Source: Phycisphaerae bacterium
GTDB taxonomy: Bacteria; Planctomycetota; Phycisphaerae; JAJVII01
Assembly: GCA_022072085.1 (NCBI GenBank)
Contig: JAJVII010000022.1
Location: forward strand, 62,001 to 126,000
Direction: 5' to 3'
Length of the DNA stretch: 64,000 bases
Shown here piece by piece: positions 1 through 64,000 of the stretch. Positions within the stretch are counted from its first letter, which is position 1, and each line of letters begins with the position of its first letter. The position numbers and the translations under genes are program-made. The notes beneath the pieces are model-generated. The model saw nothing but the letters and a program-made list of their open reading frames with translations. It was not told the origin of the DNA and ran no database searches.

Positions 1-197
1 TGTCTGATGTTGTGTTTGTGACGCACGCGCAGCAGTGAGTCTCCGGTGGTGCGGCGAGGAGCGAACTGCGCTTCAAGCGACCGTGAGTCCAACTGGAGGG
101 CCTGGATTGCTGGCGTCCACGATGCCGTTCGGCCCGAAGGTGAAGGCCAGAATCAGCGGCCTGGCCGGTCGGGGAGCAATCGCCAAGCGTGCCCTCG

Positions 198-389
198 CTA
201 CTCCAGCTTGACCCGCTTGGCGAAGAACACGTTGCGCGGGGCAGGCTGGTAGTGCCCGCCTGGACCTCGCCCCCGGCCATGGCCGTGGCAGTCGCTGACG
301 GTCACGCCGGGGAAGTGCGGCAACGAGTGCAAGGCCATCAGCACCTTATCCAGCATGTGCGGCTGGCTGATCGCTTTGATTTCCTTCAT
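198..389 (-). pseudogene. Truncated P-II-like regulator, last gene of metal-efflux operon
   Basis: The 63-residue product starts MKEIKAISQPHMLDKV and contains FPGVTVSDCHGHGRGRG, which matches the first half of P-II-like (GlnB-fold) proteins often encoded beside heavy-metal RND pumps; family members are about 100-115 residues. The reading frame stops right after RVKLE, where relatives continue into beta-strand 4 and the C-terminal loop, and I could not find the missing half in any frame of the 197 bases beyond. A good ribosome site (GAGAGG) precedes the ATG, and the gene starts 11 bases after the pump gene, so it was an operon member. It is probably a broken gene, although a functional short form cannot be excluded from sequence alone. 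Confidence 0.6.
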
Positions 390-400
390 GGGAATCCTCT

Positions 401-3400
401 CTATGCAGGTTGTTCCTTGCGCCGGTTGACCATCGTGTAGAGCACCGGCAGGATGATGAGCGTCAGAGCGAGTGAACTGACAAGGCCGCCGAAGATCACG
501 GCCACGAGCGGCTTCTGAAGCTCGCTGCCCGAGCCTGTCGCGTAGACCATCGGCAAAAGGCCCAGCAGCGTGGTGGCCGTCGTCATGACCAGCGGGCGGA
601 TTCGCAGATGGCAGGCCCGCTCCGCGGCTTCGCGGACGCTGGCCCCTTCGGCCCGCAACTGATCCATGAAGCTGACCAGAAGCAGTCCGTTCTCCACCGC
701 CACGCCCAGCAAGGCGATGAACCCAATCGAAGCCGATACGCTGAGGTTGATGTCCAGCAGCCAGATCGCCGCTATGCCGCCAACGGCGGCGAAGGGAAGA
801 TTGACGAGGATCAACCCAGCGCTCTTGACGGAATTCAAGGACGCGAACAGCATCAGGAAGATCAGGAAGACGGCTACAGGGACGAGCACCGCCAGTCGTC
901 TCATGGCCCGCTGCTGGTTCTCGAATTGCCCGCCGAGGGCCAGGCGGTATCCCGTCGGCATGTCCCGCTCGACGGCGGCGAGTTTCTCTTTGGCCTCCTT
1001 CACAAAGGAGCCCGCGTCTCGGCCTCGGATGTTGCACTCGACGATTACTCGCCTCACGGCGTCCTCGCGGCTCACCTGGGCGGGCACCTCGACTTGCGCG
1101 ATCTTCGCCAGTTCACCTAACGGCACGTTGTAGCCGGCGGGCGAGGGAATCATCAGCGAACCGAGCCGGTCGGGCGTGTTACGGCTGTCTTCGGGGAACC
1201 GCACCAGGACATCGAAGCGGCGCTGGCCCTCGTACACAGTGGTCGCCACTTTGCCGCCGACAGCCGTCTCGATCAGCGAGTTGATGTCCTCGGCATTGAT
1301 CTTGTGCCGAGCCATCGCTTGGCGGTTCTGCTGGATTTCCAATTGCGACAAGCCCGAAATCTGCTCGATCTTCACATCCTCGGCACCTTCGATGGACGCC
1401 AGGATCGGGGCGACCTTCTCGCCGATCTCCCGCAGGCGGTCCATATCGTCGCCAATGACCTTGATGGCCAGGTCCGACTTGATGCCGCTGATCAGCTCGT
1501 TGACGCGGAGGGCAATCGGCTGCGAGAACGCAGGTCGGAGCCCCGGAATGGCCGCGAGTTCCGAGTTGATCTCGCGAACCAATCTCTCCCTGGTCATCCC
1601 CTTGGACCACAGGCCCTTGGGCTTCAGCATGATGAGAAGGTCGCTTTGCTCCGGGCCCATCGGGTCTTCGGATATCTCCGCCCGACCGGTCTTGGAGACG
1701 ACGGTGATGATCTCCGGGAACTTCGCCAGAAGCCGCTTCTCGAGCTCGGTGCACTGGGCGGCCGAACCTTCCACACTGGCGGTGGGCAGGCGCACCACAT
1801 TGATGGCCAGCGCCCCTTCATCCAGGGCCGGAAGGAATTCTGTCCCGACTCGGCTCAGCAGCGTGAATCCGCCAACCAGCAGGGCCGCCACGACGACCAG
1901 CGAAACCCATCGCCATTTCATCGCGAGCCGCAGCACCGGTGCGTGCAGACGCTGGAAGAGCCTGACCAGCGGATTCTCGCGCTGCACGCCGACCCCGCGT
2001 TTGACGACCAGACTGGCCAGGGCGGGCACCACGGTCAGGGAAGCGGCCAGCGACCCCAGCAGCGCAAAGCACATCGTCAAGGCCAGCGGCTTGAACATCT
2101 TGCCTTCCATCGACTCCAGGGCGAACAGCGGCAGGAAGACGATGATGATGATCAGGATGGAGAACACCACCGGCCGGGCCACTTCGCGCAGCGCCTCGTA
2201 AGCGATCTCGGTCCTGGATAGGGGGCTGCCAGCCTTCTCGCGCATGTGACGGGCGATGTTCTCCGTCACGACGATGCTGGCATCCACGATCATGCCCAGC
2301 GCGATCGCCAGACCGCCCAGGCTCATCAGGTTTGCCGTCACCTCTTGCCAACCCATCAACAGGAAGGCCGCGGCTGCGGTTACTGGAATAGAGACGGCCA
2401 CCGTGAGAGCCGCTCGGAGATCCCACATGATCAGGAACAGGACGACCACCACCAGCAGCACGCCCTGGCCCAGCGCACCAGTCACAGTGGCCACGCACGC
2501 CTGGATCAGGTCGGTGCGGTCGTAGAAGGGGACGATCTTCACGCCCGGCGGCAACGACTTCTGAATCTCAGGAATCGTCGCCTTGACGCGGTCCACGACC
2601 TCCTTGGAGTTGGAGCCCTTGAGCATGATGGCCATGCCAAGGACCGCTTCGCCGCGCCCGTCCTTTGTCACCACGCCATTGCGGGTCTGATGGCCGAGCC
2701 TCACCTCGGCCACGTCCCTGAGGTACACCGGCGAGCCGTCGTCGGCCTTAAGCACAACGTCCTGGATGTCTTCAGTGTCGTGGATCAGGCCCTTGGAGAC
2801 GACATTCATCTGCTCCCAATCCTGGACGAGAAAGCCGCCGCTTGCGTTGGCGTTGTTCTTCTCCAGCGCCTCGAGGATTTCCTGGGCCGTGATCTTGTAC
2901 TTGAGCAGCAGTTCCGGATGGGGCACGACATGGAACTGCTTGACAAACCCGCCGAAGCTGTTGACCTCGTTGACGCCCTCCAGCCGGCGAAGCTGCGGCG
3001 TCACCAGCCAGTTCTGGAGCGTCCGCAGGCCGATCAGGTCGTAGTCGCTCTTGACCATCGCAGCGCCATCTTGCGGACATTTTTCCGCGACCCGCGAGAA
3101 CTGCGATGTGTGATTCGGGCAGTAGTAGCCCGACTCCAGAGAGTACTGGTAGATTTCGCCCAGGCCGGTGGAGATCGGCCCCATCTCCGGCTCTATGCCC
3201 TCCGGCAGCTTCTCCTTGGCCGCCGCGAGGCGTTCAAAGACCACCTGCCGGGTGAAGTAGGTGTCCGCGTCGTCGTCAAAGACGATGATGACCTGGGACA
3301 GGCCCGCCTTGGACGAGCTGCGGACCTGCCTAACCTTCGGCAGGCCGCCCATCTCCATCTCGATGGGAACGGTGATGAGCCGCTCGACCTCGCTGGGGGC

Positions 3401-3577
3401 AAGTCCCGGCGCTTCGGCCAGAATCATTACCTGGACATTGGTCACGTCGGGAAAGGCGTCGATAGGCAGTGCCCGCCAGGCGAAGACGCCTGCGCCCAGC
3501 AGCACCGCCCCGGCCAGAATCATGAGCATCTTCTGTCTGAGCACGAAACGAAGTAAGTGATCAAGCATGTCTCGCAT
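401..3577 (-). CDS. Heavy-metal efflux RND transporter, CusA/CzcA family
   Basis: This 1058-residue protein is the proton-driven inner-membrane pump of a tripartite metal efflux system. It has the usual N-terminal helix (about 13-36), two large periplasmic porter regions and two blocks of transmembrane helices. The TM4 proton-relay region reads GMIVDASIVVTENI (Asp432, Glu439). The first aspartate of the CzcA type (DFG) is replaced by GGL, so it resembles CusA or other HME classes more than the Zn/Co CzcA class; the substrate cannot be fixed. Residues 151-176 (YYCPNH...KCPQDG) look like a heavy-metal-binding zinc-ribbon module inserted in the porter domain. It follows the adaptor gene by 44 bases and is surely cotranscribed with it. 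Confidence 0.93.
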   Translation of the reverse strand: MRDMLDHLLRFVLRQKMLMILAGAVLLGAGVFAWRALPIDAFPDVTNVQVMILAEAPGLAPSEVERLITVPIEMEMGGLPKVRQVRSSSKAGLSQVIIVFDDDADTYFTRQVVFERLAAAKEKLPEGIEPEMGPISTGLGEIYQYSLESGYYCPNHTSQFSRVAEKCPQDGAAMVKSDYDLIGLRTLQNWLVTPQLRRLEGVNEVNSFGGFVKQFHVVPHPELLLKYKITAQEILEALEKNNANASGGFLVQDWEQMNVVSKGLIHDTEDIQDVVLKADDGSPVYLRDVAEVRLGHQTRNGVVTKDGRGEAVLGMAIMLKGSNSKEVVDRVKATIPEIQKSLPPGVKIVPFYDRTDLIQACVATVTGALGQGVLLVVVVLFLIMWDLRAALTVAVSIPVTAAAAFLLMGWQEVTANLMSLGGLAIALGMIVDASIVVTENIARHMREKAGSPLSRTEIAYEALREVARPVVFSILIIIIVFLPLFALESMEGKMFKPLALTMCFALLGSLAASLTVVPALASLVVKRGVGVQRENPLVRLFQRLHAPVLRLAMKWRWVSLVVVAALLVGGFTLLSRVGTEFLPALDEGALAINVVRLPTASVEGSAAQCTELEKRLLAKFPEIITVVSKTGRAEISEDPMGPEQSDLLIMLKPKGLWSKGMTRERLVREINSELAAIPGLRPAFSQPIALRVNELISGIKSDLAIKVIGDDMDRLREIGEKVAPILASIEGAEDVKIEQISGLSQLEIQQNRQAMARHKINAEDINSLIETAVGGKVATTVYEGQRRFDVLVRFPEDSRNTPDRLGSLMIPSPAGYNVPLGELAKIAQVEVPAQVSREDAVRRVIVECNIRGRDAGSFVKEAKEKLAAVERDMPTGYRLALGGQFENQQRAMRRLAVLVPVAVFLIFLMLFASLNSVKSAGLILVNLPFAAVGGIAAIWLLDINLSVSASIGFIALLGVAVENGLLLVSFMDQLRAEGASVREAAERACHLRIRPLVMTTATTLLGLLPMVYATGSGSELQKPLVAVIFGGLVSSLALTLIILPVLYTMVNRRKEQPA

Positions 3578-3621
3578 CTCCTGCCGCGTGGGCCCAATCG
3601 GTTAGTCCATCGCCGTAACGC

Positions 3622-5277
3622 TCAGTCCGCGCAGCCCGCGCCCATCTTTGCCCGCAGGATGTCGCTCTTGAACATGAACCCCCCGCCGGCGACGACTCTG
3701 TCGCCGACCGACAGACCTTGGAGTATCTCCACCATCTCGCCCCGGGGCCGGCCGAGCTCCACGTCCCGGCGCAGCCACAGGTCATCCTTCCAGTGGACGA
3801 AGGCGAAGGTCTGGCCCTCGTCGCTCAGCACGGCCTGCCGAGGGACCATCGCGACCTTCCCGCCGTCGGTCAGCGGTATGTCAACCGCAGCGAACATGCC
3901 CGGCCGCAGTCTGCCGCCCTCGTTCTTCACCTGGACTCGGACTTTGAGGGTCCGGGTGGTCTCGTTGACGGCGCTGTCCAGCAGATCGACGGCACCGGGG
4001 AAGACGTCGGCGAACGCCGTCACCTTGACACTGGCCTGTGGCTTATGGCCCTTGGCCAGGCGCTCGTGCAGCGGCCCCAGGTCGCGTTCATACAGATCGC
4101 ACCAGACCCACACGTTGGACGTGTCGGCGATGGTATAGAGCGTCTGGGAGTTCTCGACGAACCGGCCTTCGGTCACGTTCCGGGCGGTGATGACGCCCGC
4201 GCGCGGGGCCTTCACCGCCAGTTGCGCGAAGGTGCCGTTGTCCTTCATCTGCGGAATGGCCTTGATCGCCTCGTCGTCCAGCCCGAACAGGTGCAGCCTC
4301 TGCTCGGCGGCGTTCAGCCTGGCGTCAGCCAGCCTGGCGGCGCTTTCCGCCTTCAGCCGGTCGAGCCTGATGTTGAGCTGGATTTCCTCAAGCAGGGCCG
4401 TGTAGTCAGCCTGCGCCGTCTGCATCTCTCGCTCGGCTGTCTCCAGTTCGGCCTTGCTGGACGCCTGCTTGGCGACCAGCGACTTCTCACGCTCCAGGAC
4501 GATCTTGGCCTGCTTGAGGCGGGCAACGGCGTTGACGAGCTTCGATTTCCATTCGCCCAGGACCTCGCCGGGGAGCCCATCGGAGTGCTCGTCCCTGGAT
4601 GCCGCCAGCAGCTTCTCGAGCGATGCGGAAATCGCCAGTTGGCGCTGCCTCTCCTGCGCCGCCACTTCCGCCGCGGCAAAGGCCTCCAGGTACGCCGCCT
4701 TGGCCTCGCCGAAGTCGCTGCTGTGGATGATCGCCAGCACATCGCCCTGTCCCACCTGCTGGCCGAGGCGAGCCTTGACGCTGACGACTCTGCCGCCGGC
4801 GGCCGGCAGCACTTCCACCAGGGTCGTCTGGTCGTACTGGACTTCGCCCGTCAAACGCAGCGTTCCGCCCGATTCGCCCTCCCGAACCGCAGCCGTCTTT
4901 GTCAACGCGTCAGTGACCGATGGGGCGACCTTGACGACGCCGAGTTCGTAGCGGCACTCATCGCAGTCAATCGTCCGAATATCGTGCTCGCACCTGGCCT
5001 TCTCAATCTCCTTGGGGTCGAGATTGGCCCCCGCCTTCGCTCCGTGGCCGTGACCGTCATGCTCCCCGTGATCGTGACCGTCGTCCTCCGCGCGCCCGGC
5101 TTCCTTACCATGGTCTGCGTCCTTCTCGCCACAACCGTGATCGGTGCAAGTCCCATGCTGACTGTTCGCAGCGTGATGTCCCCTGTCTACCAGGAACCAT
5201 GCGCCGAATCCGACAGCGCCGGCGAGGATCACGACAGCAGCGATGCCTAGTCCGATACGCTTGCGATTGATGGTCAT
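3622..5277 (-). CDS. Efflux RND periplasmic adaptor, CusB/CzcB (HlyD) family
   Basis: The 551-residue membrane-fusion protein links the RND pump to the outer-membrane channel. An N-terminal anchor or signal helix (about 8-30) is followed by a His/Asp-rich stretch at 34-79, typical of metal binding. Next is a Cys motif (C96, C105, C108) seen in other CzcB-type adaptors. The lipoyl/barrel-sandwich halves flank a long coiled-coil hairpin (roughly 190-320, rich in KQAKIVLEREKSLVAKQ-like heptads). The C-terminal beta-barrel and membrane-proximal domain end near GDRVVAGGGFMFKSDILR. It lies one base after the channel gene and 44 bases before the pump, so all three are one transcript. The length is greater than that of E. 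coli CusB because of the His-rich and Cys-containing N-terminus. Confidence 0.92.
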   Translation of the reverse strand: MTINRKRIGLGIAAVVILAGAVGFGAWFLVDRGHHAANSQHGTCTDHGCGEKDADHGKEAGRAEDDGHDHGEHDGHGHGAKAGANLDPKEIEKARCEHDIRTIDCDECRYELGVVKVAPSVTDALTKTAAVREGESGGTLRLTGEVQYDQTTLVEVLPAAGGRVVSVKARLGQQVGQGDVLAIIHSSDFGEAKAAYLEAFAAAEVAAQERQRQLAISASLEKLLAASRDEHSDGLPGEVLGEWKSKLVNAVARLKQAKIVLEREKSLVAKQASSKAELETAEREMQTAQADYTALLEEIQLNIRLDRLKAESAARLADARLNAAEQRLHLFGLDDEAIKAIPQMKDNGTFAQLAVKAPRAGVITARNVTEGRFVENSQTLYTIADTSNVWVWCDLYERDLGPLHERLAKGHKPQASVKVTAFADVFPGAVDLLDSAVNETTRTLKVRVQVKNEGGRLRPGMFAAVDIPLTDGGKVAMVPRQAVLSDEGQTFAFVHWKDDLWLRRDVELGRPRGEMVEILQGLSVGDRVVAGGGFMFKSDILRAKMGAGCAD

Positions 5278-5278
5278 T

Positions 5279-6691
5279 TCACTTCTCCTGCGACGCTCGT
5301 GTCGTCGCCTCTTGTGTGGTTGCGTTGGTTACCGTTGCGGACTCTACCCTCTGCCCGACCAGCCCTTCGATGTCCGCCACGGCCGACAGATAATCCGCCA
5401 GCGCCTCCAGGTGCTGCACTCGCGCGTCGAAGACCGTGCGCTGGGCATCAAGCACGTCCAGGTAAGCGAACTTGCCCTCGTTGTAACCCGCCGATGCGGC
5501 GTCAAAGGCCTTTTGGGCCTCCGGCACCACTTCCCTGCCGAGGATGGACGAGCGGGCGTGCGCCGACGCCATCGTCTGATAGGCGTCGGCGATCTCCGCC
5601 AGGACTCGCGCCTTGGTCGCTCGTTGCTCCTCCCGGCCCTTGGCTGCGTTGTACCGCGATTCCTTGATGCCGCCCTGATTGCGGTCGAAGATGGGTATCG
5701 GTATGGAGGCCCCCAGCGTGAAGCCTCTGGCCGCGGCTTCGCCGTCGGCCTTCTCTCGCTTGAACCCGCCCCCAATCAGCAGGTCGGGAATCGCCTTCCG
5801 CCGCTCCAGACTCACCACGGCCTCGCGCCGCTGCATCTCCGTGGCCCAGCGGGCTACCTCCGGGTTCTGTTCGACCAGGCCGAACACCTGATCCGCCGTC
5901 GGGATCGGACCACCGGATTCCAGCCGGCCTTCCGCCTTGTCGAACCGCGGCGTGGTGCCTCCCCATGTGGCCGCCAGCCGCTGCCGGGCGGCCAATACCG
6001 CCTGCCGCGCCTGCTCCAGGTCGGCCCGCACCGTGCTTAGTTCCACCTTGGCCTTCATCTCCTCAAGGGGAGAGGCCTTCCCGCTGCGAACACGCTCAGC
6101 AGTGACGTCCAGAAGCCTCCGTGAGATGGCGACGATTTCCTCCGCAAGCGACAGGCGTTGCTGGGCGGCCACCAGCGCTACGAACACCTTGGTCGTGTTC
6201 GAGTAGATGCGGATGCGGCTGGCCTCCCAGTCCCAGCCGCTCATGTCTCGGTCCAGCATGGCGACTTGCTTCTGGCGGGTCAGCTTGTCGCTCAGGAAGA
6301 TGACCTGCCCCAGCGACAAGACCGTCTCGATGACGCGGGGACTAGCCACCGATTCCAGGTCCAAGCCGATTTCGGGATTGGGCGGCAGGCTGGCCCGAAT
6401 CGCGCGCGCCTCGGCCGCCCGGACCTCCCAGGACGCTCCCGCCAAGTCCGGGCTGTGCAGCATCGCCAACGCCAGAGCCTGTCGTAGCGTCAGCGGACCG
6501 TCTGGCTCAACGGCTATCGCCGGCTGCGCGGCAGCGGCCGCCTTTGGGTCTGGCGACGGGCGAAAGGTGGCCAACTCCTTGCCCAGCGGCCGCATCGGCT
6601 GCCAGCCTCTGTCTACAATGTCCGCCGTGCAGCCGGCCAGCAGCAGCACGGCCATGCACGGCAGCGGCCAGCCGGCGATCTTGCCTGTCAT
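5279..6691 (-). CDS. TolC-family outer-membrane efflux lipoprotein (CusC/CzcC-like)
   Basis: This 470-residue protein is the outer-membrane channel of the metal efflux complex. The N-terminus carries a lipobox (VLLLAGC, Cys21), so it should be lipidated. Two tandem OEP repeats follow: LRQALALAMLHSPDLAGASW begins the first, and a second helical hairpin repeat begins near TADQVFGLVEQNPEVARW. The long amphipathic helices are rich in Arg, Ala and Glu, as in TolC/CusC coiled coils. The stop is one base before the adaptor start. The upstream gene on the same strand is a small exported Cys-containing protein; the 120-base gap between them shows no clear terminator, so one operon is likely. Confidence 0.9.
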   Translation of the reverse strand: MTGKIAGWPLPCMAVLLLAGCTADIVDRGWQPMRPLGKELATFRPSPDPKAAAAAQPAIAVEPDGPLTLRQALALAMLHSPDLAGASWEVRAAEARAIRASLPPNPEIGLDLESVASPRVIETVLSLGQVIFLSDKLTRQKQVAMLDRDMSGWDWEASRIRIYSNTTKVFVALVAAQQRLSLAEEIVAISRRLLDVTAERVRSGKASPLEEMKAKVELSTVRADLEQARQAVLAARQRLAATWGGTTPRFDKAEGRLESGGPIPTADQVFGLVEQNPEVARWATEMQRREAVVSLERRKAIPDLLIGGGFKREKADGEAAARGFTLGASIPIPIFDRNQGGIKESRYNAAKGREEQRATKARVLAEIADAYQTMASAHARSSILGREVVPEAQKAFDAASAGYNEGKFAYLDVLDAQRTVFDARVQHLEALADYLSAVADIEGLVGQRVESATVTNATTQEATTRASQEK

Positions 6692-6811
6692 ACGATTTTC
6701 TCCTTGTCAATCGCCCTGCGAATAGGGGTCCGATGGCGGTAACGAGAGCCTGCGCAACAACAAGCGCGCAGCGGATTCGGTTGCACATCCTGGCGGAAGG
6801 GGAGAAGGAGA

Positions 6812-7201
6812 TCAGATCAGAAGGACGGTGCTGCGGAGAATCTCAAAGGTGCTTGCAGGGAGTGGGCTGTAACGTGACGGGCGCGCCAGGTCGGCCATCG
6901 GCTCGGACGCGCCGCTCGTGAAGACCGGCGATGCATGCTGGCTAGCGCGACGTTGCTCGCTCTCTCGCCGCGAAACCACCGATGCCTTGGCAAAGGCCTC
7001 TGCGCAGGGAGAACAGGAACAATCTGAATGGCCGCCTGGAATCTGGCTGGGTTGGCAAGGCACCGTCAAAGGTCGGGCCGCAATGGGCTCTGCGGCCGTT
7101 TCCGCGCCAAGCGCGCACGGCTCGGCCAGCGATGCCGCGGCTGTCGCCACGACCAGCACCATGCGCGCAAGAACTCGGATTATTTCGCGGCCCTGCTTCA
7201 T
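6812..7201 (-). CDS. Small exported Cys-containing protein leading the metal-efflux operon
   Basis: I do not recognise a family. The 129-residue product has a plausible signal peptide (MKQGREIIRVLARMVLVVAT...), then Cys at 29, 49, 61, 63 and 66, including a DCSCSPC cluster that might bind metal, then a Ser/Pro-rich tail. The start was chosen at position 7201 because GGAGTT lies eight bases upstream and a TATAAT box lies about 22 bases upstream; an in-frame ATG at 7252 lacks this support and would precede the promoter. Small secreted proteins are common first genes of cus/czc-type operons, where some bind or sense metal. That role is inferred from position only. Confidence 0.55.
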   Translation of the reverse strand: MKQGREIIRVLARMVLVVATAAASLAEPCALGAETAAEPIAARPLTVPCQPSQIPGGHSDCSCSPCAEAFAKASVVSRRESEQRRASQHASPVFTSGASEPMADLARPSRYSPLPASTFEILRSTVLLI

Positions 7202-7222
7202 TCCATAACTCCGAGTCAAGGC

Positions 7223-7255
7223 ATTATACCGGGCGGACTCTCCTGCCTGCAAGTC
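7223..7255 (-). promoter_or_regulatory. Candidate sigma70-type promoter of the metal-efflux operon
   Basis: On the minus strand a perfect TATAAT (7223-7228) lies 18 bases downstream of TTGCAG, a weak -35. The -10 is about 22 bases before the chosen start of the small Cys-containing protein, leaving a very short leader that still holds GGAGTT. I see no convincing dyad of the MerR (CueR/ZntR) spacer type. Confidence 0.45.
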
Positions 7256-7303
7256 GTCTTACGCTTCCCTTCTTGCGCCTCCGTCCTACCTTGCGATCGA
7301 GGG

Positions 7304-7531
7304 TCAAGCGGCTTCCCGGTAGTAATGGTTCAGGAAGCGCACGTCGATGCCCTCCGCCCCGATTTTCATCAGCCGCCGGCGCTCGTCCGGGTCCAGGACG
7401 ACCCGGTTGCCGGGCAGGCGTTCCTTGAGCAGCTCGACCTGGAGCTTGAGGAACCGGATATGGGCGTCTCTCCTGGTCGCCCACATCTCGTGAAGCAGCA
7501 CCAGCAACGCCGTCAGCCACTTGGGAAGCAT
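7304..7531 (-). pseudogene. Internally deleted integrase/transposase remnant
   Basis: The 75-residue frame reads like the N-terminus of planctomycete integrase-core transposases (RRDAHIRFLKLQVELLK, then GNRVVLDPDERRRLMKIGAE). It jumps at about residue 60 directly to GIDVRFLNHYYREAA and a stop, which resembles the extreme C-terminus of the same family. The whole DDE catalytic core, some 250 residues or more, is missing. The frame is intact and starts with ATG, but it cannot encode an active recombinase. A second C-terminal remnant of the same kind lies at 10123-10176 on the other strand, beyond the neighbouring kelch gene. Family assignment is from memory of these motifs. Confidence 0.55.
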
Positions 7532-7757
7532 CAATCGGCCCTCTGACCAGCCGAACGTAAGTCCAGTAGCGGCAACGGCCCGACATTTTGGACCACCGCC
7601 GCAGCAGCAACACAATCCCCAGTCTCTCGCAGACCCCGCCGCGCCAGCGATAAATCCGAGTCGCTGAAAGTTTCCTTTCACGCCCCCGGTGGTGTGGTTC
7701 TCAAACGGGTTCAGGTTGCCTGGAAGCGGTGTGGACCACACTACTATTGACCGACGC

Positions 7758-9947
7758 CTACTGATGCCATTCCTCAACGAACCCAACGTAGAACCTGGCA
7801 TATTCGCGGGCACCCCAGGTCTTGCTGCCGACGATGCCTTCCTGGCCCAGCGAGTCAACCGCAACCACGTAGTAACGCTTCGCGTCGTCGTCCGGGCCGT
7901 TGGCAATTCTGTCGGTGTAAGTCGTCCCCTTGATCGGCTCGGTCGTCAGCAGCGTCACGCCGTTGTAGTCAAATCGGCCTTCCATGCGATATACGCGGTA
8001 GCCAACGATGGTCTTCTCCGGGTTGGCCGACCACCGCAGGTCGGTCTGGCCTTTTCGTTCGCGGCTCTTCAGGTCGGCCACCGGGCCGGGGATGGTCAGG
8101 TAGTACGGGCTCGGCCCGCTCTCGACGCCCAGCCGATTGACCGACGTTACCCGATACGCGAACACGCCGAACTTGTAAGGCTTGCCCTTGTCGTCGCTGT
8201 AGCGAGTGGGCTCCTTGGCGACGTTGGGCTTGGACAGATCGATGCTGATGTCGGTGAAGGCCGGCTGAGCGAGCAGCCTGTCGTTGATCCTGTCGAAATC
8301 GCCGGCGAACTGCCAGATGCCCACCTGCGGTTCCGGCAGCGGGTTGGCCAGTTTGTTCTTGTCGCGGATCGGGCCGTACTGGTCGGTCGAGGAGATGGCC
8401 AATGGGGCCCGATAGACGTTGTAGCCGACGACGTCATCGGCTGGCCTGGACCAGGCCAGCTCGACTTTCTTCGGCGTGATGGCCGACACGACGACATCGA
8501 CGATCACTGGCGGCTGGCTGCGGACCCTGAGACTGGCCGGTCCCTGGGCGCCGGCCTTGTTGGCCGCAGTCAGATAGTAATAACAGGTCGTCCCGACCTT
8601 GGCGGAGCTATCGACGAATTCGGTGTCGGCCGGCTTGGCCTGGCCGATCTTCGCGTAGTCAATCATCCATGGCCTGTCGCCCGTGCCGCGATAGACGTTG
8701 TATCCAGCCACGTCGGCCGACCCGTTGGCCCGCCAGGTGAGTTTGACCGCATCCTTGTCCGAGATCGCCTTTACGTCCGTCGGGGCCGCCGGCAGGGCGT
8801 CATTCGGCGCAGCGTAGTCGGCATAGCGGTATATCCACTCCTGCTGCTCCTTGTTGGTCCGCACCTCCAGCACGAAGATGTTCAGCTCAGGGATGAACAG
8901 CATCAGCGTCCCGCGGACGCTGACCGTCGCGCACGGGACCTTGGCATTCATGTCCATCCACATCCGCTTGGCCGGGTCGAACGCCCAGGTCTCCAGCATG
9001 TCCGGCACCTTGGTCGGCGTCTTGTCGTCCGGGTCGATGCCGTCCTTGTAGGTCATCGCCACGCACAGGACCACCTTGTGCAGCGGGTCGTAGGCCATCA
9101 CTGCGCCGTCGCGGACCTCTGGCGGGTGTGGGGTCAGCTCCAGGCCCTGCCACTCGTTCTTGCGAAGGTCGTAGATCCACGTCCGCGGGTCCTTGCCGTT
9201 CTGGCTGCCGAAGGAGACGAACTGCCGGTTGGCCGGGTCGTAGGCGAAGCCGAAGGTGTTCCGTTCCGGCGGCTCGTTCTTGGCGTTCATCATCGCCCAT
9301 GTGTTCGTGTAGAGGTCGTAGACGGCAGTGCCCCAGCGGACGCCCTCGCCCTGGCAGACGACGGTGATGTCGTTGTCGGTGTCGTATGCCGCGCCTCGCA
9401 TCGGGCCGGGCGTGGGCTCCGGCCGCGGCCGCATGTTCCGCCACTGGTTGGTCGCGTAGTCGTAGGTCCACGCCGACGATTGCATCTGGTAAACCTCCCG
9501 CCGCCACTGCCAGCCGTGGCTGGCCGAGAACGAAGGGAACCGCACGTATCGCCGGCTGGCGGTGTCGAATACCTGGTCGCGGTTGCAGCACGCCCCTGGC
9601 GGGCGGTAGTTCGGCTCCATCAGCTTGAAGACGTTGGAGACAGGGTTGTAGACCCACATCTCGGAGTTCTGCTCCCCGCCGCCGCCGTTGTTGTGTCCGC
9701 CCCAGCGGAGGATCACCTTGGCGTAGGGATCGTAGGCCCAGGCGCCTTCGTAGCCCATCCGCGGGTTCTTCGGGCTGCCCGGTAGCGGCGTCCGCTTATA
9801 CCAGACGCCCGGCTTGACGGCCGCCGGGTCCAGCGGCCCTGCGCCGACCGTGGCTGCTTCGCCGGGGCCCTCAACCGCCGACGGCGTCGCTGCATCGGCA
9901 ACGGCCATCAGCAGTCCTACCAGACAGCCGAGCACTGCGGTTCGCAT
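7758..9947 (-). CDS. Secreted kelch-type propeller protein with FnIII repeats
   Basis: The 729-residue product starts at the ATG at 9947 (GAGAGG eight bases upstream), ten codons inside the longest frame, which gives a clean signal peptide (MRTAVLGCLVGLLMAVADA). Residues about 45-330 contain kelch-like blades (WAYDPYAKVILRWGGHNNG, TWIYDLRKNEWQGL and others in which YD, N.W and G recur). Three fibronectin type III modules follow, with signatures VKLTWRANGSADVAGYNVYR, VELAWSRPADDVVGYNVYR and TDLRWSANPEKTIVGYRVYR. The last ends in RYYVVAVDSLGQEG, nearly the same as the end of the gene at 17425-20928. It is probably an extracellular binding or structural protein; no catalytic site is visible. Integrase remnants lie on both sides. 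Confidence 0.85.
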   Translation of the reverse strand: MRTAVLGCLVGLLMAVADAATPSAVEGPGEAATVGAGPLDPAAVKPGVWYKRTPLPGSPKNPRMGYEGAWAYDPYAKVILRWGGHNNGGGGEQNSEMWVYNPVSNVFKLMEPNYRPPGACCNRDQVFDTASRRYVRFPSFSASHGWQWRREVYQMQSSAWTYDYATNQWRNMRPRPEPTPGPMRGAAYDTDNDITVVCQGEGVRWGTAVYDLYTNTWAMMNAKNEPPERNTFGFAYDPANRQFVSFGSQNGKDPRTWIYDLRKNEWQGLELTPHPPEVRDGAVMAYDPLHKVVLCVAMTYKDGIDPDDKTPTKVPDMLETWAFDPAKRMWMDMNAKVPCATVSVRGTLMLFIPELNIFVLEVRTNKEQQEWIYRYADYAAPNDALPAAPTDVKAISDKDAVKLTWRANGSADVAGYNVYRGTGDRPWMIDYAKIGQAKPADTEFVDSSAKVGTTCYYYLTAANKAGAQGPASLRVRSQPPVIVDVVVSAITPKKVELAWSRPADDVVGYNVYRAPLAISSTDQYGPIRDKNKLANPLPEPQVGIWQFAGDFDRINDRLLAQPAFTDISIDLSKPNVAKEPTRYSDDKGKPYKFGVFAYRVTSVNRLGVESGPSPYYLTIPGPVADLKSRERKGQTDLRWSANPEKTIVGYRVYRMEGRFDYNGVTLLTTEPIKGTTYTDRIANGPDDDAKRYYVVAVDSLGQEGIVGSKTWGAREYARFYVGFVEEWHQ

Positions 9948-10395
9948 GGGTCGCCTCTCTCGTTCGAATGGTGGCACAGCGTTTCAGGCTGTGTCACGAG
10001 TTGGAGGACTGGTGACACTTACGCAGATACTACCTCCAAGCCGGCCAAAGGCAATTCGCTTCCACCGATTCACAGGCGTCGGCATGGACACGCGGGTCGC
10101 CGGGTCGTCAGATGACCAGACGCTCTGTCGGGAGCGGCTGGGCCGTCTGCTGAAGACCTACTACCGCAACGCGGCCCGATCTGATCCGACGAGTCCACGA
10201 GCGTTTCCGCTGTCAATAACGGACGCTGGCGGTCTGACGACGTGCTGTAAGTGGGTGTTCTGGCTTGGAGGTCGGGCGGGAATCGGAAGCGCCGCCGGCC
10301 GGAACTTCTCCCAGAAGGCCCCTCATCGTGTGAAGCGGCAGCGATCGCGCCCCCCGCCACGCATGGCCTTCCCCGGGGAAAGCCTTCCCCGGGCT
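9948..10395. other. Intergenic stretch holding a second integrase remnant
   Basis: These 448 bases separate two genes read on the minus strand. On the plus strand, positions 10123-10176 encode LCRERLGRLLKTYYRNAA, which looks like the C-terminal end of the same integrase family as the remnant at 7304-7531. No start or complete frame is attached, and the frame runs on past the expected stop. Apart from this I see no gene, no strong promoter and no terminator. Confidence 0.45.
10123..10176 (+). pseudogene. C-terminal fragment of an integrase/transposase
   Basis: Eighteen codons read LCRERLGRLLKTYYRNAA, a close match to the LGGLLxxYYRxAA tail I associate with planctomycete integrase-core transposases. 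No other part of the gene is present. It points away from the remnant at 7304-7531, and the two bracket the kelch/FnIII gene. The short length makes the call tentative. Confidence 0.4.
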
Positions 10396-11118
10396 TCATT
10401 GTTGCGATGCCGACGCTTCCCGCCGCTTCCGCACCCGGTCCTTCACAAAGAACGGGGCATACCACAGCAGCATCAGCCCGATGCCGATGGCCGCCAGCGC
10501 CGCGATGTACCACGGCCACGGGCCCAGGCCATTGATGATCGTTCCGTGCGCCGGGGCGTGGGCGAGGTAGCCGTAGTTGCCTCCGGTCAGCCAGTTGACC
10601 CCCGCGGCAGCGAGCATCCAGACGACCAGCCAGCCGGCCGCCCGGACGATCGAGCCCGGCTGCGGGCGCATCTTCATCCCCAGCGTCAGCACCGCCACCG
10701 CCGTCACCGGCCCGCCGTGGGCGATGACGAAGGCGATGAACCAGGGCGAGGGGAAGTTGGCCTGGAGGTCCGGCGTGAGCAGGCCGGGCAGGGCCCCAGC
10801 CAGCGTCCAGAAGTAGGTCAGCTCGTAACTCCACCGCGCCCGCCAGACCAGGGCAATTGCCGCCAGGAAGTTGGACAGGTCGCAGGGGTCCAGCGGCAGC
10901 GAGCCGCGCCAGGTCAGGTCGCCGTCGGCGTATTCCAGGACGTGGATCAGCACGCGGTTGAGCACCAGCGCCGCCGCCAGCGTCCAGGCGACGGCCCGCG
11001 TCGCGCGGCCGGGGCCTGCCGATCGCACCCACGCTATCAGTGCTGCCGACAGCACGGCCGTCAGCGCGATGGCCGCCAGGTGCGAGGGCCCGAACAGAAC
11101 GAAGGCCTCAGCCAGCAC
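10396..11118 (-). CDS. YwaF/TIGR02206-type integral membrane protein
   Basis: The 240-residue product is almost wholly hydrophobic, with six or seven helices. Conserved-looking patches are LPLDPCDLSNFLAAIALVWR, FWTLAGALPGLLTPDL and WFIAFVIAHGG, which resemble the YwaF/TIGR02206 family of unknown function. The C-terminus is basic (VRKRREASASQQ). The chosen start is the GTG at 11118, with AGGAG ten bases upstream. A GTG at 11139 that overlaps the stop of the preceding gene is also possible and would add seven residues. Tight coupling to the gene before it suggests one operon, but not a role. Confidence 0.75.
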   Translation of the reverse strand: MLAEAFVLFGPSHLAAIALTAVLSAALIAWVRSAGPGRATRAVAWTLAAALVLNRVLIHVLEYADGDLTWRGSLPLDPCDLSNFLAAIALVWRARWSYELTYFWTLAGALPGLLTPDLQANFPSPWFIAFVIAHGGPVTAVAVLTLGMKMRPQPGSIVRAAGWLVVWMLAAAGVNWLTGGNYGYLAHAPAHGTIINGLGPWPWYIAALAAIGIGLMLLWYAPFFVKDRVRKRREASASQQ

Positions 11119-11135
11119 GACGGGGACACTCCTGA

Positions 11136-11588
11136 TCACATGCCGCAGAACTTCCGCCCGCCCTTGCGCAGCCGGCGCGACAGGTCGGCCTCGCGGTCGC
11201 GATCGAACGGCGGGCGGGCCGTCCGCGCCAGCTCGTCTACGACCGGCGCCAGGGCCGCCAGCACGGCGCAGACCGGCTCGGCGCTCACGTGGCCCAGGTT
11301 GTCGTGGATGCTGTGGTGCTGCCACCGCCCGCCGGGCATGTTGTCGCGGCCGAAGTTGGCCGTCGGCACGCCCATGACGGCGAAGGGGAACCCGCTTCGC
11401 AGCGAGGTGCAAGGGAAGGTCTCGATGCGGGTGTCCAGGCCGGCCGACTCGAACTCGGCGGCCATGAAGTCTGCTGCCCGGCGCTCGCCGGCGGTTCCGG
11501 CGCGGCGCTCGCCGATCTGCCGGCACAGGACGCGCCAGTCGGCGCGGAGTCGGTCGGCGTCGGGGGCGTATCGCTGCCTGCTGCTCAT
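11136..11588 (-). pseudogene. M28-type aminopeptidase with the catalytic core deleted
   Basis: The 150-residue frame begins like an M28 peptidase: VLCRQIGERRAGTAGERRAA followed by FMAAEFESAGLDTRIETF. It then passes at about residues 64-66 to what looks like the end of the family (GVPTANFGRD, WQHHSIHDNLGHVSAE). Only the last zinc-binding region (His91/His92) remains; the H-D-E metal centre of the middle domain is gone. M28 enzymes of this kind are usually 400 residues or more, so some 250 residues or more seem lost in frame. Start chosen at 11588, with GGAGG four bases upstream. It sits 27 bases after the lyase-like gene. It may still be made, but it cannot be a normal peptidase. Confidence 0.6.
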
Positions 11589-11615
11589 GGTTCCTCCGCG
11601 CACGCAGGCGCGACG

Positions 11616-14537
11616 CTACTTGATCTCGACGACGTTGCTCAGGTCGCTGATCGCGGTGATCGGACCGACCTGGGCGGCGCTGCGGACGGCGGCATACTTG
11701 AGTTTGGCGCCGGTCGGCAGCTTGAGCGTCATCGACATGCGGCCGCCCGCGGCGCCCGGCTGGATGGCCAGTTCGCCGGCGATCGGGGTCATCCACCAGT
11801 TGGCCAGCGTCTTGCCTTCCTCGTCGGTCTTGACTTCGTTGGCCAGCGGCTTGTCGGCGAGCTTGGCGAAGAACTTCACGCTCGACGCCCCCGCGACCCC
11901 GCCGGTCGGAGCGGTCCAGGTCAGCGTGACGGTGTCGCCTTCGACGGTGGCGGCCAGGTCGGCGATGGCGGCGGCCGGCTTGGGCGTGCCGTGGATCATG
12001 CGATACCAGCGGGCCCACATGTGCGTCTGGCTGTCGCGCATGCCGAACTCGCTCCAGTACTTGCCCGCGCCGGTGCCGGTGCGGTAGATGGGCCATTCTT
12101 TGTTGCCCGGCTGGAGCGATTCGTCCAGCAGCTTGCAGGCGAAGTCGAGGAACTTGTCGTCGCCGGTGAACAGGTAGGCCCAGGTGTTGGCGTTGCAGCA
12201 GGAGTTGTTCTGCTTCCAGCCCTTGCCGGCGTCCTTGTCGTTCGCGTCGGCCTTGGCTTTGAAGCCGAGCGATCCGAGTTCGTGCGTCCGCATCGTGGCC
12301 ATCATCAGCGCGACCAGCCGGTCGCGGGCCTCCTGGTCGTCGGGGAACATCGTGCAGTACTGGCCCAGCGAGTCCACGCCCATGCCGAGCATGAACTCCT
12401 GGAAGTTCGGCTGGCCGTAGCCGCGGAACCCCGTCGCCGGGTCCTGGGCCGGGCGTTTCGGGTCGCCCTTGAACCAGGCCAGGTCGTTCCTGACGTTGGC
12501 GACGTACTGCTCGTCGCCGAACTCGCGGATCATGTCCAGGTTGCTCCACATGGTGATCGCGAAGCTGCGCATGTGCCACGGGGCGACCTTGGCGAAATCG
12601 TCATGGCTGGTCCGGATGCTGTCGCGGATGAAATCCAGCCCCGTCAGGTAGTAGAAGAACAGCGAGCCGCTGGTGTAGTAGTGGCTGGACTCGCCCTTCT
12701 GGTGGCCGTATCCGCCGCCGTGGGCCGGCACGTCCATCAGCTCGCGGACGCACAGTTCGGCCTCGTCGAAGAATGCCCGATTGTTCGTGCGGGCCCAGTT
12801 GGCGACCAGGCAGTAGGGGATGTCCAGCTCCATGTACTGCCCGAAGCCGCGCCAGCCGCGTTTGGACGTGTCGCCGAAGTGCCACACGCCGAAGTAGTCC
12901 ATCTTCTCCCGTTCGATCCGCAGCGAACTGTCGCGGGCGATGTTGACGTTGGGGTTCACGCCTTCCTTGACCGCGGTCAGCGCCCAGTCCTCGTAGCGGG
13001 CGAAGTCCTTGCGGTTCTCGGGCATCAGGAACGTGTTGAACGCCCCGGTCGCGCAGTAGTATTCCTTCGGCGCCACCGCCATCAGCGGGGCGTTGAAGCG
13101 GGCGCTGTCGGCCTCGCCTGACTTGGCGCCGGTCGGCCCGCCGAAGCTGAACAGCAGCTCGTGCGTCTTGTGGACGTGGCCGACGAAGACGTGGTTGTAG
13201 CTGTGGTCGCTCCACTCGTGGGGCCACAGGCCCATCCGCAACCGCCCGTCGGCTGACACCTCGATGGCCTTGGGATACATCTGCCACAGCCAGCGCAGCG
13301 CGACGGTCGTCGGACCGACCTGTACCCATCCGGCGGCGCGGTCGGCCTGGAGCAGTTCCTTGCCCGCGGCGTCGTAGAGCTTGTAGCCGCGGAAATTGCA
13401 GCCGACGTAGCTCTGCGTGTTGGTCAGGGCCGCATAGAGGCTCGGCTCGAATTCCCAGAACGCCTTGTCGCGGGCCTCGGCCGGGGCGTTCTTCTTCATC
13501 CATTCGGCGTTGGCCTTGATCGCCGGATCGACGAGCTTCCCGTCGCCGCCCTGCCACATCCAGCCTGCTGAGCTGTCCTGGTAGAGCTTGCCGGCGGCCA
13601 GCTCATGCGCGCCGACCGACGGGTCGCCGCCGATCAGGGCGGCTGCGCCCGCCTGCTTGCTCAGCGGCAGCAACAGGCTGACGTCCTTCACCTCGACGTT
13701 GCCTTCGACCTTGGCCAACTCGCGGGCGCGGGCGGCGTCCTGCCAGCTCCGCTGGTCGGTCGCGGTGAACGTCTTGCCGTCGAGGTTGCGGACGGTGAAG
13801 TAGACGCGGGCGTCGCGCCGCCCGGCGTAGAAGTGATACCAGCAGGTGAACCCGAGCTTGTACTTGTCGTTGGCCTGCATCTCGCCGGTCGCCCGCACCA
13901 CGGTCCGCAGCGGGCCGGCTTCGACCACTTCCAGTCTGTAGCCGTCGGCCAGGTCGGTTTGGCTGGTGCGGGTCTTGCCGGCGACGTCGGTGATGCTCAG
14001 CCCGCCGACCGGACCGGCCAACTGCTCTTTACCCTCAACGACGACCGAGCTGAACAGGTCGAACTTCTTCGCGTTGAGCTTGAAGAGGGCCGCGCCGGTG
14101 TCAATTGTGATCGCGTCGGGCGACTGCTTGACGGTGATGACCCTCGGCCCGCCCATGGCCGGGGACACGGTCGGCGGCGCGGCCGCCATGGCCGCCGGAC
14201 CCGGATGCAGTGTGTAGGTCGCCGATCCGCTGGCCTTGAGGTTCTCGGCCTGGAAATCGACCAGCACCCACTTGACGCTGCCGTCGGGCCAGTGGGCCAG
14301 CACACGCGTCTGGAGCGGAACGGCCTTGCCCGCGGCGTCGGTCAGCGCGAAGCTCGATCCCTTGGCCACAACGCCCTGGGCGAAGGGCACGCCGGTGGTC
14401 ACCGGCGCCCCGACACGGTCCACGCCGGCCGACTCGGCGACCGTGAGCGGGATGGACGAATTGCCCGCGACACCGGGCCGGTCGCAGCCGGCGAGGGCGA
14501 GAAAGGCGACGGCCAGGCAGGTCAGGATGCGATGCAT
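11616..14537 (-). CDS. Exo-rhamnogalacturonan-lyase-like (PcRGLX/YetA) lipoprotein
   Basis: The 973-residue protein has a lipoprotein signal (VAFLALAGC). Its N-terminal part matches the RIFT-barrel domain of the PcRGLX/YetA family (VPFAQGVV, QTRVLAHWPDGSVKWVLVDF). A middle beta-rich region and a helical toroid follow (GYGHQKGESSHYYTSGSLFF, DDQEARDRLVALM). The last 90 residues or so resemble an FnIII-type module (VEGDTVTLTWTAPTGG). Characterised relatives cleave rhamnogalacturonan or similar pectin chains (PL26-like); the actual substrate here is unknown. It is divergent from the NHL-type gene at 14740 and is the first gene of a short minus-strand operon. AAGGAG precedes the ATG. Confidence 0.7.
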   Translation of the reverse strand: MHRILTCLAVAFLALAGCDRPGVAGNSSIPLTVAESAGVDRVGAPVTTGVPFAQGVVAKGSSFALTDAAGKAVPLQTRVLAHWPDGSVKWVLVDFQAENLKASGSATYTLHPGPAAMAAAPPTVSPAMGGPRVITVKQSPDAITIDTGAALFKLNAKKFDLFSSVVVEGKEQLAGPVGGLSITDVAGKTRTSQTDLADGYRLEVVEAGPLRTVVRATGEMQANDKYKLGFTCWYHFYAGRRDARVYFTVRNLDGKTFTATDQRSWQDAARARELAKVEGNVEVKDVSLLLPLSKQAGAAALIGGDPSVGAHELAAGKLYQDSSAGWMWQGGDGKLVDPAIKANAEWMKKNAPAEARDKAFWEFEPSLYAALTNTQSYVGCNFRGYKLYDAAGKELLQADRAAGWVQVGPTTVALRWLWQMYPKAIEVSADGRLRMGLWPHEWSDHSYNHVFVGHVHKTHELLFSFGGPTGAKSGEADSARFNAPLMAVAPKEYYCATGAFNTFLMPENRKDFARYEDWALTAVKEGVNPNVNIARDSSLRIEREKMDYFGVWHFGDTSKRGWRGFGQYMELDIPYCLVANWARTNNRAFFDEAELCVRELMDVPAHGGGYGHQKGESSHYYTSGSLFFYYLTGLDFIRDSIRTSHDDFAKVAPWHMRSFAITMWSNLDMIREFGDEQYVANVRNDLAWFKGDPKRPAQDPATGFRGYGQPNFQEFMLGMGVDSLGQYCTMFPDDQEARDRLVALMMATMRTHELGSLGFKAKADANDKDAGKGWKQNNSCCNANTWAYLFTGDDKFLDFACKLLDESLQPGNKEWPIYRTGTGAGKYWSEFGMRDSQTHMWARWYRMIHGTPKPAAAIADLAATVEGDTVTLTWTAPTGGVAGASSVKFFAKLADKPLANEVKTDEEGKTLANWWMTPIAGELAIQPGAAGGRMSMTLKLPTGAKLKYAAVRSAAQVGPITAISDLSNVVEIK

Positions 14538-14739
14538 GGCAAACTCCTTGCTCCGATGGGTGGGCGTCGTGAGGCCGCGTGCGACAATGGCGAGAGCCTA
14601 TTCTGCACGCAAGGCGGGCAGGGTGCAATCGCTCACCCGCAGAAAGCGTGAACTCGGTCCTTGCGGAACGGGGCGGGGTCTGTTCCAGTGAAGCGAAATC
14701 ATGCAGGCCGGTCATGCCAGCCGCCAAGGGAGACAGTTC

Positions 14740-17385
14740 ATGCGACAGGTTGCTGCGATCGCATTGACGTTGTGCTTGGCCTGTTCGGCTACCGCGGGCG
14801 AGGCGACCTTCACTGCCGGGCCGACGGCGACGCGGACCGGCCAGGGCGTGCGGATCGATTTCGCCGTCAGCGGACCGACCGACGTGGCCGTCTTCATCCA
14901 GGATGCCGGGGGCGGGATCGTCCGCCACCTGACAGCCGGCGTGCTCAAGGCGGAGCCGGACTTCGACTCGCCGCCGCCGCTGCGGGGGGGGCTGACCCAG
15001 TCGATGGTCTGGGACGGGCGGGCCGACTACAACGGCGACCCCGGCCCCGGGCCGTTCCAGGTTCGCGTCGCCCTGGGGCTGGGGGCGACAATGGACAAGG
15101 TGCTGATCGATTCCAACTCGGACCTCTCCAACGTGCAGTCGCTGGCCGTCGGCGGCGACGGGACGCTCTATGTCGTCGCCGGCGCCGGCGGCACCGGCCC
15201 GGTCTGGAGTGGGCAGATCATGGTTGCGCTGGACCGCGACGGCCGATACCTCCGCCAGATCATGCCGTTCCCGGCGGGGCTGTCGGCCGATCAGGTGAAG
15301 GGCTTCGACGTGGTCGAACTGGACGGTCGCCCCGCGCCGCTCGTCCACAACATCTCCAACCGTAGCTTCTACGCCTCGTCGGTCCCGCGCAAGGCGGGCA
15401 TGGCCGTCACGCCCGACGGCGTGATCCTGACGATGGTTCCCGGCTGCAACCTGGGGGCGCTGGACGCGCGCGGCGGCGCGCCGTGGGGTCGCTATGTCGG
15501 CCCGAGCCTCCAGCCCAAAGTCGCTCGCGCCAGGCTGACCCGCCGGCCCTTCGTCGCCGCATCTTCCGATGGCAAGTGGGCCTTCGTCAGCGGGCTGGTG
15601 GACGAGAAGATGGACGCGAAGAACATGCCGCGTCCCAACGTCGCCAACGCCGTCTATCGCGTCCCGCTGCCGGCCCGCTCGCCGGCAGAGCCGTTCTTTG
15701 GCGACCCGGCTGCCGCCGGCGCCGACGAGATCCACCTCGGCGGGCCGCCGCACGGTCTGGCCTGTGACGGCAAGGGCCACCTGCTCATCGCCGACACCGC
15801 CAACGGTCGCGTCGTCGTGGTCAACGAGTCCGACGGCAAGTTCGTCTCGCAGTTCAAGGTCGAGGCCGGCATCCCCGACCCCAAGGCCAAAGGCGACAAG
15901 CCCCGCGCCTCCGACAACGACTCCGGGCCCGACTGCGTTGCGGTCGACCGCGGCGGCGGCGCGGTCTACGTCACGCGGCTGACCGGCGCGGGCAGCGTCG
16001 AGCTGATCAAGTACGCCGACATCAGCAGCGGCAAGGCCGTCGCCCGGATGCCTGCCGGTCGATCGGGCAACCCCGACTTCCCCTGGCTGTTGGCGGTGGA
16101 CGGGTCGGCCAGGCCGACGGTCATCTGGCTGGGCGGCGATGGCGGGTCGCTGCTGCGGATCGAGGACGCTGGCGACGCGTTCGGCAAGGCCGTCGACGTC
16201 GCCAGGCATGCCACGGGCAACGCCGCGTTCGTGGATCTCTCGGTGGACCGCGTTCGCGACGAGGTCTACACCCGCTGCGGCATGGGCTCGGGCAGCTACT
16301 GGTGGTTCCGCGTCAACGACCTGACGGGGCAGGTCGACAAGGTGACGCTGGGTCCGGTGCCCGGAGCGGCCGGTTCGCAGATGGTCCCTGCGCCCGACGG
16401 GTCGCTCTACTGCCCGGCCTATCCCTATCACATCCTGCGGTTCAGCCGCGAGGGCAAACCGATGCCCTGGTCGACGCAGACGCCCTATCCAAAGGCGGGC
16501 GAGGAGGCCGGCAAGGGCGACAAGAAGTTCGACGTCAAGGCGATGCCCCACGGCCGCTACGCCCCCGTGAGCATGACGTTCCTGACGCACACCATCGGCG
16601 TGCGACACGACGGGCATGTCTTCGTCTTCGAGCCGGCTCATCCCGGCGACCGGCCGCCCAAGATGCTGATGGAGTACGACCCGCAGGGCAACCCCGTCGC
16701 CGGGCCGATCATCTGGAAGGTCTCCGACAGCGCGGTTGGGCCGAAGTTCGACCCGCAGGGCAACATCTACATCGCCGAGCAGGTTCGACCGCTCGACCAG
16801 CCCTATCCGCCCGAGTTCGCGTCCATTGTGGGCAAGGTGGAGCTTCAGAAGACCTACCTCGAGGGACTGAAGGACAGCATCCCGAGCATGTACGGCAGCA
16901 TCGTCAAGTTCTCGCCCAGGGGAGGCATGATCGGCGTCCCCGGCGAGGATCCCTGGACGGCGAAGTTCCCCGACGGGCCTAAGCTCGACCCGTCGCTCAA
17001 GACGGTTGAGGCGGCCAGCTACCACGGCCACCGCAACTTTCCGGTCAAGGTGACCGGGGCGCTGTGGATGCACATGGGCATCAGCCACGTGGACATGATC
17101 GCCTGCAATTGCGAGAACACGCGGTTCGACGTGGACGAGTTCGGCCGCGTGTGGTATCCCGACCTCGTCCGTTTCCGCGTCTACGTCCTGGACACCAACG
17201 GGCACGAGATTGCGCACTTCGGCCGCTACGGCAACGCCGACACGACCGACGAACTGTCGTTCAGTTGGCTGATCGGCGTTGCCGCCACCGACCGCCACCT
17301 CTACACCGGCGACAGTCTCAATCGACGCCTGCTGCGGGCGAAACTAACCTACGCCGTCGAGAAGACGGTGGACGTGCCGAAGTGA
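14740..17385 (+). CDS. Secreted NHL/SMP-30-type beta-propeller protein
   Basis: The start was placed at 14740 (AGGGAG upstream) rather than 14701, because this gives a normal signal peptide (MRQVAAIALTLCLACSATAG). The 881-residue product opens with a beta-sandwich region (VRIDFAVSGPTDVAVFIQD). It continues with propeller blades of the NHL/gluconolactonase kind: VQSLAVGGDGTLYVVAGAGG, GLACDGKGHLLIADTANGR, CVAVDRGGGAVYVTRL, FDPQGNIYIAEQV, VDEFGRVWYPDLVRFRVYV. No catalytic residues are obvious. The divergent neighbour is a pectin-lyase-like lipoprotein, so a part in polysaccharide handling is possible but unproven. Confidence 0.8.
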   Translation: MRQVAAIALTLCLACSATAGEATFTAGPTATRTGQGVRIDFAVSGPTDVAVFIQDAGGGIVRHLTAGVLKAEPDFDSPPPLRGGLTQSMVWDGRADYNGDPGPGPFQVRVALGLGATMDKVLIDSNSDLSNVQSLAVGGDGTLYVVAGAGGTGPVWSGQIMVALDRDGRYLRQIMPFPAGLSADQVKGFDVVELDGRPAPLVHNISNRSFYASSVPRKAGMAVTPDGVILTMVPGCNLGALDARGGAPWGRYVGPSLQPKVARARLTRRPFVAASSDGKWAFVSGLVDEKMDAKNMPRPNVANAVYRVPLPARSPAEPFFGDPAAAGADEIHLGGPPHGLACDGKGHLLIADTANGRVVVVNESDGKFVSQFKVEAGIPDPKAKGDKPRASDNDSGPDCVAVDRGGGAVYVTRLTGAGSVELIKYADISSGKAVARMPAGRSGNPDFPWLLAVDGSARPTVIWLGGDGGSLLRIEDAGDAFGKAVDVARHATGNAAFVDLSVDRVRDEVYTRCGMGSGSYWWFRVNDLTGQVDKVTLGPVPGAAGSQMVPAPDGSLYCPAYPYHILRFSREGKPMPWSTQTPYPKAGEEAGKGDKKFDVKAMPHGRYAPVSMTFLTHTIGVRHDGHVFVFEPAHPGDRPPKMLMEYDPQGNPVAGPIIWKVSDSAVGPKFDPQGNIYIAEQVRPLDQPYPPEFASIVGKVELQKTYLEGLKDSIPSMYGSIVKFSPRGGMIGVPGEDPWTAKFPDGPKLDPSLKTVEAASYHGHRNFPVKVTGALWMHMGISHVDMIACNCENTRFDVDEFGRVWYPDLVRFRVYVLDTNGHEIAHFGRYGNADTTDELSFSWLIGVAATDRHLYTGDSLNRRLLRAKLTYAVEKTVDVPK

Positions 17386-17390
17386 TGCGC

Positions 17391-17413
17391 GAAGAGGTGT
17401 CTGACACCTCTTC
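17391..17413. terminator. Bidirectional hairpin between convergent genes
   Basis: A perfect 11-base inverted repeat, GAAGAGGTGTC, with one base between arms and TTC after it, fills most of the 39 bases between the stops of the plus-strand propeller gene and the minus-strand HEAT gene. It has no T-run, so Rho-independent activity is uncertain, but its position suits a two-way terminator. Confidence 0.5.
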
Positions 17414-17424
17414 TTCAATCGACA

Positions 17425-20400
17425 CTATGGTCTGCCGAACGCCCAGGCGCCGGTGCTGGGCAGGCCCTCCTGGCCCAGGGCGTCGACGGCGACGACGTAG
17501 TACCGCCGCCGCTCGGCACGTGGGGCGTCGCACTGGTCGATGTACTGCGTGCCGTCTGCCGGCACGGGGTTGAGCCGGAACGGCGAACTGGTCCGCGTCA
17601 CGTCCATGCGGTAGATCGTGTAGCCGCGGACGCCGGCTTCGGGCGCGGCGTCCCACGAAATTTGCGTCGAGCCGTCGGGCAATTCCTCAGCCGACACGTT
17701 GGGCACGCTGGAAGTCAGCGTGATGACCGTGGCCGACGGTCCGCTCTCGACGCCGGCCGCCGTCACGGCCTTGACGTAGTAGGCGCGGATGGCGTGGTTG
17801 AACAGACCGGCGGCCGCGGCCAGCTTGCGCCCGTCGGCCAACTCCGTCGCCTTGACCGGCTCGGCGTTGAGCTTCTTGAACTCCGTCACCGACTTGTAGA
17901 CGTCGCGCGGGTGCATGCGGTCGCCGACCCCTACGTCGGCGGCATAGACGTTGTACCCGGCGACGGCCGGGTCCGCGGACTTCTCCCACGCCACCTTCAC
18001 CGTCGCGTCGGGCATCACGGAGACGACGACGCCCTCGACCAGCGGCGGCAGGGCGCTCGGCGGCGGGGCCGGCGGCGGGGTCGGTTCGCCGGCGGCACGG
18101 CGATAGGTCCAGACCTCGCGCACGGCGATGTGGTCGGTGTTCCAGCCCAAGTGCCCGCCGTCCATGACGAAGACGTTGTGCGCCGAGTCGTAGACGCAGT
18201 CCACCGAATCGTGGTGCGGCGTCATGCCGGCGGGCGCGTCCAGCCTGCTCCAGGCGTTGGCCTTGGGGTCGTACTGCCAGATGGCCGTGCCGTGCTCGGC
18301 GGCCAGGAATGCCAGGGCGCAGCCGCTGGCCGGGTCGTAGCGCATCGGCAGCCGCATGGCCGGCGGGTCGCCCTTGGCGGCGGCGTCGGTCCATGTGTTG
18401 GTCGCCAGGTCGAACAGCCAGGTCTTGCGGTCCTTGCGCCCGGCGACGAGCACCTTGTCCACGTTGGGCAGGTAGCAGGTGGCGTCGTGCGTGCCGTTGG
18501 GCAGCTGGTTCCTGCTTTCGGGCAGCAGCGTCCATGTGTTGGTGCGGGTGTCGTAGGTCCAGGAACGCCCAGCCAGCGCCTTGTCGTTGTTGCCGCCCCA
18601 CTCGCCGCCGTGCAGGAAGATCACGCCGGCCTTGTCGTTGTAGACCACGGGTTGGAACCCGCGCAGGCCCGGCCCGCTCAGCCGGTGCAGCGGGTTCATC
18701 GGCGTCCAGCGCTCGCGCTGGCCGTCGTAGACCCAGTTCGTGCTCGCCCGCAGGGCCCGGCCGCGGTCCCACTTCCAGCCGTGGTGGCCGCCCTCGGCCT
18801 CCAGGAAGACGACGCGCCGGGCGGCGCGGTCGTAGTCGATGCCCCACGTGCCGCACATGCCGAAGGGGTTGATGCCGGCCCTGGTCATCCGCCACGCATT
18901 GGCGGCCGGGTCGTAGAGCCACGTCTCGCCCATCTGCGGGGCGTCGCAACGCTGCCCGTGGGCGTTCACCTTGGTCACCAGGCCGGTGGATTCGTCGAAC
19001 GCCATGCCCGCTTCATAGGTCGTGCCCACCGCGCGGTAGTCGTCGAAGTCGACCTGCCACTTCCGCAGGACCCAGGTGTTGGGCGCCTGGTCAGCCAACG
19101 CAGGCTGCTTCTCGACGACGGCCTTGAACAGCGGGTGCTTCGCGAACGCCGCTTGCACGTCGGGCCGGTTGAAATACCACCGCCAGCGCAGCGCCCGCAT
19201 CGCGTCGTAGGCAACGGCGGAATCCGCGCTGTCCATCAACGAGACCAGCAGGGGCACAGCCTTGGGGTCGCCGATGCGGCCCAGCGCCTGGAGGGCATAC
19301 TGGAGCCGGTCGCCCTTGCTCCTGGGGATCGTCGCCAGCAGGGCGTCCACGGCCCGCGGGTCCTCGCACATCTCCAGGCCGTGCACGGTGATGCGGGACG
19401 TGCCCTTGTTCACCCAGTCCACCAGGTAGTCCAGCCCTTGCTGGTTGTGGGCGGCCAGCCGGATTGCGGCGTGGCCCATGTAGCGGGCGGTGTTGTCGTA
19501 TTCGTTGTACGTCGGCAGCATGGCCTTGACCGCGTCGGCCGACCCGATCTGCCACAACGCCGTGTAGGCGAACATGTGCAGGTTGACGCTGTCGGTCTTG
19601 AGGCACCTGGCCAGCGCGGGGACCGCGGTCGGCAGGCCCGTCCAGCCCAGGGCCATCGCCGCGGAGGAAATCGGCGTCTTGGCCGAGTCGACATACTTGC
19701 CCAGGGCGTCGACGACCGGCTGGCCGCCGATCATGCCCAGGCTCATGGCGGCCATGTCGCGGTCGTCGCCGGCGACCCCATCGCCGATGAGCCAGTGGAC
19801 CAGCAGGGGGATCGCCCGGGGGTCGGGGCAGTGCCGCAGGGCCCGGATGGCCGAGCGGCGGATGAGCGGGTCGGTGTTGTTGGCTTCGGCGAGCAGGAGG
19901 TTCCAGACGGCCGGCCCGCCCAGTTGGCCGAGGTCCAACAGCATCTGTGCCCGGCGGGCGGGATCCTTCTCGCCCGGCAGCGCCGCCAGCCGTTTCGCCG
20001 GGTCGTAGCTGACGTTGGGATTGACGGCAGACTGACCCTCGGCGGTGGCCAGGCGATCATGGCTCCAGCGGGCGATGGTCCGCGTCGTCGCGTAGCCGTC
20101 CTTTTCGCCGAGCCCCAATTCGACAGCCAGCCCTTCGGGGAATGCGCGGCCACGCGAGAGCAACCCAGCCGACCAAAGCCACTGGTTGGTCGTCCGGTCC
20201 GCCGCCGACTTCATCAGTGCGACCAGCTTGTCCGCCGGCAGTCCGGCGACGACAGCGAAGATCGACACGCGACCGGCGGGCCGGTAGTCGGGCCGGATGA
20301 ACGGCTGCGGCGGATCGTTGGCCAGCACCGGGCGGAAGTCACGCTCCAGACGATCCAGCGAGCGGAGGGCGTGGTGGCGGACGGACTCGTCCTTGTCGTC

Positions 20401-20928
20401 CAGGGCCGCGACAAGCGGGGCGATGGCCTGGGTCGATTTCGTGTTGCCCAGCAGATAGGCCGCCACGCGGCGGTCGTCGGCCTTGTCGCTCTTGAGAGCG
20501 GCCACCAGCTTGTTGAACTCGGCCGGGTCGGGGCGCCCCTCCAGCAGGATGACGCCGTTGGCGACCGTGACGTGCGGAGCGAGGTTGGCGAGCAGCCCGA
20601 CCCATTCAAGCCCCTCGACCTTGCCGGCGAACGGCGTCGTGTCCCGTTGGCGCACCAGGGCGCCGGCGCAGAAGGCGTACTTGAGCCCGGTCTGCTCGTG
20701 AACCGCCCGGAGAATCTCCTCGGCCGACGTCAGCCGCTGGGGCAGGCGGATCGTGCGGCCGTGGGTCAGCGCCGCCAGGGCCCCGCTCTCCTCGTCGGGG
20801 TAGGTGGTCGTCATGACAGCCGGCGCGATGTCGGCGGGCAGGGCGGCCTGGGCCGGCGTCCCGACGGTCATCAGGCAGAACAGGGCAACCAGCGAGGCGG
20901 ACAGGAGTTCAGGTCGGCGGGAAGTCAT
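17425..20928 (-). CDS. Secreted HEAT-repeat / kelch / FnIII protein
   Basis: The 1167-residue protein has a signal peptide (SASLVALFCLMTVGTPAQA). A small region with LTSAEEILRAVHEQTGLKY is followed by HEAT repeats between about residues 130 and 620 (AAYLLGNTKSTQAIAPLVAA, LRALRHCPDPRAIPLLVHW, LGRIGDPKAVPLLVSLMDSA). A kelch-like propeller covers about 640-960 (WVYDGQRERWTPMNP, WTYDTRTNTWTLLPES). At least two FnIII modules form the end, closing with RYYVVAVDALGQEGLPSTG. The kelch-FnIII half is a paralogue of the gene at 7758-9947. GGAGG precedes the ATG. The role is unknown; the architecture suggests an extracellular scaffold or substrate-binding protein. Confidence 0.85.
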   Translation of the reverse strand: MTSRRPELLSASLVALFCLMTVGTPAQAALPADIAPAVMTTTYPDEESGALAALTHGRTIRLPQRLTSAEEILRAVHEQTGLKYAFCAGALVRQRDTTPFAGKVEGLEWVGLLANLAPHVTVANGVILLEGRPDPAEFNKLVAALKSDKADDRRVAAYLLGNTKSTQAIAPLVAALDDKDESVRHHALRSLDRLERDFRPVLANDPPQPFIRPDYRPAGRVSIFAVVAGLPADKLVALMKSAADRTTNQWLWSAGLLSRGRAFPEGLAVELGLGEKDGYATTRTIARWSHDRLATAEGQSAVNPNVSYDPAKRLAALPGEKDPARRAQMLLDLGQLGGPAVWNLLLAEANNTDPLIRRSAIRALRHCPDPRAIPLLVHWLIGDGVAGDDRDMAAMSLGMIGGQPVVDALGKYVDSAKTPISSAAMALGWTGLPTAVPALARCLKTDSVNLHMFAYTALWQIGSADAVKAMLPTYNEYDNTARYMGHAAIRLAAHNQQGLDYLVDWVNKGTSRITVHGLEMCEDPRAVDALLATIPRSKGDRLQYALQALGRIGDPKAVPLLVSLMDSADSAVAYDAMRALRWRWYFNRPDVQAAFAKHPLFKAVVEKQPALADQAPNTWVLRKWQVDFDDYRAVGTTYEAGMAFDESTGLVTKVNAHGQRCDAPQMGETWLYDPAANAWRMTRAGINPFGMCGTWGIDYDRAARRVVFLEAEGGHHGWKWDRGRALRASTNWVYDGQRERWTPMNPLHRLSGPGLRGFQPVVYNDKAGVIFLHGGEWGGNNDKALAGRSWTYDTRTNTWTLLPESRNQLPNGTHDATCYLPNVDKVLVAGRKDRKTWLFDLATNTWTDAAAKGDPPAMRLPMRYDPASGCALAFLAAEHGTAIWQYDPKANAWSRLDAPAGMTPHHDSVDCVYDSAHNVFVMDGGHLGWNTDHIAVREVWTYRRAAGEPTPPPAPPPSALPPLVEGVVVSVMPDATVKVAWEKSADPAVAGYNVYAADVGVGDRMHPRDVYKSVTEFKKLNAEPVKATELADGRKLAAAAGLFNHAIRAYYVKAVTAAGVESGPSATVITLTSSVPNVSAEELPDGSTQISWDAAPEAGVRGYTIYRMDVTRTSSPFRLNPVPADGTQYIDQCDAPRAERRRYYVVAVDALGQEGLPSTGAWAFGRP

Positions 20929-21214
20929 GCGATCCTCCGTTGTGCAGGGACGTGCAAGCGGCTAAGCTATTGAACCCCGCGGGCCGGGGGCCGGGCTGTG
21001 CAGCCGGTGGCATTATACGGAAATACGCGTGACGCGTCATCCGCGGCGGAATGGGACCATCCCGCCGGGCGCGGCGTGTGTCTAAGAATGGGCCGGGGCG
21101 CGATCTACGACCGGTTGTGCGAAACCGCCCGCGGAGGCGGGGGTTTAACGGGACTGATGCGGCCCGGCCTATGGTCGGGCCGATTGAACCGCGGCACTTT
21201 GACGAGGAAACGAC
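20929..21214. promoter_or_regulatory. Divergent promoter region of HEAT and FG-GAP genes
   Basis: These 286 bases separate two genes that point outward. On the minus strand a perfect TATAAT sits at 21012-21017 in the context CGTATAATGCC, the same as in the metal operon promoter (GGTATAATGCC). It would start a leader of roughly 75 bases for the HEAT gene. A -35 is not clear (TGACGC at a suitable distance is weak). I see no matching box for the plus-strand gene and no open frame of interest. Confidence 0.4.
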
Positions 21215-23122
21215 ATGAAGCGTACGAGTCTGGCGGTGGTCTTGGCTGTTGTGGCAGCCATCCTGACGGGCAACAGGCCCGCCCATGCACTGATCAACCC
21301 GAACTTCACGCCCATCCACCTGATGGACCAGTCCGAACTGGTGCTTAAGCTTGAACTCCGGCAGGTCGGCAAGGAACTCAAGCTGACCGGCAAGGTGCTT
21401 GAGGTCATCAAGGGCAAGAAGCCGGCCGGCGACGTCGAGTTCGACCTGTCCAACTATGAGGAGGGCGAGGACGCCCAGGCCAAGGCCGTCATCCAGATGG
21501 TCAACGCCGCTCCCAACCAGTATGCCCTGCTGTTCGTGGGCAAGTTCGTCCAGGGCGGCGACGAGGGCGGCATGGCGGTGGAACTGCCCGAGGCCTTCTT
21601 CAACTTCGACGGTCAGTGGGTCAGCCTCTACCGTGCTGAGCGCGGCGACGGCTACGAGCTGGACAAGATCAACTCCGACCTGCTGGCGACCTTCAACGGC
21701 AGCACCGAGATGCTCTACCGGATGATCAAGTACATCCTGGCCGACAAGGAGCGCAGCGTCCCGGTGACCACCGGCGTGAACTGGGCCGAGCAGAAGGAAG
21801 TCGGCAAGATCTCCGGCAAGGTCGCCGGCTGTGAGGCCATCGACCTGGGCGACGGCATCGCCCAGGCGCTCTGGCTCCCCTGCGACGAAGGCGACCGGCT
21901 CTACGCCTGGGACGCCAAGAAGAACGAGCTGGCCGACGTGACGGCTGCCCACAAGCTGTCGGCCAAGACGAAGGCCGGCGTGTGGGCCGACTTCAACGCC
22001 GACGGCCTGGCCGACCTGCTGAGTTGGGACGGCAAGGCCCTGACGCTCTACACCCAGGGCGCCGACAAGACGTTCTCGGGGGCGCCCTACGCCGCCGAGG
22101 GCCTGGGCTCAGCCGAGGTGATCGGCCTGACCGCGGTCGGACTGGATGACAAGGGCGCCGAGGGCGTCGTGGTGAGCACGCCGACCTGGCCGATCCTGGT
22201 GGCCGGCGGCAAAGCCAAGGCCCTGGGCGAAGGCGAGTTCAAGACCCCGGCCCTGTCGGACGACCTGAAGAAGCGCGGCTGGGTCCAGCAGGCCGGTCGA
22301 TGCGTCGTTGCCGACATGGACGGCGACAACCTGCCGGACGTGCTCCAGTTGTTCACCACCGGCGGATACTTCTACCGCGGCAAGGCTCTGGGCCAGTTCG
22401 ACGCCGCCAAGGCCGTCGACGCCGGCCTGGGCAAGAGTCCGCGCTCGGCCCCGCGGGTGGCTGACCTGGACGCTGACGGCATGTTCGAGATCCTGGCGGC
22501 CGCCGACGATTGCGTGCACGTCTGGCACAACCTGGGCAATGAGAAGTTCATCGACTTCCTGCGTTACACCGGCGAACTGAGCTACATCTCCAAGCCCGGC
22601 GGCAACGACATCATGGTCGGCGATGTCAACAACGACGGCCGGCAGGATCTGCTGATCGGCTACGTCGCGATGGCGTCGCAGATCTTCTTCAACCGCGGCT
22701 ACCTGAGCACCGGCCACTCGCACGAGCTGGACATCCACGACAACAACCTGCTGCCGGCTGCCGACAAGGGCCAGCAGGGCGTCTGCCTGGGCGACTTCAA
22801 CGGCGACGGCGCCCAGGACGAGGCGATGGTGCTCAGCGGCGGCGAGATCTACGTCTTCTACCGCCAGGTCTTCACCGGCGAACCGGCCCTGAGCCTGCGG
22901 GCGTTCATCGCCAAGGGCGGCTACGCCGGTCCGGTCCGCGTCGTCGCCTGGCGCAAGCAGCGCTGCCTTGGGGCGTGGAACGTGGACGCCGCGGCCCAGT
23001 ACGCTTTCGTCGGCGTGCAGGACGCCGGCCCGGTCGTGCTGAAATACACGCTGCCCGGCCAGCAGGAAAAGACCAAGACCGTCGTGCTTCAGGACAAGCC
23101 GCTGCGTGTGCTCCTGGACTGA
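21215..23122 (+). CDS. Secreted FG-GAP/VCBS-repeat protein
   Basis: The 635-residue product has a signal peptide ending near RPAHA. A globular N-terminal half has a region (LVLKLELRQVGKELKLTGKV) that resembles no family I know. The second half carries repeated calcium-loop motifs of the FG-GAP type: DFNADGLADLL, DMDGDNLPDVL, DLDADGMFEIL, DVNNDGRQDLLIG and DFNGDGAQDEAM, each DxNxDGxxD-like. Such domains form seven-bladed propellers in extracellular proteins. GAGGAAACGAC precedes the ATG. It appears monocistronic, with a strong hairpin 58 bases after the stop. Confidence 0.8.
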   Translation: MKRTSLAVVLAVVAAILTGNRPAHALINPNFTPIHLMDQSELVLKLELRQVGKELKLTGKVLEVIKGKKPAGDVEFDLSNYEEGEDAQAKAVIQMVNAAPNQYALLFVGKFVQGGDEGGMAVELPEAFFNFDGQWVSLYRAERGDGYELDKINSDLLATFNGSTEMLYRMIKYILADKERSVPVTTGVNWAEQKEVGKISGKVAGCEAIDLGDGIAQALWLPCDEGDRLYAWDAKKNELADVTAAHKLSAKTKAGVWADFNADGLADLLSWDGKALTLYTQGADKTFSGAPYAAEGLGSAEVIGLTAVGLDDKGAEGVVVSTPTWPILVAGGKAKALGEGEFKTPALSDDLKKRGWVQQAGRCVVADMDGDNLPDVLQLFTTGGYFYRGKALGQFDAAKAVDAGLGKSPRSAPRVADLDADGMFEILAAADDCVHVWHNLGNEKFIDFLRYTGELSYISKPGGNDIMVGDVNNDGRQDLLIGYVAMASQIFFNRGYLSTGHSHELDIHDNNLLPAADKGQQGVCLGDFNGDGAQDEAMVLSGGEIYVFYRQVFTGEPALSLRAFIAKGGYAGPVRVVAWRKQRCLGAWNVDAAAQYAFVGVQDAGPVVLKYTLPGQQEKTKTVVLQDKPLRVLLD

Positions 23123-23179
23123 TCCGGAGCGCCTAGTATGAAGCGGCCGCGCGAATCCGTCTGAAACGGAAACCCTTCA

Positions 23180-23209
23180 AAGCGATCCCGGCCGACCGGG
23201 ATCGCTTTG
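23180..23209 (+). terminator. Strong hairpin terminator after the FG-GAP gene
   Basis: A perfect 13-base-pair stem, AAAGCGATCCCGG with its complement and a CCGA loop, begins 58 bases after the stop. The 3' arm ends in TTT and is followed by GTCGC, so the U-tract is short. It lies just before the ribosome site of the first phosphatase gene and so separates the two units. Confidence 0.65.
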
Positions 23210-23245
23210 TCGCTTTACGCCAACCCTCGGGAGCGCACGTTGAGA

Positions 23246-24889
23246 ATGCGACACCGCCCCATCCGGTCATTCGTTCTGCGAACCGTCGCCCTCCTTCTGC
23301 TGTCGGTTCTGCCGGGCTGCGGGCAGGACCGCGGCTTCGCGATCCGTCCCTACCTCCAGGACCCCGGCACGACGCACATGCGGATCATGTGGGCATCGGC
23401 GTCGGCTGGCGGGGAGGTCCGCTACGGCGCCGACGGCACCGCCCTGGACGCCAGGCCGGCTGCCTATCAGCACTATCGCTGCGACTACAAGAGCAGCGAC
23501 CGGAACATCCCCGAGGCCAGCAAGGCCCTTCAGACCCGCTATATCAGCTCGGCTGACCTGACCGGCCTGACGCCCGACACGCACTACCGTTACGAGGTGA
23601 CCTGCGACGGCGCCAAGGCCGGCGCGACGTTTCGGACCTTTCCGGACAAGGCCCCGGCGTTGTTCGCCTTCGCCGTCTACGGCGACACTCGGACGCAGCC
23701 AGACATCCACCATCGTGTGGCCGCCGCGATGGGCGCCCGCAATCCGGCCTTCATCCTGCACTCCGGCGACATGGTCGCCAACGGCGCGTTCGACCAGTTC
23801 GAGCCGGAGTTCTTCGCGCCCGCCCGGTCGGTCTTCAACCGCATCCCCGTGATGCCCGCGCCGGGCAACCACGAGGGCGGCGGCAAGGCCTACGGGCGGC
23901 TGTTCTACTATCCCCCCGAAACCGGCGGGCGATGGTACTCGTTCGACTACGGCGACGCCCATTTCGTTTCGCTGGACGGCATGGCCGGGCGGACCAACGG
24001 TCCGAAGATGCTGGAGTGGCTGGAAAAGGACCTGGCGGCGTCCAAGGCGAAATGGAAGATCGTCTACAACCATTACCCCAGCTACGACGTGGGCAAACAT
24101 CGCTCGCGCTGGGGCCACCAGGACTTCCTGCCGATTTTCCGGAAGTACGGCGTTGATGTCGTGATCAGCGGCCATTCGCACGGCTACCAGCGGTTCGTGC
24201 CGATGTTCACCCCCGGGGAAAACGAGAAGCACCCCATCACCTACATCGTCTCGGCCGGCGGCGGTGCGCCGCTGCACGACTATGACAGGAATCCGTACAC
24301 CGCGGTCGTGATGCGCGAGTATCACTACATGCTGCTGACCGTCGCCGGCGCGAAGCTGGACGCCGAGGTTGTGGACATCGACGGCAAGGCCATCGACCGC
24401 TTTGAAATCGACAAGAGCGGCGGGGCCCTGTCGCCGGCCTGCCTGGCGGCTGCTCGCGACGAGTCGAAATTCGACGAACTGCACGACGCCATCCGCGGCC
24501 ACCTGGTCGCCAGCCGCCTGCCCGCGATGCCCACGCCCGGCCATCCGCAGACGCTGCACTTCCAGATGGGCGGCGGCGACAAGGCCATGAAGTTCTCAAT
24601 CTCGCTGCACCGCTACAGCAAGGGCGTCTACAAACTCTCGCCGTCGCCGGCGACGGCCCAGTCGCCAGCCGGCGGGACCATCGACGTCGCCCTGACCGTC
24701 TCGGCCACGGGGCAGTACAAGATCACCGAGGACCGGGTCGGTCGGCTGGACCCGCCGCTCTATCTGCGCATAGACTACGAGATCGACGGGTTCAAGGGCT
24801 TCTGCAACAGTTGGGGTATCCGCGTGGCCGTCGGCGCGGGCGCCGAGACCGCCAAGCCCCAGCCCCTGCCTGAGGATGACGACGACTGA
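23246..24889 (+). CDS. Purple-acid-phosphatase-like lipoprotein, copy 1
   Basis: The 547-residue protein has a lipoprotein-like signal (LLLLSVLPGC) and an N-terminal beta-sandwich of the PAP kind (IRPYLQDPGTTHMRIMW). All calcineurin-type metal motifs are present: YGDTR, HSGDMV, PGNHEGG, NHYPSYD and GHSHGYQR. It should be a dinuclear-metal phosphoesterase outside the cytoplasm. A TTG at 23240 has better spacing from GGGAG and could be the true start, adding two residues. A C-terminal beta-rich region of about 150 residues (PSPATAQSPAGGTIDVALTV) goes beyond the catalytic domain. It is the first of three tandem paralogues; the next begins 47 bases on. Confidence 0.88.
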   Translation: MRHRPIRSFVLRTVALLLLSVLPGCGQDRGFAIRPYLQDPGTTHMRIMWASASAGGEVRYGADGTALDARPAAYQHYRCDYKSSDRNIPEASKALQTRYISSADLTGLTPDTHYRYEVTCDGAKAGATFRTFPDKAPALFAFAVYGDTRTQPDIHHRVAAAMGARNPAFILHSGDMVANGAFDQFEPEFFAPARSVFNRIPVMPAPGNHEGGGKAYGRLFYYPPETGGRWYSFDYGDAHFVSLDGMAGRTNGPKMLEWLEKDLAASKAKWKIVYNHYPSYDVGKHRSRWGHQDFLPIFRKYGVDVVISGHSHGYQRFVPMFTPGENEKHPITYIVSAGGGAPLHDYDRNPYTAVVMREYHYMLLTVAGAKLDAEVVDIDGKAIDRFEIDKSGGALSPACLAAARDESKFDELHDAIRGHLVASRLPAMPTPGHPQTLHFQMGGGDKAMKFSISLHRYSKGVYKLSPSPATAQSPAGGTIDVALTVSATGQYKITEDRVGRLDPPLYLRIDYEIDGFKGFCNSWGIRVAVGAGAETAKPQPLPEDDDD

Positions 24890-24936
24890 CCGCTCGCGGC
24901 CGGGCTCGGCGGCGAGCCCCTGCTGAAAGGCCGACT

Positions 24937-26637
24937 GTGTCCATACGCCGCGCTCTGCCGCTCCTGCTGGCTGCCGCCCTGCTGTGCTGGGGCGGCTGTT
25001 CGCGAGACGCCAGGCAGACTTCGTCGCCTCCGCCGCCTATCCAGGCCGTCAACCCGCCGCCGCAGACCAGCCGGGCCGCGGCCCGGCCCGTCGACGAACC
25101 GCTTCCCGAGTGCAAGACTCGCGGCTTCGTCATCCGGCCTTACCTCCAGGACCCCGGCCGAACGCACATGTCGATCGTCTGGACGACACCGGGCGCGCAC
25201 GACGTGTCGGTGCGCTACCGCGCCGGCGAGGAGCCCGAGCGGGAGGCGGCGGACCTCAAGTATGACAGCGTGGAATACCGGCCCTGGAACCGCTGGAGCT
25301 ATGACGACGCGTCGCGTCCCGGCCAGATCGAGGTCATCTGCCGCGCCGACCTGGGTGGCCTGACCCCGGGCACGCTCTATCGCTATCGCGTGCAGTGCGG
25401 CGGGGAGTCGGCGGAGGGGACCTTCCGCACATTCCCCGCGGCTGCGCCCGCGTCGTTCACCTTCGGGGTTTACGGCGATTCGCGGAGCGACCCGGAGGTT
25501 CACCGCCAGATTGCGGACGAACTGGCGGCCGCCCATCCGGCATTCGTCCTGCACACCGGGGACCTGGTCTCCGCGGGGATGTATGACGAGTATCGCGGCC
25601 AGTTCTTCGACCCCGGCTGCGAGCTGTTCGCCAGCGTCCCCATCCTGCCGACGCCGGGCAACCACGAGGGCGCCGGGGACGCCTACCTCAAGCTGTTTCA
25701 TCTGCCCGGGCGCGGCGGGCGGTATTACAGCTTCGACTACGGCAATGCCCATTTCGTCTCGCTGGATTCGATGAACTGGGAAGCCGACGAGATGCTCGAG
25801 TGGCTGGCCCGCGACCTGGCCGCCAGCCGGGCCGACTGGAAGATCGTCTACTACCACTACCCGACCTACGACGTGGGCAGCCACCAGAGCGACTGGGGCC
25901 GCGACGACGTCGCCCCCGTGCTTCGCAGGGGAGGCGTGGACGTGGTGATCGCCGGCCACAGCCACACCTATCAGCGGTTCAAGCCAATGTTCACCGCCGG
26001 TGAGAACCGGAAGCACCCGATCACCTACATGGTGGTGGCCGGGGGCGGCGCGCCGCTCTACTCGGTCGAGGGCAATCTGCACACCGCCGTCGCCGTCAGC
26101 GAGTACAACTACGTCCTGGTTACCGTGGCCGGCAGGACGCTGTCGGCCGTCGCGACCGGGCTGGACGGCGGGCAGATCGACCGGTTCTCGATCGCCAAGC
26201 AGGCCGACGGCAGTTTCGTCCCGTCCTGCCTGGCGGCGGCGATGGATGAAGCTGACTTCGACCGGATCGGGAAGATCATCGCCGGCTGCTTCGACGACGC
26301 GAAGGTGGACAAGCTGCCGCCCGCGGGTCAGCCGATCCCGTTCCGCGTGCGGCTGGGGGCGGGCCAGTACGCCATGAAGTTCCGCGTGGAGCTGACCGAC
26401 TACGCCGCCGAGTCCTACGCGATGGACCCGGTGGAGGGCAGCAGTTTGGCCGGCGGAACGGCTGAACTGGACCTCTCCATCCGCCCGCTCCAGGGCGTCG
26501 AGCCGTGGGCCAGCACGCTCAACGGGCGAATTGTCCCGATGATCGACTTCCGGATCGTATATGAAATCGAAGGCACACGCGGATCGTGCTACAGCATGAG
26601 CATCGGCACGGGCGGACCGCCGCCGACGCAGCCGTAG
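24937..26637 (+). CDS. Purple-acid-phosphatase-like lipoprotein, copy 2
   Basis: The 566-residue protein starts at a GTG with GAAAGG six bases upstream and has a lipobox (LLCWGGC), followed by a Ser/Pro/Gln-rich linker. The PAP N-domain (IRPYLQDPGRTHMSIVW) and metal motifs YGDSR, HTGDLV, PGNHEGAG, YHYPTYDVG and GHSHTYQR are complete, so a secreted metal-dependent phosphoesterase is expected. Its C-terminal beta-domain aligns with copy 1 (SLAGGTAELDLSI). It lies 47 bases after copy 1 and 34 before copy 3, with no terminator seen, so the three are probably one transcript. Confidence 0.88.
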   Translation: MSIRRALPLLLAAALLCWGGCSRDARQTSSPPPPIQAVNPPPQTSRAAARPVDEPLPECKTRGFVIRPYLQDPGRTHMSIVWTTPGAHDVSVRYRAGEEPEREAADLKYDSVEYRPWNRWSYDDASRPGQIEVICRADLGGLTPGTLYRYRVQCGGESAEGTFRTFPAAAPASFTFGVYGDSRSDPEVHRQIADELAAAHPAFVLHTGDLVSAGMYDEYRGQFFDPGCELFASVPILPTPGNHEGAGDAYLKLFHLPGRGGRYYSFDYGNAHFVSLDSMNWEADEMLEWLARDLAASRADWKIVYYHYPTYDVGSHQSDWGRDDVAPVLRRGGVDVVIAGHSHTYQRFKPMFTAGENRKHPITYMVVAGGGAPLYSVEGNLHTAVAVSEYNYVLVTVAGRTLSAVATGLDGGQIDRFSIAKQADGSFVPSCLAAAMDEADFDRIGKIIAGCFDDAKVDKLPPAGQPIPFRVRLGAGQYAMKFRVELTDYAAESYAMDPVEGSSLAGGTAELDLSIRPLQGVEPWASTLNGRIVPMIDFRIVYEIEGTRGSCYSMSIGTGGPPPTQP

Positions 26638-26671
26638 TTCTCCGCATTCACAGACATTTCCGGAGCAACAG

Positions 26672-28282
26672 ATGCGCAGACGCTTCCTGATCGCCGCGAC
26701 GCTCCTGTCAGCCTGCCTGGCGGCCGCGGGCTGTCAGAAGGGGTTCATCATCCGGCCCTACCTTCAGCGGCCGGGCCAGACGGAAATGTCGATCCTCTGG
26801 ACCGCGTCCGATCCGCGCGACGCCCAGGTTCGCTGCGGAACGGGCCAGACGCTGGACATCACGCCGGAGTCCTATCGCTGCGTCCGACGCGACGCTTTGC
26901 ACGACGAATACGTCTGCCGGGCGACTCTGGGCGGCCTCAAGCCGGGGACGACCTATCGCTACCGCGTCACCTGCGGGCCGGACCGCGAGGAGGGGACGTT
27001 CACCACGTTCCCCGCCGGGCCGTCGCCCGAGTTCTCGTTCGTCATCTACGGCGACACGCGGTCGAACCCCGAGGAGCATCACAAGCTGGCCGAGGCGATC
27101 GCAGCCGACCGCCCGCTGTTCGGCATCCATAGCGGCGACCTGGTTCGCGGCGGCGCGTTCAGCGAGTTTAAGGGGGACTACTTCGACCCGGCGGCGTCGT
27201 TGATCCGCGACGTGCCGGTGATGGTGGCCCGCGGCAATCACGAAGAGGGCGGCCAGGCCCTGCGGCGGCTGTTCGTCTCGCCCGGCCCCAGGCCCGACGC
27301 GCTCTACTACTCCTTCGATTGCGGCAACGTGCATGTCGTCGCGCTGGACTCGCAGGGGGCCCGCGGTTCGCGGGCCTACGCCGCCGGAATGCTCGACTGG
27401 CTCGATCAGGACCTTGCCGCGAGCAAGGCCGACTGGAAGGTCGTCTTCTACCACCACCCGACTTACGACCTGGGCATCTACCAGACCCGCTGGGGGCATG
27501 AGGACTTCGCGCCCGCGTTCCGCCGCGGCGGGGTGGACCTGTCCGCCAGCGGCCACACGCACGGCTACCAGCGGTTCCACCCGATGTTTGCCCCGGGCGA
27601 GAACGACCGTCGGCCGATCACCTACATCGTGTCGGCAGGCGGCGGAGCGCCGCTCTACCGCATCGCGACCAGCCCCTTCGCGGCCATCGCCTCGCCGGTC
27701 TACCACTACACGCTGGTGAAGGTGCGCGGCCGCACGATGGAGATCGAGGCGCGAACGGCCGATGGGCGCGTGCTCGACTCGTTCACGCTGGACAAGAGCG
27801 CCGGGGGGTACGGCCCGCAGCTCCTGGCGTCGGCCCGGGACGAACGGGGGTTCGACGCGATCCGCGACCGGCTCGTGCCCGACTTGCGGGTGGCGGCGAT
27901 GCTCCCGCATCGGCCCACCAGCCGAACGGCCGTTGCGCACAGTTTCGAGCTTTCCAGCCCGGTCGATGGGGAGGCGATGCACTATGAACTGGGGTTCGAG
28001 CCGCGATCGGCGCAGAAGTATCGGCTGGTCGAGCCCGTCTCAGGCGACGTCCCGGCCGGCGGGCGCGTGACGGTGAAGTTCACGATCCAGGCGAAGAACA
28101 CGTCGGTCCGGATCAGCGGCCGCCATCGGCTGGACCCGGACTGTCTGCTGCTGCTCCGCTACCGGATCGGCAGGGAGGAGGGCACGGTGTTCTCGCCGCT
28201 GGCCGGCGTCTACAGCGACGCTGATCGCGAGCGGGCGGCGGAGGAGGCCGAAGCCGCCCGCGAGGCAGATGACGATCAATAG
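26672..28282 (+). CDS. Purple-acid-phosphatase-like lipoprotein, copy 3
   Basis: The 536-residue protein has a lipobox (LAAAGC), a PAP N-domain (IRPYLQRPGQTEMSILW) and metal motifs YGDTR, HSGDLV, RGNHEEGG, YHHPTYDLG and GHTHGYQR. The C-terminus ends in an acidic, Glu/Ala-rich tail (ERAAEEAEAAREADDDQ), comparable to the EDDDD tail of copy 1. GGAGCAACAG precedes the ATG. The last seven bases of the gene overlap the last bases of the convergent EMC3-like gene. Different substrates for the three copies are likely but not readable from the sequence. Confidence 0.88.
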   Translation: MRRRFLIAATLLSACLAAAGCQKGFIIRPYLQRPGQTEMSILWTASDPRDAQVRCGTGQTLDITPESYRCVRRDALHDEYVCRATLGGLKPGTTYRYRVTCGPDREEGTFTTFPAGPSPEFSFVIYGDTRSNPEEHHKLAEAIAADRPLFGIHSGDLVRGGAFSEFKGDYFDPAASLIRDVPVMVARGNHEEGGQALRRLFVSPGPRPDALYYSFDCGNVHVVALDSQGARGSRAYAAGMLDWLDQDLAASKADWKVVFYHHPTYDLGIYQTRWGHEDFAPAFRRGGVDLSASGHTHGYQRFHPMFAPGENDRRPITYIVSAGGGAPLYRIATSPFAAIASPVYHYTLVKVRGRTMEIEARTADGRVLDSFTLDKSAGGYGPQLLASARDERGFDAIRDRLVPDLRVAAMLPHRPTSRTAVAHSFELSSPVDGEAMHYELGFEPRSAQKYRLVEPVSGDVPAGGRVTVKFTIQAKNTSVRISGRHRLDPDCLLLLRYRIGREEGTVFSPLAGVYSDADRERAAEEAEAAREADDDQ

Positions 28283-29373
28283 ACCCCCAGCCACTTGCGC
28301 GTCAGGGGCACGAAGACGCTGGCGATGACCAGGTAGGCCATGATCCACGGGGCCAGCAGCGTAACCCGCAGAACGATCCAGACCGGCCAGTGCCAGAAGA
28401 AGTTGGCCATCTTCTGCCCGAAGCGTTCGCCCGGCTCGGGCGGGGCGGCGTTGGACTCGCGGTCCCACCACCGCCAGAAGGCCTTCATGCCGGGGATGTA
28501 GTTGAGGTAGCCGGCCCGGCGGTGCTCGACGAAGGTCATCTGGTCGCCGGCCTCCTCGGGGTGAATGACCATCGGGTTGTCATACTTCCACCCGCCGGCG
28601 CGGACGGGGTGCTCCAGCGATCGCATCGTCCCGCCGTCGCTGTAGCGGAACGTCAGGGTGATGTGGTCGGCGGGCTTGAGGATCTTCATCTTCCAGACGC
28701 CCAGACCGGTGGCCGCGGCGCCGGGCTCGCGCTCGCCGGTCAGCACGTTGATCATGTCGTCCTTGCCGATCATCAGGCGGCGGCTCTGGGGCAGGGCGCT
28801 GACCGGCGTGTCGGTTGCGATGCGGTTCCAGACGTCGTCAGGCATCGCCGGCTCGGGAACGGCGCGGATGTCGACCGCGTCCTGCGGAGTGCAGACCACC
28901 TGGGTCGTCTGCGAAATCTCGCCGGGCGGGAAGGTCGCCCGGACGACGACCTCGTCGCCCACCTTCGGCGGGAAGTAGTCCAGCCGCTCGAATGCCCAGG
29001 AGGCCAGCAGCAGGATCGGCAGCAGCGACGCGAGCAGACCCCAGCCCTCGGCCTTCATGCGCGTAATGTTGATCATGCCGACGGTCTGGACGTTGCGCTT
29101 CTTGGCGTCCTTGTCGCCTTCCTGCTTGGCCTCGCGCTTGAGTTCCTTCAACCGCTTGAGGTCGAGCTTGGTGCGCTTCATCAGGTCCTGGTCCGTCGTC
29201 CACTTGCGGGCGTAGGTCAGGATGATCGACGTGCCGACGGCGACGATCGTGATGACGATGTCGCGGGCCACGTTCTCCGGCAGGCCGAACTTGTGCGGCA
29301 GGTAGAGCATCCAGCCGAGGACGTAGTCCATGATCTCGGCCAGCCAGTGTCCAATTGCAATCATCAGTTCCAT
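28276..29373 (-). CDS. EMC3/DUF106-type (Oxa1 superfamily) membrane protein with large exported insert
   Basis: The 365-residue protein matches the archaeal DUF106/EMC3 pattern. TM1 lies at about 36-55. A positively charged cytoplasmic coiled coil follows (TKLDLKRLKELKREAKQ, 68-84), then TM2 at 110-130. TM3 lies at about 329-356, with the closing signature TRKWLGVY. Between TM2 and TM3 sits a soluble domain of some 190 residues, beta-rich at 138-285, where archaeal members have a short loop. Oxa1-superfamily proteins insert membrane proteins; that role is inferred here. The start was set at 29373 (AAGGAG eleven bases upstream), as the longer frame adds 51 Arg-rich residues of no merit. It is 100 bases downstream of the dikinase gene on the same strand. 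Confidence 0.7.
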   Translation of the reverse strand: MELMIAIGHWLAEIMDYVLGWMLYLPHKFGLPENVARDIVITIVAVGTSIILTYARKWTTDQDLMKRTKLDLKRLKELKREAKQEGDKDAKKRNVQTVGMINITRMKAEGWGLLASLLPILLLASWAFERLDYFPPKVGDEVVVRATFPPGEISQTTQVVCTPQDAVDIRAVPEPAMPDDVWNRIATDTPVSALPQSRRLMIGKDDMINVLTGEREPGAAATGLGVWKMKILKPADHITLTFRYSDGGTMRSLEHPVRAGGWKYDNPMVIHPEEAGDQMTFVEHRRAGYLNYIPGMKAFWRWWDRESNAAPPEPGERFGQKMANFFWHWPVWIVLRVTLLAPWIMAYLVIASVFVPLTRKWLGVY

Positions 29374-29473
29374 TGTGCCAGTGACTCCTTGGCCGGCGGG
29401 TCCGTTGGCCCGCTTGCCCGGCCGTTGATCTTCCGTCCACGTCGCCCGTCGGCGGCTGCGCCGGTTCAGCCAC

Positions 29474-32176
29474 TCAGTCCTGCGGGATGATGACCCCGCG
29501 CGTTCCGTCCACCGTGATCCGTCCACCGTCGCGGAGCAGCTTGGTTGCGTTCTCGCAGACGACGGCCGGAATGCCGAAGTCGCGGGCCACGATCGCCCCG
29601 TGGCTGAGGATGCCGCCGCGCTCGACGATCAGCCCGCGGGCGTTGACGAACAGCGGCGTCCAGCCCGGGTCGGTCGAGGGGCAGACCAGGATGTAGCTGT
29701 CGCCCAGGTTGCCGGCCGTCTTGGGGTCGAAGACGATCCGCGCCGTCCCGGTGGCCATGCCCGAGGCGATCGGCTTGCCCTTCAGCTCCGACGCCGAAGC
29801 GGTTGAAGCGGCGATGGGGGCCTCGGCCGGCAGCGACGCCTTCATCAGCCCCAGTTCTTCCAGGTCGTGCGAGTCGATCACCTCCGGCATGGTCAACTTC
29901 TTGGCCGACTGCCAGCGGACCTTCCGCTTGCGGATCTGCTCAGCCAGCGCCGAACGGTCGGACTCGAACTTCGACAGCTCGTCGAGGTGCAGGAAGAAGA
30001 CCCCGCCGTCCAGTTCCCATCGGCGGTCCAGCTCCAGCAGCACCGCGCGAATCGCCTCATAGCCGCGCATCAGGTGGAACTTGCCCGTCTCGCGATAGGG
30101 CAGCAGTTCCTGGGCGGTCTTCATCTCATCGACGATCTTCTCGTAGAGGCTTGCCCCGCCCCAGTGGGTCAGCGTCTCGGGCAGGGCCTCCTCGGCCTTG
30201 GCGCGGGCCTCGGACTGCTCGCGGTGACGCTCCTCGGGCGACTTGAGCGTTGGCGAGGAGAACGTCTGCACCATCTGCTCGATGTAATCGGTCTGCTCGC
30301 GCCAGCGGGGCTCGGCCAGCTCCATCTCGCCGCTGGCCCGGTGGCCGAAGCGGTCCATGAACTGCTTGAGCGTCATCTGCCCGCGGGCGACGCGGTAGAG
30401 CACGATGTTCTGCTCGATGGTGACGTCGCCTTCCAGGCCCATGGTCAGCGTGCGGGTGAGGTCGTCGCCCTTGACCTGGCCCATGAGCTGGGTGAGCAGG
30501 GCCTGCATCGTGCCCTGGGCCATGCCGCCGAAGAAGCCCGGCTTGAGCGACTCGCCGCCGAACTCGGTCAGCACGAACTGCCGGCGACGGTCGAGTTCCT
30601 CGATGAGTTGGGCGGGGGTCATCTTGGCCAGGTCGGTCTTCGCCGCCTGCGCCAGGAACTCCTCCAGCCGCGGGACCCACTCGTTCTCGAAGCGGATGCG
30701 GGCCTGTCGGCGGGCCTTCTTCATGCGCCGGCCGCAACGGATCATCGCCCAGATCCACCCGGGCAGCCGCAGGAAGAACGCCGGGTCGGCCTCTTCCATG
30801 TTCAGCTTGTTGGGGGCCTGCTCCATGGTGGCCGGGTCTTCCAGCACCTGCTCGATGTTGTATTCCATCGGCACCTGCGACCAGAACAGCCCGGCGTTGC
30901 GCTTCGGGTCGGCGTAGACGTGGCCGCAGATCAGCTCCAGGAAGCCCTCCTTGCAGACCACCTCGCTGGGCTGGTAGCCGAAGTCGCGATACATCTGACC
31001 GAACCCGCCGTCGCCGCTCATGAAATGCTTCATCAGGTCCCAGGTCATCGGCGTCGGGTGGGCCATCGTCTCGTCCAGGTTGTAGATCACCCAGACGCGG
31101 TGATGATCGCCGGCGATCGCCTCGAGGCGGGCGATCTCCTCTTTGCGGCCGATCTCCACGTCCTGGGCGACCTCAAGCCCCTGGATGGGACGGGCTTGGA
31201 GCATCGCGAACCGTCCGCCCGCGACCGCCCATTCGATATCCTGCGACGAGCCGTAGTGGGCCTCGATCCGCCGCCCGATCTCGGCCAACTCTGCCACCGC
31301 GGCGTCGTCCAGCACGCGGGCGTTGCGGCGGTCGCCGGTCAGTTCGACCTCCTCGGTGCCGTGCTCGGTCTCGGCGGTCATGACCGTCTTCTCCGAGACG
31401 GTGATCTCCTTCACCTTGCCGGTGGACTTGTCGACGACGATCATGTCGGGCGTCACGTGTCCGCCGACGATGGCTTCGCCCAGGCCCCAGGTGGCGTTGA
31501 TGACGATCTCGTCAGCCGACCCGGTGACCGGGTTGGCGGTGAACATCACGCCCGAGGCCTCGGCCTTGACCATGAGCTGCACGACGACGGCCATCGCCAG
31601 CCCTTCGACCGGGACATTGTGCTTGGCGCGATAGGCGACTGCGCGGTCGGTCCACAGGCTGCCCCAGCAGGACTTGACCGCCCGCAACAGCGACTCCTCG
31701 CCGCCGATGTTCAGGTAGGTGTCCTGCTGGCCGGCGAAACTGGCTTCGGGCAGGTCCTCTGCGGTCGCCGAGGAGCGCACCGCGATGCGGTCGCCCATGC
31801 CGGCCGACACGACGCGGCCGTAGGCTTCCTTGATCGCGGCGGCCAGGTCGTCGGGCATCGGCGTGTTGGCGAACATCTCGCGGATGGACCCGGCGATTCG
31901 GCCGAGGCCTTCGACGTCGTTCTCGTCGACCTGCGCAGCCAGTTCGCCGATGCGGCCGACCAGTCCGCCGGCGGTGATGAACCGACGGTAGGCGCCGGTG
32001 TCGATCACGTAGCCGCCGGGCACGGGGAACTCGGCCGCCGTCAGCTTGAAGAGGTTGGTTCCCTTGCCGCCGACCTCGGTGAGTCCGGGGATTTGGCTCA
32101 CCTTGACGCCCAGGCCAAACGGCCGGATGCACGATCGGGCGTTGCCCACGTTGCTGTTCTGGGGTTGATTGCTCAT
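29474..32176 (-). CDS. PEP-synthase-family dikinase/phosphotransferase, rifampin-phosphotransferase-like
   Basis: The 900-residue protein begins with a PEP/pyruvate-type ATP-grasp domain (GGKGTNLFKL; RSSATAEDLPEASFAGQQDT; ANPVTGSADEIVINATWGLG). It has a long helical middle region (VIYNLDETMAHPTPMTWDL onward). It ends with the swivelling phosphohistidine domain, GGILSHGAIVARDFGIPAVV, whose catalytic His is residue 859. There is no C-terminal PEP-binding TIM barrel, so it is not a true PEP synthase. The order ATP-grasp, middle, His domain is that of rifampin phosphotransferase and related small-molecule dikinases. The acceptor is unknown. GAGGATTAC precedes the ATG. It begins 45 bases after the PQQ propeller gene and is followed by the EMC3-like gene. 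Confidence 0.8.
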   Translation of the reverse strand: MSNQPQNSNVGNARSCIRPFGLGVKVSQIPGLTEVGGKGTNLFKLTAAEFPVPGGYVIDTGAYRRFITAGGLVGRIGELAAQVDENDVEGLGRIAGSIREMFANTPMPDDLAAAIKEAYGRVVSAGMGDRIAVRSSATAEDLPEASFAGQQDTYLNIGGEESLLRAVKSCWGSLWTDRAVAYRAKHNVPVEGLAMAVVVQLMVKAEASGVMFTANPVTGSADEIVINATWGLGEAIVGGHVTPDMIVVDKSTGKVKEITVSEKTVMTAETEHGTEEVELTGDRRNARVLDDAAVAELAEIGRRIEAHYGSSQDIEWAVAGGRFAMLQARPIQGLEVAQDVEIGRKEEIARLEAIAGDHHRVWVIYNLDETMAHPTPMTWDLMKHFMSGDGGFGQMYRDFGYQPSEVVCKEGFLELICGHVYADPKRNAGLFWSQVPMEYNIEQVLEDPATMEQAPNKLNMEEADPAFFLRLPGWIWAMIRCGRRMKKARRQARIRFENEWVPRLEEFLAQAAKTDLAKMTPAQLIEELDRRRQFVLTEFGGESLKPGFFGGMAQGTMQALLTQLMGQVKGDDLTRTLTMGLEGDVTIEQNIVLYRVARGQMTLKQFMDRFGHRASGEMELAEPRWREQTDYIEQMVQTFSSPTLKSPEERHREQSEARAKAEEALPETLTHWGGASLYEKIVDEMKTAQELLPYRETGKFHLMRGYEAIRAVLLELDRRWELDGGVFFLHLDELSKFESDRSALAEQIRKRKVRWQSAKKLTMPEVIDSHDLEELGLMKASLPAEAPIAASTASASELKGKPIASGMATGTARIVFDPKTAGNLGDSYILVCPSTDPGWTPLFVNARGLIVERGGILSHGAIVARDFGIPAVVCENATKLLRDGGRITVDGTRGVIIPQD

Positions 32177-32221
32177 GTAATCCTCAAGAGGCCGCCGGGC
32201 CTGTTCCTTCTTCGCGGATTC

Positions 32222-35200
32222 CTACTGCGCCTTCTGTTTCATGCAGAACAGGCCGCTGGTTCCGGTCGCGAAATACGCCTGTCCGCCGATCACGACGATC
32301 GGGGTGGTCGCTCCGCCCGCCCAGTTCGCGGAATACCAGGCCACCGTTTCCGGCGGAGTCTGCGCCCAGAGCACCTGCCCCGGTTCGCCGGGCACGTTGA
32401 CCGGCTCGGCCCACGGGGCCGGGACTCCCAGCCGCTCCAGGTTGCCGTCAGCCTGGAAGATCGGCCCGCTGGCCGACATCAGCGGCGGGACGACGCCCTG
32501 CGGCGCCGGCTGGGTCGCCGGGGCCAGCCGATGGTTCACGCGGAGCAGGTCCAGGCCCTCGTAGACGACCTGGATCTTCACGTCGCCCTCCGGCTTCTCC
32601 GGCGTCGGCGGGAGCTTGGTCACGAACTCGAACCGGTGGGCCAGCGGGATGTAGCCTCCGTCGTCTCGCACCTCGAAGCCGACCTGCTGGCCGGTGTCGG
32701 GGTCCGTATACTCGTAGCCGCGCCGGCTGCTGCCGCTGACGGTCGCCAGCTTGCCCTTCGTCGTCATCCGGTACCAGCCGGGCTTGTAGGATGCCTCGCT
32801 GGACGACCGGACCACGTCGGCCACGTTCAGCTCGCCCAGGCTCTGGGCCAGGCCGCGGCGGCCCTTGAACAGCGGTGTCAGCGGACCGTCGCCGACCTGT
32901 ACGAACCAGCCGCTGTCGTTCTTGAGGTAGTTTTCCGGTCCCAGCACGCGCATCAGCCACTCGTCGTTCTTGGCCTTGCGGACCGTCTTGAAAGTCCCCT
33001 CGCTGGTCTCGACCTGCCAGTAGCCGGGGAAGTCCACTTTCTGGACGCTCCACTGTCCCTGGGCGTCAACCGACGGTTTGAGGCAGACCGTGCCCGATGC
33101 GGTCTCCACGGTCATGTAGCCCGCGTTGTCGTAGACCCAGGTCAGCCGCAGGAACTGGTCGGTGTTCTCGTAGTCGGGCTTCTCGTAGGGATTGGCGGCG
33201 ATCTTCGGGCCCTCGGCCGCCGCGGCGTCGGGCTGCGTCGCGGGCGCCTGCAACGTCGGCGGGCGGCGGACGAGGTACCAGTCCTCGCCGGTCCGCCAGG
33301 GCAGGCCAGTCGCCGCTTCCAGCGTCCAGAGTTCCCCGGCGCCGTTGTCGGGGCGGGCGGTGATCACGGCGATCCGGTCGAAGCCGACGGCCGCCGGCTG
33401 GAGCGGTCGGCCGATCGTGTCGTTGTGCCACACGGTCGCGCCGGTCACCGCGCTGATCCGGGCCAGCCCGGTCTGCACCGGGACCAGCAGGTCGTCGCCG
33501 AGAAGGGCCGGGCCGAGCACCGGCGTCGCGGGCATCGCCTGTTCCCACATGACCTGGCCGGAGACGCCGTCGAGCACGGCTGCGCCGCCGCGGGTGCAGA
33601 CGGCCACCGAGATGACGCCGTCCAGTGCCAGCGGGGCGCCGACGCCGTCCTGCTCGAACGAGGCCTCCCAGAGCTGGGCGCCGCTGCTGCGGTTGATCGC
33701 CGCCAGCTTGCGCGGTCCCTTCCAGATGAACAGCGTGTCGCCGGCGAGGGTGAACTGCCCGCCGGCCTTGCTCTCCAGCGTCACGTTCCACCCCTTGCTG
33801 CCATTGGAGTTCACGCACCAGAGGCTCGCCGGCTGGCCGTCGCCTTCGCTCTGGACGACGTAGACGTCGTTGCTGACGCCCGCGGGCGCGACGTGGATGG
33901 GACGGTCAAACGGCGTGGACCAGACTTCCCGCGGCAGCGTGACGCGGGTTTTCTTGCCATCCTTCTCGATTTCGCGGGTCAGTTCGCCAGCGCGATACTT
34001 GACCAGCGCCGACTTGCCGCCGTCGGTGACGGCTGCGTAGATGAACTGCTCAGCCTGCACGAGCCGCTCGACCTGGGCCTTGGTCAGTTGCTCGGGCAGC
34101 GACATCAGCGGTGCGGTGACGCGGTAGCCCTTCAGTTGCTCGTCGTCGCGGGGGGCATACCAGTCGCGTTCCATCAGGTCCGCCGGCACGGGAGAATCGT
34201 CGCTCGATCCGCCCAGTTCGCCCGCGGTCCAGCGGGGCGTCGGGGGTTCGACCGCGCCGATGCATCGCAGGCCCTGGCTGGGCGTGCCGATGTAGAGGTG
34301 TCCGCGGGCCAGGGCGGGGCAACTGAAGAACTGCACCCCGGCGCCCAGCGTCATCTTCCACACCTGCTTGAGCGCCTGGGGGTCCAGGCTGACCTTCCTG
34401 CCGGCGACGGTCCAGGTCGCCGCCATGCCCGGCGTGGCGCCGGCGGCGGCAGCCGACTTGCCGTCGACCAGCGCCGGCTCCTGCATGCAGTAGAGCGTTC
34501 CGTTGGTCGTGTTGAAGTAGACGAACCGGTTGCCCAGGGCCGGGCTGGTCAGGATTTCGCCGGTCATCTGCATCGAGGCCACGAGTTGGCCGTCGCTGGT
34601 CAGGCAGTAGAACCGCCGGTTGCGGGACCCGAACATGAGCACGCCGTCGGGCGGGGCGTCGGCGGGCTTCTTCGGCTTGACAGCCGGCTGCTGGTCGGCC
34701 GCCTGCGTGGCGGCGGACTCGGCGGCGGCGGCCTTGGCGGCAGCCGCTTCGGCCTTGGCGGCCTCAGTCGGCAGGGCCAGCGGGTGATAGGCGATCGAGC
34801 CCAGCACCGTCTCGTTCAGTCCGTCGTCCTTGGTGAACTTCCAGAGCACGTCGGGGGCCTTGTCCGGCGCGCCGTTGGCGACGTCCAGGCACCAGACCTC
34901 GCCGGCCGGCTCCTCGTGCAGGTCTGCGGCGCTCTTGATGTAGTCGCCGTTGCCCATGGCCGCGTAGAGTCGGCCCTCGGCGAACGCCATGGGCGCGAAC
35001 ACCGGGAAACCCGTGTTGATCCGCCACAGTTCCTTGCCCTCGCCGTCCTCGGCGTTGACCGCGACGATGGAGTGGCCGTTGTTGCCCAGTCCGAGGTAGC
35101 AGGTGGCCGGCAGCGGCCCGGGGCCGTCAGGGTCGACGACCAGCGGCGAGGTTTCGCAGTCGTTCCAGCGCGGGCCGTAGTGGTGCCAGATTACCTTGGG

Positions 35201-36034
35201 CTTGTGGGCCTCGGCGTCGGCGGGCTCCAGGGCCAGGCAGTAGTATCCGTCGTCGCCGGCGCCGATGTAGACCCGCCCGTTGTAGATGCAGGGCGAACTC
35301 TCGACGTGGTTGCGCGTGGAGAACTGCCACAACAGGTTGCCGTCGAGGTCCAGGCAGTTGATCCGGGCGTCGCTGATGACGTGCAGGCCTTCGCCGCAGA
35401 CCACGTAACCCTTGGCGCGGTTCTCGCTGCCGTCGGGGTTGCGGGCGTAGGCGACCGACGGGCTGGAGTAGGTCCCGCGGAATCCCTTGGGGGCGTAGCT
35501 CCACACCTCGCCGCCGGTGTCGGCGTCGAAGCAGTGGATGCCGCCGAACCCCTGGATGTTGAACGGTCCCAGCCCGGTCACCGACGCCACGTAGACGCGG
35601 TTGCCCAGGACCGCAGGCGAACTGTAGACCGTCTCGGCCCGTCCGTTGAACGTCTGCGGGCGCACCGACCAGACAGCCTTGGGGGCGGTCGGTTCCGGTG
35701 TGTTGTCGGCCCGTCCCTGGCGCATGGGCCCGCCGCGGAACATGGTCCACTCGCGGGTGCTCACCTCGGCCGAGCGCGTTTCGCCTTCCAATTCGGGCCC
35801 GCTGGAGAGCCAGCCCATCTTGGATGCGTAGACGAACCCGCCGATCACGACCACCATCACGATCGTGAAGGTCTTCTGGTGCCAGAAGAACAGCAGCAGC
35901 TTCTTCATGCCCGACGGCTTGAAGACCGACAGCAGGCCCACGCCGACGGCCACCAGCAGCGACGGCAGAATGGCCAGGAAGGTGGCCATCGGTCCGATGA
36001 GGACGGGAATAACGCCCAGATTGCTTCCGCTCAT
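32222..36034 (-). CDS. Membrane-anchored PQQ/BamB-type beta-propeller protein
   Basis: The 1270-residue protein has two N-terminal transmembrane stretches (about 8-38 and 54-72) and then a long exported part. This is full of PQQ-like blades: AVLGNRVYVASVTG, GIHCFDADTGGEVWSY, RINCLDLDGNLLWQF, RVYIGAGDDGYYCL and LFIWKGPRKLAAINRSSGAQLW. An Ala/Lys-rich low-complexity linker (AAKAEAAAAKAAAAESAATQ) sits near residue 430. The number of blades suggests two propellers or one with large insertions. A C-terminal region of about 280 residues (VQVGDGPLTPLFKGRRGLAQ) is of unknown type. It could be an outer-envelope scaffold or quinoprotein-like; the Trp-docking and catalytic motifs of true PQQ dehydrogenases are not evident. 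It is the first gene of the dikinase/EMC3-like unit. Confidence 0.8.
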   Translation of the reverse strand: MSGSNLGVIPVLIGPMATFLAILPSLLVAVGVGLLSVFKPSGMKKLLLFFWHQKTFTIVMVVVIGGFVYASKMGWLSSGPELEGETRSAEVSTREWTMFRGGPMRQGRADNTPEPTAPKAVWSVRPQTFNGRAETVYSSPAVLGNRVYVASVTGLGPFNIQGFGGIHCFDADTGGEVWSYAPKGFRGTYSSPSVAYARNPDGSENRAKGYVVCGEGLHVISDARINCLDLDGNLLWQFSTRNHVESSPCIYNGRVYIGAGDDGYYCLALEPADAEAHKPKVIWHHYGPRWNDCETSPLVVDPDGPGPLPATCYLGLGNNGHSIVAVNAEDGEGKELWRINTGFPVFAPMAFAEGRLYAAMGNGDYIKSAADLHEEPAGEVWCLDVANGAPDKAPDVLWKFTKDDGLNETVLGSIAYHPLALPTEAAKAEAAAAKAAAAESAATQAADQQPAVKPKKPADAPPDGVLMFGSRNRRFYCLTSDGQLVASMQMTGEILTSPALGNRFVYFNTTNGTLYCMQEPALVDGKSAAAAGATPGMAATWTVAGRKVSLDPQALKQVWKMTLGAGVQFFSCPALARGHLYIGTPSQGLRCIGAVEPPTPRWTAGELGGSSDDSPVPADLMERDWYAPRDDEQLKGYRVTAPLMSLPEQLTKAQVERLVQAEQFIYAAVTDGGKSALVKYRAGELTREIEKDGKKTRVTLPREVWSTPFDRPIHVAPAGVSNDVYVVQSEGDGQPASLWCVNSNGSKGWNVTLESKAGGQFTLAGDTLFIWKGPRKLAAINRSSGAQLWEASFEQDGVGAPLALDGVISVAVCTRGGAAVLDGVSGQVMWEQAMPATPVLGPALLGDDLLVPVQTGLARISAVTGATVWHNDTIGRPLQPAAVGFDRIAVITARPDNGAGELWTLEAATGLPWRTGEDWYLVRRPPTLQAPATQPDAAAAEGPKIAANPYEKPDYENTDQFLRLTWVYDNAGYMTVETASGTVCLKPSVDAQGQWSVQKVDFPGYWQVETSEGTFKTVRKAKNDEWLMRVLGPENYLKNDSGWFVQVGDGPLTPLFKGRRGLAQSLGELNVADVVRSSSEASYKPGWYRMTTKGKLATVSGSSRRGYEYTDPDTGQQVGFEVRDDGGYIPLAHRFEFVTKLPPTPEKPEGDVKIQVVYEGLDLLRVNHRLAPATQPAPQGVVPPLMSASGPIFQADGNLERLGVPAPWAEPVNVPGEPGQVLWAQTPPETVAWYSANWAGGATTPIVVIGGQAYFATGTSGLFCMKQKAQ

Positions 36035-36193
36035 GAGAGAGGTCCCTGCACTATTTGAAGGAGGAAGTCTGGATAGCTCCGGATGCAGAACATTGGCGGT
36101 CCTTGACTATCCGCTAGTAAACCCGGAATCCTAACGGAGGATTCGCCTGCCCGAAAGAGCTAATTCAGGGTCCGCGCCACGCCGTCTTGGCCC

Positions 36194-36252
36194 TACAATG
36201 AAGGCAGGCTGCCAGACAGCCTGCAAAGGGTGCGCCGGTGCGGACCGGCGCA
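36194..36252 (+). promoter_or_regulatory. TACAAT box followed by two hairpins in a leader
   Basis: A TACAAT (36194-36199) with no good -35 precedes two perfect inverted repeats: GCAGGCTG (36204-36211 with 36217-36224) and TGCGCCGGT (36231-36239 with 36244-36252). They lie 60-110 bases before the ATG of the small membrane protein and would fold as a structured leader. It matches no riboswitch class I know. Confidence 0.3.
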
Positions 36253-36314
36253 GGTTGACCACGATGGTCGGGCCGCCATCAGCCGCTCGCGCTGCGAGCC
36301 ACTGGAGGCCGGCC

Positions 36315-36659
36315 ATGAACGAATCCCCCCGGGATCACGATTCTCTTCCCCGTTCCAGCAGCGCCGGATGCCTGGTCCGTCTGGGCTGGATGGTCGCCGC
36401 CAATCTCATGCTGGTCGCCGGCTGCCTGATCATCGCCCGAAAGGAGAGCCTCTACCTCTCGGTCGCCGACGCCCTGGTCTGGCTGGCCGTCCTGGCCGCC
36501 GTGGCCCTGCGCTGGCTGGACATTCACAAGCTGGGCGGACTGACGGCTGCCGGCCAACGCCCGGCCCGCGACGCCGACTGGCGCCGCTACGCCCTGGCCA
36601 TGACCGGCTTTGGTCTGGCCGCCTGGGGCCTCTCCTACGCCTGGGTCTGGGCGACATAG
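36315..36659 (+). CDS. Small three-helix membrane protein
   Basis: I do not recognise the family. The 114-residue product has hydrophilic ends and three hydrophobic helices at about 22-38, 49-64 and 94-112, the last two separated by a basic loop (LDIHKLGGLTAAGQRPARDADWRR). The start at 36315 is supported by GGAGG seven bases upstream; the longer frame would run through the leader hairpins. It is convergent with the hydrolase gene, with 14 bases between stops. Confidence 0.6.
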   Translation: MNESPRDHDSLPRSSSAGCLVRLGWMVAANLMLVAGCLIIARKESLYLSVADALVWLAVLAAVALRWLDIHKLGGLTAAGQRPARDADWRRYALAMTGFGLAAWGLSYAWVWAT

Positions 36660-36673
36660 GCGGTTCGCGGGGG

Positions 36674-38689
36674 CTATGACCTGACCTTGAGCCTCAACAG
36701 GCTCGCGGGCAGTTTCAGCTCGCGCAGCCGCTTGCGGGCGGCAGCCGGGCGCAGCGGCTTCATCGCGGCGTCCCAGGGGGCGACCAGGCGCAGCTTTCGG
36801 CCGATCGCCCGCACACAGTCGGGCAGGTCGAACTTGGTCAGCGCGTGCGGGACCATTGCCGACGCCGGCCAGCGGCAGATTTCCACCTGCGCCAGGTCCA
36901 GGTAGCTCAGCGGACCGTTCACCAGCGTCACCGACGCCAGGTTGCCCCGCACCGTCGCAGCCAGCAGCGACCAGATCGCCCCCAGCCCGCGCCCGACCAG
37001 GTCGATCGGCCCGAATCCGTTGCCGGCCAGCCAGTCGAGCGTCGCCAGCACGTCATGCACGCGTCGGCCGACGAGCGGCTCGCCCAGCATCAGCCCCTGG
37101 CTGTGGTAGAAGTAGTCGCTGTCGTACGGGCTGAAGAAGTCCCCATCGTCGCAGGTGCAGGGCGTCGTCTCGCCCAGGCCGCGCGGGTCGGCGGCAAAGA
37201 CGCGCCCGGCGCCCGCCAGCAGCCTGCGCACCGCGGGCAGCTCCAGGTCGTCCGCCGACGCCGTGTGCCCGACCAGCAGCGTCGCCCGCCCGCCGCCCGT
37301 GGGCAGGCCGAAGCCCGGCACGTCGCCGGCCGGCATGGTCACGATTGTCTGGATGCCCGGGCCGGTCTCGACGCCGAAGCGGTAGAGTCGCTTCTTGCGG
37401 CTGTCGAACGTCATGCGGAGCACGCGGTAATTCGGCGTGCCGATGCGCCGCGGCAGGCGAAGCATCTTCGCCAGCAGCGCCGGCAGACGCTCCGGCGCGG
37501 GCGGCTTGCGCTTGGCGCCCAGTTCGTCGGCGCGGGCGCGGATGAAGTCAATCACCCGTGCCGAGCCCGCCCGGACGACCGTCCCGGCCGGCGCCGCCGC
37601 CAGTTCCTGCGGCGTGCGGATGACCAGCTTCGGCTCGCGCGGGCGGTCGTCCAGCCCGGCGTGTCGGCCGAAGAATGCGTAGAGCTGCTTGCGCAGATGC
37701 AGGCTGAACCCGTGCCCCTGCGGTCCGAAGTAGACCTGCACGTTCTGCTCAGCGCCCAGCAGCCTGTAGATGCGGCGGAGTTGCGTGTAGGCTTCCATCA
37801 CCGCGCGGCGGTCGAAAAAATCGTGTCGCTGGGCCAACAGGATCAGCGGCCGCGGGGCGTGCGGGATGTAGAAGTCATACATCTCCAGCCCGTGCTCGAC
37901 GATCCGCGGGGGGATCTGCTCGGCGTCAGCGGGCAGTTCGTTTTCGCAGTTGGCCAGGAACGTCGAGACAAAGCAGCCCGGGGCGGCCATCGTGATACGC
38001 TCGTCCAGCCCGGCCAGCCAGGTCGTCATCGTGCCCCCGCCGCTGTTGCCGGTGACCCCCACGCGGGTCGGGTCCACCTCCGGCCGCGAGAGCAGGTAAT
38101 CCAGCGCCCGCAGCCCGTCGTTGGCCCGCCAGGATCCGAAGAAGTCGCCTACCAGTGCGAGCTGCTTGCCGACCATGTTGTGCTCGGCGCACAGGCCCAG
38201 CGACGGAACGCCCCGGGCGTCGGGATACTGCACTCGTTCGCCTTGGCTGATCGGGTCGTAGATCAGCACCGCGAATCCGCGCCGTGCCAACGCCTGGGCG
38301 AACGATTGGTAGACTTCGAACGCCTTGCCATCCTGCGAGTGGCCGCAGGTTGCCAGCACCGCCGGCGCCGGCCCGTCGCCGCGCGTCGGCAGGTAGAGGT
38401 TGGCCGACACCGTGAAGCCCGGACGCGTGTCCAGCAGCAGCTTCTCGACGCGATAACCGCCGCGCGGGTCGTCGATGACGCCGGTGACGCGGGCGTTGGC
38501 CGGCACGGGCCGGGGCAGGGGGGCGAACGACTGGCGGATGCGTCGGCGGACCTCAACCTGAAGCGCCCGCACGTCGTCGGGCGTACCGACCCAGGCCAGC
38601 CGGTCCGCGTGTGCGGCGTGGGCGGCCCGCATCCGCTCGACGTAATACTCCTGAAGCATGCTGCCGTAGCGTCGCGGCGTCCGGTTCAT
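36674..38689 (-). CDS. Two-domain alpha/beta hydrolase, acetyl-xylan-esterase-like
   Basis: The 671-residue protein contains an N-terminal alpha/beta hydrolase. It shows a strand and oxyanion region (PAPAVLATCGHSQDGKA), a nucleophile elbow GNSGGG in VGVTGNSGGGTMTTWLAG, an acid region and a likely catalytic His in FGPQGHGF. It resembles the CE7/acetyl xylan esterase and related planctomycete esterases. A second, degenerate hydrolase-like domain covers about 430-670: its elbow reads GRGLGA with Gly instead of Ser, and no catalytic His is clear. No signal peptide is visible, so it may be cytoplasmic or exported otherwise. GAGGAGACCC precedes the ATG. The next gene on the strand upstream is a glycosidase-like lipoprotein, 21 bases away. 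Confidence 0.72.
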   Translation of the reverse strand: MNRTPRRYGSMLQEYYVERMRAAHAAHADRLAWVGTPDDVRALQVEVRRRIRQSFAPLPRPVPANARVTGVIDDPRGGYRVEKLLLDTRPGFTVSANLYLPTRGDGPAPAVLATCGHSQDGKAFEVYQSFAQALARRGFAVLIYDPISQGERVQYPDARGVPSLGLCAEHNMVGKQLALVGDFFGSWRANDGLRALDYLLSRPEVDPTRVGVTGNSGGGTMTTWLAGLDERITMAAPGCFVSTFLANCENELPADAEQIPPRIVEHGLEMYDFYIPHAPRPLILLAQRHDFFDRRAVMEAYTQLRRIYRLLGAEQNVQVYFGPQGHGFSLHLRKQLYAFFGRHAGLDDRPREPKLVIRTPQELAAAPAGTVVRAGSARVIDFIRARADELGAKRKPPAPERLPALLAKMLRLPRRIGTPNYRVLRMTFDSRKKRLYRFGVETGPGIQTIVTMPAGDVPGFGLPTGGGRATLLVGHTASADDLELPAVRRLLAGAGRVFAADPRGLGETTPCTCDDGDFFSPYDSDYFYHSQGLMLGEPLVGRRVHDVLATLDWLAGNGFGPIDLVGRGLGAIWSLLAATVRGNLASVTLVNGPLSYLDLAQVEICRWPASAMVPHALTKFDLPDCVRAIGRKLRLVAPWDAAMKPLRPAAARKRLRELKLPASLLRLKVRS

Positions 38690-38710
38690 GGGTCTCCTCG
38701 CAGGGCGGGC

Positions 38711-40513
38711 TCACCGCCCGGTCAACTGTCGATACCACGCGACGAGCCGGACGCGGCGGGCCTGGAGATCGCCCGCATCCCGCGCCGCCTCGCGATTGAA
38801 CTGTTCAAACGGCGCCCGCACGGCCTTGGCCGTCGGCGACTCGTCGTCGGCTAGCATCTGCCGGATCATCAGCGTCAGCAGGTAGTCCTTGGCGCCTTCG
38901 CGCTGGCCTTCCCACGCGACCGTCTCGATCCAACGCCGGCCGGGCGCCGAGGGCGGCCAGGCGAACTGGTGGCGGACGACGCTGTCGCCGCCGCGCAGGT
39001 CGTTGAACGGCGTCCGCTCGTCGGCGTGGCCGTAGTTCAGCGACCAGAAGAAGATCACGTCCGGCTGCTGCTCGGCGAAGCGCAGGCCCATCGCGTGGCG
39101 GGCCTGGTCGAAGGTCATGTCGGCCGTCAGACGCCCGTAGCCGATGATGCCGCGGCCCTCGTCGATCGCCAGCTTGTAGATCGGATCGTCCCCGCCGCGG
39201 ACGACCATCAGGTCGCTGTGCGGCATCAGCGCCTTGGCCCAGTCGTAGACGCCCTGCGGCGTGTTGAGCACCTTGATCTGCGGGACCTCCTTGCGGATCA
39301 GGTCCGCCCAGTGGGCGTTCCATTTCGACAGGTACTTTGTCGGCTCGTCGTAGGGGATGATGATGATCTGCGGATAGCCCTGGGTCTTGGCGCGGTCGGC
39401 CAGGGCGCGGATCACCTCGATATACCGCCGCGAAATCTCCGGGTCGCTCAGGTCGCCTACCGCCGGCAGGCCGTCGGGCTTGACTCCGCCCTTGCGCTCC
39501 CGGATCGGCGTCAGCTTCACGTCGAACAGCGGGGGTTCCTTCCGCTGGGCGTAGTAGCCGCCCAGCCGCCGCTCCAGGTGGCCGCGGATCATGTTGCCCA
39601 GCATCAGAATCCACGGGCCGCGCATGCCGGCCGACTTCGTCGCCGCGTTGAGCATGTCCAGGTCCGCCGGGTCGAAGCTCGCCCGGTCGCCCTCGCGCGT
39701 CACCCGCAGGCCCCACGTGCCCCACCACCAGCTCAGGCCGGTCATGTAATGCTCCGCCAACTGGCGGTAGAGCTCCAGGTCGAACCCGTTGCCCGCCGTC
39801 ACCGGGGCCCACGAGCAGAGCTCGCCGTCCAGCGCGAATGGCTGCACGTCCAGTTCGATCGGCCGCTCTTGCGTCGTCCCGCCGCCGTGCAGTGTGATCG
39901 TGCCGCGGTAGACGCCGGCCTTCGTTCCCGACGGCACGCGGACATTCAGCCAGAAGACACGGCTGCGCCCGGCCGCCAGGGCCGCCGCCGCGGGGTATTC
40001 GATCAGCCAGAGCGGGTGCATGACGAATTCGTTCTTGCGGCTGCGCGTGGTGTGGCGGCTGAGCGGCGCGTAGATCACTTCGCGAACCTGCACGGCGGAG
40101 CCGTGGATGGCCGATCCGTTCGGGCCGGCCAGGCTGCTCACCTCGACGTCGACGCCGGCGGTGTCCTTCAGTGCGTGCACGCCGACGCAGAGCGACTCGA
40201 TCGCCCCGGGAAACGCAAGCTCCGACAGGCCGCGCGACGCCGCGGCCGCCGTCGGCATCGCGTCGATCGGGCCCAGGCGGCCGCGCGGCGGCGTAAAGGC
40301 GATCCACCCGCGGGCGCGGTCGTCAGCCGACGGCTTGAAAGCGGCCTCGGCGTCGGCTGGCGCGGGCAGTTCCTTCCATCCCTGTTGCAGGCCCCACGCG
40401 CGGACGGCCTCGGCCTCGCCGGGCGCGATCCCGGGCGCCGGCGTTGCTGCCCGGCAACCGGCGAACGCCAACGACCAGCCGGCCAGGACGATCCAGGTGA
40501 ATCGCGTCCGCAT
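38711..40513 (-). CDS. DUF4091/GH123-like lipoprotein, putative glycosidase
   Basis: The 600-residue protein has a lipobox (SLAFAGC). The N-terminal region is a beta-sandwich (FWLNVRVPSGTKAGVYRGTI). It leads into a TIM-barrel-like part with LSWWWGTWGLRV and PQIIIIPYDEPTKYLSKWNAHW, where IPYDEP may be the acidic catalytic region. The C-terminus has FFWSLNYG followed by AWEGQREGAKDYLLTL, similar to the DUF4091 end (LRDGIEDYEYL). GH123-type enzymes act on N-acetylgalactosaminides; the substrate here is unknown. It is adjacent to an esterase-like gene on the same strand, consistent with polysaccharide breakdown. Confidence 0.65.
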   Translation of the reverse strand: MRTRFTWIVLAGWSLAFAGCRAATPAPGIAPGEAEAVRAWGLQQGWKELPAPADAEAAFKPSADDRARGWIAFTPPRGRLGPIDAMPTAAAASRGLSELAFPGAIESLCVGVHALKDTAGVDVEVSSLAGPNGSAIHGSAVQVREVIYAPLSRHTTRSRKNEFVMHPLWLIEYPAAAALAAGRSRVFWLNVRVPSGTKAGVYRGTITLHGGGTTQERPIELDVQPFALDGELCSWAPVTAGNGFDLELYRQLAEHYMTGLSWWWGTWGLRVTREGDRASFDPADLDMLNAATKSAGMRGPWILMLGNMIRGHLERRLGGYYAQRKEPPLFDVKLTPIRERKGGVKPDGLPAVGDLSDPEISRRYIEVIRALADRAKTQGYPQIIIIPYDEPTKYLSKWNAHWADLIRKEVPQIKVLNTPQGVYDWAKALMPHSDLMVVRGGDDPIYKLAIDEGRGIIGYGRLTADMTFDQARHAMGLRFAEQQPDVIFFWSLNYGHADERTPFNDLRGGDSVVRHQFAWPPSAPGRRWIETVAWEGQREGAKDYLLTLMIRQMLADDESPTAKAVRAPFEQFNREAARDAGDLQARRVRLVAWYRQLTGR

Positions 40514-40621
40514 GGGTGCTTGCTCCTTGGCGCCGGCGCGTCTGGGCCGGCATTGCCTGTTCAGGTCGGAAGGAAGATCATCGTGAATTGCAGCCCGGCG
40601 TGCAAGACGGCGGTCAGCCGG

Positions 40622-42040
40622 TCATGGCGCGCTCGGGGCGTCGGGGACGTCGGCGATCCAGCCGACCCAGATCCGCCGCGGCTGCTCGTCGGGGCCCGAC
40701 AGCCACTTGCCCTTGACGGCCACCGTGTGACGGTTGAACGCCTCCACGTCCTGCCGCTCGGTCAGCAGGCGCACGGGGCCGTCTTCGGTGGCCAGGAAAT
40801 ACTGCTTCACCGCCTGGCTGGGCGGCAGCGTGGGGTCCTTCTCGACGGTCAGCAGCCCGCGGACCACCGCCTCGGGACCGACGTACTGCCGATAGCGCGT
40901 CTGGTCGCCGCGGACGCAGCGCCAGTCAAGCTTCTCCGCCACCTGGGCGGCCGGCTCATCGTCGGCCGATCGGCGTGAGATCGCCAACGCCCCGGCGGCG
41001 TCGGCGGCGATCGTCAACTCGCCGAACTTCCAGTCGACCTTCGTCATCGGCCCGCCGACGTACCACGCGAGTTGGCCCGTCCACCGCCGCGATGCTCCCT
41101 CGTCGCGCAGCGAGCGGTCCAGCAGCAGCGGGTCGCCCGTGTTGCCGATCACGAGGCAGGCCAGCAGGTCGGCCGCCGAGGCGAACGCCGTCGCCTCGCC
41201 GCGGGCGGCCTCGCCCAGGCGCAGGCCCCTGCCTCCGGCGGTCAGCCATGCGGCGTAGTTCGTGGGCGCCGATGCCAGGAAGCCCGGCCGCAGCACCAGG
41301 TAGACCATGCGGTAGCTCCGCCCGTCGGTGGTCTTGAAAGCCGTCTCGACGCGGTGATAGAGCGGCGTGCTGCTGACGGCGTCGACCTTCTCGTCCTGGG
41401 CCAGGCGGTTGCGGGCCTTGAGCGCAGCCGCGTAGCTTCCGCCGGCCCCGGCGATGTGCCGCTCGACCGCGCCGCGGGCGTCGATCGGGTCGTCGATCAG
41501 TTCGGTCGCCATGCCGTCGGGGGTCTGCCGCTCCAGGATGAACAGCCGTTGTCGCACATGGCTGTCGGAGCTGACCGCCAGGTCGACGGCCGGTCCGAAG
41601 TCCGCGGGATACTGCCGCCCGGCGCGGTCCATCGCCTCGGCCGACTCGACGAGCTTCCGCTGAACGTCGCTCAGCGCCGGGCCCTGCGGCGGGGCGGTCA
41701 GCGCTTCGGCGGTTGCCAGCTCGTAGTCGGCCTGCGACGCCGGGGCGGTGGTCGTCGCCGGCAGCGGGTGGCCGGTGACGCGGACGATCTGGCCGACCTT
41801 CATTCGCCGCAGCAGGGCAGGCCGCCCGAGGATGAACCGCCCGCCATGCGGGTCGGACCTGGCGGCAGCGGCGGTCGCGTAGCGGAGCACCCACGCCCCC
41901 TCGCGACGGCTCCACTCCAGTTGGCCGGTGATGCGGGTGCAGTCGGCGTTGCAGCCCAGGGTCGGGGGCCCGTCGGCCCGGGTCACCGAAGCAGCCAGGC
42001 CCGCGAGGGTCGCCAGCGTAAGGGTGAGCGTTGTCCGCAT
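40622..42040 (-). CDS. Secreted protein of unknown function
   Basis: The 472-residue product has a clean signal peptide (MRTTLTLTLATLAGLAASVTRA) and otherwise no motif I recognise. A first domain reads like a small beta-barrel (CTRITGQLEWSRREGAWVLRY...MKVGQIVRVTGHP), and a second, similar small barrel may lie near the C-terminus (VAVKGKWLSGPDEQPRRIWVG). This would suggest a duplicated OB-like fold. The middle is mixed (YRMVYLVLRPGFLASAPTNY). GGGAGG precedes the ATG. It may share a transcript with the glycosidase-like gene 108 bases downstream. Confidence 0.65.
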   Translation of the reverse strand: MRTTLTLTLATLAGLAASVTRADGPPTLGCNADCTRITGQLEWSRREGAWVLRYATAAAARSDPHGGRFILGRPALLRRMKVGQIVRVTGHPLPATTTAPASQADYELATAEALTAPPQGPALSDVQRKLVESAEAMDRAGRQYPADFGPAVDLAVSSDSHVRQRLFILERQTPDGMATELIDDPIDARGAVERHIAGAGGSYAAALKARNRLAQDEKVDAVSSTPLYHRVETAFKTTDGRSYRMVYLVLRPGFLASAPTNYAAWLTAGGRGLRLGEAARGEATAFASAADLLACLVIGNTGDPLLLDRSLRDEGASRRWTGQLAWYVGGPMTKVDWKFGELTIAADAAGALAISRRSADDEPAAQVAEKLDWRCVRGDQTRYRQYVGPEAVVRGLLTVEKDPTLPPSQAVKQYFLATEDGPVRLLTERQDVEAFNRHTVAVKGKWLSGPDEQPRRIWVGWIADVPDAPSAP

Positions 42041-42178
42041 GGCATCCTCCCGGGACGAGCGGGGTCATTCATCCTCTCCCTCGCCCTCGCCTGCGAGGGG
42101 GAGGGGCGAAAGTCGCCGCTTGTCCCGTTCAATGTCCCAAATTGCTTTCGGACTGTCCAGTCGCTATCGTTTGGGACC
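42041..42178. repeat. Palindromic CCTCGCC/GAGGGGGAGG repeat and hairpin before the metallophosphoesterase
   Basis: These 138 bases separate divergent genes. A short palindrome of the form CTCTCCCTCGCCCTCGCC-TGCGAGGGGGAGG lies at about 42070-42105 and belongs to the same word family as repeats at 46.73-46.95 kb. Further on, GTCCCAAA (42134-42141) is complemented by TTTGGGAC (42170-42177), directly before the ATG. The spaces between also give TTGCTT-N17-TATCGT, a possible weak promoter. Confidence 0.4.
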
Positions 42179-43069
42179 ATGAGCAATCCCCGAACGCGGA
42201 AGATATGGTTTTTCGCCGACCCGCACATCGGGCACGAGAGCGACGGCCGCGACGGCGGCGACTGGCTGGCGATGGACGTCGCCGACCTGCGCGACAACGT
42301 GCCGGACATCGACTACGCCGTCTGCCTGGGCGACATGAGCCACGCCTACAAGCCCGAGCAGCTTCAGGGCTACGCCGACATCCGCGCCGGTTCGCACATT
42401 GCCCGCTGGTTCGAGGTCTGCGGCAACCACGACTTCCGCTCCACGCGCACCGGCGACTACCAGCGCATCGTCCGCTGCCCGCGCTACTGGACGCTGCGCG
42501 ACGGCAACGTGCTGATGATCGACCTTCCGGCGGAGCGCGGCAACGCGGCCGGCCTGTTCGTGCCCGAGGTGCAGGCCTGGCTCCGGCGCGAAATCGCCGC
42601 CGCCCCCGACTGCATCGTCATCGTATGCGCCCACCAGTTCCCCTGCCTGACCGTCGAGCGGACCGAGCGGCCGGAGCGCGGGCTCTACCCCAGCGCCGAC
42701 GTCGAGCGGTTCATCCGGGACGTCCGCATCGACCTGTGGTGGGGCGGGCACATCCACTCCGGCCCGCGAACCGCCAACCACATCGCTCGCAAGTGGGGCG
42801 TCACGTTCATCAACGCCGCGTCGGCCAGCCACAGCTACAACACCCAGCGCTGCGAGAGCTTCGTGCTGGAACTGGCCGACGGGTCGGACCGCGCCGAGGC
42901 CCGCTGCCGGGATCATGACAACGCCCGTTTCCTGCCTGAGCAGTCCACGACGGTCGAGCTGTCGCGCCCGGTGAAACTGAGCGACGCCGGGCCGGTGCTT
43001 ACCCCCGCCGACCTGGACGTGCCCGAGCGCTACAGCCGGATCGACGACGAAGTCGTAATGCAGTTCTGA
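42179..43069 (+). CDS. Calcineurin-like metallophosphoesterase
   Basis: The 296-residue protein carries the family motifs in order: FADPHIG (DxH), CLGDMSH (GD), CGNHDFR (GNHD), CAHQFPC (H) and GGHIHSG (GHxH). It should use two metal ions to hydrolyse phosphoesters. No signal peptide is present, so it is probably cytoplasmic, unlike the three PAP-like genes at 23-28 kb. The ATG at 42179 was chosen as the first Met before the domain; the longer upstream frame runs antisense through another gene. The 3' neighbour is a CDF transporter after 212 bases of repeats. Confidence 0.85.
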   Translation: MSNPRTRKIWFFADPHIGHESDGRDGGDWLAMDVADLRDNVPDIDYAVCLGDMSHAYKPEQLQGYADIRAGSHIARWFEVCGNHDFRSTRTGDYQRIVRCPRYWTLRDGNVLMIDLPAERGNAAGLFVPEVQAWLRREIAAAPDCIVIVCAHQFPCLTVERTERPERGLYPSADVERFIRDVRIDLWWGGHIHSGPRTANHIARKWGVTFINAASASHSYNTQRCESFVLELADGSDRAEARCRDHDNARFLPEQSTTVELSRPVKLSDAGPVLTPADLDVPERYSRIDDEVVMQF

Positions 43070-43106
43070 CGCAGCGGGCGGCGGCGCGGTATAGTGGGGG
43101 GGCGGG

Positions 43107-43247
43107 AATGTCGAATGACGAATTCCGAATGACGAATCAATGACAAAGCACGAATGACGAATGCTCGCCGGCAGCCGAGGCGGGCAACTCCATTCGACAT
43201 TGGGTGTTCGCCATTCCTACGTCATTCGGAATTCGCCATTCGTCATT
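43107..43247. repeat. Long imperfect palindrome of GAATGACGAAT words
   Basis: Arm 43107-43133 and arm 43221-43247 are complementary at 25 of 27 positions, around EcoRI-like GAATTC. Between them are further copies of the word (CGAATGACGAATG and CATTCGACATT), giving a nested structure. It fills the gap between the metallophosphoesterase and CDF genes. It could fold into a long hairpin in RNA from either strand. A related word set (GTCATTCG, CGACATTCG) recurs at 47.95-48.0 kb. Confidence 0.8.
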
Positions 43248-43281
43248 TCTCCGTCTCTCTCGCGCGTGAACGGAACGACCC

Positions 43282-44202
43282 ATGAAGCGCGACCCGCGGA
43301 CCATCGCGATCACCGTCAGCCTGGCGGCGTCGGGCCTGATGCTTGCGGGCAAGTTGACGGCCTACTTCCTCACGCACAGCGACGCGATCATGTCCGACGC
43401 CGCCGAGTCGGTCGTGCACGGCGTCGCCACGGGCATGGCCGCGTTCAGCCTCTGGCTGGCCGGTCGGCCCGGCGATCGCAGTCACCTGTACGGCCACGGC
43501 AAGATCGCGTACTTCTCCGCGGGCTTCGAGGGGGCGATGATCCTCTCGGCTGCCATCGTCATCGTCTGGTCAGCCGTCGAGTCGCTGGTGCACGGCCCGC
43601 GGCTGCGCGACCTGGGCGCAGGCCTGGCGATCACCGCTGGGCTGGCGCTGTTCAACCTCTTCCTGGGCGTCGGGCTGATCCGCGTCGGGCGACGGCACAA
43701 CGCCCTGGTGCTGGTGGCCAACGGCAAGCACGTGCTGACCGACATGTGGACCAGCGCCGCGGTGGTTGCGGGCGTGGCCGTCGTCTGGGCGACGGAGATC
43801 CTCTGGCTGGACCCGGCCGTTGCCATCTTCGCGGCGCTGAACATCCTCTACAGCGCGGTCAAGCTCATCCGCGAAAGCTTCGGCGGGCTGATGGACCGGG
43901 CCGACCCGGCCACGACCGACATGCTCACTCACGCCCTGGAGAACGCCCGGCACACCGGGCTGATCAGCGGCTTCCACCAACTCCGCCACCGGGCCAGCAA
44001 CGACCAGGTCTGGATCGAGGTGCACCTGCTGCTGGACGGGTCGCTGTCCACCCGTCAGGCCCACGCGAATGTGACGATGATCGAGGATTACATCCGACAG
44101 GCCCTGCCCGGGCGGCAGGTCTTCATCACGACGCACGTCGAACCGGCTGACCACCGTTCCGCTCACCCCGCCGGCCACCTCCGCACCGACCCGCTGGAGT
44201 AA
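43282..44202 (+). CDS. Cation diffusion facilitator (CDF) metal transporter
   Basis: The 306-residue protein has six transmembrane helices and a C-terminal cytoplasmic ferredoxin-like domain (WIEVHLLLDGSLSTRQAHAN; TTHVEP). The metal site residues are visible in TM2 (SDAAESVVH: Asp39, Glu42, His46) and TM5 (HVLTDMW: His150, Asp154). CDF proteins export Zn, Fe, Mn or Co by proton antiport; the substrate is not clear. The TM2-TM3 loop has SHLYGHGKIAYFSA, as in the family signature. It stands alone between repeat blocks. The ribosome site is weak (GGAACGACCC). Confidence 0.9.
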   Translation: MKRDPRTIAITVSLAASGLMLAGKLTAYFLTHSDAIMSDAAESVVHGVATGMAAFSLWLAGRPGDRSHLYGHGKIAYFSAGFEGAMILSAAIVIVWSAVESLVHGPRLRDLGAGLAITAGLALFNLFLGVGLIRVGRRHNALVLVANGKHVLTDMWTSAAVVAGVAVVWATEILWLDPAVAIFAALNILYSAVKLIRESFGGLMDRADPATTDMLTHALENARHTGLISGFHQLRHRASNDQVWIEVHLLLDGSLSTRQAHANVTMIEDYIRQALPGRQVFITTHVEPADHRSAHPAGHLRTDPLE

Positions 44203-44204
44203 GA

Positions 44205-44275
44205 CGTTCGACGTTCGAAGTCAGAGAAGGAAGGCCCGTCTTTCCCCTCCGACTTCGAGCCCCGAACTTCGAACG
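44205..44275. repeat. Imperfect palindrome between convergent genes (GTTCGAAGTC words)
   Basis: The 76 bases between the CDF and aldehyde dehydrogenase stops are almost wholly an imperfect palindrome. CGTTCGAcGTTCGaaGTC on the left faces GACTTCGAG...GAACTTCGAACG on the right, with GGCCCGTC near the centre. It can fold on either strand and suits a two-way terminator, though no T-run follows. Confidence 0.6.
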
Positions 44276-44278
44276 GCT

Positions 44279-45721
44279 TCATTCTCCGAATGAGATGAAT
44301 TTCGTCTGGAGGTACTCGTCCAGGCCCTCGGGGCCGCCCTCTCGACCGATGCCGCTGAACTTCACGCCGCCGAAGGGGGCCTCGGGCAGGCCCGGCTTGC
44401 CGTCGTTCACCCCCAGGATGCCGCACTGGAGCGCGTCGGCCACACGCCAGGCGCGGGCGACGTCGCGCGTGTAGAAATAGCCGGCCAGACCGTAGTCGGT
44501 GTCGTTGGCGGCGGCGATCGCGCCGGCTTCGTCGTCGAACGTCGCGATCGGCACGAGCGGCCCGAAGGTCTCCTCGCAGTTCAGCTTCGCGTCGGGCGTC
44601 ACGCCGGTCAGAACCGTCGGCGGGATGCAGCAGCCGAACTGGCCGGGGTCGGTCCGGGGCAGGCCGCCGGCGACGATCCTCGCCCCGCGCGCCACCGCGT
44701 CGCGGATGTGCTCGGCCGCCTTGTCGTAGCCGGCCCGGTCGATCAGCGGGCCGATCTCCGTGCCCGCCGCCAGCGGATCGCCGACGGTCATCTTCGCGAC
44801 GCGGGCGGCGAGTTTGGCGACGAACGCGTCATGCACGCCCGCCTGCACGAAGACGCGGTTGGGGCAGATGCAGGTCTGTCCGGCGTTGCGGAACTTGCTG
44901 GCGATCAGGCCCTCGACGGCTGCGTCCATGTCAGCGTCGTTGAAGACGATGAACGGTGCGTTGCCGCCCAGCTCCAGCCCGACCCGCTTGAGCGTGTCGG
45001 CGGCGCGGCGCATCAGCTCCTGGCCGACCTCGGTGCTGCCGGTGAAGCTGACCACGCGGACGGCCTTGCTGGCGAAGACCGGCTCGACGAACGGGCCGGG
45101 CCGAAGCGTCGTGACGATCTGCGCGACGCCCGGCGGCAGGCCGGCTTCGTCGAGGAGGCGGCCGAGCAGCACGGCCGACAGCGGCGTGCGTGAGCTGGGT
45201 CGGGCGACCACCGTGCAGCCGGCCGCCAGGGCCGCGGGGATCTTCTTGGCGATCATCGCGATGGGGAAGTTCCACGGCGTCATGGCCGCCGCCACGCCGA
45301 CCGGCTCGCGGAGGGTGACCCATCGTTTGCCCGGCGTGGAGGGGGGGAGGAACTGGCCCGCCGCCCGCTCGGCCTGCCCGGCGAACCACTCGAAGAAACC
45401 GGCAGCGTAGTTCCATTCGCCGACGGCCTCGGCGATGGGCTTGCCGGCCTCCGCCGACAGGATCGGCGCCCAGGCCGACTTGCGTTCGTGCATCAGACGG
45501 GCGACGGCGGCCAGGTATTGCCCGCGCCGCTTGGCCGGCGTTGCCCGCCAGGCCGCGAAGGCCGCCTCGGCCCGCGCGATCGCCGACGCCACGTCATCGC
45601 TGGACGCGTCAGCCAGCCGGGCGATCACCTCGCCGGTGTAGGGATTGCGCACGTCGAATGGGGCTGATCCCGCCGCCGGCGCGGGAATGGCCCGCGCGAT
45701 GGTATCGCTGAGCGCGGTCAT
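44279..45721 (-). CDS. NAD(P)-dependent aldehyde dehydrogenase, succinate-semialdehyde type
   Basis: The 480-residue protein is a full aldehyde dehydrogenase. TPWNFP contains Asn151. The nucleotide-binding FTGSTEVG follows, then the general base Glu250 in LELGGNAPFIVF and the nucleophile Cys284 in NAGQTCICPNR. The length and motifs fit succinate-semialdehyde or related short-chain semialdehyde dehydrogenases. The usual KPAxxTP coenzyme motif reads RPSSRTP, so the lysine that normally contacts NAD(P) is Arg174. Start set at 45721, with GGGAG six bases upstream; the longer frame runs through a palindromic repeat. The next gene upstream is an amidohydrolase. Confidence 0.88.
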   Translation of the reverse strand: MTALSDTIARAIPAPAAGSAPFDVRNPYTGEVIARLADASSDDVASAIARAEAAFAAWRATPAKRRGQYLAAVARLMHERKSAWAPILSAEAGKPIAEAVGEWNYAAGFFEWFAGQAERAAGQFLPPSTPGKRWVTLREPVGVAAAMTPWNFPIAMIAKKIPAALAAGCTVVARPSSRTPLSAVLLGRLLDEAGLPPGVAQIVTTLRPGPFVEPVFASKAVRVVSFTGSTEVGQELMRRAADTLKRVGLELGGNAPFIVFNDADMDAAVEGLIASKFRNAGQTCICPNRVFVQAGVHDAFVAKLAARVAKMTVGDPLAAGTEIGPLIDRAGYDKAAEHIRDAVARGARIVAGGLPRTDPGQFGCCIPPTVLTGVTPDAKLNCEETFGPLVPIATFDDEAGAIAAANDTDYGLAGYFYTRDVARAWRVADALQCGILGVNDGKPGLPEAPFGGVKFSGIGREGGPEGLDEYLQTKFISFGE

Positions 45722-45739
45722 GACGGTCTCCCAGAGGCT

Positions 45740-45820
45740 AGAGGTCAGGGGCCAGGGGTCAGTGAAGAAAAGAGCGGCCGACCAGCCTCTTTCTTCACTG
45801 ATCCCTGGCCTCTGACCCCT
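45740..45820. repeat. 35-bp-arm hairpin between dehydrogenase and amidohydrolase genes
   Basis: The left arm 45740-45774 (AGAGGTCAGGGGCCAGGGG...) and right arm 45786-45820 are almost perfectly complementary, with an 11-base loop. Another imperfect copy of the words (CCCCTGATCCCCAACCCCCGACCCCTGCCTCTCAG) runs on to 45850. It separates two minus-strand genes, lies just upstream of the dehydrogenase ribosome site, and would be transcribed if they form one unit. Confidence 0.75.
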
Positions 45821-45846
45821 GATCCCCAACCCCCGACCCCTGCCTC

Positions 45847-46662
45847 TCAGATGGGCAGCAGCCTGTTTGCGTTACGCCACAGAATTCTGTCCAGCACGTC
45901 GGCCGGCAGATCCCAGCCGCGCAAGGTCGTGATCAGCTTGTCGTCGCGACCGTCCACGCCGTAGAGCAGCTTGTCGGCGAAGTCGATGACGAACTGCCGC
46001 CCGAACGCCGGGTCGCGCGTGATTCCGTTGTGGCCGCTGCCGGCCGACAAGTCCGCGTAGAGGTTGGGCAATTCGGCGAGCATCCGCACCGCCTGCCCGC
46101 CGGGCGCGACCGGGCCTTTGGGGTAGAGCACGCCAGCTTCGCCCTGTCCGTCGCCGCTGATGTGCGCCCACCAGCTCTGGGCGTGGGCGATGATGTTCGT
46201 GTCCGGGCAGGCGCGGGCCGCCCGCGCCAGGGCGTCGATCGTGCCGCCATACCACCAGGTCGGGTGCTGCGGGGTCGGGTATTGCAGGTGCAGCACGACG
46301 GGCATGCTCAGTTCGCCGGCGACGCGGAACATACGGATCACGTCGGGGCTGTCGTAGGCGGTGCGGACCTTGATCTCGCCGTAGCCGCGGGCGCCGCGGG
46401 CGTGGGCCTCGCGCAGCAGCCGCTCGGCGTCGGTCCGCCGCGGGTCGTAGCCGGCGAAGGGGATGAACCGGTCGGGATACTTTCCCGCGCACTCCAGCAC
46501 GTCGGGGATCGACAGGTGCATGTAGGTCGGTTCGAGCCCGCCGTCGATGGCCTCCCAGCTCAGCAGCCAGGCCTTGTCGACACCGACCGAGTCGAGATAG
46601 GCCACGATGTCCGCGTCGTCCCAGCCGTGCCATCGCGTGTGCTGATGCGAGTCGATGATCAT
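45847..46662 (-). CDS. Amidohydrolase-2-type TIM-barrel metal hydrolase
   Basis: The 271-residue product starts MIIDSHQHTRWHGW, the HxH metal motif of amidohydrolase family 2. It continues with VVLHLQYP, containing the next His, then IIAHAQSWW, YADLSAGSG and LLYGVDGRDD, where an Asp near the C-terminal end of the barrel is expected. Such enzymes cover decarboxylases and lactonases; the reaction cannot be set. AGGAGGT precedes the ATG. The neighbour on the same strand is a semialdehyde dehydrogenase, so a joint catabolic role is possible. Confidence 0.8.
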   Translation of the reverse strand: MIIDSHQHTRWHGWDDADIVAYLDSVGVDKAWLLSWEAIDGGLEPTYMHLSIPDVLECAGKYPDRFIPFAGYDPRRTDAERLLREAHARGARGYGEIKVRTAYDSPDVIRMFRVAGELSMPVVLHLQYPTPQHPTWWYGGTIDALARAARACPDTNIIAHAQSWWAHISGDGQGEAGVLYPKGPVAPGGQAVRMLAELPNLYADLSAGSGHNGITRDPAFGRQFVIDFADKLLYGVDGRDDKLITTLRGWDLPADVLDRILWRNANRLLPI

Positions 46663-47060
46663 CCGCGCACCTCCTGCCGGCATGATAGGCCGGGCCGGGC
46701 GGAATGCAACGGGGGAGGCGCGATGGAACCCTCGCTCGCGCTCTTGCGAGGGAATAGAGGAAGGGGAGAGAGTTGTCCGGCCCCTCGCCCTCGCTCTTGC
46801 GAGGGAGAGGGTGGCCCCGGCTTCGCGCCAGCGAAGGCGGGGACGGGTGAGGGTGGCGACGCGCGAGGAAGTCCGCAGCCCAGGCAGCACCCACTACGAC
46901 ACCAAAGACACCCTCACCCAGGCCCTCTCCCTCGAATGAGGGAGAGGGGGAAGAGTGGCCATCCTCGCGCGGCATCCCCCCCGCGGGCTGCTATGGACAA
47001 CGCGGCCGCCCGGCCTTATAAGGAAGTATTCGCCGCCCGCCGCGGCCACGGGATGGGACG
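46663..47060. repeat. Divergent intergenic region with CCTCGCTCTTGCGAGGGAG repeats
   Basis: These 398 bases separate the amidohydrolase and methyltransferase genes. The word CTCGC-GCTCTTGCGAGGGA occurs at about 46734-46753 and again (CCCTCGCTCTTGCGAGGGAGAGGG) at 46787-46810. A third palindrome, CCCTCTCCCTCGAATGAGGGAGAGGG, is at 46923-46948. Each is a small self-complementary hairpin. Other pieces such as GGGTGAGGGTGG (46848-46860) and CACCCTCACCC (46911-46921) are complementary across the block. No open frame of interest was seen; promoters are not clear. Confidence 0.65.
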
Positions 47061-47903
47061 ATGAACATCGACGGACTGGACCAACTGGACTTCGAACGCG
47101 TCGGCGTCATCCGCCGGGCGTTCAAGGCAGGAGTCGTACATCCTCTGATCAATTGGATCCTGCCCGCGAGCTTCATGCGCTGGTTCTTCCGCATCACCCG
47201 CAGCGAGATGGCCGCCGCAAGCTGGGCCAACCCCGGCGGCTGGAAGTCGATGGAACTCAGCTACCGCGAAACCAAACACCCCCAGATCGCCGACCGCCTG
47301 CTGGCCCGCGTGGGCTCGGTCCCCGTCGCTCTGCGCAACCGCAAGCGGCTGGTCGTCGAGATCTTCACGCGGATGATCGCCGATCGCGACGGGCAGGCCA
47401 CGCACATCGTCGCCCTCGGCGCCGGGCCGGGAATGAACACGCTGGAGGCAATGGAGCGCAGCGGCCATCGCGACGTCCACGCCTGGATGATCGACCTGAA
47501 CCCCGACAGCTTCGAGTTCGGCCGACAGCTTGCGGCCTCCAAGGGGTTGTCCGACCGCGTGCGATACATCCACGGCGACGTGCAGCACTATCGGCGGCTG
47601 GTGGACGCGGTGCCGAACATCGTCGAGATGATCGGCATCTGCGAATACCTGCCCGACGAGGCGGTGCGCGACCTGGCCCGCGCGGTCAGCGACGTGATGC
47701 CGCCCGGCAGTCGCCTGGTCGCCAACAGCCTGAGCAAGCGGCACGGCACGGACCGGTTCTTTCGCCGCGTGATGGACCTGCACATGATCCACCGCAGCCC
47801 CGAGCATGTCAGCGGCATGCTCGCCGACGCCGGAATCGTCACCGAGCACGTCGTCCCCGAGCCGATGGGCGTTTACAGGATCCTGATCTGCCGAAAGCAG
47901 TAG
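47061..47903 (+). CDS. Class I SAM-dependent methyltransferase
   Basis: The 280-residue protein shows the Rossmann SAM site VALGAGPGMNT, an acidic loop (WMIDLNPDSFEFG), a motif-II-like region (RYIHGDVQHY) and a late strand (VRYI...RLVANSL). About 75 residues precede the SAM domain (MRWFFRITRSEMAAASWANP). I cannot tell the methyl acceptor. GGGACG directly precedes the ATG. It lies upstream of a LarA-like gene in the same direction, with a repeat-bearing gap of about 145 bases. Confidence 0.75.
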   Translation: MNIDGLDQLDFERVGVIRRAFKAGVVHPLINWILPASFMRWFFRITRSEMAAASWANPGGWKSMELSYRETKHPQIADRLLARVGSVPVALRNRKRLVVEIFTRMIADRDGQATHIVALGAGPGMNTLEAMERSGHRDVHAWMIDLNPDSFEFGRQLAASKGLSDRVRYIHGDVQHYRRLVDAVPNIVEMIGICEYLPDEAVRDLARAVSDVMPPGSRLVANSLSKRHGTDRFFRRVMDLHMIHRSPEHVSGMLADAGIVTEHVVPEPMGVYRILICRKQ

Positions 47904-48048
47904 GGCCATCGCCGCAGAGTCGCAGAGGCGCGGAGAAGAGGATTTGTCATTCGGGCCTGGTCATTGATTCGACATTCGTCACTCGACATTCGAGGTGGTG
48001 ACGACGCCGGCCTGCATGAATGTCCCGTTGCAGTCGCATGGGGTGCTG
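47904..48048. repeat. Gap with CGCAGAG and CATTCG word repeats
   Basis: This short gap before the LarA-like gene contains CGCCGCAGAGTCGCAGAGGCGCGGAG, a word series related to repeats at 49.4 and 52.9 kb. It also contains GTCATTCGG..GGTCATTGATTCGACATTCGTCACTCGACATTCGAGG, related to the 43.1 kb palindrome. Two word families are thus joined here. In-frame GTG (47995) and ATG (48016) codons also lie in this stretch and could start the next gene. Confidence 0.5.
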
Positions 48049-49404
48049 ATGGCAGCCGACTGGTCCATCCCTGACGCGCCGATCTCGCTGCCCTGGGGCG
48101 ACGGCGAGTTGCCGCTCGACCTGCCGGGCGGCTGGCCCGTCTTCCTCGCCCGGCCGGACGCCCCGCCCGCGCCCGATCGGCCGTTGGCTGAGATGTTGCA
48201 GTCGGCGCTGGCTGAGCCGCTGGACGCTCCGCCGCTGGCGAAGATCGCCCGCCGACTCAGCGAGAAGTCCGGTTCGCGCATCGCCATCGTCGTGGACGAC
48301 AACTCGCGGCACACGCCGGTGGCCGACGTGCTGCCCGTGCTGCTGCGCGAGATCAAGGCCGGCCAGTGGTTCGACGACTCGCGGATCGAAATCCACTTCG
48401 CCTCCGGCATGCACACGCCGATGACGCCCGCGGAGATGGCCGACCGCATCGGCGCCGACCTGGCGGCCCGCTTCGCCTGCTGCAACAACCCCTGGCACGA
48501 CCCGTCGCAGTATCGCTACCTCGGTCGCACGCGCAACGCCACGCCGATCCACCTGTCGGCCCGCGTCGCCGACGCGGACCTGCGGATCCTCGTCGGCTCG
48601 GTGAACGCGCACATGCAGGCCGGTTTCGCCGGCGGCATGAAGCTGCTGTTTCCCGGCTGCGCGTCGCTGGGGACGATCCGCCGCCTGCACCTGCGCGGCA
48701 CGGGTGTGTTCCGCCAGCGGATCGGCGTGCCCGTCGCGGGCAACCCAATGCGGCAGGAGATCGACTCCATCTTCGAGTATCTGCCGGGCCTGACCTTCAA
48801 CGTGCAGCTCATGCTCGACGGCCGCTTCCGCGTGCTCCAGGCGTCCGCCGGGCATCCGATCGCCAGCCAGCGGGCCATCGCCGCCGACGCGGCCCGCCGA
48901 TTCGGCGTCGCCCTGCCCGGGCCCGCCGACCTGGTCGTCAGCAACGGCTTTCCGCTGGAACTGGACTTCTGGCAGGGGTTCAAGAGCGTCGCCAACACGG
49001 TCTTCGCCGCCCGGCCCGGCGGGGTCGTCGTCGCCCTGATGCGCTGCGCCGCGGGCGCCAACAACATGCCGATCCCCAAGTGGTGGTTCAGCCGGCGCGT
49101 CCTGCGGGCGGTGATGCGCGTAACCGGCCGCGACGGCCTGATCAGCCTGATGAGCCGCCTGACCCCGCAGCTTCACGCCGAGGCCCGCTTCTTCGTGCGC
49201 TTCGCCCTGAGCACGATCGCCCGCAACCCGGTGCTGGTCTACTCGCCGAACCTGGTCGCGGAGGGCGTGCGCTTCCCTGGCATCGAGATTTCCGACGACC
49301 TGCCCGCGCTGCTGGCGCGGGCGGCGGGGCTGCTGGGCGGCGCGATCCCCCCCAACGTGACCGTCTTCCCCGAAGGCGGCGTCTGCTACCCCCTGGCGAC
49401 ATAA
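48049..49404 (+). CDS. LarA-like nickel-pincer racemase/epimerase family protein
   Basis: The 451-residue protein matches the lactate racemase family. The diagnostic residues are present: DDNSRHTP with Arg87, GMHTP with His122, the NAHMQAGFAGGMK block with His188 and Lys198, and RRLH with His214. In LarA the lysine holds the nickel-pincer nucleotide and the histidines act in catalysis or metal binding. The real substrate is probably a 2-hydroxy acid, but paralogues in this family vary widely. No larB, larC or larE gene for cofactor synthesis is in the window. The start at 48049 has ATGGGG five bases upstream; 48016 or a GTG at 47995 would add 11 or 18 residues. Confidence 0.78.
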   Translation: MAADWSIPDAPISLPWGDGELPLDLPGGWPVFLARPDAPPAPDRPLAEMLQSALAEPLDAPPLAKIARRLSEKSGSRIAIVVDDNSRHTPVADVLPVLLREIKAGQWFDDSRIEIHFASGMHTPMTPAEMADRIGADLAARFACCNNPWHDPSQYRYLGRTRNATPIHLSARVADADLRILVGSVNAHMQAGFAGGMKLLFPGCASLGTIRRLHLRGTGVFRQRIGVPVAGNPMRQEIDSIFEYLPGLTFNVQLMLDGRFRVLQASAGHPIASQRAIAADAARRFGVALPGPADLVVSNGFPLELDFWQGFKSVANTVFAARPGGVVVALMRCAAGANNMPIPKWWFSRRVLRAVMRVTGRDGLISLMSRLTPQLHAEARFFVRFALSTIARNPVLVYSPNLVAEGVRFPGIEISDDLPALLARAAGLLGGAIPPNVTVFPEGGVCYPLAT

Positions 49405-49616
49405 GGGGCGGGACGCCGCAAAGACCCGGAAACGCGACGAAGAGAATTCACTCGCAGATTACGCAGATCACGCAGATTGGCTGGACGCAGAGAGGGGACA
49501 CATGCCCCTGGTCGTCTGCATGCGGACGGTCCCTTCTTCTCCGCGTCGCCGTGTCTCTGGTCTTCACGCCGTCCCCCATTCGCGCGGCGGGGGATTTCGG
49601 TTAACCTCGAACGCGT
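49405..49616. repeat. Palindromic block with CGCAGATTACGCAGAT words
   Basis: This gap of 212 bases holds a wide imperfect palindrome: GGGACGCCGCAAAGACCCGG (49410-49429) faces the complement of CTGGTCTTCACGCCGTCCC (49558-49576), with further pairing of GACGAAGAG with CTTCTTCTCC. Inside it, 49452-49478 reads CGCAGATTACGCAGATCACGCAGATT, nearly the same as at 52841-52865. ACGCAGAGAGGGGACA is another shared word. Confidence 0.7.
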
Positions 49617-51230
49617 ATGCGGAATCTTGCGGTCATAGTGCCCTGTCTGTTCCTCGGCGCCCCAGCCACGGGTGTCGCACAGGACGACTCCCTCCCCGCG
49701 TCTCTTCGCATCCAAGCCAGGCCTGGGCTCGACGGGCGGTGGGCGGTGGGGCGCTGGGCGCCGCTGCGGCTGGTCTTCCACGACCCCGGCGAGCTGCGCG
49801 GGATCGAACTGTTCTGCGAGGCTGGCGGTCCGACCTTCCGGGCCGACGCCCTGCCGGCCCCGACCGGCGAGAGCTACATCGACCTGGCTGTCTATGCCCA
49901 ACTGGGGTCCGACGAGTGGACCGTTCGGCTGACCCGGCCGGGCGGGGCGGTGCAGTTGGTTTCGCTGCGGCTGGGCGTGCAGTTCGGCGCGGGTCGGCTG
50001 GGGGAGATCACCCCGCAGCGCGAGCGCGACTGGATGCGCGGGCCGACGGCGGAGAACGAGATGGCCCTGGCCGCCGGCGACGGGGCGTCGATCGCGTCCG
50101 ACCTGCTGGCGACCAGCAAGATGGCGGCCCAGTATCTGGCGACCGGGCGGACGCTGACGGTGACCTCGCCGACGACGCAACCGACCGACTTGAGCCTGGC
50201 CCAGACCTTCGGCGGGCAGGGGCTCGGCGGCGGGCTTGCGGACGAGCACGTCTACCGCGGGCTGTGGGGCGAGGGGGCCGCCGACCCGCCCGCGTTGTGG
50301 CAGCAGATGCCCCTGGCGGTGCTGGCCGGGGCCGGGCTGGGCGTGCTGGCGACGGGCCTGCTGCTGCGGCGTCGGCCGGCGTGGGCGGCGGCTGCGGCGC
50401 TGGTCGTGATGGCGGCGGCCGGCGCGGGCCTGTGGCGCTGGCAGGCGGGGCGGGGCGGGCTGCTCCAGGTGCGGATGGAAATCGTAACGCGCCCCGGCGA
50501 CGCCGGCGGGCGGCGATGGGTTCCCCTGCGCCGCCAGTCGGCCATCGCGGTGGCGGCCCGTCGCGGCGGGCGGTGCGCCGTCGCGGACCTCGAGCCGACG
50601 GCCCAGCCGGTCGCGGCGTTGCTGAGCGAACGGCTGGACGGCGTGCTGCTGCCGGCCCGCTGGCGGACGTCAGCCGACGGTGCGACCGGGGCTGTCGTGG
50701 ACCTGCCGCGCGGGGATCGCCGGCTGCTGGTCTCCACCTGGTGCGACGCGACCGGCGGCCAGGTCGAACTGGATGAGGGCCGCGCCGAGGACGACAAAGC
50801 GATTCGCGCGGTTGCGTGGCGGGGCCTGCCCGTGACGCTCGAAAGCGCCTGGCTGGTCGAGGGCGACCAGGCCTGGCCGATCGGCAGGATCGCAGGCCGC
50901 GACGGGCGGGCGCCGCTCGGCGACGCGGCGGTCTCCTGGCCGACCGTCTACACCGCGCAAGCCGGCGCGGGCGAAGCCGACCGCCTGGCCCATCGGCTGA
51001 TGGAGCACTGGTCGCGCTGGACGGTTGGCAGGGCGACGCGGCGCTGGCTGATCGGCTGGGAGTCGCCGTCGCCCGCGGGCGGACTGGCCGCGGACCCCCG
51101 CCAGCCGCCGCCGGCCGTCGAGCGCGGCGGCGTGCTGCATCTGCCGACGCTCTGGGCGATCGACCTGGGCCCGCTTCCGGAGGCGGACGACGGCCCATTC
51201 CGCCAGGGCCTGCCGCAGCGCAGCCAATAG
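49617..51230 (+). CDS. Exported protein with two central membrane helices, unknown function
   Basis: I do not recognise the family. The 537-residue product has a signal peptide (MRNLAVIVPCLFLGAPATGVA). An exported beta-type domain of about 200 residues follows (WAPLRLVFHDPGELRGIELF, DEWTVRLTRPGGAVQLVSL). Two hydrophobic helices lie at about 233-251 and 256-274. The C-terminal part of about 260 residues has strands such as DGVLLPARWRTSADGATGAV. This layout, an exported half, a short hairpin in the membrane and another exported half, recalls large planctomycete membrane proteins near TPR and DUF4159 genes. Confidence 0.65.
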   Translation: MRNLAVIVPCLFLGAPATGVAQDDSLPASLRIQARPGLDGRWAVGRWAPLRLVFHDPGELRGIELFCEAGGPTFRADALPAPTGESYIDLAVYAQLGSDEWTVRLTRPGGAVQLVSLRLGVQFGAGRLGEITPQRERDWMRGPTAENEMALAAGDGASIASDLLATSKMAAQYLATGRTLTVTSPTTQPTDLSLAQTFGGQGLGGGLADEHVYRGLWGEGAADPPALWQQMPLAVLAGAGLGVLATGLLLRRRPAWAAAAALVVMAAAGAGLWRWQAGRGGLLQVRMEIVTRPGDAGGRRWVPLRRQSAIAVAARRGGRCAVADLEPTAQPVAALLSERLDGVLLPARWRTSADGATGAVVDLPRGDRRLLVSTWCDATGGQVELDEGRAEDDKAIRAVAWRGLPVTLESAWLVEGDQAWPIGRIAGRDGRAPLGDAAVSWPTVYTAQAGAGEADRLAHRLMEHWSRWTVGRATRRWLIGWESPSPAGGLAADPRQPPPAVERGGVLHLPTLWAIDLGPLPEADDGPFRQGLPQRSQ

Positions 51231-51364
51231 AGCAGCCCGATTCGTCGTGTGGGGGGGCCGCTGTCCGCGTCGGCAGGACCGATGCTCCATTGCCGAAGCC
51301 GGGAACCTTCACGCCGCTGGCGTGTCTAACGGGCGGAGAGGGGGTCCGTCCACAGGAGACGCCC

Positions 51365-52804
51365 ATGCGCCGCGTCCTGCCGTGCCTGCTGATCGTGATC
51401 TGCACCTGCTTCCTGCCGGCCGTCGCCGACGAGGCCGCCCCCGCGCCCGGCCAGGCGGTCAGCGGCCTCAAGCTCACGCTGTCGGCGGACCCGGCCGTCC
51501 TCCAGATGACCCCGCGCAACCTGAGGCGGGCCCTGGCCGACACGCCGCGATACGACTGCACCAAGGCCGCCCTCACGCTCACCTTCACCAACGTCAGCGA
51601 CAAGCCGATCAAGCTGGATGCCTACGACCTGACCTGGAGCCGCGTGAAGGTGTCGGCTACCGGCCCGACGGCTAAGAGCGTCCGCGTTTCGCCGTTGAAG
51701 GTCATGCGCGACATGGCCGCCCCGGCTCCCGGCGATTACCCGACGATCGAGCCCGGCAAGAGCTGGTCGGCCAAGGCCCAGTTCCCCGGCCTGCTCGGCG
51801 GCGAGATGTACCTGGTGGCTGACCCCGGCCTCTATCGCCTTTCGCTCACCTACACCGGCAAGATCGACACCAACGCCGCCGCCCGGCCGGCCTTCCAGGA
51901 CGGCACGTGGGTCGGCGTGGTCGCCAGCAACGCGGTCGAACTGGTCGCCAACGCCCCCGCCGGCGAAGCCGCCTACGGGCAGCCCGTCAACGGCCTGGCC
52001 CTGGGCGTCAGCGTCCCGGGCTACGAGGTCGCCCCCGGGGAGCCGATCAAGGCGACGCTGACGCTGCGTAACGTGGGCGAGAAGGAACTGCTCGTCCTGC
52101 CGGCGATGGTGCAGTCTGATACGCTGCGGTTCGAAGTCGTCAGCCCGGACGGCAAGACGATCCCCTACCGCGGGCCGATGCGTGACTGGGACATCCCCGA
52201 CTACGACGCCGCGGTCAGGACGCTCAAGACGGGCGAGGCCGTCTCAGCCGATCAGTCGCTGTTCGGTTTCGCAATGAACGCTCCCGGCGTCTATCGCATC
52301 ACGGCCACTTACCACTGGCCCAACGCCGCACCGCCGCCGGGCCGAAAGCCGGCGGTCTGGAACCGCGGGCCGATCTGGACCGGCGATGCGACGTCGGCCA
52401 CCTTCGCGATCACGGTGAAGCCGAAGGACGACGCTGCCGGCGACGGCAAGCAGGGCGTCGAGGGGCAGGTGATGCAGTTGACCGGCGACTTCATGCCCGG
52501 CCCGGGCCCGGCCCGCGGGGCGCGTACGCCGCTGAGCGTGCCCGTGCACGTATTCAAGGGCAAGGTGAAGATGTTCACCAGGCCCGACCCCACCCATGCC
52601 CAGCTCGTCAGGACGGTGCAGGCCGACAAGGACGGGAAGTTCAAAGTCGCCCTCGCCCCGGGCGTCTATACGGTGGTGGCCCAGATCGGCGGCAGCATGT
52701 ATCTGAACATCATGACCGGCGACGGATTCTGGTGGGCGGTGACGGTGGAGGCAGGCAAGTGGGCCCATGTTGACATCAAGGAGACCTCCGGTGCGGCGTT
52801 CTGA
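51365..52804 (+). CDS. Secreted multi-domain beta-sandwich protein, unknown function
   Basis: The 479-residue product starts at 51365 (AGGAG upstream) and has a signal peptide (RRVLPCLLIVICTCFLPAVA). It appears to have two or three Ig-like domains: a first with ALTLTFTNVSDKPIKLDAYD and LYRLSLTYTG, a second with PIKATLTLRNVGEKELLVLP and GVYRITATYHWP, and a last with a carboxypeptidase-regulatory-like pattern (VHVFKGKVKMF...KDGKFKVALAPGVYTVVAQI). No enzyme site is seen. It begins 134 bases after the previous gene, on the same strand. Confidence 0.7.
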   Translation: MRRVLPCLLIVICTCFLPAVADEAAPAPGQAVSGLKLTLSADPAVLQMTPRNLRRALADTPRYDCTKAALTLTFTNVSDKPIKLDAYDLTWSRVKVSATGPTAKSVRVSPLKVMRDMAAPAPGDYPTIEPGKSWSAKAQFPGLLGGEMYLVADPGLYRLSLTYTGKIDTNAAARPAFQDGTWVGVVASNAVELVANAPAGEAAYGQPVNGLALGVSVPGYEVAPGEPIKATLTLRNVGEKELLVLPAMVQSDTLRFEVVSPDGKTIPYRGPMRDWDIPDYDAAVRTLKTGEAVSADQSLFGFAMNAPGVYRITATYHWPNAAPPPGRKPAVWNRGPIWTGDATSATFAITVKPKDDAAGDGKQGVEGQVMQLTGDFMPGPGPARGARTPLSVPVHVFKGKVKMFTRPDPTHAQLVRTVQADKDGKFKVALAPGVYTVVAQIGGSMYLNIMTGDGFWWAVTVEAGKWAHVDIKETSGAAF

Positions 52805-53222
52805 GGGGATTGGCCACGGAGGCGGGGAGGACAAGGCGCTCGCAGATTACGCAGATTTCGCAGATGGGGAGAACGCAGAGGAACAGAGGGGGATGGAGAG
52901 AACAGGGCGAATGGGGCAAGGGGGAAGAAGGGGTTGAAGGAAGAAGAGAGGACGGATCGGAGACTCGATCTTGAATCAAGAGTCCCTCTGTCTTCTCTCT
53001 GCCGCCTCTGCCGCTCTGCGTTCGTCTTCTGTCCCGAATCTGCGGAATCGGCGTAATCTGCGGATGAATTCCTTCGCCTGACTGACCTTCGAGCGTCGGG
53101 CGTGTCTGCATCGGTTGATCGACGGGGCAAATGTGGTCTAATGAAGCAGCGGTCTGGGGTATGAGATCCTCGCCCGATCGGGCAACGGGGGGCGAGAACA
53201 CCGCGACAAAAGGAGAACGCCT
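52805..53222. repeat. Repeat-bearing gap with a 220-base interrupted palindrome
   Basis: The gap of 418 bases contains a palindrome whose outer arms are 52841-52865 (CGCAGATTACGCAGATTTCG...) and 53037-53062, matching at about 23 of 26 positions. Inner words ACGCAGAGgaACAGAGG and CCTCTGCCGCTCTGCGT also pair, and the centre (near 52960-52985) has ACTCgaTCTTGAaTCAAGAGT. After it comes the promoter of the large TPR gene (53115-53142). Confidence 0.8.
53115..53142 (+). promoter_or_regulatory. Sigma70-type promoter of the large TPR gene
   Basis: TTGATC (53115-53120), a 16-base spacer and TCTAAT (53137-53142) lie about 80 bases upstream of the GTG start of the 1817-residue TPR gene. AGGAG sits about eight bases before that GTG. 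The position, just after a long palindrome, makes a separate transcription unit likely. Confidence 0.5.
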
Positions 53223-56200
53223 GTGAGACGCCATCGGATGACTTCCGTCGTCGCATGCTTCCTTGCGCTGGTTGCGTGCCTGGCGATGCCGCACGCCGCG
53301 TCGGCTGACGCCAAGGCCGACCTGGCGGCCGGGCAGCAGGCCCTGGCTGCCGGCCAGGCCGACCAGGCCCTCAAGCTGCTGGCCGGCGCCGCCGCCGACC
53401 TGCCGCAATCGGTCGAGGCCCAGGTCGCGCTGGCCCGGGCGTATCTCCAGACCGGCGACCTGGACAAGGCGCTGGAACAGTACCGCAAGGTGCTCGCCCT
53501 CTCGCCCGGCCATCCCGAAGCCAAGCGGATGGCCGACGCCCTGACCGGGCGGCGCGAGACCTTCGACCGCAAGCTCTCGGTCGCCCGCGAGTTGCTGGGG
53601 ATGTGCGACTACCCGATGGCGATGAGCGTCGCGGCCCCGCTGGCGGCTGGGCCCTACGAGCCGGACCAGCAACTGAGCGCCCGGCTGCTGCTCGTCGAGG
53701 CCCGGCTGTGGAGTGGCTACAGCGCTGCCTCCCTGGACGACGCCCTGAAGCTCGCCGCCGACCTGGGCGTCAAGCCCGAGGCCGACCACGTCCGCGTCCT
53801 GGCCGCGCTGGCCCGCATCGCCGGCGGTACGCCCGAGCAGCAGATGAAAGCCAAGGACATCCTGGCCGGCGCCAAGGCCCTCAAGGGCGACGACGCCAAG
53901 CTGGCCGAGATGGTTACGCGGCTGCTGACGCTCAACCCCAAGGACGCCGCCGAGATCAGCGGCAAGCTGGCGGGCTGGCTGGCGGCTGTCCCGCGCGGCG
54001 GCTACCGCGACGTGCTGGTCGAGTGGCTGGTGCGCGACATGTGCGGCTACGCCGCCAAAGCGGCTGCCCGCGACGATCTGGATGGCGCGATAAAGATCCT
54101 CTGGCCGATGGTCAGCGGCGACGCCCTGCCCGCGGACCTCGCGGCCCAGGCCGGCAAGCCGATGAAGCTGGCCACCGGCTGGCTGGTCCTCCAGACCGAC
54201 AACCGCAACAACGGAATCATCCAGCAGACGGTCAACGCGCTGCTCGGCGTTGCCCGGCGCGACCTGGAACTGCACCGCGACAAGGCGACGCTGGTTGCCG
54301 CCTGGGTGGCCGACCAGTTCCTGGCGTCCCAGTTCTCCAAGCCAGGCGACGACTGGGTCGTGGGCATGCGGCTGACCGGGGCGGACAGGCTGTCGGGCAT
54401 GAGCCGCCCGTCGCCCGACCGCGTGAAGGGCTCGCCGCTGAGCCAGGCCGACGTGCTCCAGCGGCTGATCCTGCTCGATCTGGCCAGGCTTGCGACAGGT
54501 GACGGCCAGTTCCAGAATGTGGTTGCCCAGGCAGTGGGCCAGATTCAGCGATACGAGGCCGCGGGCGATGTGGAGACCGGGCTGATGCAATTCATGGATC
54601 GGCCGGTCCGCGTCAACGATGCGGTGACCGTGGCCGATACGAATCTGCCGCTGCCCAGCGGCGCCGCCTCGCGCCAGTTCGTGACCTTCCTGGCTGATGC
54701 GTTTGCCAAGATCGGCGGGGAGGACTTTGCCAGGGCGGCCTTATCGGTCAGGCCCGAGGCCAACGATGCGCTGAACGACAACGACGCGATTGCCCTGCTG
54801 CTCTACTCGCGGGTTAACGCGGAATACAGCGACGCCAAGGCAGCCGACGGCGCCCGGGCGATCATCCGGCGCTACGCGGCCGCCGGCAAGTGGGCGGCGG
54901 CGGGGCAGGGGTTGAGCCTCTTCGCGGACGGGCGGACCACCAACGACCTCCGCTGGGCCAAGGTGCAGCTTGCGCTTCAGCAGGCGGAGAGCGCGGAGAT
55001 CAAGCAGCTCACCGCCCATCGCCGCCTGAGTGATCAGCTCAACCCGCAGATCGACGCGGCACTGGGCATGATGCTCGATGCGCTCAAGGCCGACCCTGAC
55101 AAGCCGGTCGTGCAGGCGGTCGCCGGCTGGGGCCGCACGCTCGTGGACCGCTACCTGACGCTGGAACGCGCGGACCTGTCGATGGCGGTGATCGAGAAGC
55201 TGGCCGGCCCGGGCGGCAGCGCCAAGCTGGCCGACTGGGCCCTGTGGATGCGGACGCAGCTCCAGCGGATCGACGCGGCGCGGGCGATGGCCGTCGAGGC
55301 CGCCCAGTTCAAGGGCGATCAGAAGCTGACGCTCAACCGGTTCCACCAGGCCGAGCTGACGCTGCTGGGCGACCTGATCGAGAAGCTGCCCGACTCGGAG
55401 TATGCCCCGCAAGCCTTCGCCCGCGTGCTGGCGATTTCCCAGGCCTACCAGGGCTACCAGTCGTTCGACGTTGCCGACGCGGTGCTGGCCGGGTTCCTGA
55501 AGGCCCACCCCAAGTTCACCAAGGCCGAGCAGGTCGAGTTCGCACGCGTCGAGGTCGCGATGGCCAGGGCCCGCTACGCTTTCAGCAAGCGGACCGATCC
55601 GCTGGCGACGCCCGACAAGCTGACGGCGGAATACGCGGCGGCGGTGGACGCCCTGGCGGCGTTCCTTAAGGCCCACCCGACGGGCGACTGGTCGCCGGCG
55701 GCGGAGGGTCGGCTGATCGAGATCGCTCGCACATTCGGACAGGAGGGGGCGTGGAGCGTGTCGCGCGAGGTGCTCAAACGCTTCGCGGCGGCGGCCGGCG
55801 GCGAGGCGGCGCTGACGCACCCGGAACGGTTGAAGCTGCTGGAGGCGGCGACCTATCTCGGCGAACTGGACCGGTCACACGGCCTCCAATTGCTGGTCCT
55901 GCCCGCCCCGCCGAACGCCCAGATGGGCATGGGCAGCCAGGTCATCCGCTCCGTCGGTTCAGTTGCCGGGAATAGGGAGAGCGGCGCCGGCGGCGGGCTG
56001 TTCGCTGCTGACGACGACTCGGACTCGGCTAGGGACGGTCGCACGCGGCTGGGCGCCTCAGCCGACGGCAAGCCGGACAGGGAAATGGACAAGGTCGCGG
56101 ATGAGCTGGAGAAGAAGTTGGCCCGGAACATGCCGGAGGGCCGGGAGTATGGTCGCCCCGCCGACAAACCGGCCGAGCCGACCGGACCCGGCGCAACGCC

Positions 56201-58676
56201 GGGGCCGGTCATTCACGAGCCCGGCGGCGAAACGCTGGCGATGATCCGCCAGAGCGAGTACCAGCAGCAGCAGCGTCTGGCCCGTATGGAGCAGAACCCG
56301 CAGGGCGGGCAGGGCCGCGGGGGCATGTCCGGCTCGCTGCCGACGCCGACGACGCAGCCCGAGGGCATCGTGCTGCCTTCCGGCGTGGTGCTGACGGTGG
56401 AGGAGATGAAGCGGCAGGACGCGTCGGCGGACTCGGCCTACGCGATCCTGGTCGGCCTGGTGAAGGATCCGGCGCTGGCGGGGCGGGACGTCAGCCGCCA
56501 GGCCCGCGAGCAGATCATGTGGATGATCGGTTTCTTCGAGGGCCAGCTCCGCGCCAACCAGGCCGTCGTGCTGGTGGACCGCTACCTTAAGGACCTGCCT
56601 GACGACCCGGCCCGCGTGGGGCTGGGCTACCAGGGGCTGAGCGACCGGCTGGTCTGGGCATCGCAGCAGCAGCCGACCGACCGCATCGACCAGGCGTGGA
56701 TCGACGCCCGGCACAAGCTGTTCGAGGAGGCGCGGTCGGCCGTCGCGGCGTTCGCGGCCGACCTCGAAAAGGCCGGCGACCTGGAGACCTGGGTGGACCG
56801 GGCCCTGCTGCTGGGCGTGGGCAGCTATGAGCAGGAGGCGGCGCTGGCGGCGACGGTCAGCCGCCCGCGCGCCGGCGGGCTGCTGACGCGGGCCGCCGAC
56901 GAACTGATCGCCCTGGCGGTGAAGCGGCCGAACCACCCGCAGCGCGGCGACTTCCCGTCGCGGCTGTGGACGCTGGCCGACCGGCTGGCGGGCTTTGGCC
57001 AGCAGGAGCAGGCGATCTACGTGCTGGGCAGCATCACGATCCACTTCCCGACCGACCCGCGGGCGACGCAGGCGGTGGTGCGGATCGCCCAGCTCTACGC
57101 CCAGGGCCTCTCGGCGCCGCTGCGGGCGGTGGAGACCTATCAGGAATACCTGGCGCTTAACGGCGACACGTCGCTGGTGCAGCAGCAGATCTTCGCGATC
57201 GCCCAGCAACTGGCCGCCGCCCAGCGCTACGTCGAGGCGCTGCACGTCTACGGCGTGTTCGTGGACAGCTTCCCGGCTGACGGCCGGGCGCCGCAGGCGC
57301 TTCAGGCGATCGGCAACATCCACCAGACCAACGAGGCGTGGGCCGACGCGATGAAGGCCTACCAGCGGCTGCTGGACGAGTACCCCGCCAACGGCCTGGC
57401 CCGGCAGGTGAAGCTGGCGATCGCGGAGTGCGAGATTCAGCTCAGCCACTGGAACGAGGCCCGGCGGCTGTACAGCGAATACCTGGCCCAGTACGGCGAG
57501 GCGAGCATGAACAACAACGCGCCCAACCAGGATGGGCAGCAGGCGGGGCCGCAGCCGCCACCGGGCGGGTCGATCGCCAGCCGCATCGAGACGCTCAAGA
57601 GCCTGGCCCGTTACCAGGCCCTGCTGGAAGACAAGCAGATCGCCGGCAAGAAGGGCGACGCCCAGTACCAGATCGGGCAGATCGTGCTGGAGCGGCTGGG
57701 CAACCACGTCAAGGCGATCCAGGAGTTCCGCAAGGTGATCGCGAACTTCCCGCAGGCCCACGAGGCCGACGACGCCCAGTTCCAGATCGGCCAGGCGCTG
57801 CTGGAACTGGGCCGGCTGGACGAGGCCCGCGCCGAACTGGCCAGGGTTCCGACGGTCTATCCCAACAGCCCCTATGCCGACAACGCCCTGTTCCTGATCG
57901 GCCAGAGCTACGAGCAGCAGGCCCAGCGGCTGGCGTCGGTGACGCTGACGCAGGCCCGGCAGATGGCGTTCGAGTCTGGCCAGCGCGGGGCGTACCGCAA
58001 GCTCCAGGAGCAGCAGAAGGACATCAGCGCCAAGCTGGAGGAGCGGGCCAAGGAGTTGAAGGCCGGCGGCAAGGGCAAGCAGGCCGAGATGGAGGAGGCC
58101 TACAACGCGTTCCGCTACCAGGGCAACAACGACACCAGCGTGTCGCAATACTCAGCCAACGCCCAGTGGCAGGCTGAGACCGAGTCGGCGATGCAGGTGG
58201 CCAACCGCCAGGACAAGATCAACGAGGCCTACCGCCAAGCCGTGTCGGCCTACAGCCGGGCGGCGACGGATTTCCCGCTGGGCGACGCGACGGATGAGTC
58301 GCTGCTGCGAATGGCCCAGATCTACGAGACCGAACTGAAGGACCGCAAGGCCGCGATGGAGACCTATCAGCGGATCGTGAAGTTCTTCCCCGGCACGCCG
58401 GTCGCGGAGAACGCCGCGTGGAAGGTCGCCAGGTTCTACGAAGCCGAGGGCGACTACGACCAGGCGGTCGTCGCCTATCGCGACTTCATCCGCAACTACC
58501 CGGCCAGCGGCCGCGTGGCCGACGCCCAGTTCGCCCTGGCCGAGGCCCTCGAACAGCTTAACCGCTGGGTCGACGCGATGGACGCGTATCAGACTTTCCG
58601 CGAGAAGTTCCCCACCCACCCCAAGGCCGAGCAGGCCAAGGACCAGGTGCAGTGGATCAAGGCGTATCGGCTGTAG
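53223..58676 (+). CDS. Very large secreted TPR protein
   Basis: The 1817-residue protein has a signal peptide (TSVVACFLALVACLAMPHAA) and TPR or TPR-like helices over most of its length. Examples are VALARAYLQTGDLDKALEQY near the start, and AVETYQEYLALNG, ALQAIGNIHQTNEAWADAMK, AQFQIGQALLELGRLDEARA and KVARFYEAEGDYDQAVVAYR later. The last 700 residues have regular BamD/YbgF-like repeats. An acidic, Arg/Gly/Pro-rich linker between about 910 and 1060 (DDDSDSARDGRTRLGASADG) divides two helical arms. The GTG start was chosen for its AGGAG; an ATG five codons later is possible. It is probably a periplasmic or envelope scaffold. The next gene, 92 bases on, is a second TPR protein. Confidence 0.85.
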   Translation: MRRHRMTSVVACFLALVACLAMPHAASADAKADLAAGQQALAAGQADQALKLLAGAAADLPQSVEAQVALARAYLQTGDLDKALEQYRKVLALSPGHPEAKRMADALTGRRETFDRKLSVARELLGMCDYPMAMSVAAPLAAGPYEPDQQLSARLLLVEARLWSGYSAASLDDALKLAADLGVKPEADHVRVLAALARIAGGTPEQQMKAKDILAGAKALKGDDAKLAEMVTRLLTLNPKDAAEISGKLAGWLAAVPRGGYRDVLVEWLVRDMCGYAAKAAARDDLDGAIKILWPMVSGDALPADLAAQAGKPMKLATGWLVLQTDNRNNGIIQQTVNALLGVARRDLELHRDKATLVAAWVADQFLASQFSKPGDDWVVGMRLTGADRLSGMSRPSPDRVKGSPLSQADVLQRLILLDLARLATGDGQFQNVVAQAVGQIQRYEAAGDVETGLMQFMDRPVRVNDAVTVADTNLPLPSGAASRQFVTFLADAFAKIGGEDFARAALSVRPEANDALNDNDAIALLLYSRVNAEYSDAKAADGARAIIRRYAAAGKWAAAGQGLSLFADGRTTNDLRWAKVQLALQQAESAEIKQLTAHRRLSDQLNPQIDAALGMMLDALKADPDKPVVQAVAGWGRTLVDRYLTLERADLSMAVIEKLAGPGGSAKLADWALWMRTQLQRIDAARAMAVEAAQFKGDQKLTLNRFHQAELTLLGDLIEKLPDSEYAPQAFARVLAISQAYQGYQSFDVADAVLAGFLKAHPKFTKAEQVEFARVEVAMARARYAFSKRTDPLATPDKLTAEYAAAVDALAAFLKAHPTGDWSPAAEGRLIEIARTFGQEGAWSVSREVLKRFAAAAGGEAALTHPERLKLLEAATYLGELDRSHGLQLLVLPAPPNAQMGMGSQVIRSVGSVAGNRESGAGGGLFAADDDSDSARDGRTRLGASADGKPDREMDKVADELEKKLARNMPEGREYGRPADKPAEPTGPGATPGPVIHEPGGETLAMIRQSEYQQQQRLARMEQNPQGGQGRGGMSGSLPTPTTQPEGIVLPSGVVLTVEEMKRQDASADSAYAILVGLVKDPALAGRDVSRQAREQIMWMIGFFEGQLRANQAVVLVDRYLKDLPDDPARVGLGYQGLSDRLVWASQQQPTDRIDQAWIDARHKLFEEARSAVAAFAADLEKAGDLETWVDRALLLGVGSYEQEAALAATVSRPRAGGLLTRAADELIALAVKRPNHPQRGDFPSRLWTLADRLAGFGQQEQAIYVLGSITIHFPTDPRATQAVVRIAQLYAQGLSAPLRAVETYQEYLALNGDTSLVQQQIFAIAQQLAAAQRYVEALHVYGVFVDSFPADGRAPQALQAIGNIHQTNEAWADAMKAYQRLLDEYPANGLARQVKLAIAECEIQLSHWNEARRLYSEYLAQYGEASMNNNAPNQDGQQAGPQPPPGGSIASRIETLKSLARYQALLEDKQIAGKKGDAQYQIGQIVLERLGNHVKAIQEFRKVIANFPQAHEADDAQFQIGQALLELGRLDEARAELARVPTVYPNSPYADNALFLIGQSYEQQAQRLASVTLTQARQMAFESGQRGAYRKLQEQQKDISAKLEERAKELKAGGKGKQAEMEEAYNAFRYQGNNDTSVSQYSANAQWQAETESAMQVANRQDKINEAYRQAVSAYSRAATDFPLGDATDESLLRMAQIYETELKDRKAAMETYQRIVKFFPGTPVAENAAWKVARFYEAEGDYDQAVVAYRDFIRNYPASGRVADAQFALAEALEQLNRWVDAMDAYQTFREKFPTHPKAEQAKDQVQWIKAYRL

Positions 58677-58768
58677 AAAAGTGCTGAGTGGTGAGTGCCG
58701 AGTCGTGAGCAAGACCGGACCGGACGCCTGACTGACGCAGACGACGAAAACCTCCAAGGAGCGCGATC
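58677..58768. repeat. Short gap with GTGCTGAGTGGTGAGTGCCGAGTCGTGAG repeat
   Basis: Between the two TPR genes lies a short run built from GTGAGT/GAGTCGTGAG units (58681-58710). It is a third kind of word repeat, without a visible palindromic partner here. The remainder carries the AAGGAG ribosome site for the next gene. Confidence 0.4.
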
Positions 58769-60130
58769 ATGAAGACGGTGACCATCCTGATGACGCTGCT
58801 GCTGACGACGCCGATCCTGCTGGCCCAGGTTGTGCAACGGGCGGCCCTGGACTCGGCCGACAAGGCCAGGATCGACCCGGCCAAGGCCGAGCAGGCCGAG
58901 AAAGACTACGACGCCGGGCGGAAGCTCTACTTCCAGGGCCAGTACAAGGACGCCGCCGCGAAGCTGGCTGCCGCCGTCGCCGCCAACCCGACCAAGAGCG
59001 ACTACAGGTTGCTGCTGGCCAAGGCACGCATCCGGCTGGGCCAACCGGCTGAGGGCGTCGAGCTGCTCGAGTCGATCCTCAAGGAGAACCCCGAGCACGT
59101 CGAGGCCGGCGTGACGCTGGCCGAGCAGTTGTCGGCTGAGAAGAACCACAAGCGCGTCATCGCCGTGCTCGAGCCGCTGCTGAAGTTCAAGCACGACTAC
59201 CCGCTCTATCACATGCTCGCGATCGCCCACTATGAGACGGAAGACCTGGCCAAGGCCCGCGGCGAGTTCGAGGAGGCCGTCAAGCTCAACCCCTCCAGCG
59301 GCGACGACTGGTACCTGCTGGGCAACATCTACCTCGGCGAGAGCCGCTTCGCCAAGGCGGCTGGCGCCTATGAGCAGGCCAACGGCCTGGGCGTGGACAG
59401 CGCGGTGCTGCACTTCAAGCTGGCCAGCGTCTACTTCAACCTGCGCAACTACCTCGGGCGCGTCGGCACGTCCGAAGTCATCGGCGGCAAGGCCGGCCAG
59501 GTCAGGAACAACATGTATCTCATCGACCCCGTGCCCGGGCGAAAGGACGTCTTCTACGTCTCGCCCAACGACTCGGCCATCTACCAGGTCGCCCGCGCCC
59601 GCGAGATGGGCGTGGATGCGACGCAGCTCGGGTTTCTCGAGGCCCGCATCTGGCTCAGCGCCCGCCGATACGCCAAGGCTGACGCCCTCTACAAGACCCT
59701 CGAAGGCAAGCTGCCCAAGGCCGACCAGGGGTTGTTCTGGTTCTACTGGGCCCGCACCGCGCTGGGCCTGGAGGACTACGACGCCTACATCGCCCGTCTC
59801 AACGAGGCCATCAAGGTCGAGCCCGACACCTACAAGCCCACGCTGGCCGACGCCTACGTCACCGTCGCCACCCGCTACCAGCAGCGCGGCGACGGCGCGA
59901 AGTACATCGAGTTCCTCACCAAGGCCGTGCAGACCAGCCCGCTGTCAGCCGGCCTGCACCTGACCCTCGGCGAGGCCCTGTGGCAGGCGGGCCAACGGCC
60001 GGCTGCCGCCGAGCAGTATCGCCTCGTGCTGGAACTGGAGCCTGACCACGCCCAGCGCGTCGAGCTGCTCAACCGCATCCGCGAGGTCCAGGAAGCCCAG
60101 CCCCCCGCCCCGGAGGCGAAGGGCAAGTAG
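58769..60130 (+). CDS. Secreted TPR protein
   Basis: The 453-residue product has a signal peptide (MKTVTILMTLLLTTPILLA). It has about eight TPR-like units, such as YDAGRKLYFQGQYKDAAAKL, LLLAKARIRLGQPAEGVELL, YHMLAIAHYETEDLAKARGE, WYLLGNIYLGESRFAKAAGA and LTLGEALWQAGQRPAAAEQY. AAGGAG precedes the ATG. It follows the large TPR gene in the same direction and may share its transcript. A role as an envelope adaptor is inferred from the fold only. Confidence 0.82.
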   Translation: MKTVTILMTLLLTTPILLAQVVQRAALDSADKARIDPAKAEQAEKDYDAGRKLYFQGQYKDAAAKLAAAVAANPTKSDYRLLLAKARIRLGQPAEGVELLESILKENPEHVEAGVTLAEQLSAEKNHKRVIAVLEPLLKFKHDYPLYHMLAIAHYETEDLAKARGEFEEAVKLNPSSGDDWYLLGNIYLGESRFAKAAGAYEQANGLGVDSAVLHFKLASVYFNLRNYLGRVGTSEVIGGKAGQVRNNMYLIDPVPGRKDVFYVSPNDSAIYQVARAREMGVDATQLGFLEARIWLSARRYAKADALYKTLEGKLPKADQGLFWFYWARTALGLEDYDAYIARLNEAIKVEPDTYKPTLADAYVTVATRYQQRGDGAKYIEFLTKAVQTSPLSAGLHLTLGEALWQAGQRPAAAEQYRLVLELEPDHAQRVELLNRIREVQEAQPPAPEAKGK

Positions 60131-60175
60131 TTTCGACGCCGAATCGCCCGCCCGCACTTGCGGGGGATTGGAACC

Positions 60176-60202
60176 ACGCCCCTGGCGAGCCGTTGGGGGC
60201 GT
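60176..60202 (+). terminator. Possible terminator hairpin after the second TPR gene
   Basis: ACGCCCC (60176-60182) pairs with GGGGCGT (60196-60202), followed by CTTCAT. A smaller hairpin, CCCGCActTGCGGG, lies just before (60150-60163). There is no proper T-run, so termination is uncertain. Confidence 0.35.
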
Positions 60203-60249
60203 CTTCATCTGGACGTTGAACGGCCCAGCGGCCCTTGCCCGGCTTTCAT

Positions 60250-60278
60250 TTGCGGGAACTGCGGGGGGGTCATACAAT
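60250..60278 (+). promoter_or_regulatory. Sigma70-type promoter of hflX
   Basis: TTGCGG (60250-60255), exactly 17 bases, then TACAAT (60273-60278) lie about 68 bases before the TTG start of hflX. The spacer is G-rich, with a run of seven G. The metallopeptidase gene that overlaps hflX would be expressed from the same promoter. Confidence 0.45.
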
Positions 60279-60345
60279 CTAACTGTGGGTCCGCGGAGGG
60301 TGTCTACCTGCGGGGGCGGGCCTTACCGGAGGCGACGGCGGCGAC

Positions 60346-61806
60346 TTGGCTGAACTCAAACGCACCGAATTGACCGTCCGGCAGGAGAAGGCCCTGCTGG
60401 TCGGTGCGATCCTGCGATCCCGGAACGAAAGCCTGCGGGCGGCTGTCGCCGATCCTCTGGCTGAACTGGAGAGCCTCGCCCGCACCGCCGCCGCCCGCGT
60501 CGTCGGACGCGTCCAGCAGAAGCTCAACCGCATCGACCCGGCCTACTACATCGGCCGTGGCAAGGCCGCCCAGATCGGCGACCGCGCCCGCGAACTGGAC
60601 GCCGAGACCATCATCTTCGACAACGACCTGTCGCCGGCCCAGATCCGCGACCTGGAAGAGGTCACCGGTTGCAAGATTCTCGACCGCAGCGAGCTGATCC
60701 TGGACATCTTCGCGACGCGGGCCCGCACGCACCAGGCCCGGCTGGCGGTCGAGCTGGCCCAGCTCGAATACACCTTCCCGCGGCTGCGGCGGATGTGGAC
60801 GCACCTGGACACGGTGGTCGGCGGCGCGTCGACGGCGGTGGCGGCCGTCGGCGGCATCGGCACGCGCGGGCCCGGCGAGACGCAGATCGAAACCGACCGC
60901 CGCCTGGTCCGCAAGCGGATCGGCATGCTCAAGCGCAAGCTCCAGGAAATCCAGGAACGGCGCAGCCGCGAGGTCAAGGCCCGCTGCGAGCAGTTCACCG
61001 TCTCGCTGGTCGGCTACACCAACGCAGGCAAAAGTTCGCTGATGAATGCCCTGACCGGCGCTGACGCGTTCGTCGAGGACAAACTGTTCGCGACGCTGGA
61101 CACCAAGACGCGGCAGTGGAAGCTGGCGCCGGGGCGCACCGCGCTGCTGAGCGACACGGTCGGCTTCGTGCGCGACCTGCCGCACCACCTGATTGAGAGT
61201 TTCAAAGCCACGCTGGAGGAGGCGACGCACGCCGACCTGCTGCTGCATGTCGTGGACGTCTCCAGTCCCGACGCCCTGGCGCAGGTGAGCGTGGTCGATC
61301 GCGTACTTGCTGAGCTGGGCCTGGCGCCCGTCGGCGGCGGCGAGGCGGCTGCGAAGGCGGGCGACCTGTCCGGGCAGCCCTCCCCGCCGGCCCGTCCGCC
61401 CGGCCCGCCGCACCGCCGCAGCAACGGCGACGGCGAACCCCCGGCCAGGCCGATCGTGCTCGTGCTCAACAAGGTCGACGCGCTGGAGGACCTTTCGCTG
61501 CTGCATGTGCTGCTGGACCGACATCCGACGGCGGTGGCGACATCGGCCCGGACCGGCCGCGGGCTGGCCGAGCTGGGCGAGCGGGTGCTGTCGATGTTCC
61601 AGGGCCGCCTGCGGCGGGTGCGCGTGAGCTGCCCGGTGAGCGACGGTCGGCTGATCAGCTTCATCGAGTCGCACGCCGAGCAGATGCACGAGCGGAGGTT
61701 CGAGGGGCTGGGGGCCCAGTTCGAGGCGACGATGGCCGCCCGCTGGCTGGACCGCATCCGGCAGTGGGACGGGCTCGTGACGGTCGAGCAACTGGAGGAG
61801 CCATGA
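60346..61806 (+). CDS. hflX: GTPase HflX
   Basis: The 486-residue protein is a ribosome-associated GTPase. Its N-domain has DPAYYIGRGKAAQIGDRARE and FDNDLSPAQIRDLE. A coiled coil follows, with the glycine-rich GGIGTRGPGETQIETDRRLV. The G domain has G1 GYTNAGKS (223-230), G3 DTVG (270-273) and G4 NKVD (375-378). Homologues help split or rescue stalled ribosomes. Between G3 and G4 there is an extra Pro/Gly/Ala-rich insert at about 328-368, which makes it some 50 residues longer than typical. It begins at TTG (60346); the nearest purine-rich signal, CGGAGG, is somewhat far upstream. The stop overlaps the next start (ATGA). Confidence 0.92.
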   Translation: MAELKRTELTVRQEKALLVGAILRSRNESLRAAVADPLAELESLARTAAARVVGRVQQKLNRIDPAYYIGRGKAAQIGDRARELDAETIIFDNDLSPAQIRDLEEVTGCKILDRSELILDIFATRARTHQARLAVELAQLEYTFPRLRRMWTHLDTVVGGASTAVAAVGGIGTRGPGETQIETDRRLVRKRIGMLKRKLQEIQERRSREVKARCEQFTVSLVGYTNAGKSSLMNALTGADAFVEDKLFATLDTKTRQWKLAPGRTALLSDTVGFVRDLPHHLIESFKATLEEATHADLLLHVVDVSSPDALAQVSVVDRVLAELGLAPVGGGEAAAKAGDLSGQPSPPARPPGPPHRRSNGDGEPPARPIVLVLNKVDALEDLSLLHVLLDRHPTAVATSARTGRGLAELGERVLSMFQGRLRRVRVSCPVSDGRLISFIESHAEQMHERRFEGLGAQFEATMAARWLDRIRQWDGLVTVEQLEEP

Positions 61807-63176
61807 TGCAAGCCGAACTGTGGCGGCGTGCGCTTTGCATCGCGGCGATGGCCTGCGTGCTGGCCGCCGGCCTGCCGGCGCGGGCAGCGGGCAAGGGGCC
61901 AGCCAAGCTCGAAGACGTCAAGATCTACCTGATCCTCAAGGACGACACGAAGCTCATCGGCGACCTGGCCGACTACAACCGCGAGCGCATCGTCGTGCGC
62001 GAGCAGGGCACGGGCAAGCTGGTGGCGGTCGGGTGGGACCAGTTCAAGCCGTACGGCTGCTACTTTCTCCAGAAACGGTTGACCAATCCCAACTCGGCGG
62101 AGGTGAACTTCAGGCTGGGGGCGTACTGCTTCGCCAACGACCTGCGCGACCTGGCGTACGAGCACTTCGACACCGCCCGCAGGCTGGACCCCTCCTACGC
62201 GGGGAAGATCAAGGACCTAGTGACCGGCCGCCTGCGCGGCGTGCCGCTGGCGATCGGGCTGATCAACGCCGACGAACTGGCTGAGCTGGAGCGGCGCGAA
62301 GCGGGCGACGAGCAGCGGACCGAAGTGCAGACCCGCCGCCCCGACACGGTGGTGAAGTATCAGAAGTTCACCCCCGAGCAGCAGGCGTATGCGCTCAGGC
62401 AGATACGCCTGTTCGGTGACAAGGTGAACGAGAAGATGGGAACCAAGCTGGTCCCCGTCGAGACGGCGCACTTCGTAATCTTTACCGACTGGCCCGCGAC
62501 CCTGCACAACGGCGCGTCGCAGATGTTCGAGCGGATCTACGAGCGGCTGTGCGAGCAGTTCGACATCCCGGCCGACGAGAACATCTTCCTGGGCAAGATG
62601 CCGATTTTTGCCTTCGACAACGGCGACGAATACCAGAAGTTCATGAAGGACGTGGACCAGGTGGCGGCGATCGCCGGGTCGATCGCCTACGTTCGGGCCA
62701 ACGGCGACGGCTACGAGCACATGAACCTGTATCGCTACGGTAACGCGCTGCTGCTGGAAAAGACCGTCACGCACGAAATGGTCCACGCGTTCAGCAACCG
62801 CTACCGCTCGAACATCCCCCTGGAGGGCTGGCTGAACGAGGGGCTGGCCGAGGTGATGTCGGGCGCCCTGGTGCCGCGAAGCCGGACGATGGAGCGGGCC
62901 CGCTACATCGCGAAGACGCAGCTCGAACGCGGCAAGATCGACTACGAGAAGTTCATGCACGGCTACAGCTCGCCGGCGGGAGGCTACTACCCGATCTGCA
63001 CGGTGATGGTGGAATACCTGTTGCGAAAGGACTCGCACAAGTTCCTGGAGATGATCGAGTCGATCAAGAAGGGAACGGCCACTGAGGCGGCGCTGCGGGG
63101 GGTCTTCAACATCGACTATCGCGAACTGACCGCGAAGGTGGAGGCGTGGGTGAAGGCGGACTTCCCCAAGGTGTGA
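61803..63176 (+). CDS. Exported zinc-metallopeptidase-like protein (gluzincin, DUF1570-like)
   Basis: The 457-residue product has a signal peptide (WRRALCIAAMACVLAAGLPA). A region of about 130 residues before the peptidase domain has a small beta-domain (VKIYLILKDDTKLIGDL) and a TPR-like helical pair. A gluzincin-type active site then follows: HEMVH (324-328) with NEGLAE (345-350) carrying the third zinc ligand. It is therefore probably a zinc protease, with substrate unknown. The ATG at 61803 overlaps the hflX stop (ATGA), with GGAGG upstream, so translation is coupled. It is convergent with the last gene, 15 bases away. Confidence 0.8.
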   Translation: MMQAELWRRALCIAAMACVLAAGLPARAAGKGPAKLEDVKIYLILKDDTKLIGDLADYNRERIVVREQGTGKLVAVGWDQFKPYGCYFLQKRLTNPNSAEVNFRLGAYCFANDLRDLAYEHFDTARRLDPSYAGKIKDLVTGRLRGVPLAIGLINADELAELERREAGDEQRTEVQTRRPDTVVKYQKFTPEQQAYALRQIRLFGDKVNEKMGTKLVPVETAHFVIFTDWPATLHNGASQMFERIYERLCEQFDIPADENIFLGKMPIFAFDNGDEYQKFMKDVDQVAAIAGSIAYVRANGDGYEHMNLYRYGNALLLEKTVTHEMVHAFSNRYRSNIPLEGWLNEGLAEVMSGALVPRSRTMERARYIAKTQLERGKIDYEKFMHGYSSPAGGYYPICTVMVEYLLRKDSHKFLEMIESIKKGTATEAALRGVFNIDYRELTAKVEAWVKADFPKV

Positions 63177-63191
63177 CGGGACTGCCCGCGC

Positions 63192-64000
63192 TCACGGTTC
63201 GGCGTCATGCTTCGCCGGCAGCTTCCAGTCGATCAGCCGCGTGACCAGCCGCTCCGCCGACGCCGGCGTGAGGCCCGTCACCTGGCCGTTCGCGTAGCCC
63301 ACCAGGGCGGCCGTCAGGTCGCCGGTCACCATGACGATGCCGCAGCCGTCGTCCCCGAATCGGCGGATCGAAAAGACCAGCGGCCGCGTCGCGCGCGGCA
63401 GGCTGTCCACGTGCCGCATCCAGACCTTGCCGTCCTTGTCGGCAACGCCCTCGTGCAGCGGCGTGCCCTTGTCCATCGGCGCCAGGCCGAGCTTCAGTTC
63501 GGCCGCCAGCTTGCGGAAGCTGTCGGCAAAGGCCGCGTCGCCACCGGCTGCGTCGACCAGCAGCAGGCCGCCGCCCTCGACGTAGCGCTTCAGGTGCTCC
63601 TTCTGCGCGTCGTTCAACTGGATCGGACCGACGCCGGTCAGGTGCGCGACGGGCAGTTCGTCGGCCGGCACGGGCTCGATGAAGTCGCGCACCTGCGTCG
63701 CGATGCCGATCCGCCGCGCGTTGCGCAGGCGGACGTCCATCGTGCTCCAGGCGTCGGGCTCGGGGTTCCACTGGAAGTCCGAGCCCCACTTGAACCGGCC
63801 GATGGTCACGGTGCGTTCGGCCCTGTGGCCCAGATCGACGACGCGGTAGCTCTCGCCGCGGCCGAGCAGCCCCTCGGCCCGGTCGGTGGTGTACTGGACC
63901 AGGTTGTCGCCCAGTTGAAAGAGCTTGACGCCCGAGAGGGTGTCGAACTTCTGCCACGCGCAACTGACGTCCAGCGGCGAGAGCAGCATGAACAGGCGTA
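63192..64000 (-). CDS. DUF4159-type domain protein, partial (5' end beyond the window)
   Basis: The frame is open to the window edge, so its N-terminus lies outside; at least 265 residues are seen. The pattern fits the DUF4159 domain: VRLRNARRIGIATQVRDFIE, a core PVAHLTGVGPIQLNDAQKEH, YVEGGGLLLVDAAGG and AAFADSFRKLAAELKLG. The end has a region with FSIRRFGDDGCGIVMVTGDL. It is common in planctomycetes near membrane proteins with exported halves; the function is unknown. The end of the frame (LIDWKLPAKHDAEP) is probably near the true C-terminus. Confidence 0.75.
   Translation of the reverse strand, partial: RLFMLLSPLDVSCAWQKFDTLSGVKLFQLGDNLVQYTTDRAEGLLGRGESYRVVDLGHRAERTVTIGRFKWGSDFQWNPEPDAWSTMDVRLRNARRIGIATQVRDFIEPVPADELPVAHLTGVGPIQLNDAQKEHLKRYVEGGGLLLVDAAGGDAAFADSFRKLAAELKLGLAPMDKGTPLHEGVADKDGKVWMRHVDSLPRATRPLVFSIRRFGDDGCGIVMVTGDLTAALVGYANGQVTGLTPASAERLVTRLIDWKLPAKHDAEP

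Follow-up and report, generated by a model that had tools for sequence, protein, structure and literature searches.

Tandem-unit hairpins between the genes of a Phycisphaerae bacterium: REP-like elements whose words recur in distant phyla

Short palindromes repeated between genes are known as REP, BIME and REPIN elements, of which the CGTC type also occurs without a known transposase (PMC3733652). Intergenic tandem repeats of heptamers have been described with the units GGGAATC in Xanthomonas and GGGGA(C/T)T in Nostoc (PMC4692102), and with the unit TAACTGA in Beggiatoaceae, Cyanobacteria and Bacteroidetes, thereby crossing phyla (PMC4679880). These papers and the two cited further below are drawn on for parts of their content, to which all statements about them refer. 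The window analysed here is the whole stretch of 64,000 nucleotides from a Phycisphaerae bacterium (contig JAJVII010000022.1, positions 62,001 to 126,000). It carries intergenic, 3'-placed hairpins of many word families, which are nested concentrically and follow an end rule in most families of the CRCNRAK type; their presence differs between orthologous gaps and the same words recur in distant phyla. We consider it fairly probable that they are non-autonomous, horizontally spread, REP-like "tandem-unit hairpins" which prefer the centres of other hairpins.

Hairpins built of tandem units

Each element forms an inverted repeat. Its arms consist of about 2–4 head-to-tail units of 7–10 bp and enclose a loop; 16 word families were defined. 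In 7 of 9 CRCNRAK-type families a C precedes the outermost unit (102 of 146 arms before the first unit, 16 of 219 before later units), and in most of these families the element ends read CC(G/A)C...G(T/C)GG; families H and L do not follow the rule. Inverted arms and variable units exclude a CRISPR array. A true CRISPR array is located outside the window.

All five words listed in the earlier note were found where it had placed them, between 42 and 53 kb (coordinates are given without strand; fold z-scores refer to window elements folded as single-stranded DNA). A family D hairpin (CCTCTCCCTCGCCCTCGCCTGCGAGGGGGAGGGG; 42073–42106, read by eye) lies in the gap 42041–42178, which has an inverted repeat score of 27. 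The family A element at 43107–43247 (z = -6.1) has arms of (GAATGAC/GAATGTC/GAATTCC)n with 57 nt each and a loop of 27 nt, and a family B element of GTTCGAC/GTTCGAA units follows at 44207–44274 (gap score 24, z = -2.3). Family C, with AGGGGTC/AGGGGCC units, is represented at 45740–45820 (z = -8.0) by arms of 31 nt that are 90% complementary, with a weaker extension up to 45842. A compound family D block at 46729–46948 (gap score 29; families D3 and D18) combines the words CCCTCGC...GCGAGGGA and GAGGGTG...CACCCTCACCC, and its part 46782–46811 folds with z = -5.0. The mixture of families noticed at 47.9 kb is indeed present at 47912–47993 (score 14), as a remnant in which family F words (CGCAGAGTCGCAGAGGCGCGGAG) are followed by one family A arm; it is missing from the short orthologous gaps of the related genomes G001 and G049. 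At 49416–49570 (gap score 27) a degenerate compound element unites family N/F words with one family E arm (CGCAGATTACGCAGATCACGCAGATT at 49453), and the orthologous gap holds other hairpin families in G001 and in G049. Finally, the family E element at 52841–53062 (score 40; CGCAGATTA units) has 25-nt arms with 92% complementarity, within which family F words (ACGCAGAG...CTCTGCGT) lie concentrically. The half-elements 47947–47993 and 52841–52892 did not fold alone as single-stranded DNA.

Inverted repeats scoring at least 24 occupy 7 of the 9 gaps between 42.0 and 53.3 kb (gaps of at least 40 bp, own gene calls), in agreement with the seven gaps reported before; an eighth gap, 47904–47994, contains words without a good hairpin. 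The left 36 kb is nearly empty, as had been noticed, with an inverted repeat in 1 of 10 gaps. In a sample of 598 gaps from 1.168 Mb, corresponding to 21% of the genome, 144 gaps reached a score of at least 24 and 69 a score of at least 34, compared with 5 and 1 in mononucleotide shuffles. Given 144 of 598, the probability of at least 7 in 9 gaps is 0.001. Among 1,058 sliding 11-kb intervals (mean 1.4; 386 with none) the stretch is at the maximum, and three intervals reach 7. The cluster is therefore real, but as the peak of a wider population: the elements lie throughout the genome and this stretch is the densest in the sampled 21%.

The elements are frequently nested. In the source genome 98 of 128 arms formed proper nested pairs, compared with 51 (maximum 72) after shuffling their order within gaps, and family E elements elsewhere were enclosed by an outer concentric inverted repeat in 25 of 74 cases versus 5.2 with swapped flanks (3 overlapping pairs of 77 were left out). 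The concentric arrangement may in part arise because only such sites tolerate DNA. The flanks -6 to -1 in the source genome fell short of the expected symmetry (24 of 48, expected 29.5), as the left and right outer ends of the local family E are unlike.

Gene 3' ends and a possible RNA role

Of 200 arms with at least two units, 173 lay entirely between genes, compared with an intergenic share of 11% of the DNA, so that an even spread through coding and non-coding DNA was not seen for them. Reversed-unit controls were near zero save for family F, in which the arms themselves contain the reversed word, and GAATGACGAATNNNGAATGACGAAT with up to 3 mismatches matched 141 times genome-wide versus 0 for the reversed pattern. 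The expectation that the words lie only between genes held for CGCAGATTACGC (26 intergenic, 0 coding) but not for GTTCGAAGTC (3 and 6) and ACGCAGAG (19 and 25), which alone are not intergenic-specific. The elements are short extragenic palindromes in high copy, as are REPs and REPINs. They sit at gene 3' ends, mostly just after genes: inverted repeats scoring at least 34 were present in 16 of 68 convergent gaps and 49 of 418 codirectional ones but were scarce in divergent gaps (4 of 112), and of 71 hairpins in codirectional gaps 56 were nearer to the gene upstream.

This placement and the scarcity in divergent gaps are what would be expected of functional 3'-end RNA hairpins under selection, serving mRNA stabilisation, decay or termination, whose arms would be homogenised by unit slippage and arm template switching and in which one family may replace another. 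Such replacement would fit a single orthologous gap in which three genera each carry a different hairpin family. It would also fit an orthologous element of two viral contigs, in which CACAGAT-type arms of one contig correspond to CGCAGAT-type arms of the other, with the change on either side. Three NC10 genomes retain a family E element at one common site with a varying number of units; its arms are better conserved than the loop, and the two bases outside the arms have changed together on either side (AA/TT in L180, AT/AT in L150 and L182). The retention with better conserved arms hints at a maintained function. Nevertheless, we consider this explanation rather unlikely. G-U pairs were not in significant excess over A-C mismatches (104 versus 83, P = 0.14), the two arms of an element in the source genome resembled each other no more than they resembled arms of other copies (143 of 160, expected 141.0), and an RNA role alone leaves the identical words in distant phyla unexplained. 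Between 42000 and 53300, 2 intrinsic-terminator-like sites were found with 3.7 expected. The hairpins do not show the GC-rich stem followed by a T run that characterises intrinsic terminators; the T fraction is 0.24 after and 0.16 before codirectional hairpins. The placement and the scarcity in divergent gaps agree with the earlier suggestion of termination or processing signals, but terminator-like sites are not enriched and the G-U excess is not significant. In an Rfam search of 36000–60000 the hairpins were overlapped solely by microRNA families far below the gathering score, which we took as chance matches. The only other match, an nhaA-I riboswitch, lies elsewhere in the stretch.

Spread between genomes and the putative mobiliser

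The reading as mobile repeats that prefer intergenic sites, also raised earlier, gains support from the genome-wide spread, from the patchiness among relatives, from orthologous gaps that hold elements in one genus but are short in the next and from the recurrence of the words in distant phyla. When 13 orthologous gaps were inspected by eye, 6 were filled only in G001, 1 only in the source genome and 2 by different families, with 4 neither or unclear; the ratio of 6 to 1 is biased, because the G001 contigs were chosen for carrying matches. Filled and short gaps in different genera could also stem from deletions. Target duplications of at least 7 bp were not enriched in the source genome (4 of 86, expected 2.1) or around cross-phylum family E elements (3 of 69, expected 2.1), where the permutation counts overstate independence since the 69 non-own pairs comprise, among others, near-identical contigs (L093/L100) and multiple copies from the same genome. 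In two contig pairs an exact empty site of family E alone was sought and not found. In the viral pair L093/L100 the missing piece of 174 bp exceeds the 70-bp element, and in L095/L101, with a flank identity of only 80–85%, about 237 bp are missing, which as judged by eye are flanked by a near 8-bp direct repeat (AGATCAT/CG).

Family E was found in 14 of 61 class relatives with 0 to 141 copies, while the reversed control gave 0 in all. In a search of 29 genomes, 27 of which had been chosen for carrying family E, 6 contained family A words and 7 contained family H words. The reversed family H control was zero; the reversed family A pattern, intended as a zero control, matched in 3 of the 29 (3+1, 5+2, 1+0), probably representing another heptamer family. 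Furthermore, the records that carry the exact family E 25-mer CGCAGATTACGCAGATNNCGCAGAT name at least 14 phyla, a lower bound counted from phylum-level names in record titles, and the exact window string GAATGACGAATTCCGAATGACGAAT recurs in the genome holding L189, a WOR-3 record. Such words in very distant bacteria suggest an unnoticed class of small travelling DNA. The six word strings searched were absent from 5.39 million open full texts (subscription papers and preprints lie outside this scope), and a search with a simple family E element found nothing in 20,395 E. coli or 50,697 phage records. In Chloroploca one route of spread is hitch-hiking in the middle of a MITE: a dispersed unit carries family E in its centre and is flanked by direct repeats of at least 6 bp at 6 of 10 parseable sites versus 0.0 with swapped flanks (20 sites were fetched, 10 of which were left out as their ends could not be parsed by pattern). 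The target duplications, 7–11 bp in length, that mark a MITE were found only for this carrier unit.

A REP-associated transposase had been named as the agent to look for, and the idea that the elements are REPs or REPINs moved by the genome's own RAYT (Y1_Tnp, PF01797) transposases accords with 3 such genes in the source genome and their presence in 52 of 61 relatives. Intergenic 3' placement without target duplication is likewise that of published REPs (PMC3733652). The link itself failed, and we regard the idea as quite improbable: only 1 of 20 Y1_Tnp genes has the words nearby (from the source genome, four copy-rich relatives carrying family E and G057), which led us to reject these as a simple mobiliser, and 19 of the 20 are flanked by long inverted repeats of other sequence (score 29–131; one at 15). 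G006 has 6 family E matches and no Y1_Tnp match, and the terminal repeat of one source-genome Y1 gene resembles another, non-tandem hairpin, located at C11:16606. Among the loci inspected, none held a coding element with the ends of the tandem-unit hairpins, and neither an autonomous copy nor an associated enzyme was found. The mobiliser is probably something other than the genome's own RAYT-like Y1 transposases.

Local origin by replication slippage and snap-back copying, without horizontal movement, would produce tandem units and palindromes, and the variable unit number at one orthologous site agrees with it; yet independent origin cannot yield the same 25-mer in so many phyla or the exact string shared with the WOR-3 genome, and the sharing of words across phyla largely refutes this explanation, which we judge very improbable. 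That metagenome binning or assembly moved words between bins is extremely improbable, since, although most carriers of the 25-mer are MAGs, as the source genome probably is, strain-titled records (among them Hallella mizrahii, Asticcacaulis taihuensis and Levilinea saccharolytica) carry the words too and the elements lie in unique flanks with genome-specific subfamilies.

For the tandem-unit hairpins as mobile elements we infer a mode of spread in which they would travel in the form of DNA from species to species and into new intergenic sites, moved by a putative enzyme that is supplied in trans and needs the hairpin ends, and would tend to enter or replace the centres of hairpins already present. 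This preference would also explain their pile-up in long-tolerated 3' gaps. More tentatively, and with some doubt, they may form one phylum-crossing superfamily of non-coding mobile hairpins with a recognition code of its own (paired CCRC...GYGG ends plus arrays of three 7–10 bp units), moved by putative, widely shared machinery which inserts into or rewrites existing hairpin tips, giving concentric nests of different families at gene 3' ends. Should the reading as mobile elements be right, a class of tiny non-coding DNA would have reached much of the bacterial tree without being noticed, apparently since such hairpins are missing from model organisms such as E. coli. The passage of words between phyla, an enzyme reading tandem-unit hairpins, and the shaping of gene 3' ends by nested selfish hairpins as opposed to selection for RNA ends would then become testable.

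Comparison with known systems

Like REP, BIME and REPIN elements (PMC3733652), the hairpins are many short extragenic palindromes between codirectional and convergent genes, and in both cases a common tag at one end runs across families. Here, however, the arms are tandem 7–10 bp units in longer, concentric elements of about 50–250 bp, the tag is CCRC paired with GYGG instead of the unpaired GTAG or CGTC described there, and the words do not lie beside the Y1 genes tested. With the heptamer repeats (PMC4692102, PMC4679880) they share intergenic 7-bp units, and with those of Xanthomonas (PMC4692102) also inverted pairs and a position near the 5' neighbour, whereas these reports treat one word each, mostly as direct repeats, in place of many words with one architecture and mutual nesting. 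MITEs are likewise short, non-coding and present in many copies with inverted ends, but the window elements lack target duplications and in Chloroploca the family E hairpin is a passenger at the MITE centre. The selfish organelle palindromes of Volvox (PMC2670323) are also short, intergenic, often inserted into each other and of unknown mobiliser; they are organellar, have other sequences and, in that account, no tandem-unit arms. Finally, existing palindromes serve as insertion sites for REP-targeting IS elements (PMC1525189) as they would here, with the difference that there a coding IS enters a REP, whereas here a non-coding hairpin lies inside a hairpin.

Architecture and placement of the tandem-unit hairpins

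The window corresponds to C5:62001-126000 of the genome under study (G000; 5.49 Mb in 72 contigs), of which 1.168 Mb (21%) was sampled. Gene calls came from an in-house hexamer model, which gave a coding fraction of 0.889, and inverted repeats were sought in all gaps of at least 40 bp. Scores of at least 24 were reached in 144 of 598 gaps versus 5 in mononucleotide shuffles, and scores of at least 34 in 69 versus 1. The listed elements follow one plan: each arm is a unit of 7-10 bp repeated head to tail about two to four times, and the two arms face each other as an inverted repeat across a loop. The units include GAATGTC, AGGGGTC and AGTTTCG (7 bp each), CACAGAG (8-9 bp), CGCAGATTA (9 bp) and CGCGAATGGA (10 bp); a few hairpins in the list are instead ordinary terminators or palindromes of another kind.

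Evidently, the elements lie between genes: 173 of the 200 arms with at least two units were intergenic, 21 coding and 6 straddling. High-scoring inverted repeats occupied 16/68 convergent, 49/418 codirectional and 4/112 divergent gaps (convergent versus divergent, P = 1e-4), and in codirectional gaps the upstream gene was the closer neighbour of the hairpin in 56 of 71 cases. The concentration of palindromes which the earlier note had described at window 42.0-53.1 kb was corroborated, this being the highest density of any stretch sampled. Among other features, a CRISPR array at C5:51589-61674, in which one repeat core matches 153 times, stops about 0.3 kb short of the window's left end, and an nhaA-I riboswitch was found at window 36228-36281 on the plus strand (52.4 bits versus a gathering score of 37).

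Nesting and arm ends

Along the gaps of G000 the order of the arms, denoted by their word families, reads as strings such as EJje, GJje, EJQje or MMmm. Properly nested pairs take in 98 of 128 arms, versus 51 after shuffling the order within gaps (maximum 72, 2,000 shuffles). In other phyla the E hairpin occupies the centre of hairpins of other families, namely CACGAAG (records L170 and L141), CACCGAG (L198), CGCCAAG (L165) and, in Chloroflexi, GGCGGTTGCAAAGTC. An outer concentric repeat (score of at least 16) surrounded 25 of 74 E elements versus 5.2 with swapped flanks, and the two bases flanking CCGCAG...CTGCGG were mirrored in 115/138 versus 72.6 by permutation, a figure inflated by relatedness. 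The nesting suggests that the elements prefer hairpin centres. At C11:15357-15576 of G000 a family G element is centred in a GTTTAGCCGCG-type hairpin and has TA on each side, whereas the hairpin compared with it (C11:16606-16665) has one TA; judged from these sequences, a TA-duplicating insertion is possible.

In nine families with the unit form CRCNRAK, C precedes the outermost unit in 102/146 arms versus 16/219 for later units. This held for families E (22/29), J (15/17), G (18/21), F (16/18), M (7/12), N (3/4) and R (3/4), with L (1/3) and H (5/19) as exceptions; for the cross-phylum E 25-mer the preceding base was C in 84/94.

In three NC10 genomes one E element is kept at the same site with two or three units, its ends change on both sides, and in two of the three a family D hairpin lies within E. 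Furthermore, two viral contigs carry orthologous composite hairpins with homologous loops (L095:2963-3115 and L101:11188-11342), whose arms are CACAGAT-type in one and CGCAGAT-type in the other. Both cases favour either selection that keeps the arms paired or a process in which one arm serves as the template for its partner.

Turnover and occurrence in distant phyla

The exact E 25-mer was found at 80 or more loci of the genome collection, the titles of which, strain-titled records among them, name at least 14 phyla. Of 61 class relatives, 14 carried it; copy numbers ranged from 0 to 141, and the reversed control gave no hits. A and H words were searched in 29 genomes, comprising 27 selected as E carriers, G000 and its relative G001; H words occurred in seven and A words in six, and complete H hairpins in records L382 and L383. 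The reversed family A pattern, intended as control, itself matched in G069 (4), G073 (7) and G088 (1), probably representing a further heptamer family. In G085, the genome of WOR-3 record L189, several tandem-unit families follow one another within one gap (L386). Viral contigs also carry copies (19 and 16 stretches); a simple E element gave two plasmid matches, both in Gemmatirosa, but none when phage or E. coli records were searched. Words common to such distant phyla point to horizontal spread.

The gaps turn over. Of 13 orthologous gaps read in G000 and G001, six were filled only in G001 and one only in G000 (window 47904-47994), a direction which is uninformative because the G001 contigs had been chosen for carrying matches; two were filled in both with different families, and four in neither or unclear. 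Following the gene at window 47995-49404, three genera carry three different hairpin families. In Chloroploca the E hairpin forms the core of a dispersed unit of about 145 bp, with flanking direct repeats of at least 6 bp at 6 of 10 parseable sites versus 0.0 expected, and E is thus carried there inside a MITE. No target duplication was seen around the elements of G000 itself or around cross-phylum E. A dispersed repeat of about 198 bp (G061:C99, record L169, query 3123-3319) is missing at the orthologous Chloroploca site G062:C66, the flank matches overlapping by 8 bp; from this alignment it is likely a second Chloroploca MITE.

Proposed mobilisation and similar known elements

The RAYT-like transposase domain Y1_Tnp occurs in 52 of 61 relatives, and its presence is therefore non-discriminating. 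A link to the REP-associated transposase which the earlier note had proposed to look for did not emerge, as family words lay near only one of 20 Y1_Tnp loci. Inverted flanks at these loci scored 29-131 in 19 cases and 15 in one. The elements are presumably mobilised in trans.

No account of a nested superfamily with shared words was found in the open full texts searched; similar kinds are known one by one, as REPs, heptamer repeats, MITEs and organelle palindromes. At several loci (L361, L362, L365, L371 and others) Y1_Tnp genes lie between long, partly self-complementary terminal inverted repeats, resembling in this the TIRtrons described in PMC3733652. Section 16 of that paper reports CGTC REPs without a dedicated transposase, as likewise appears to be the case for the tandem-unit hairpins.
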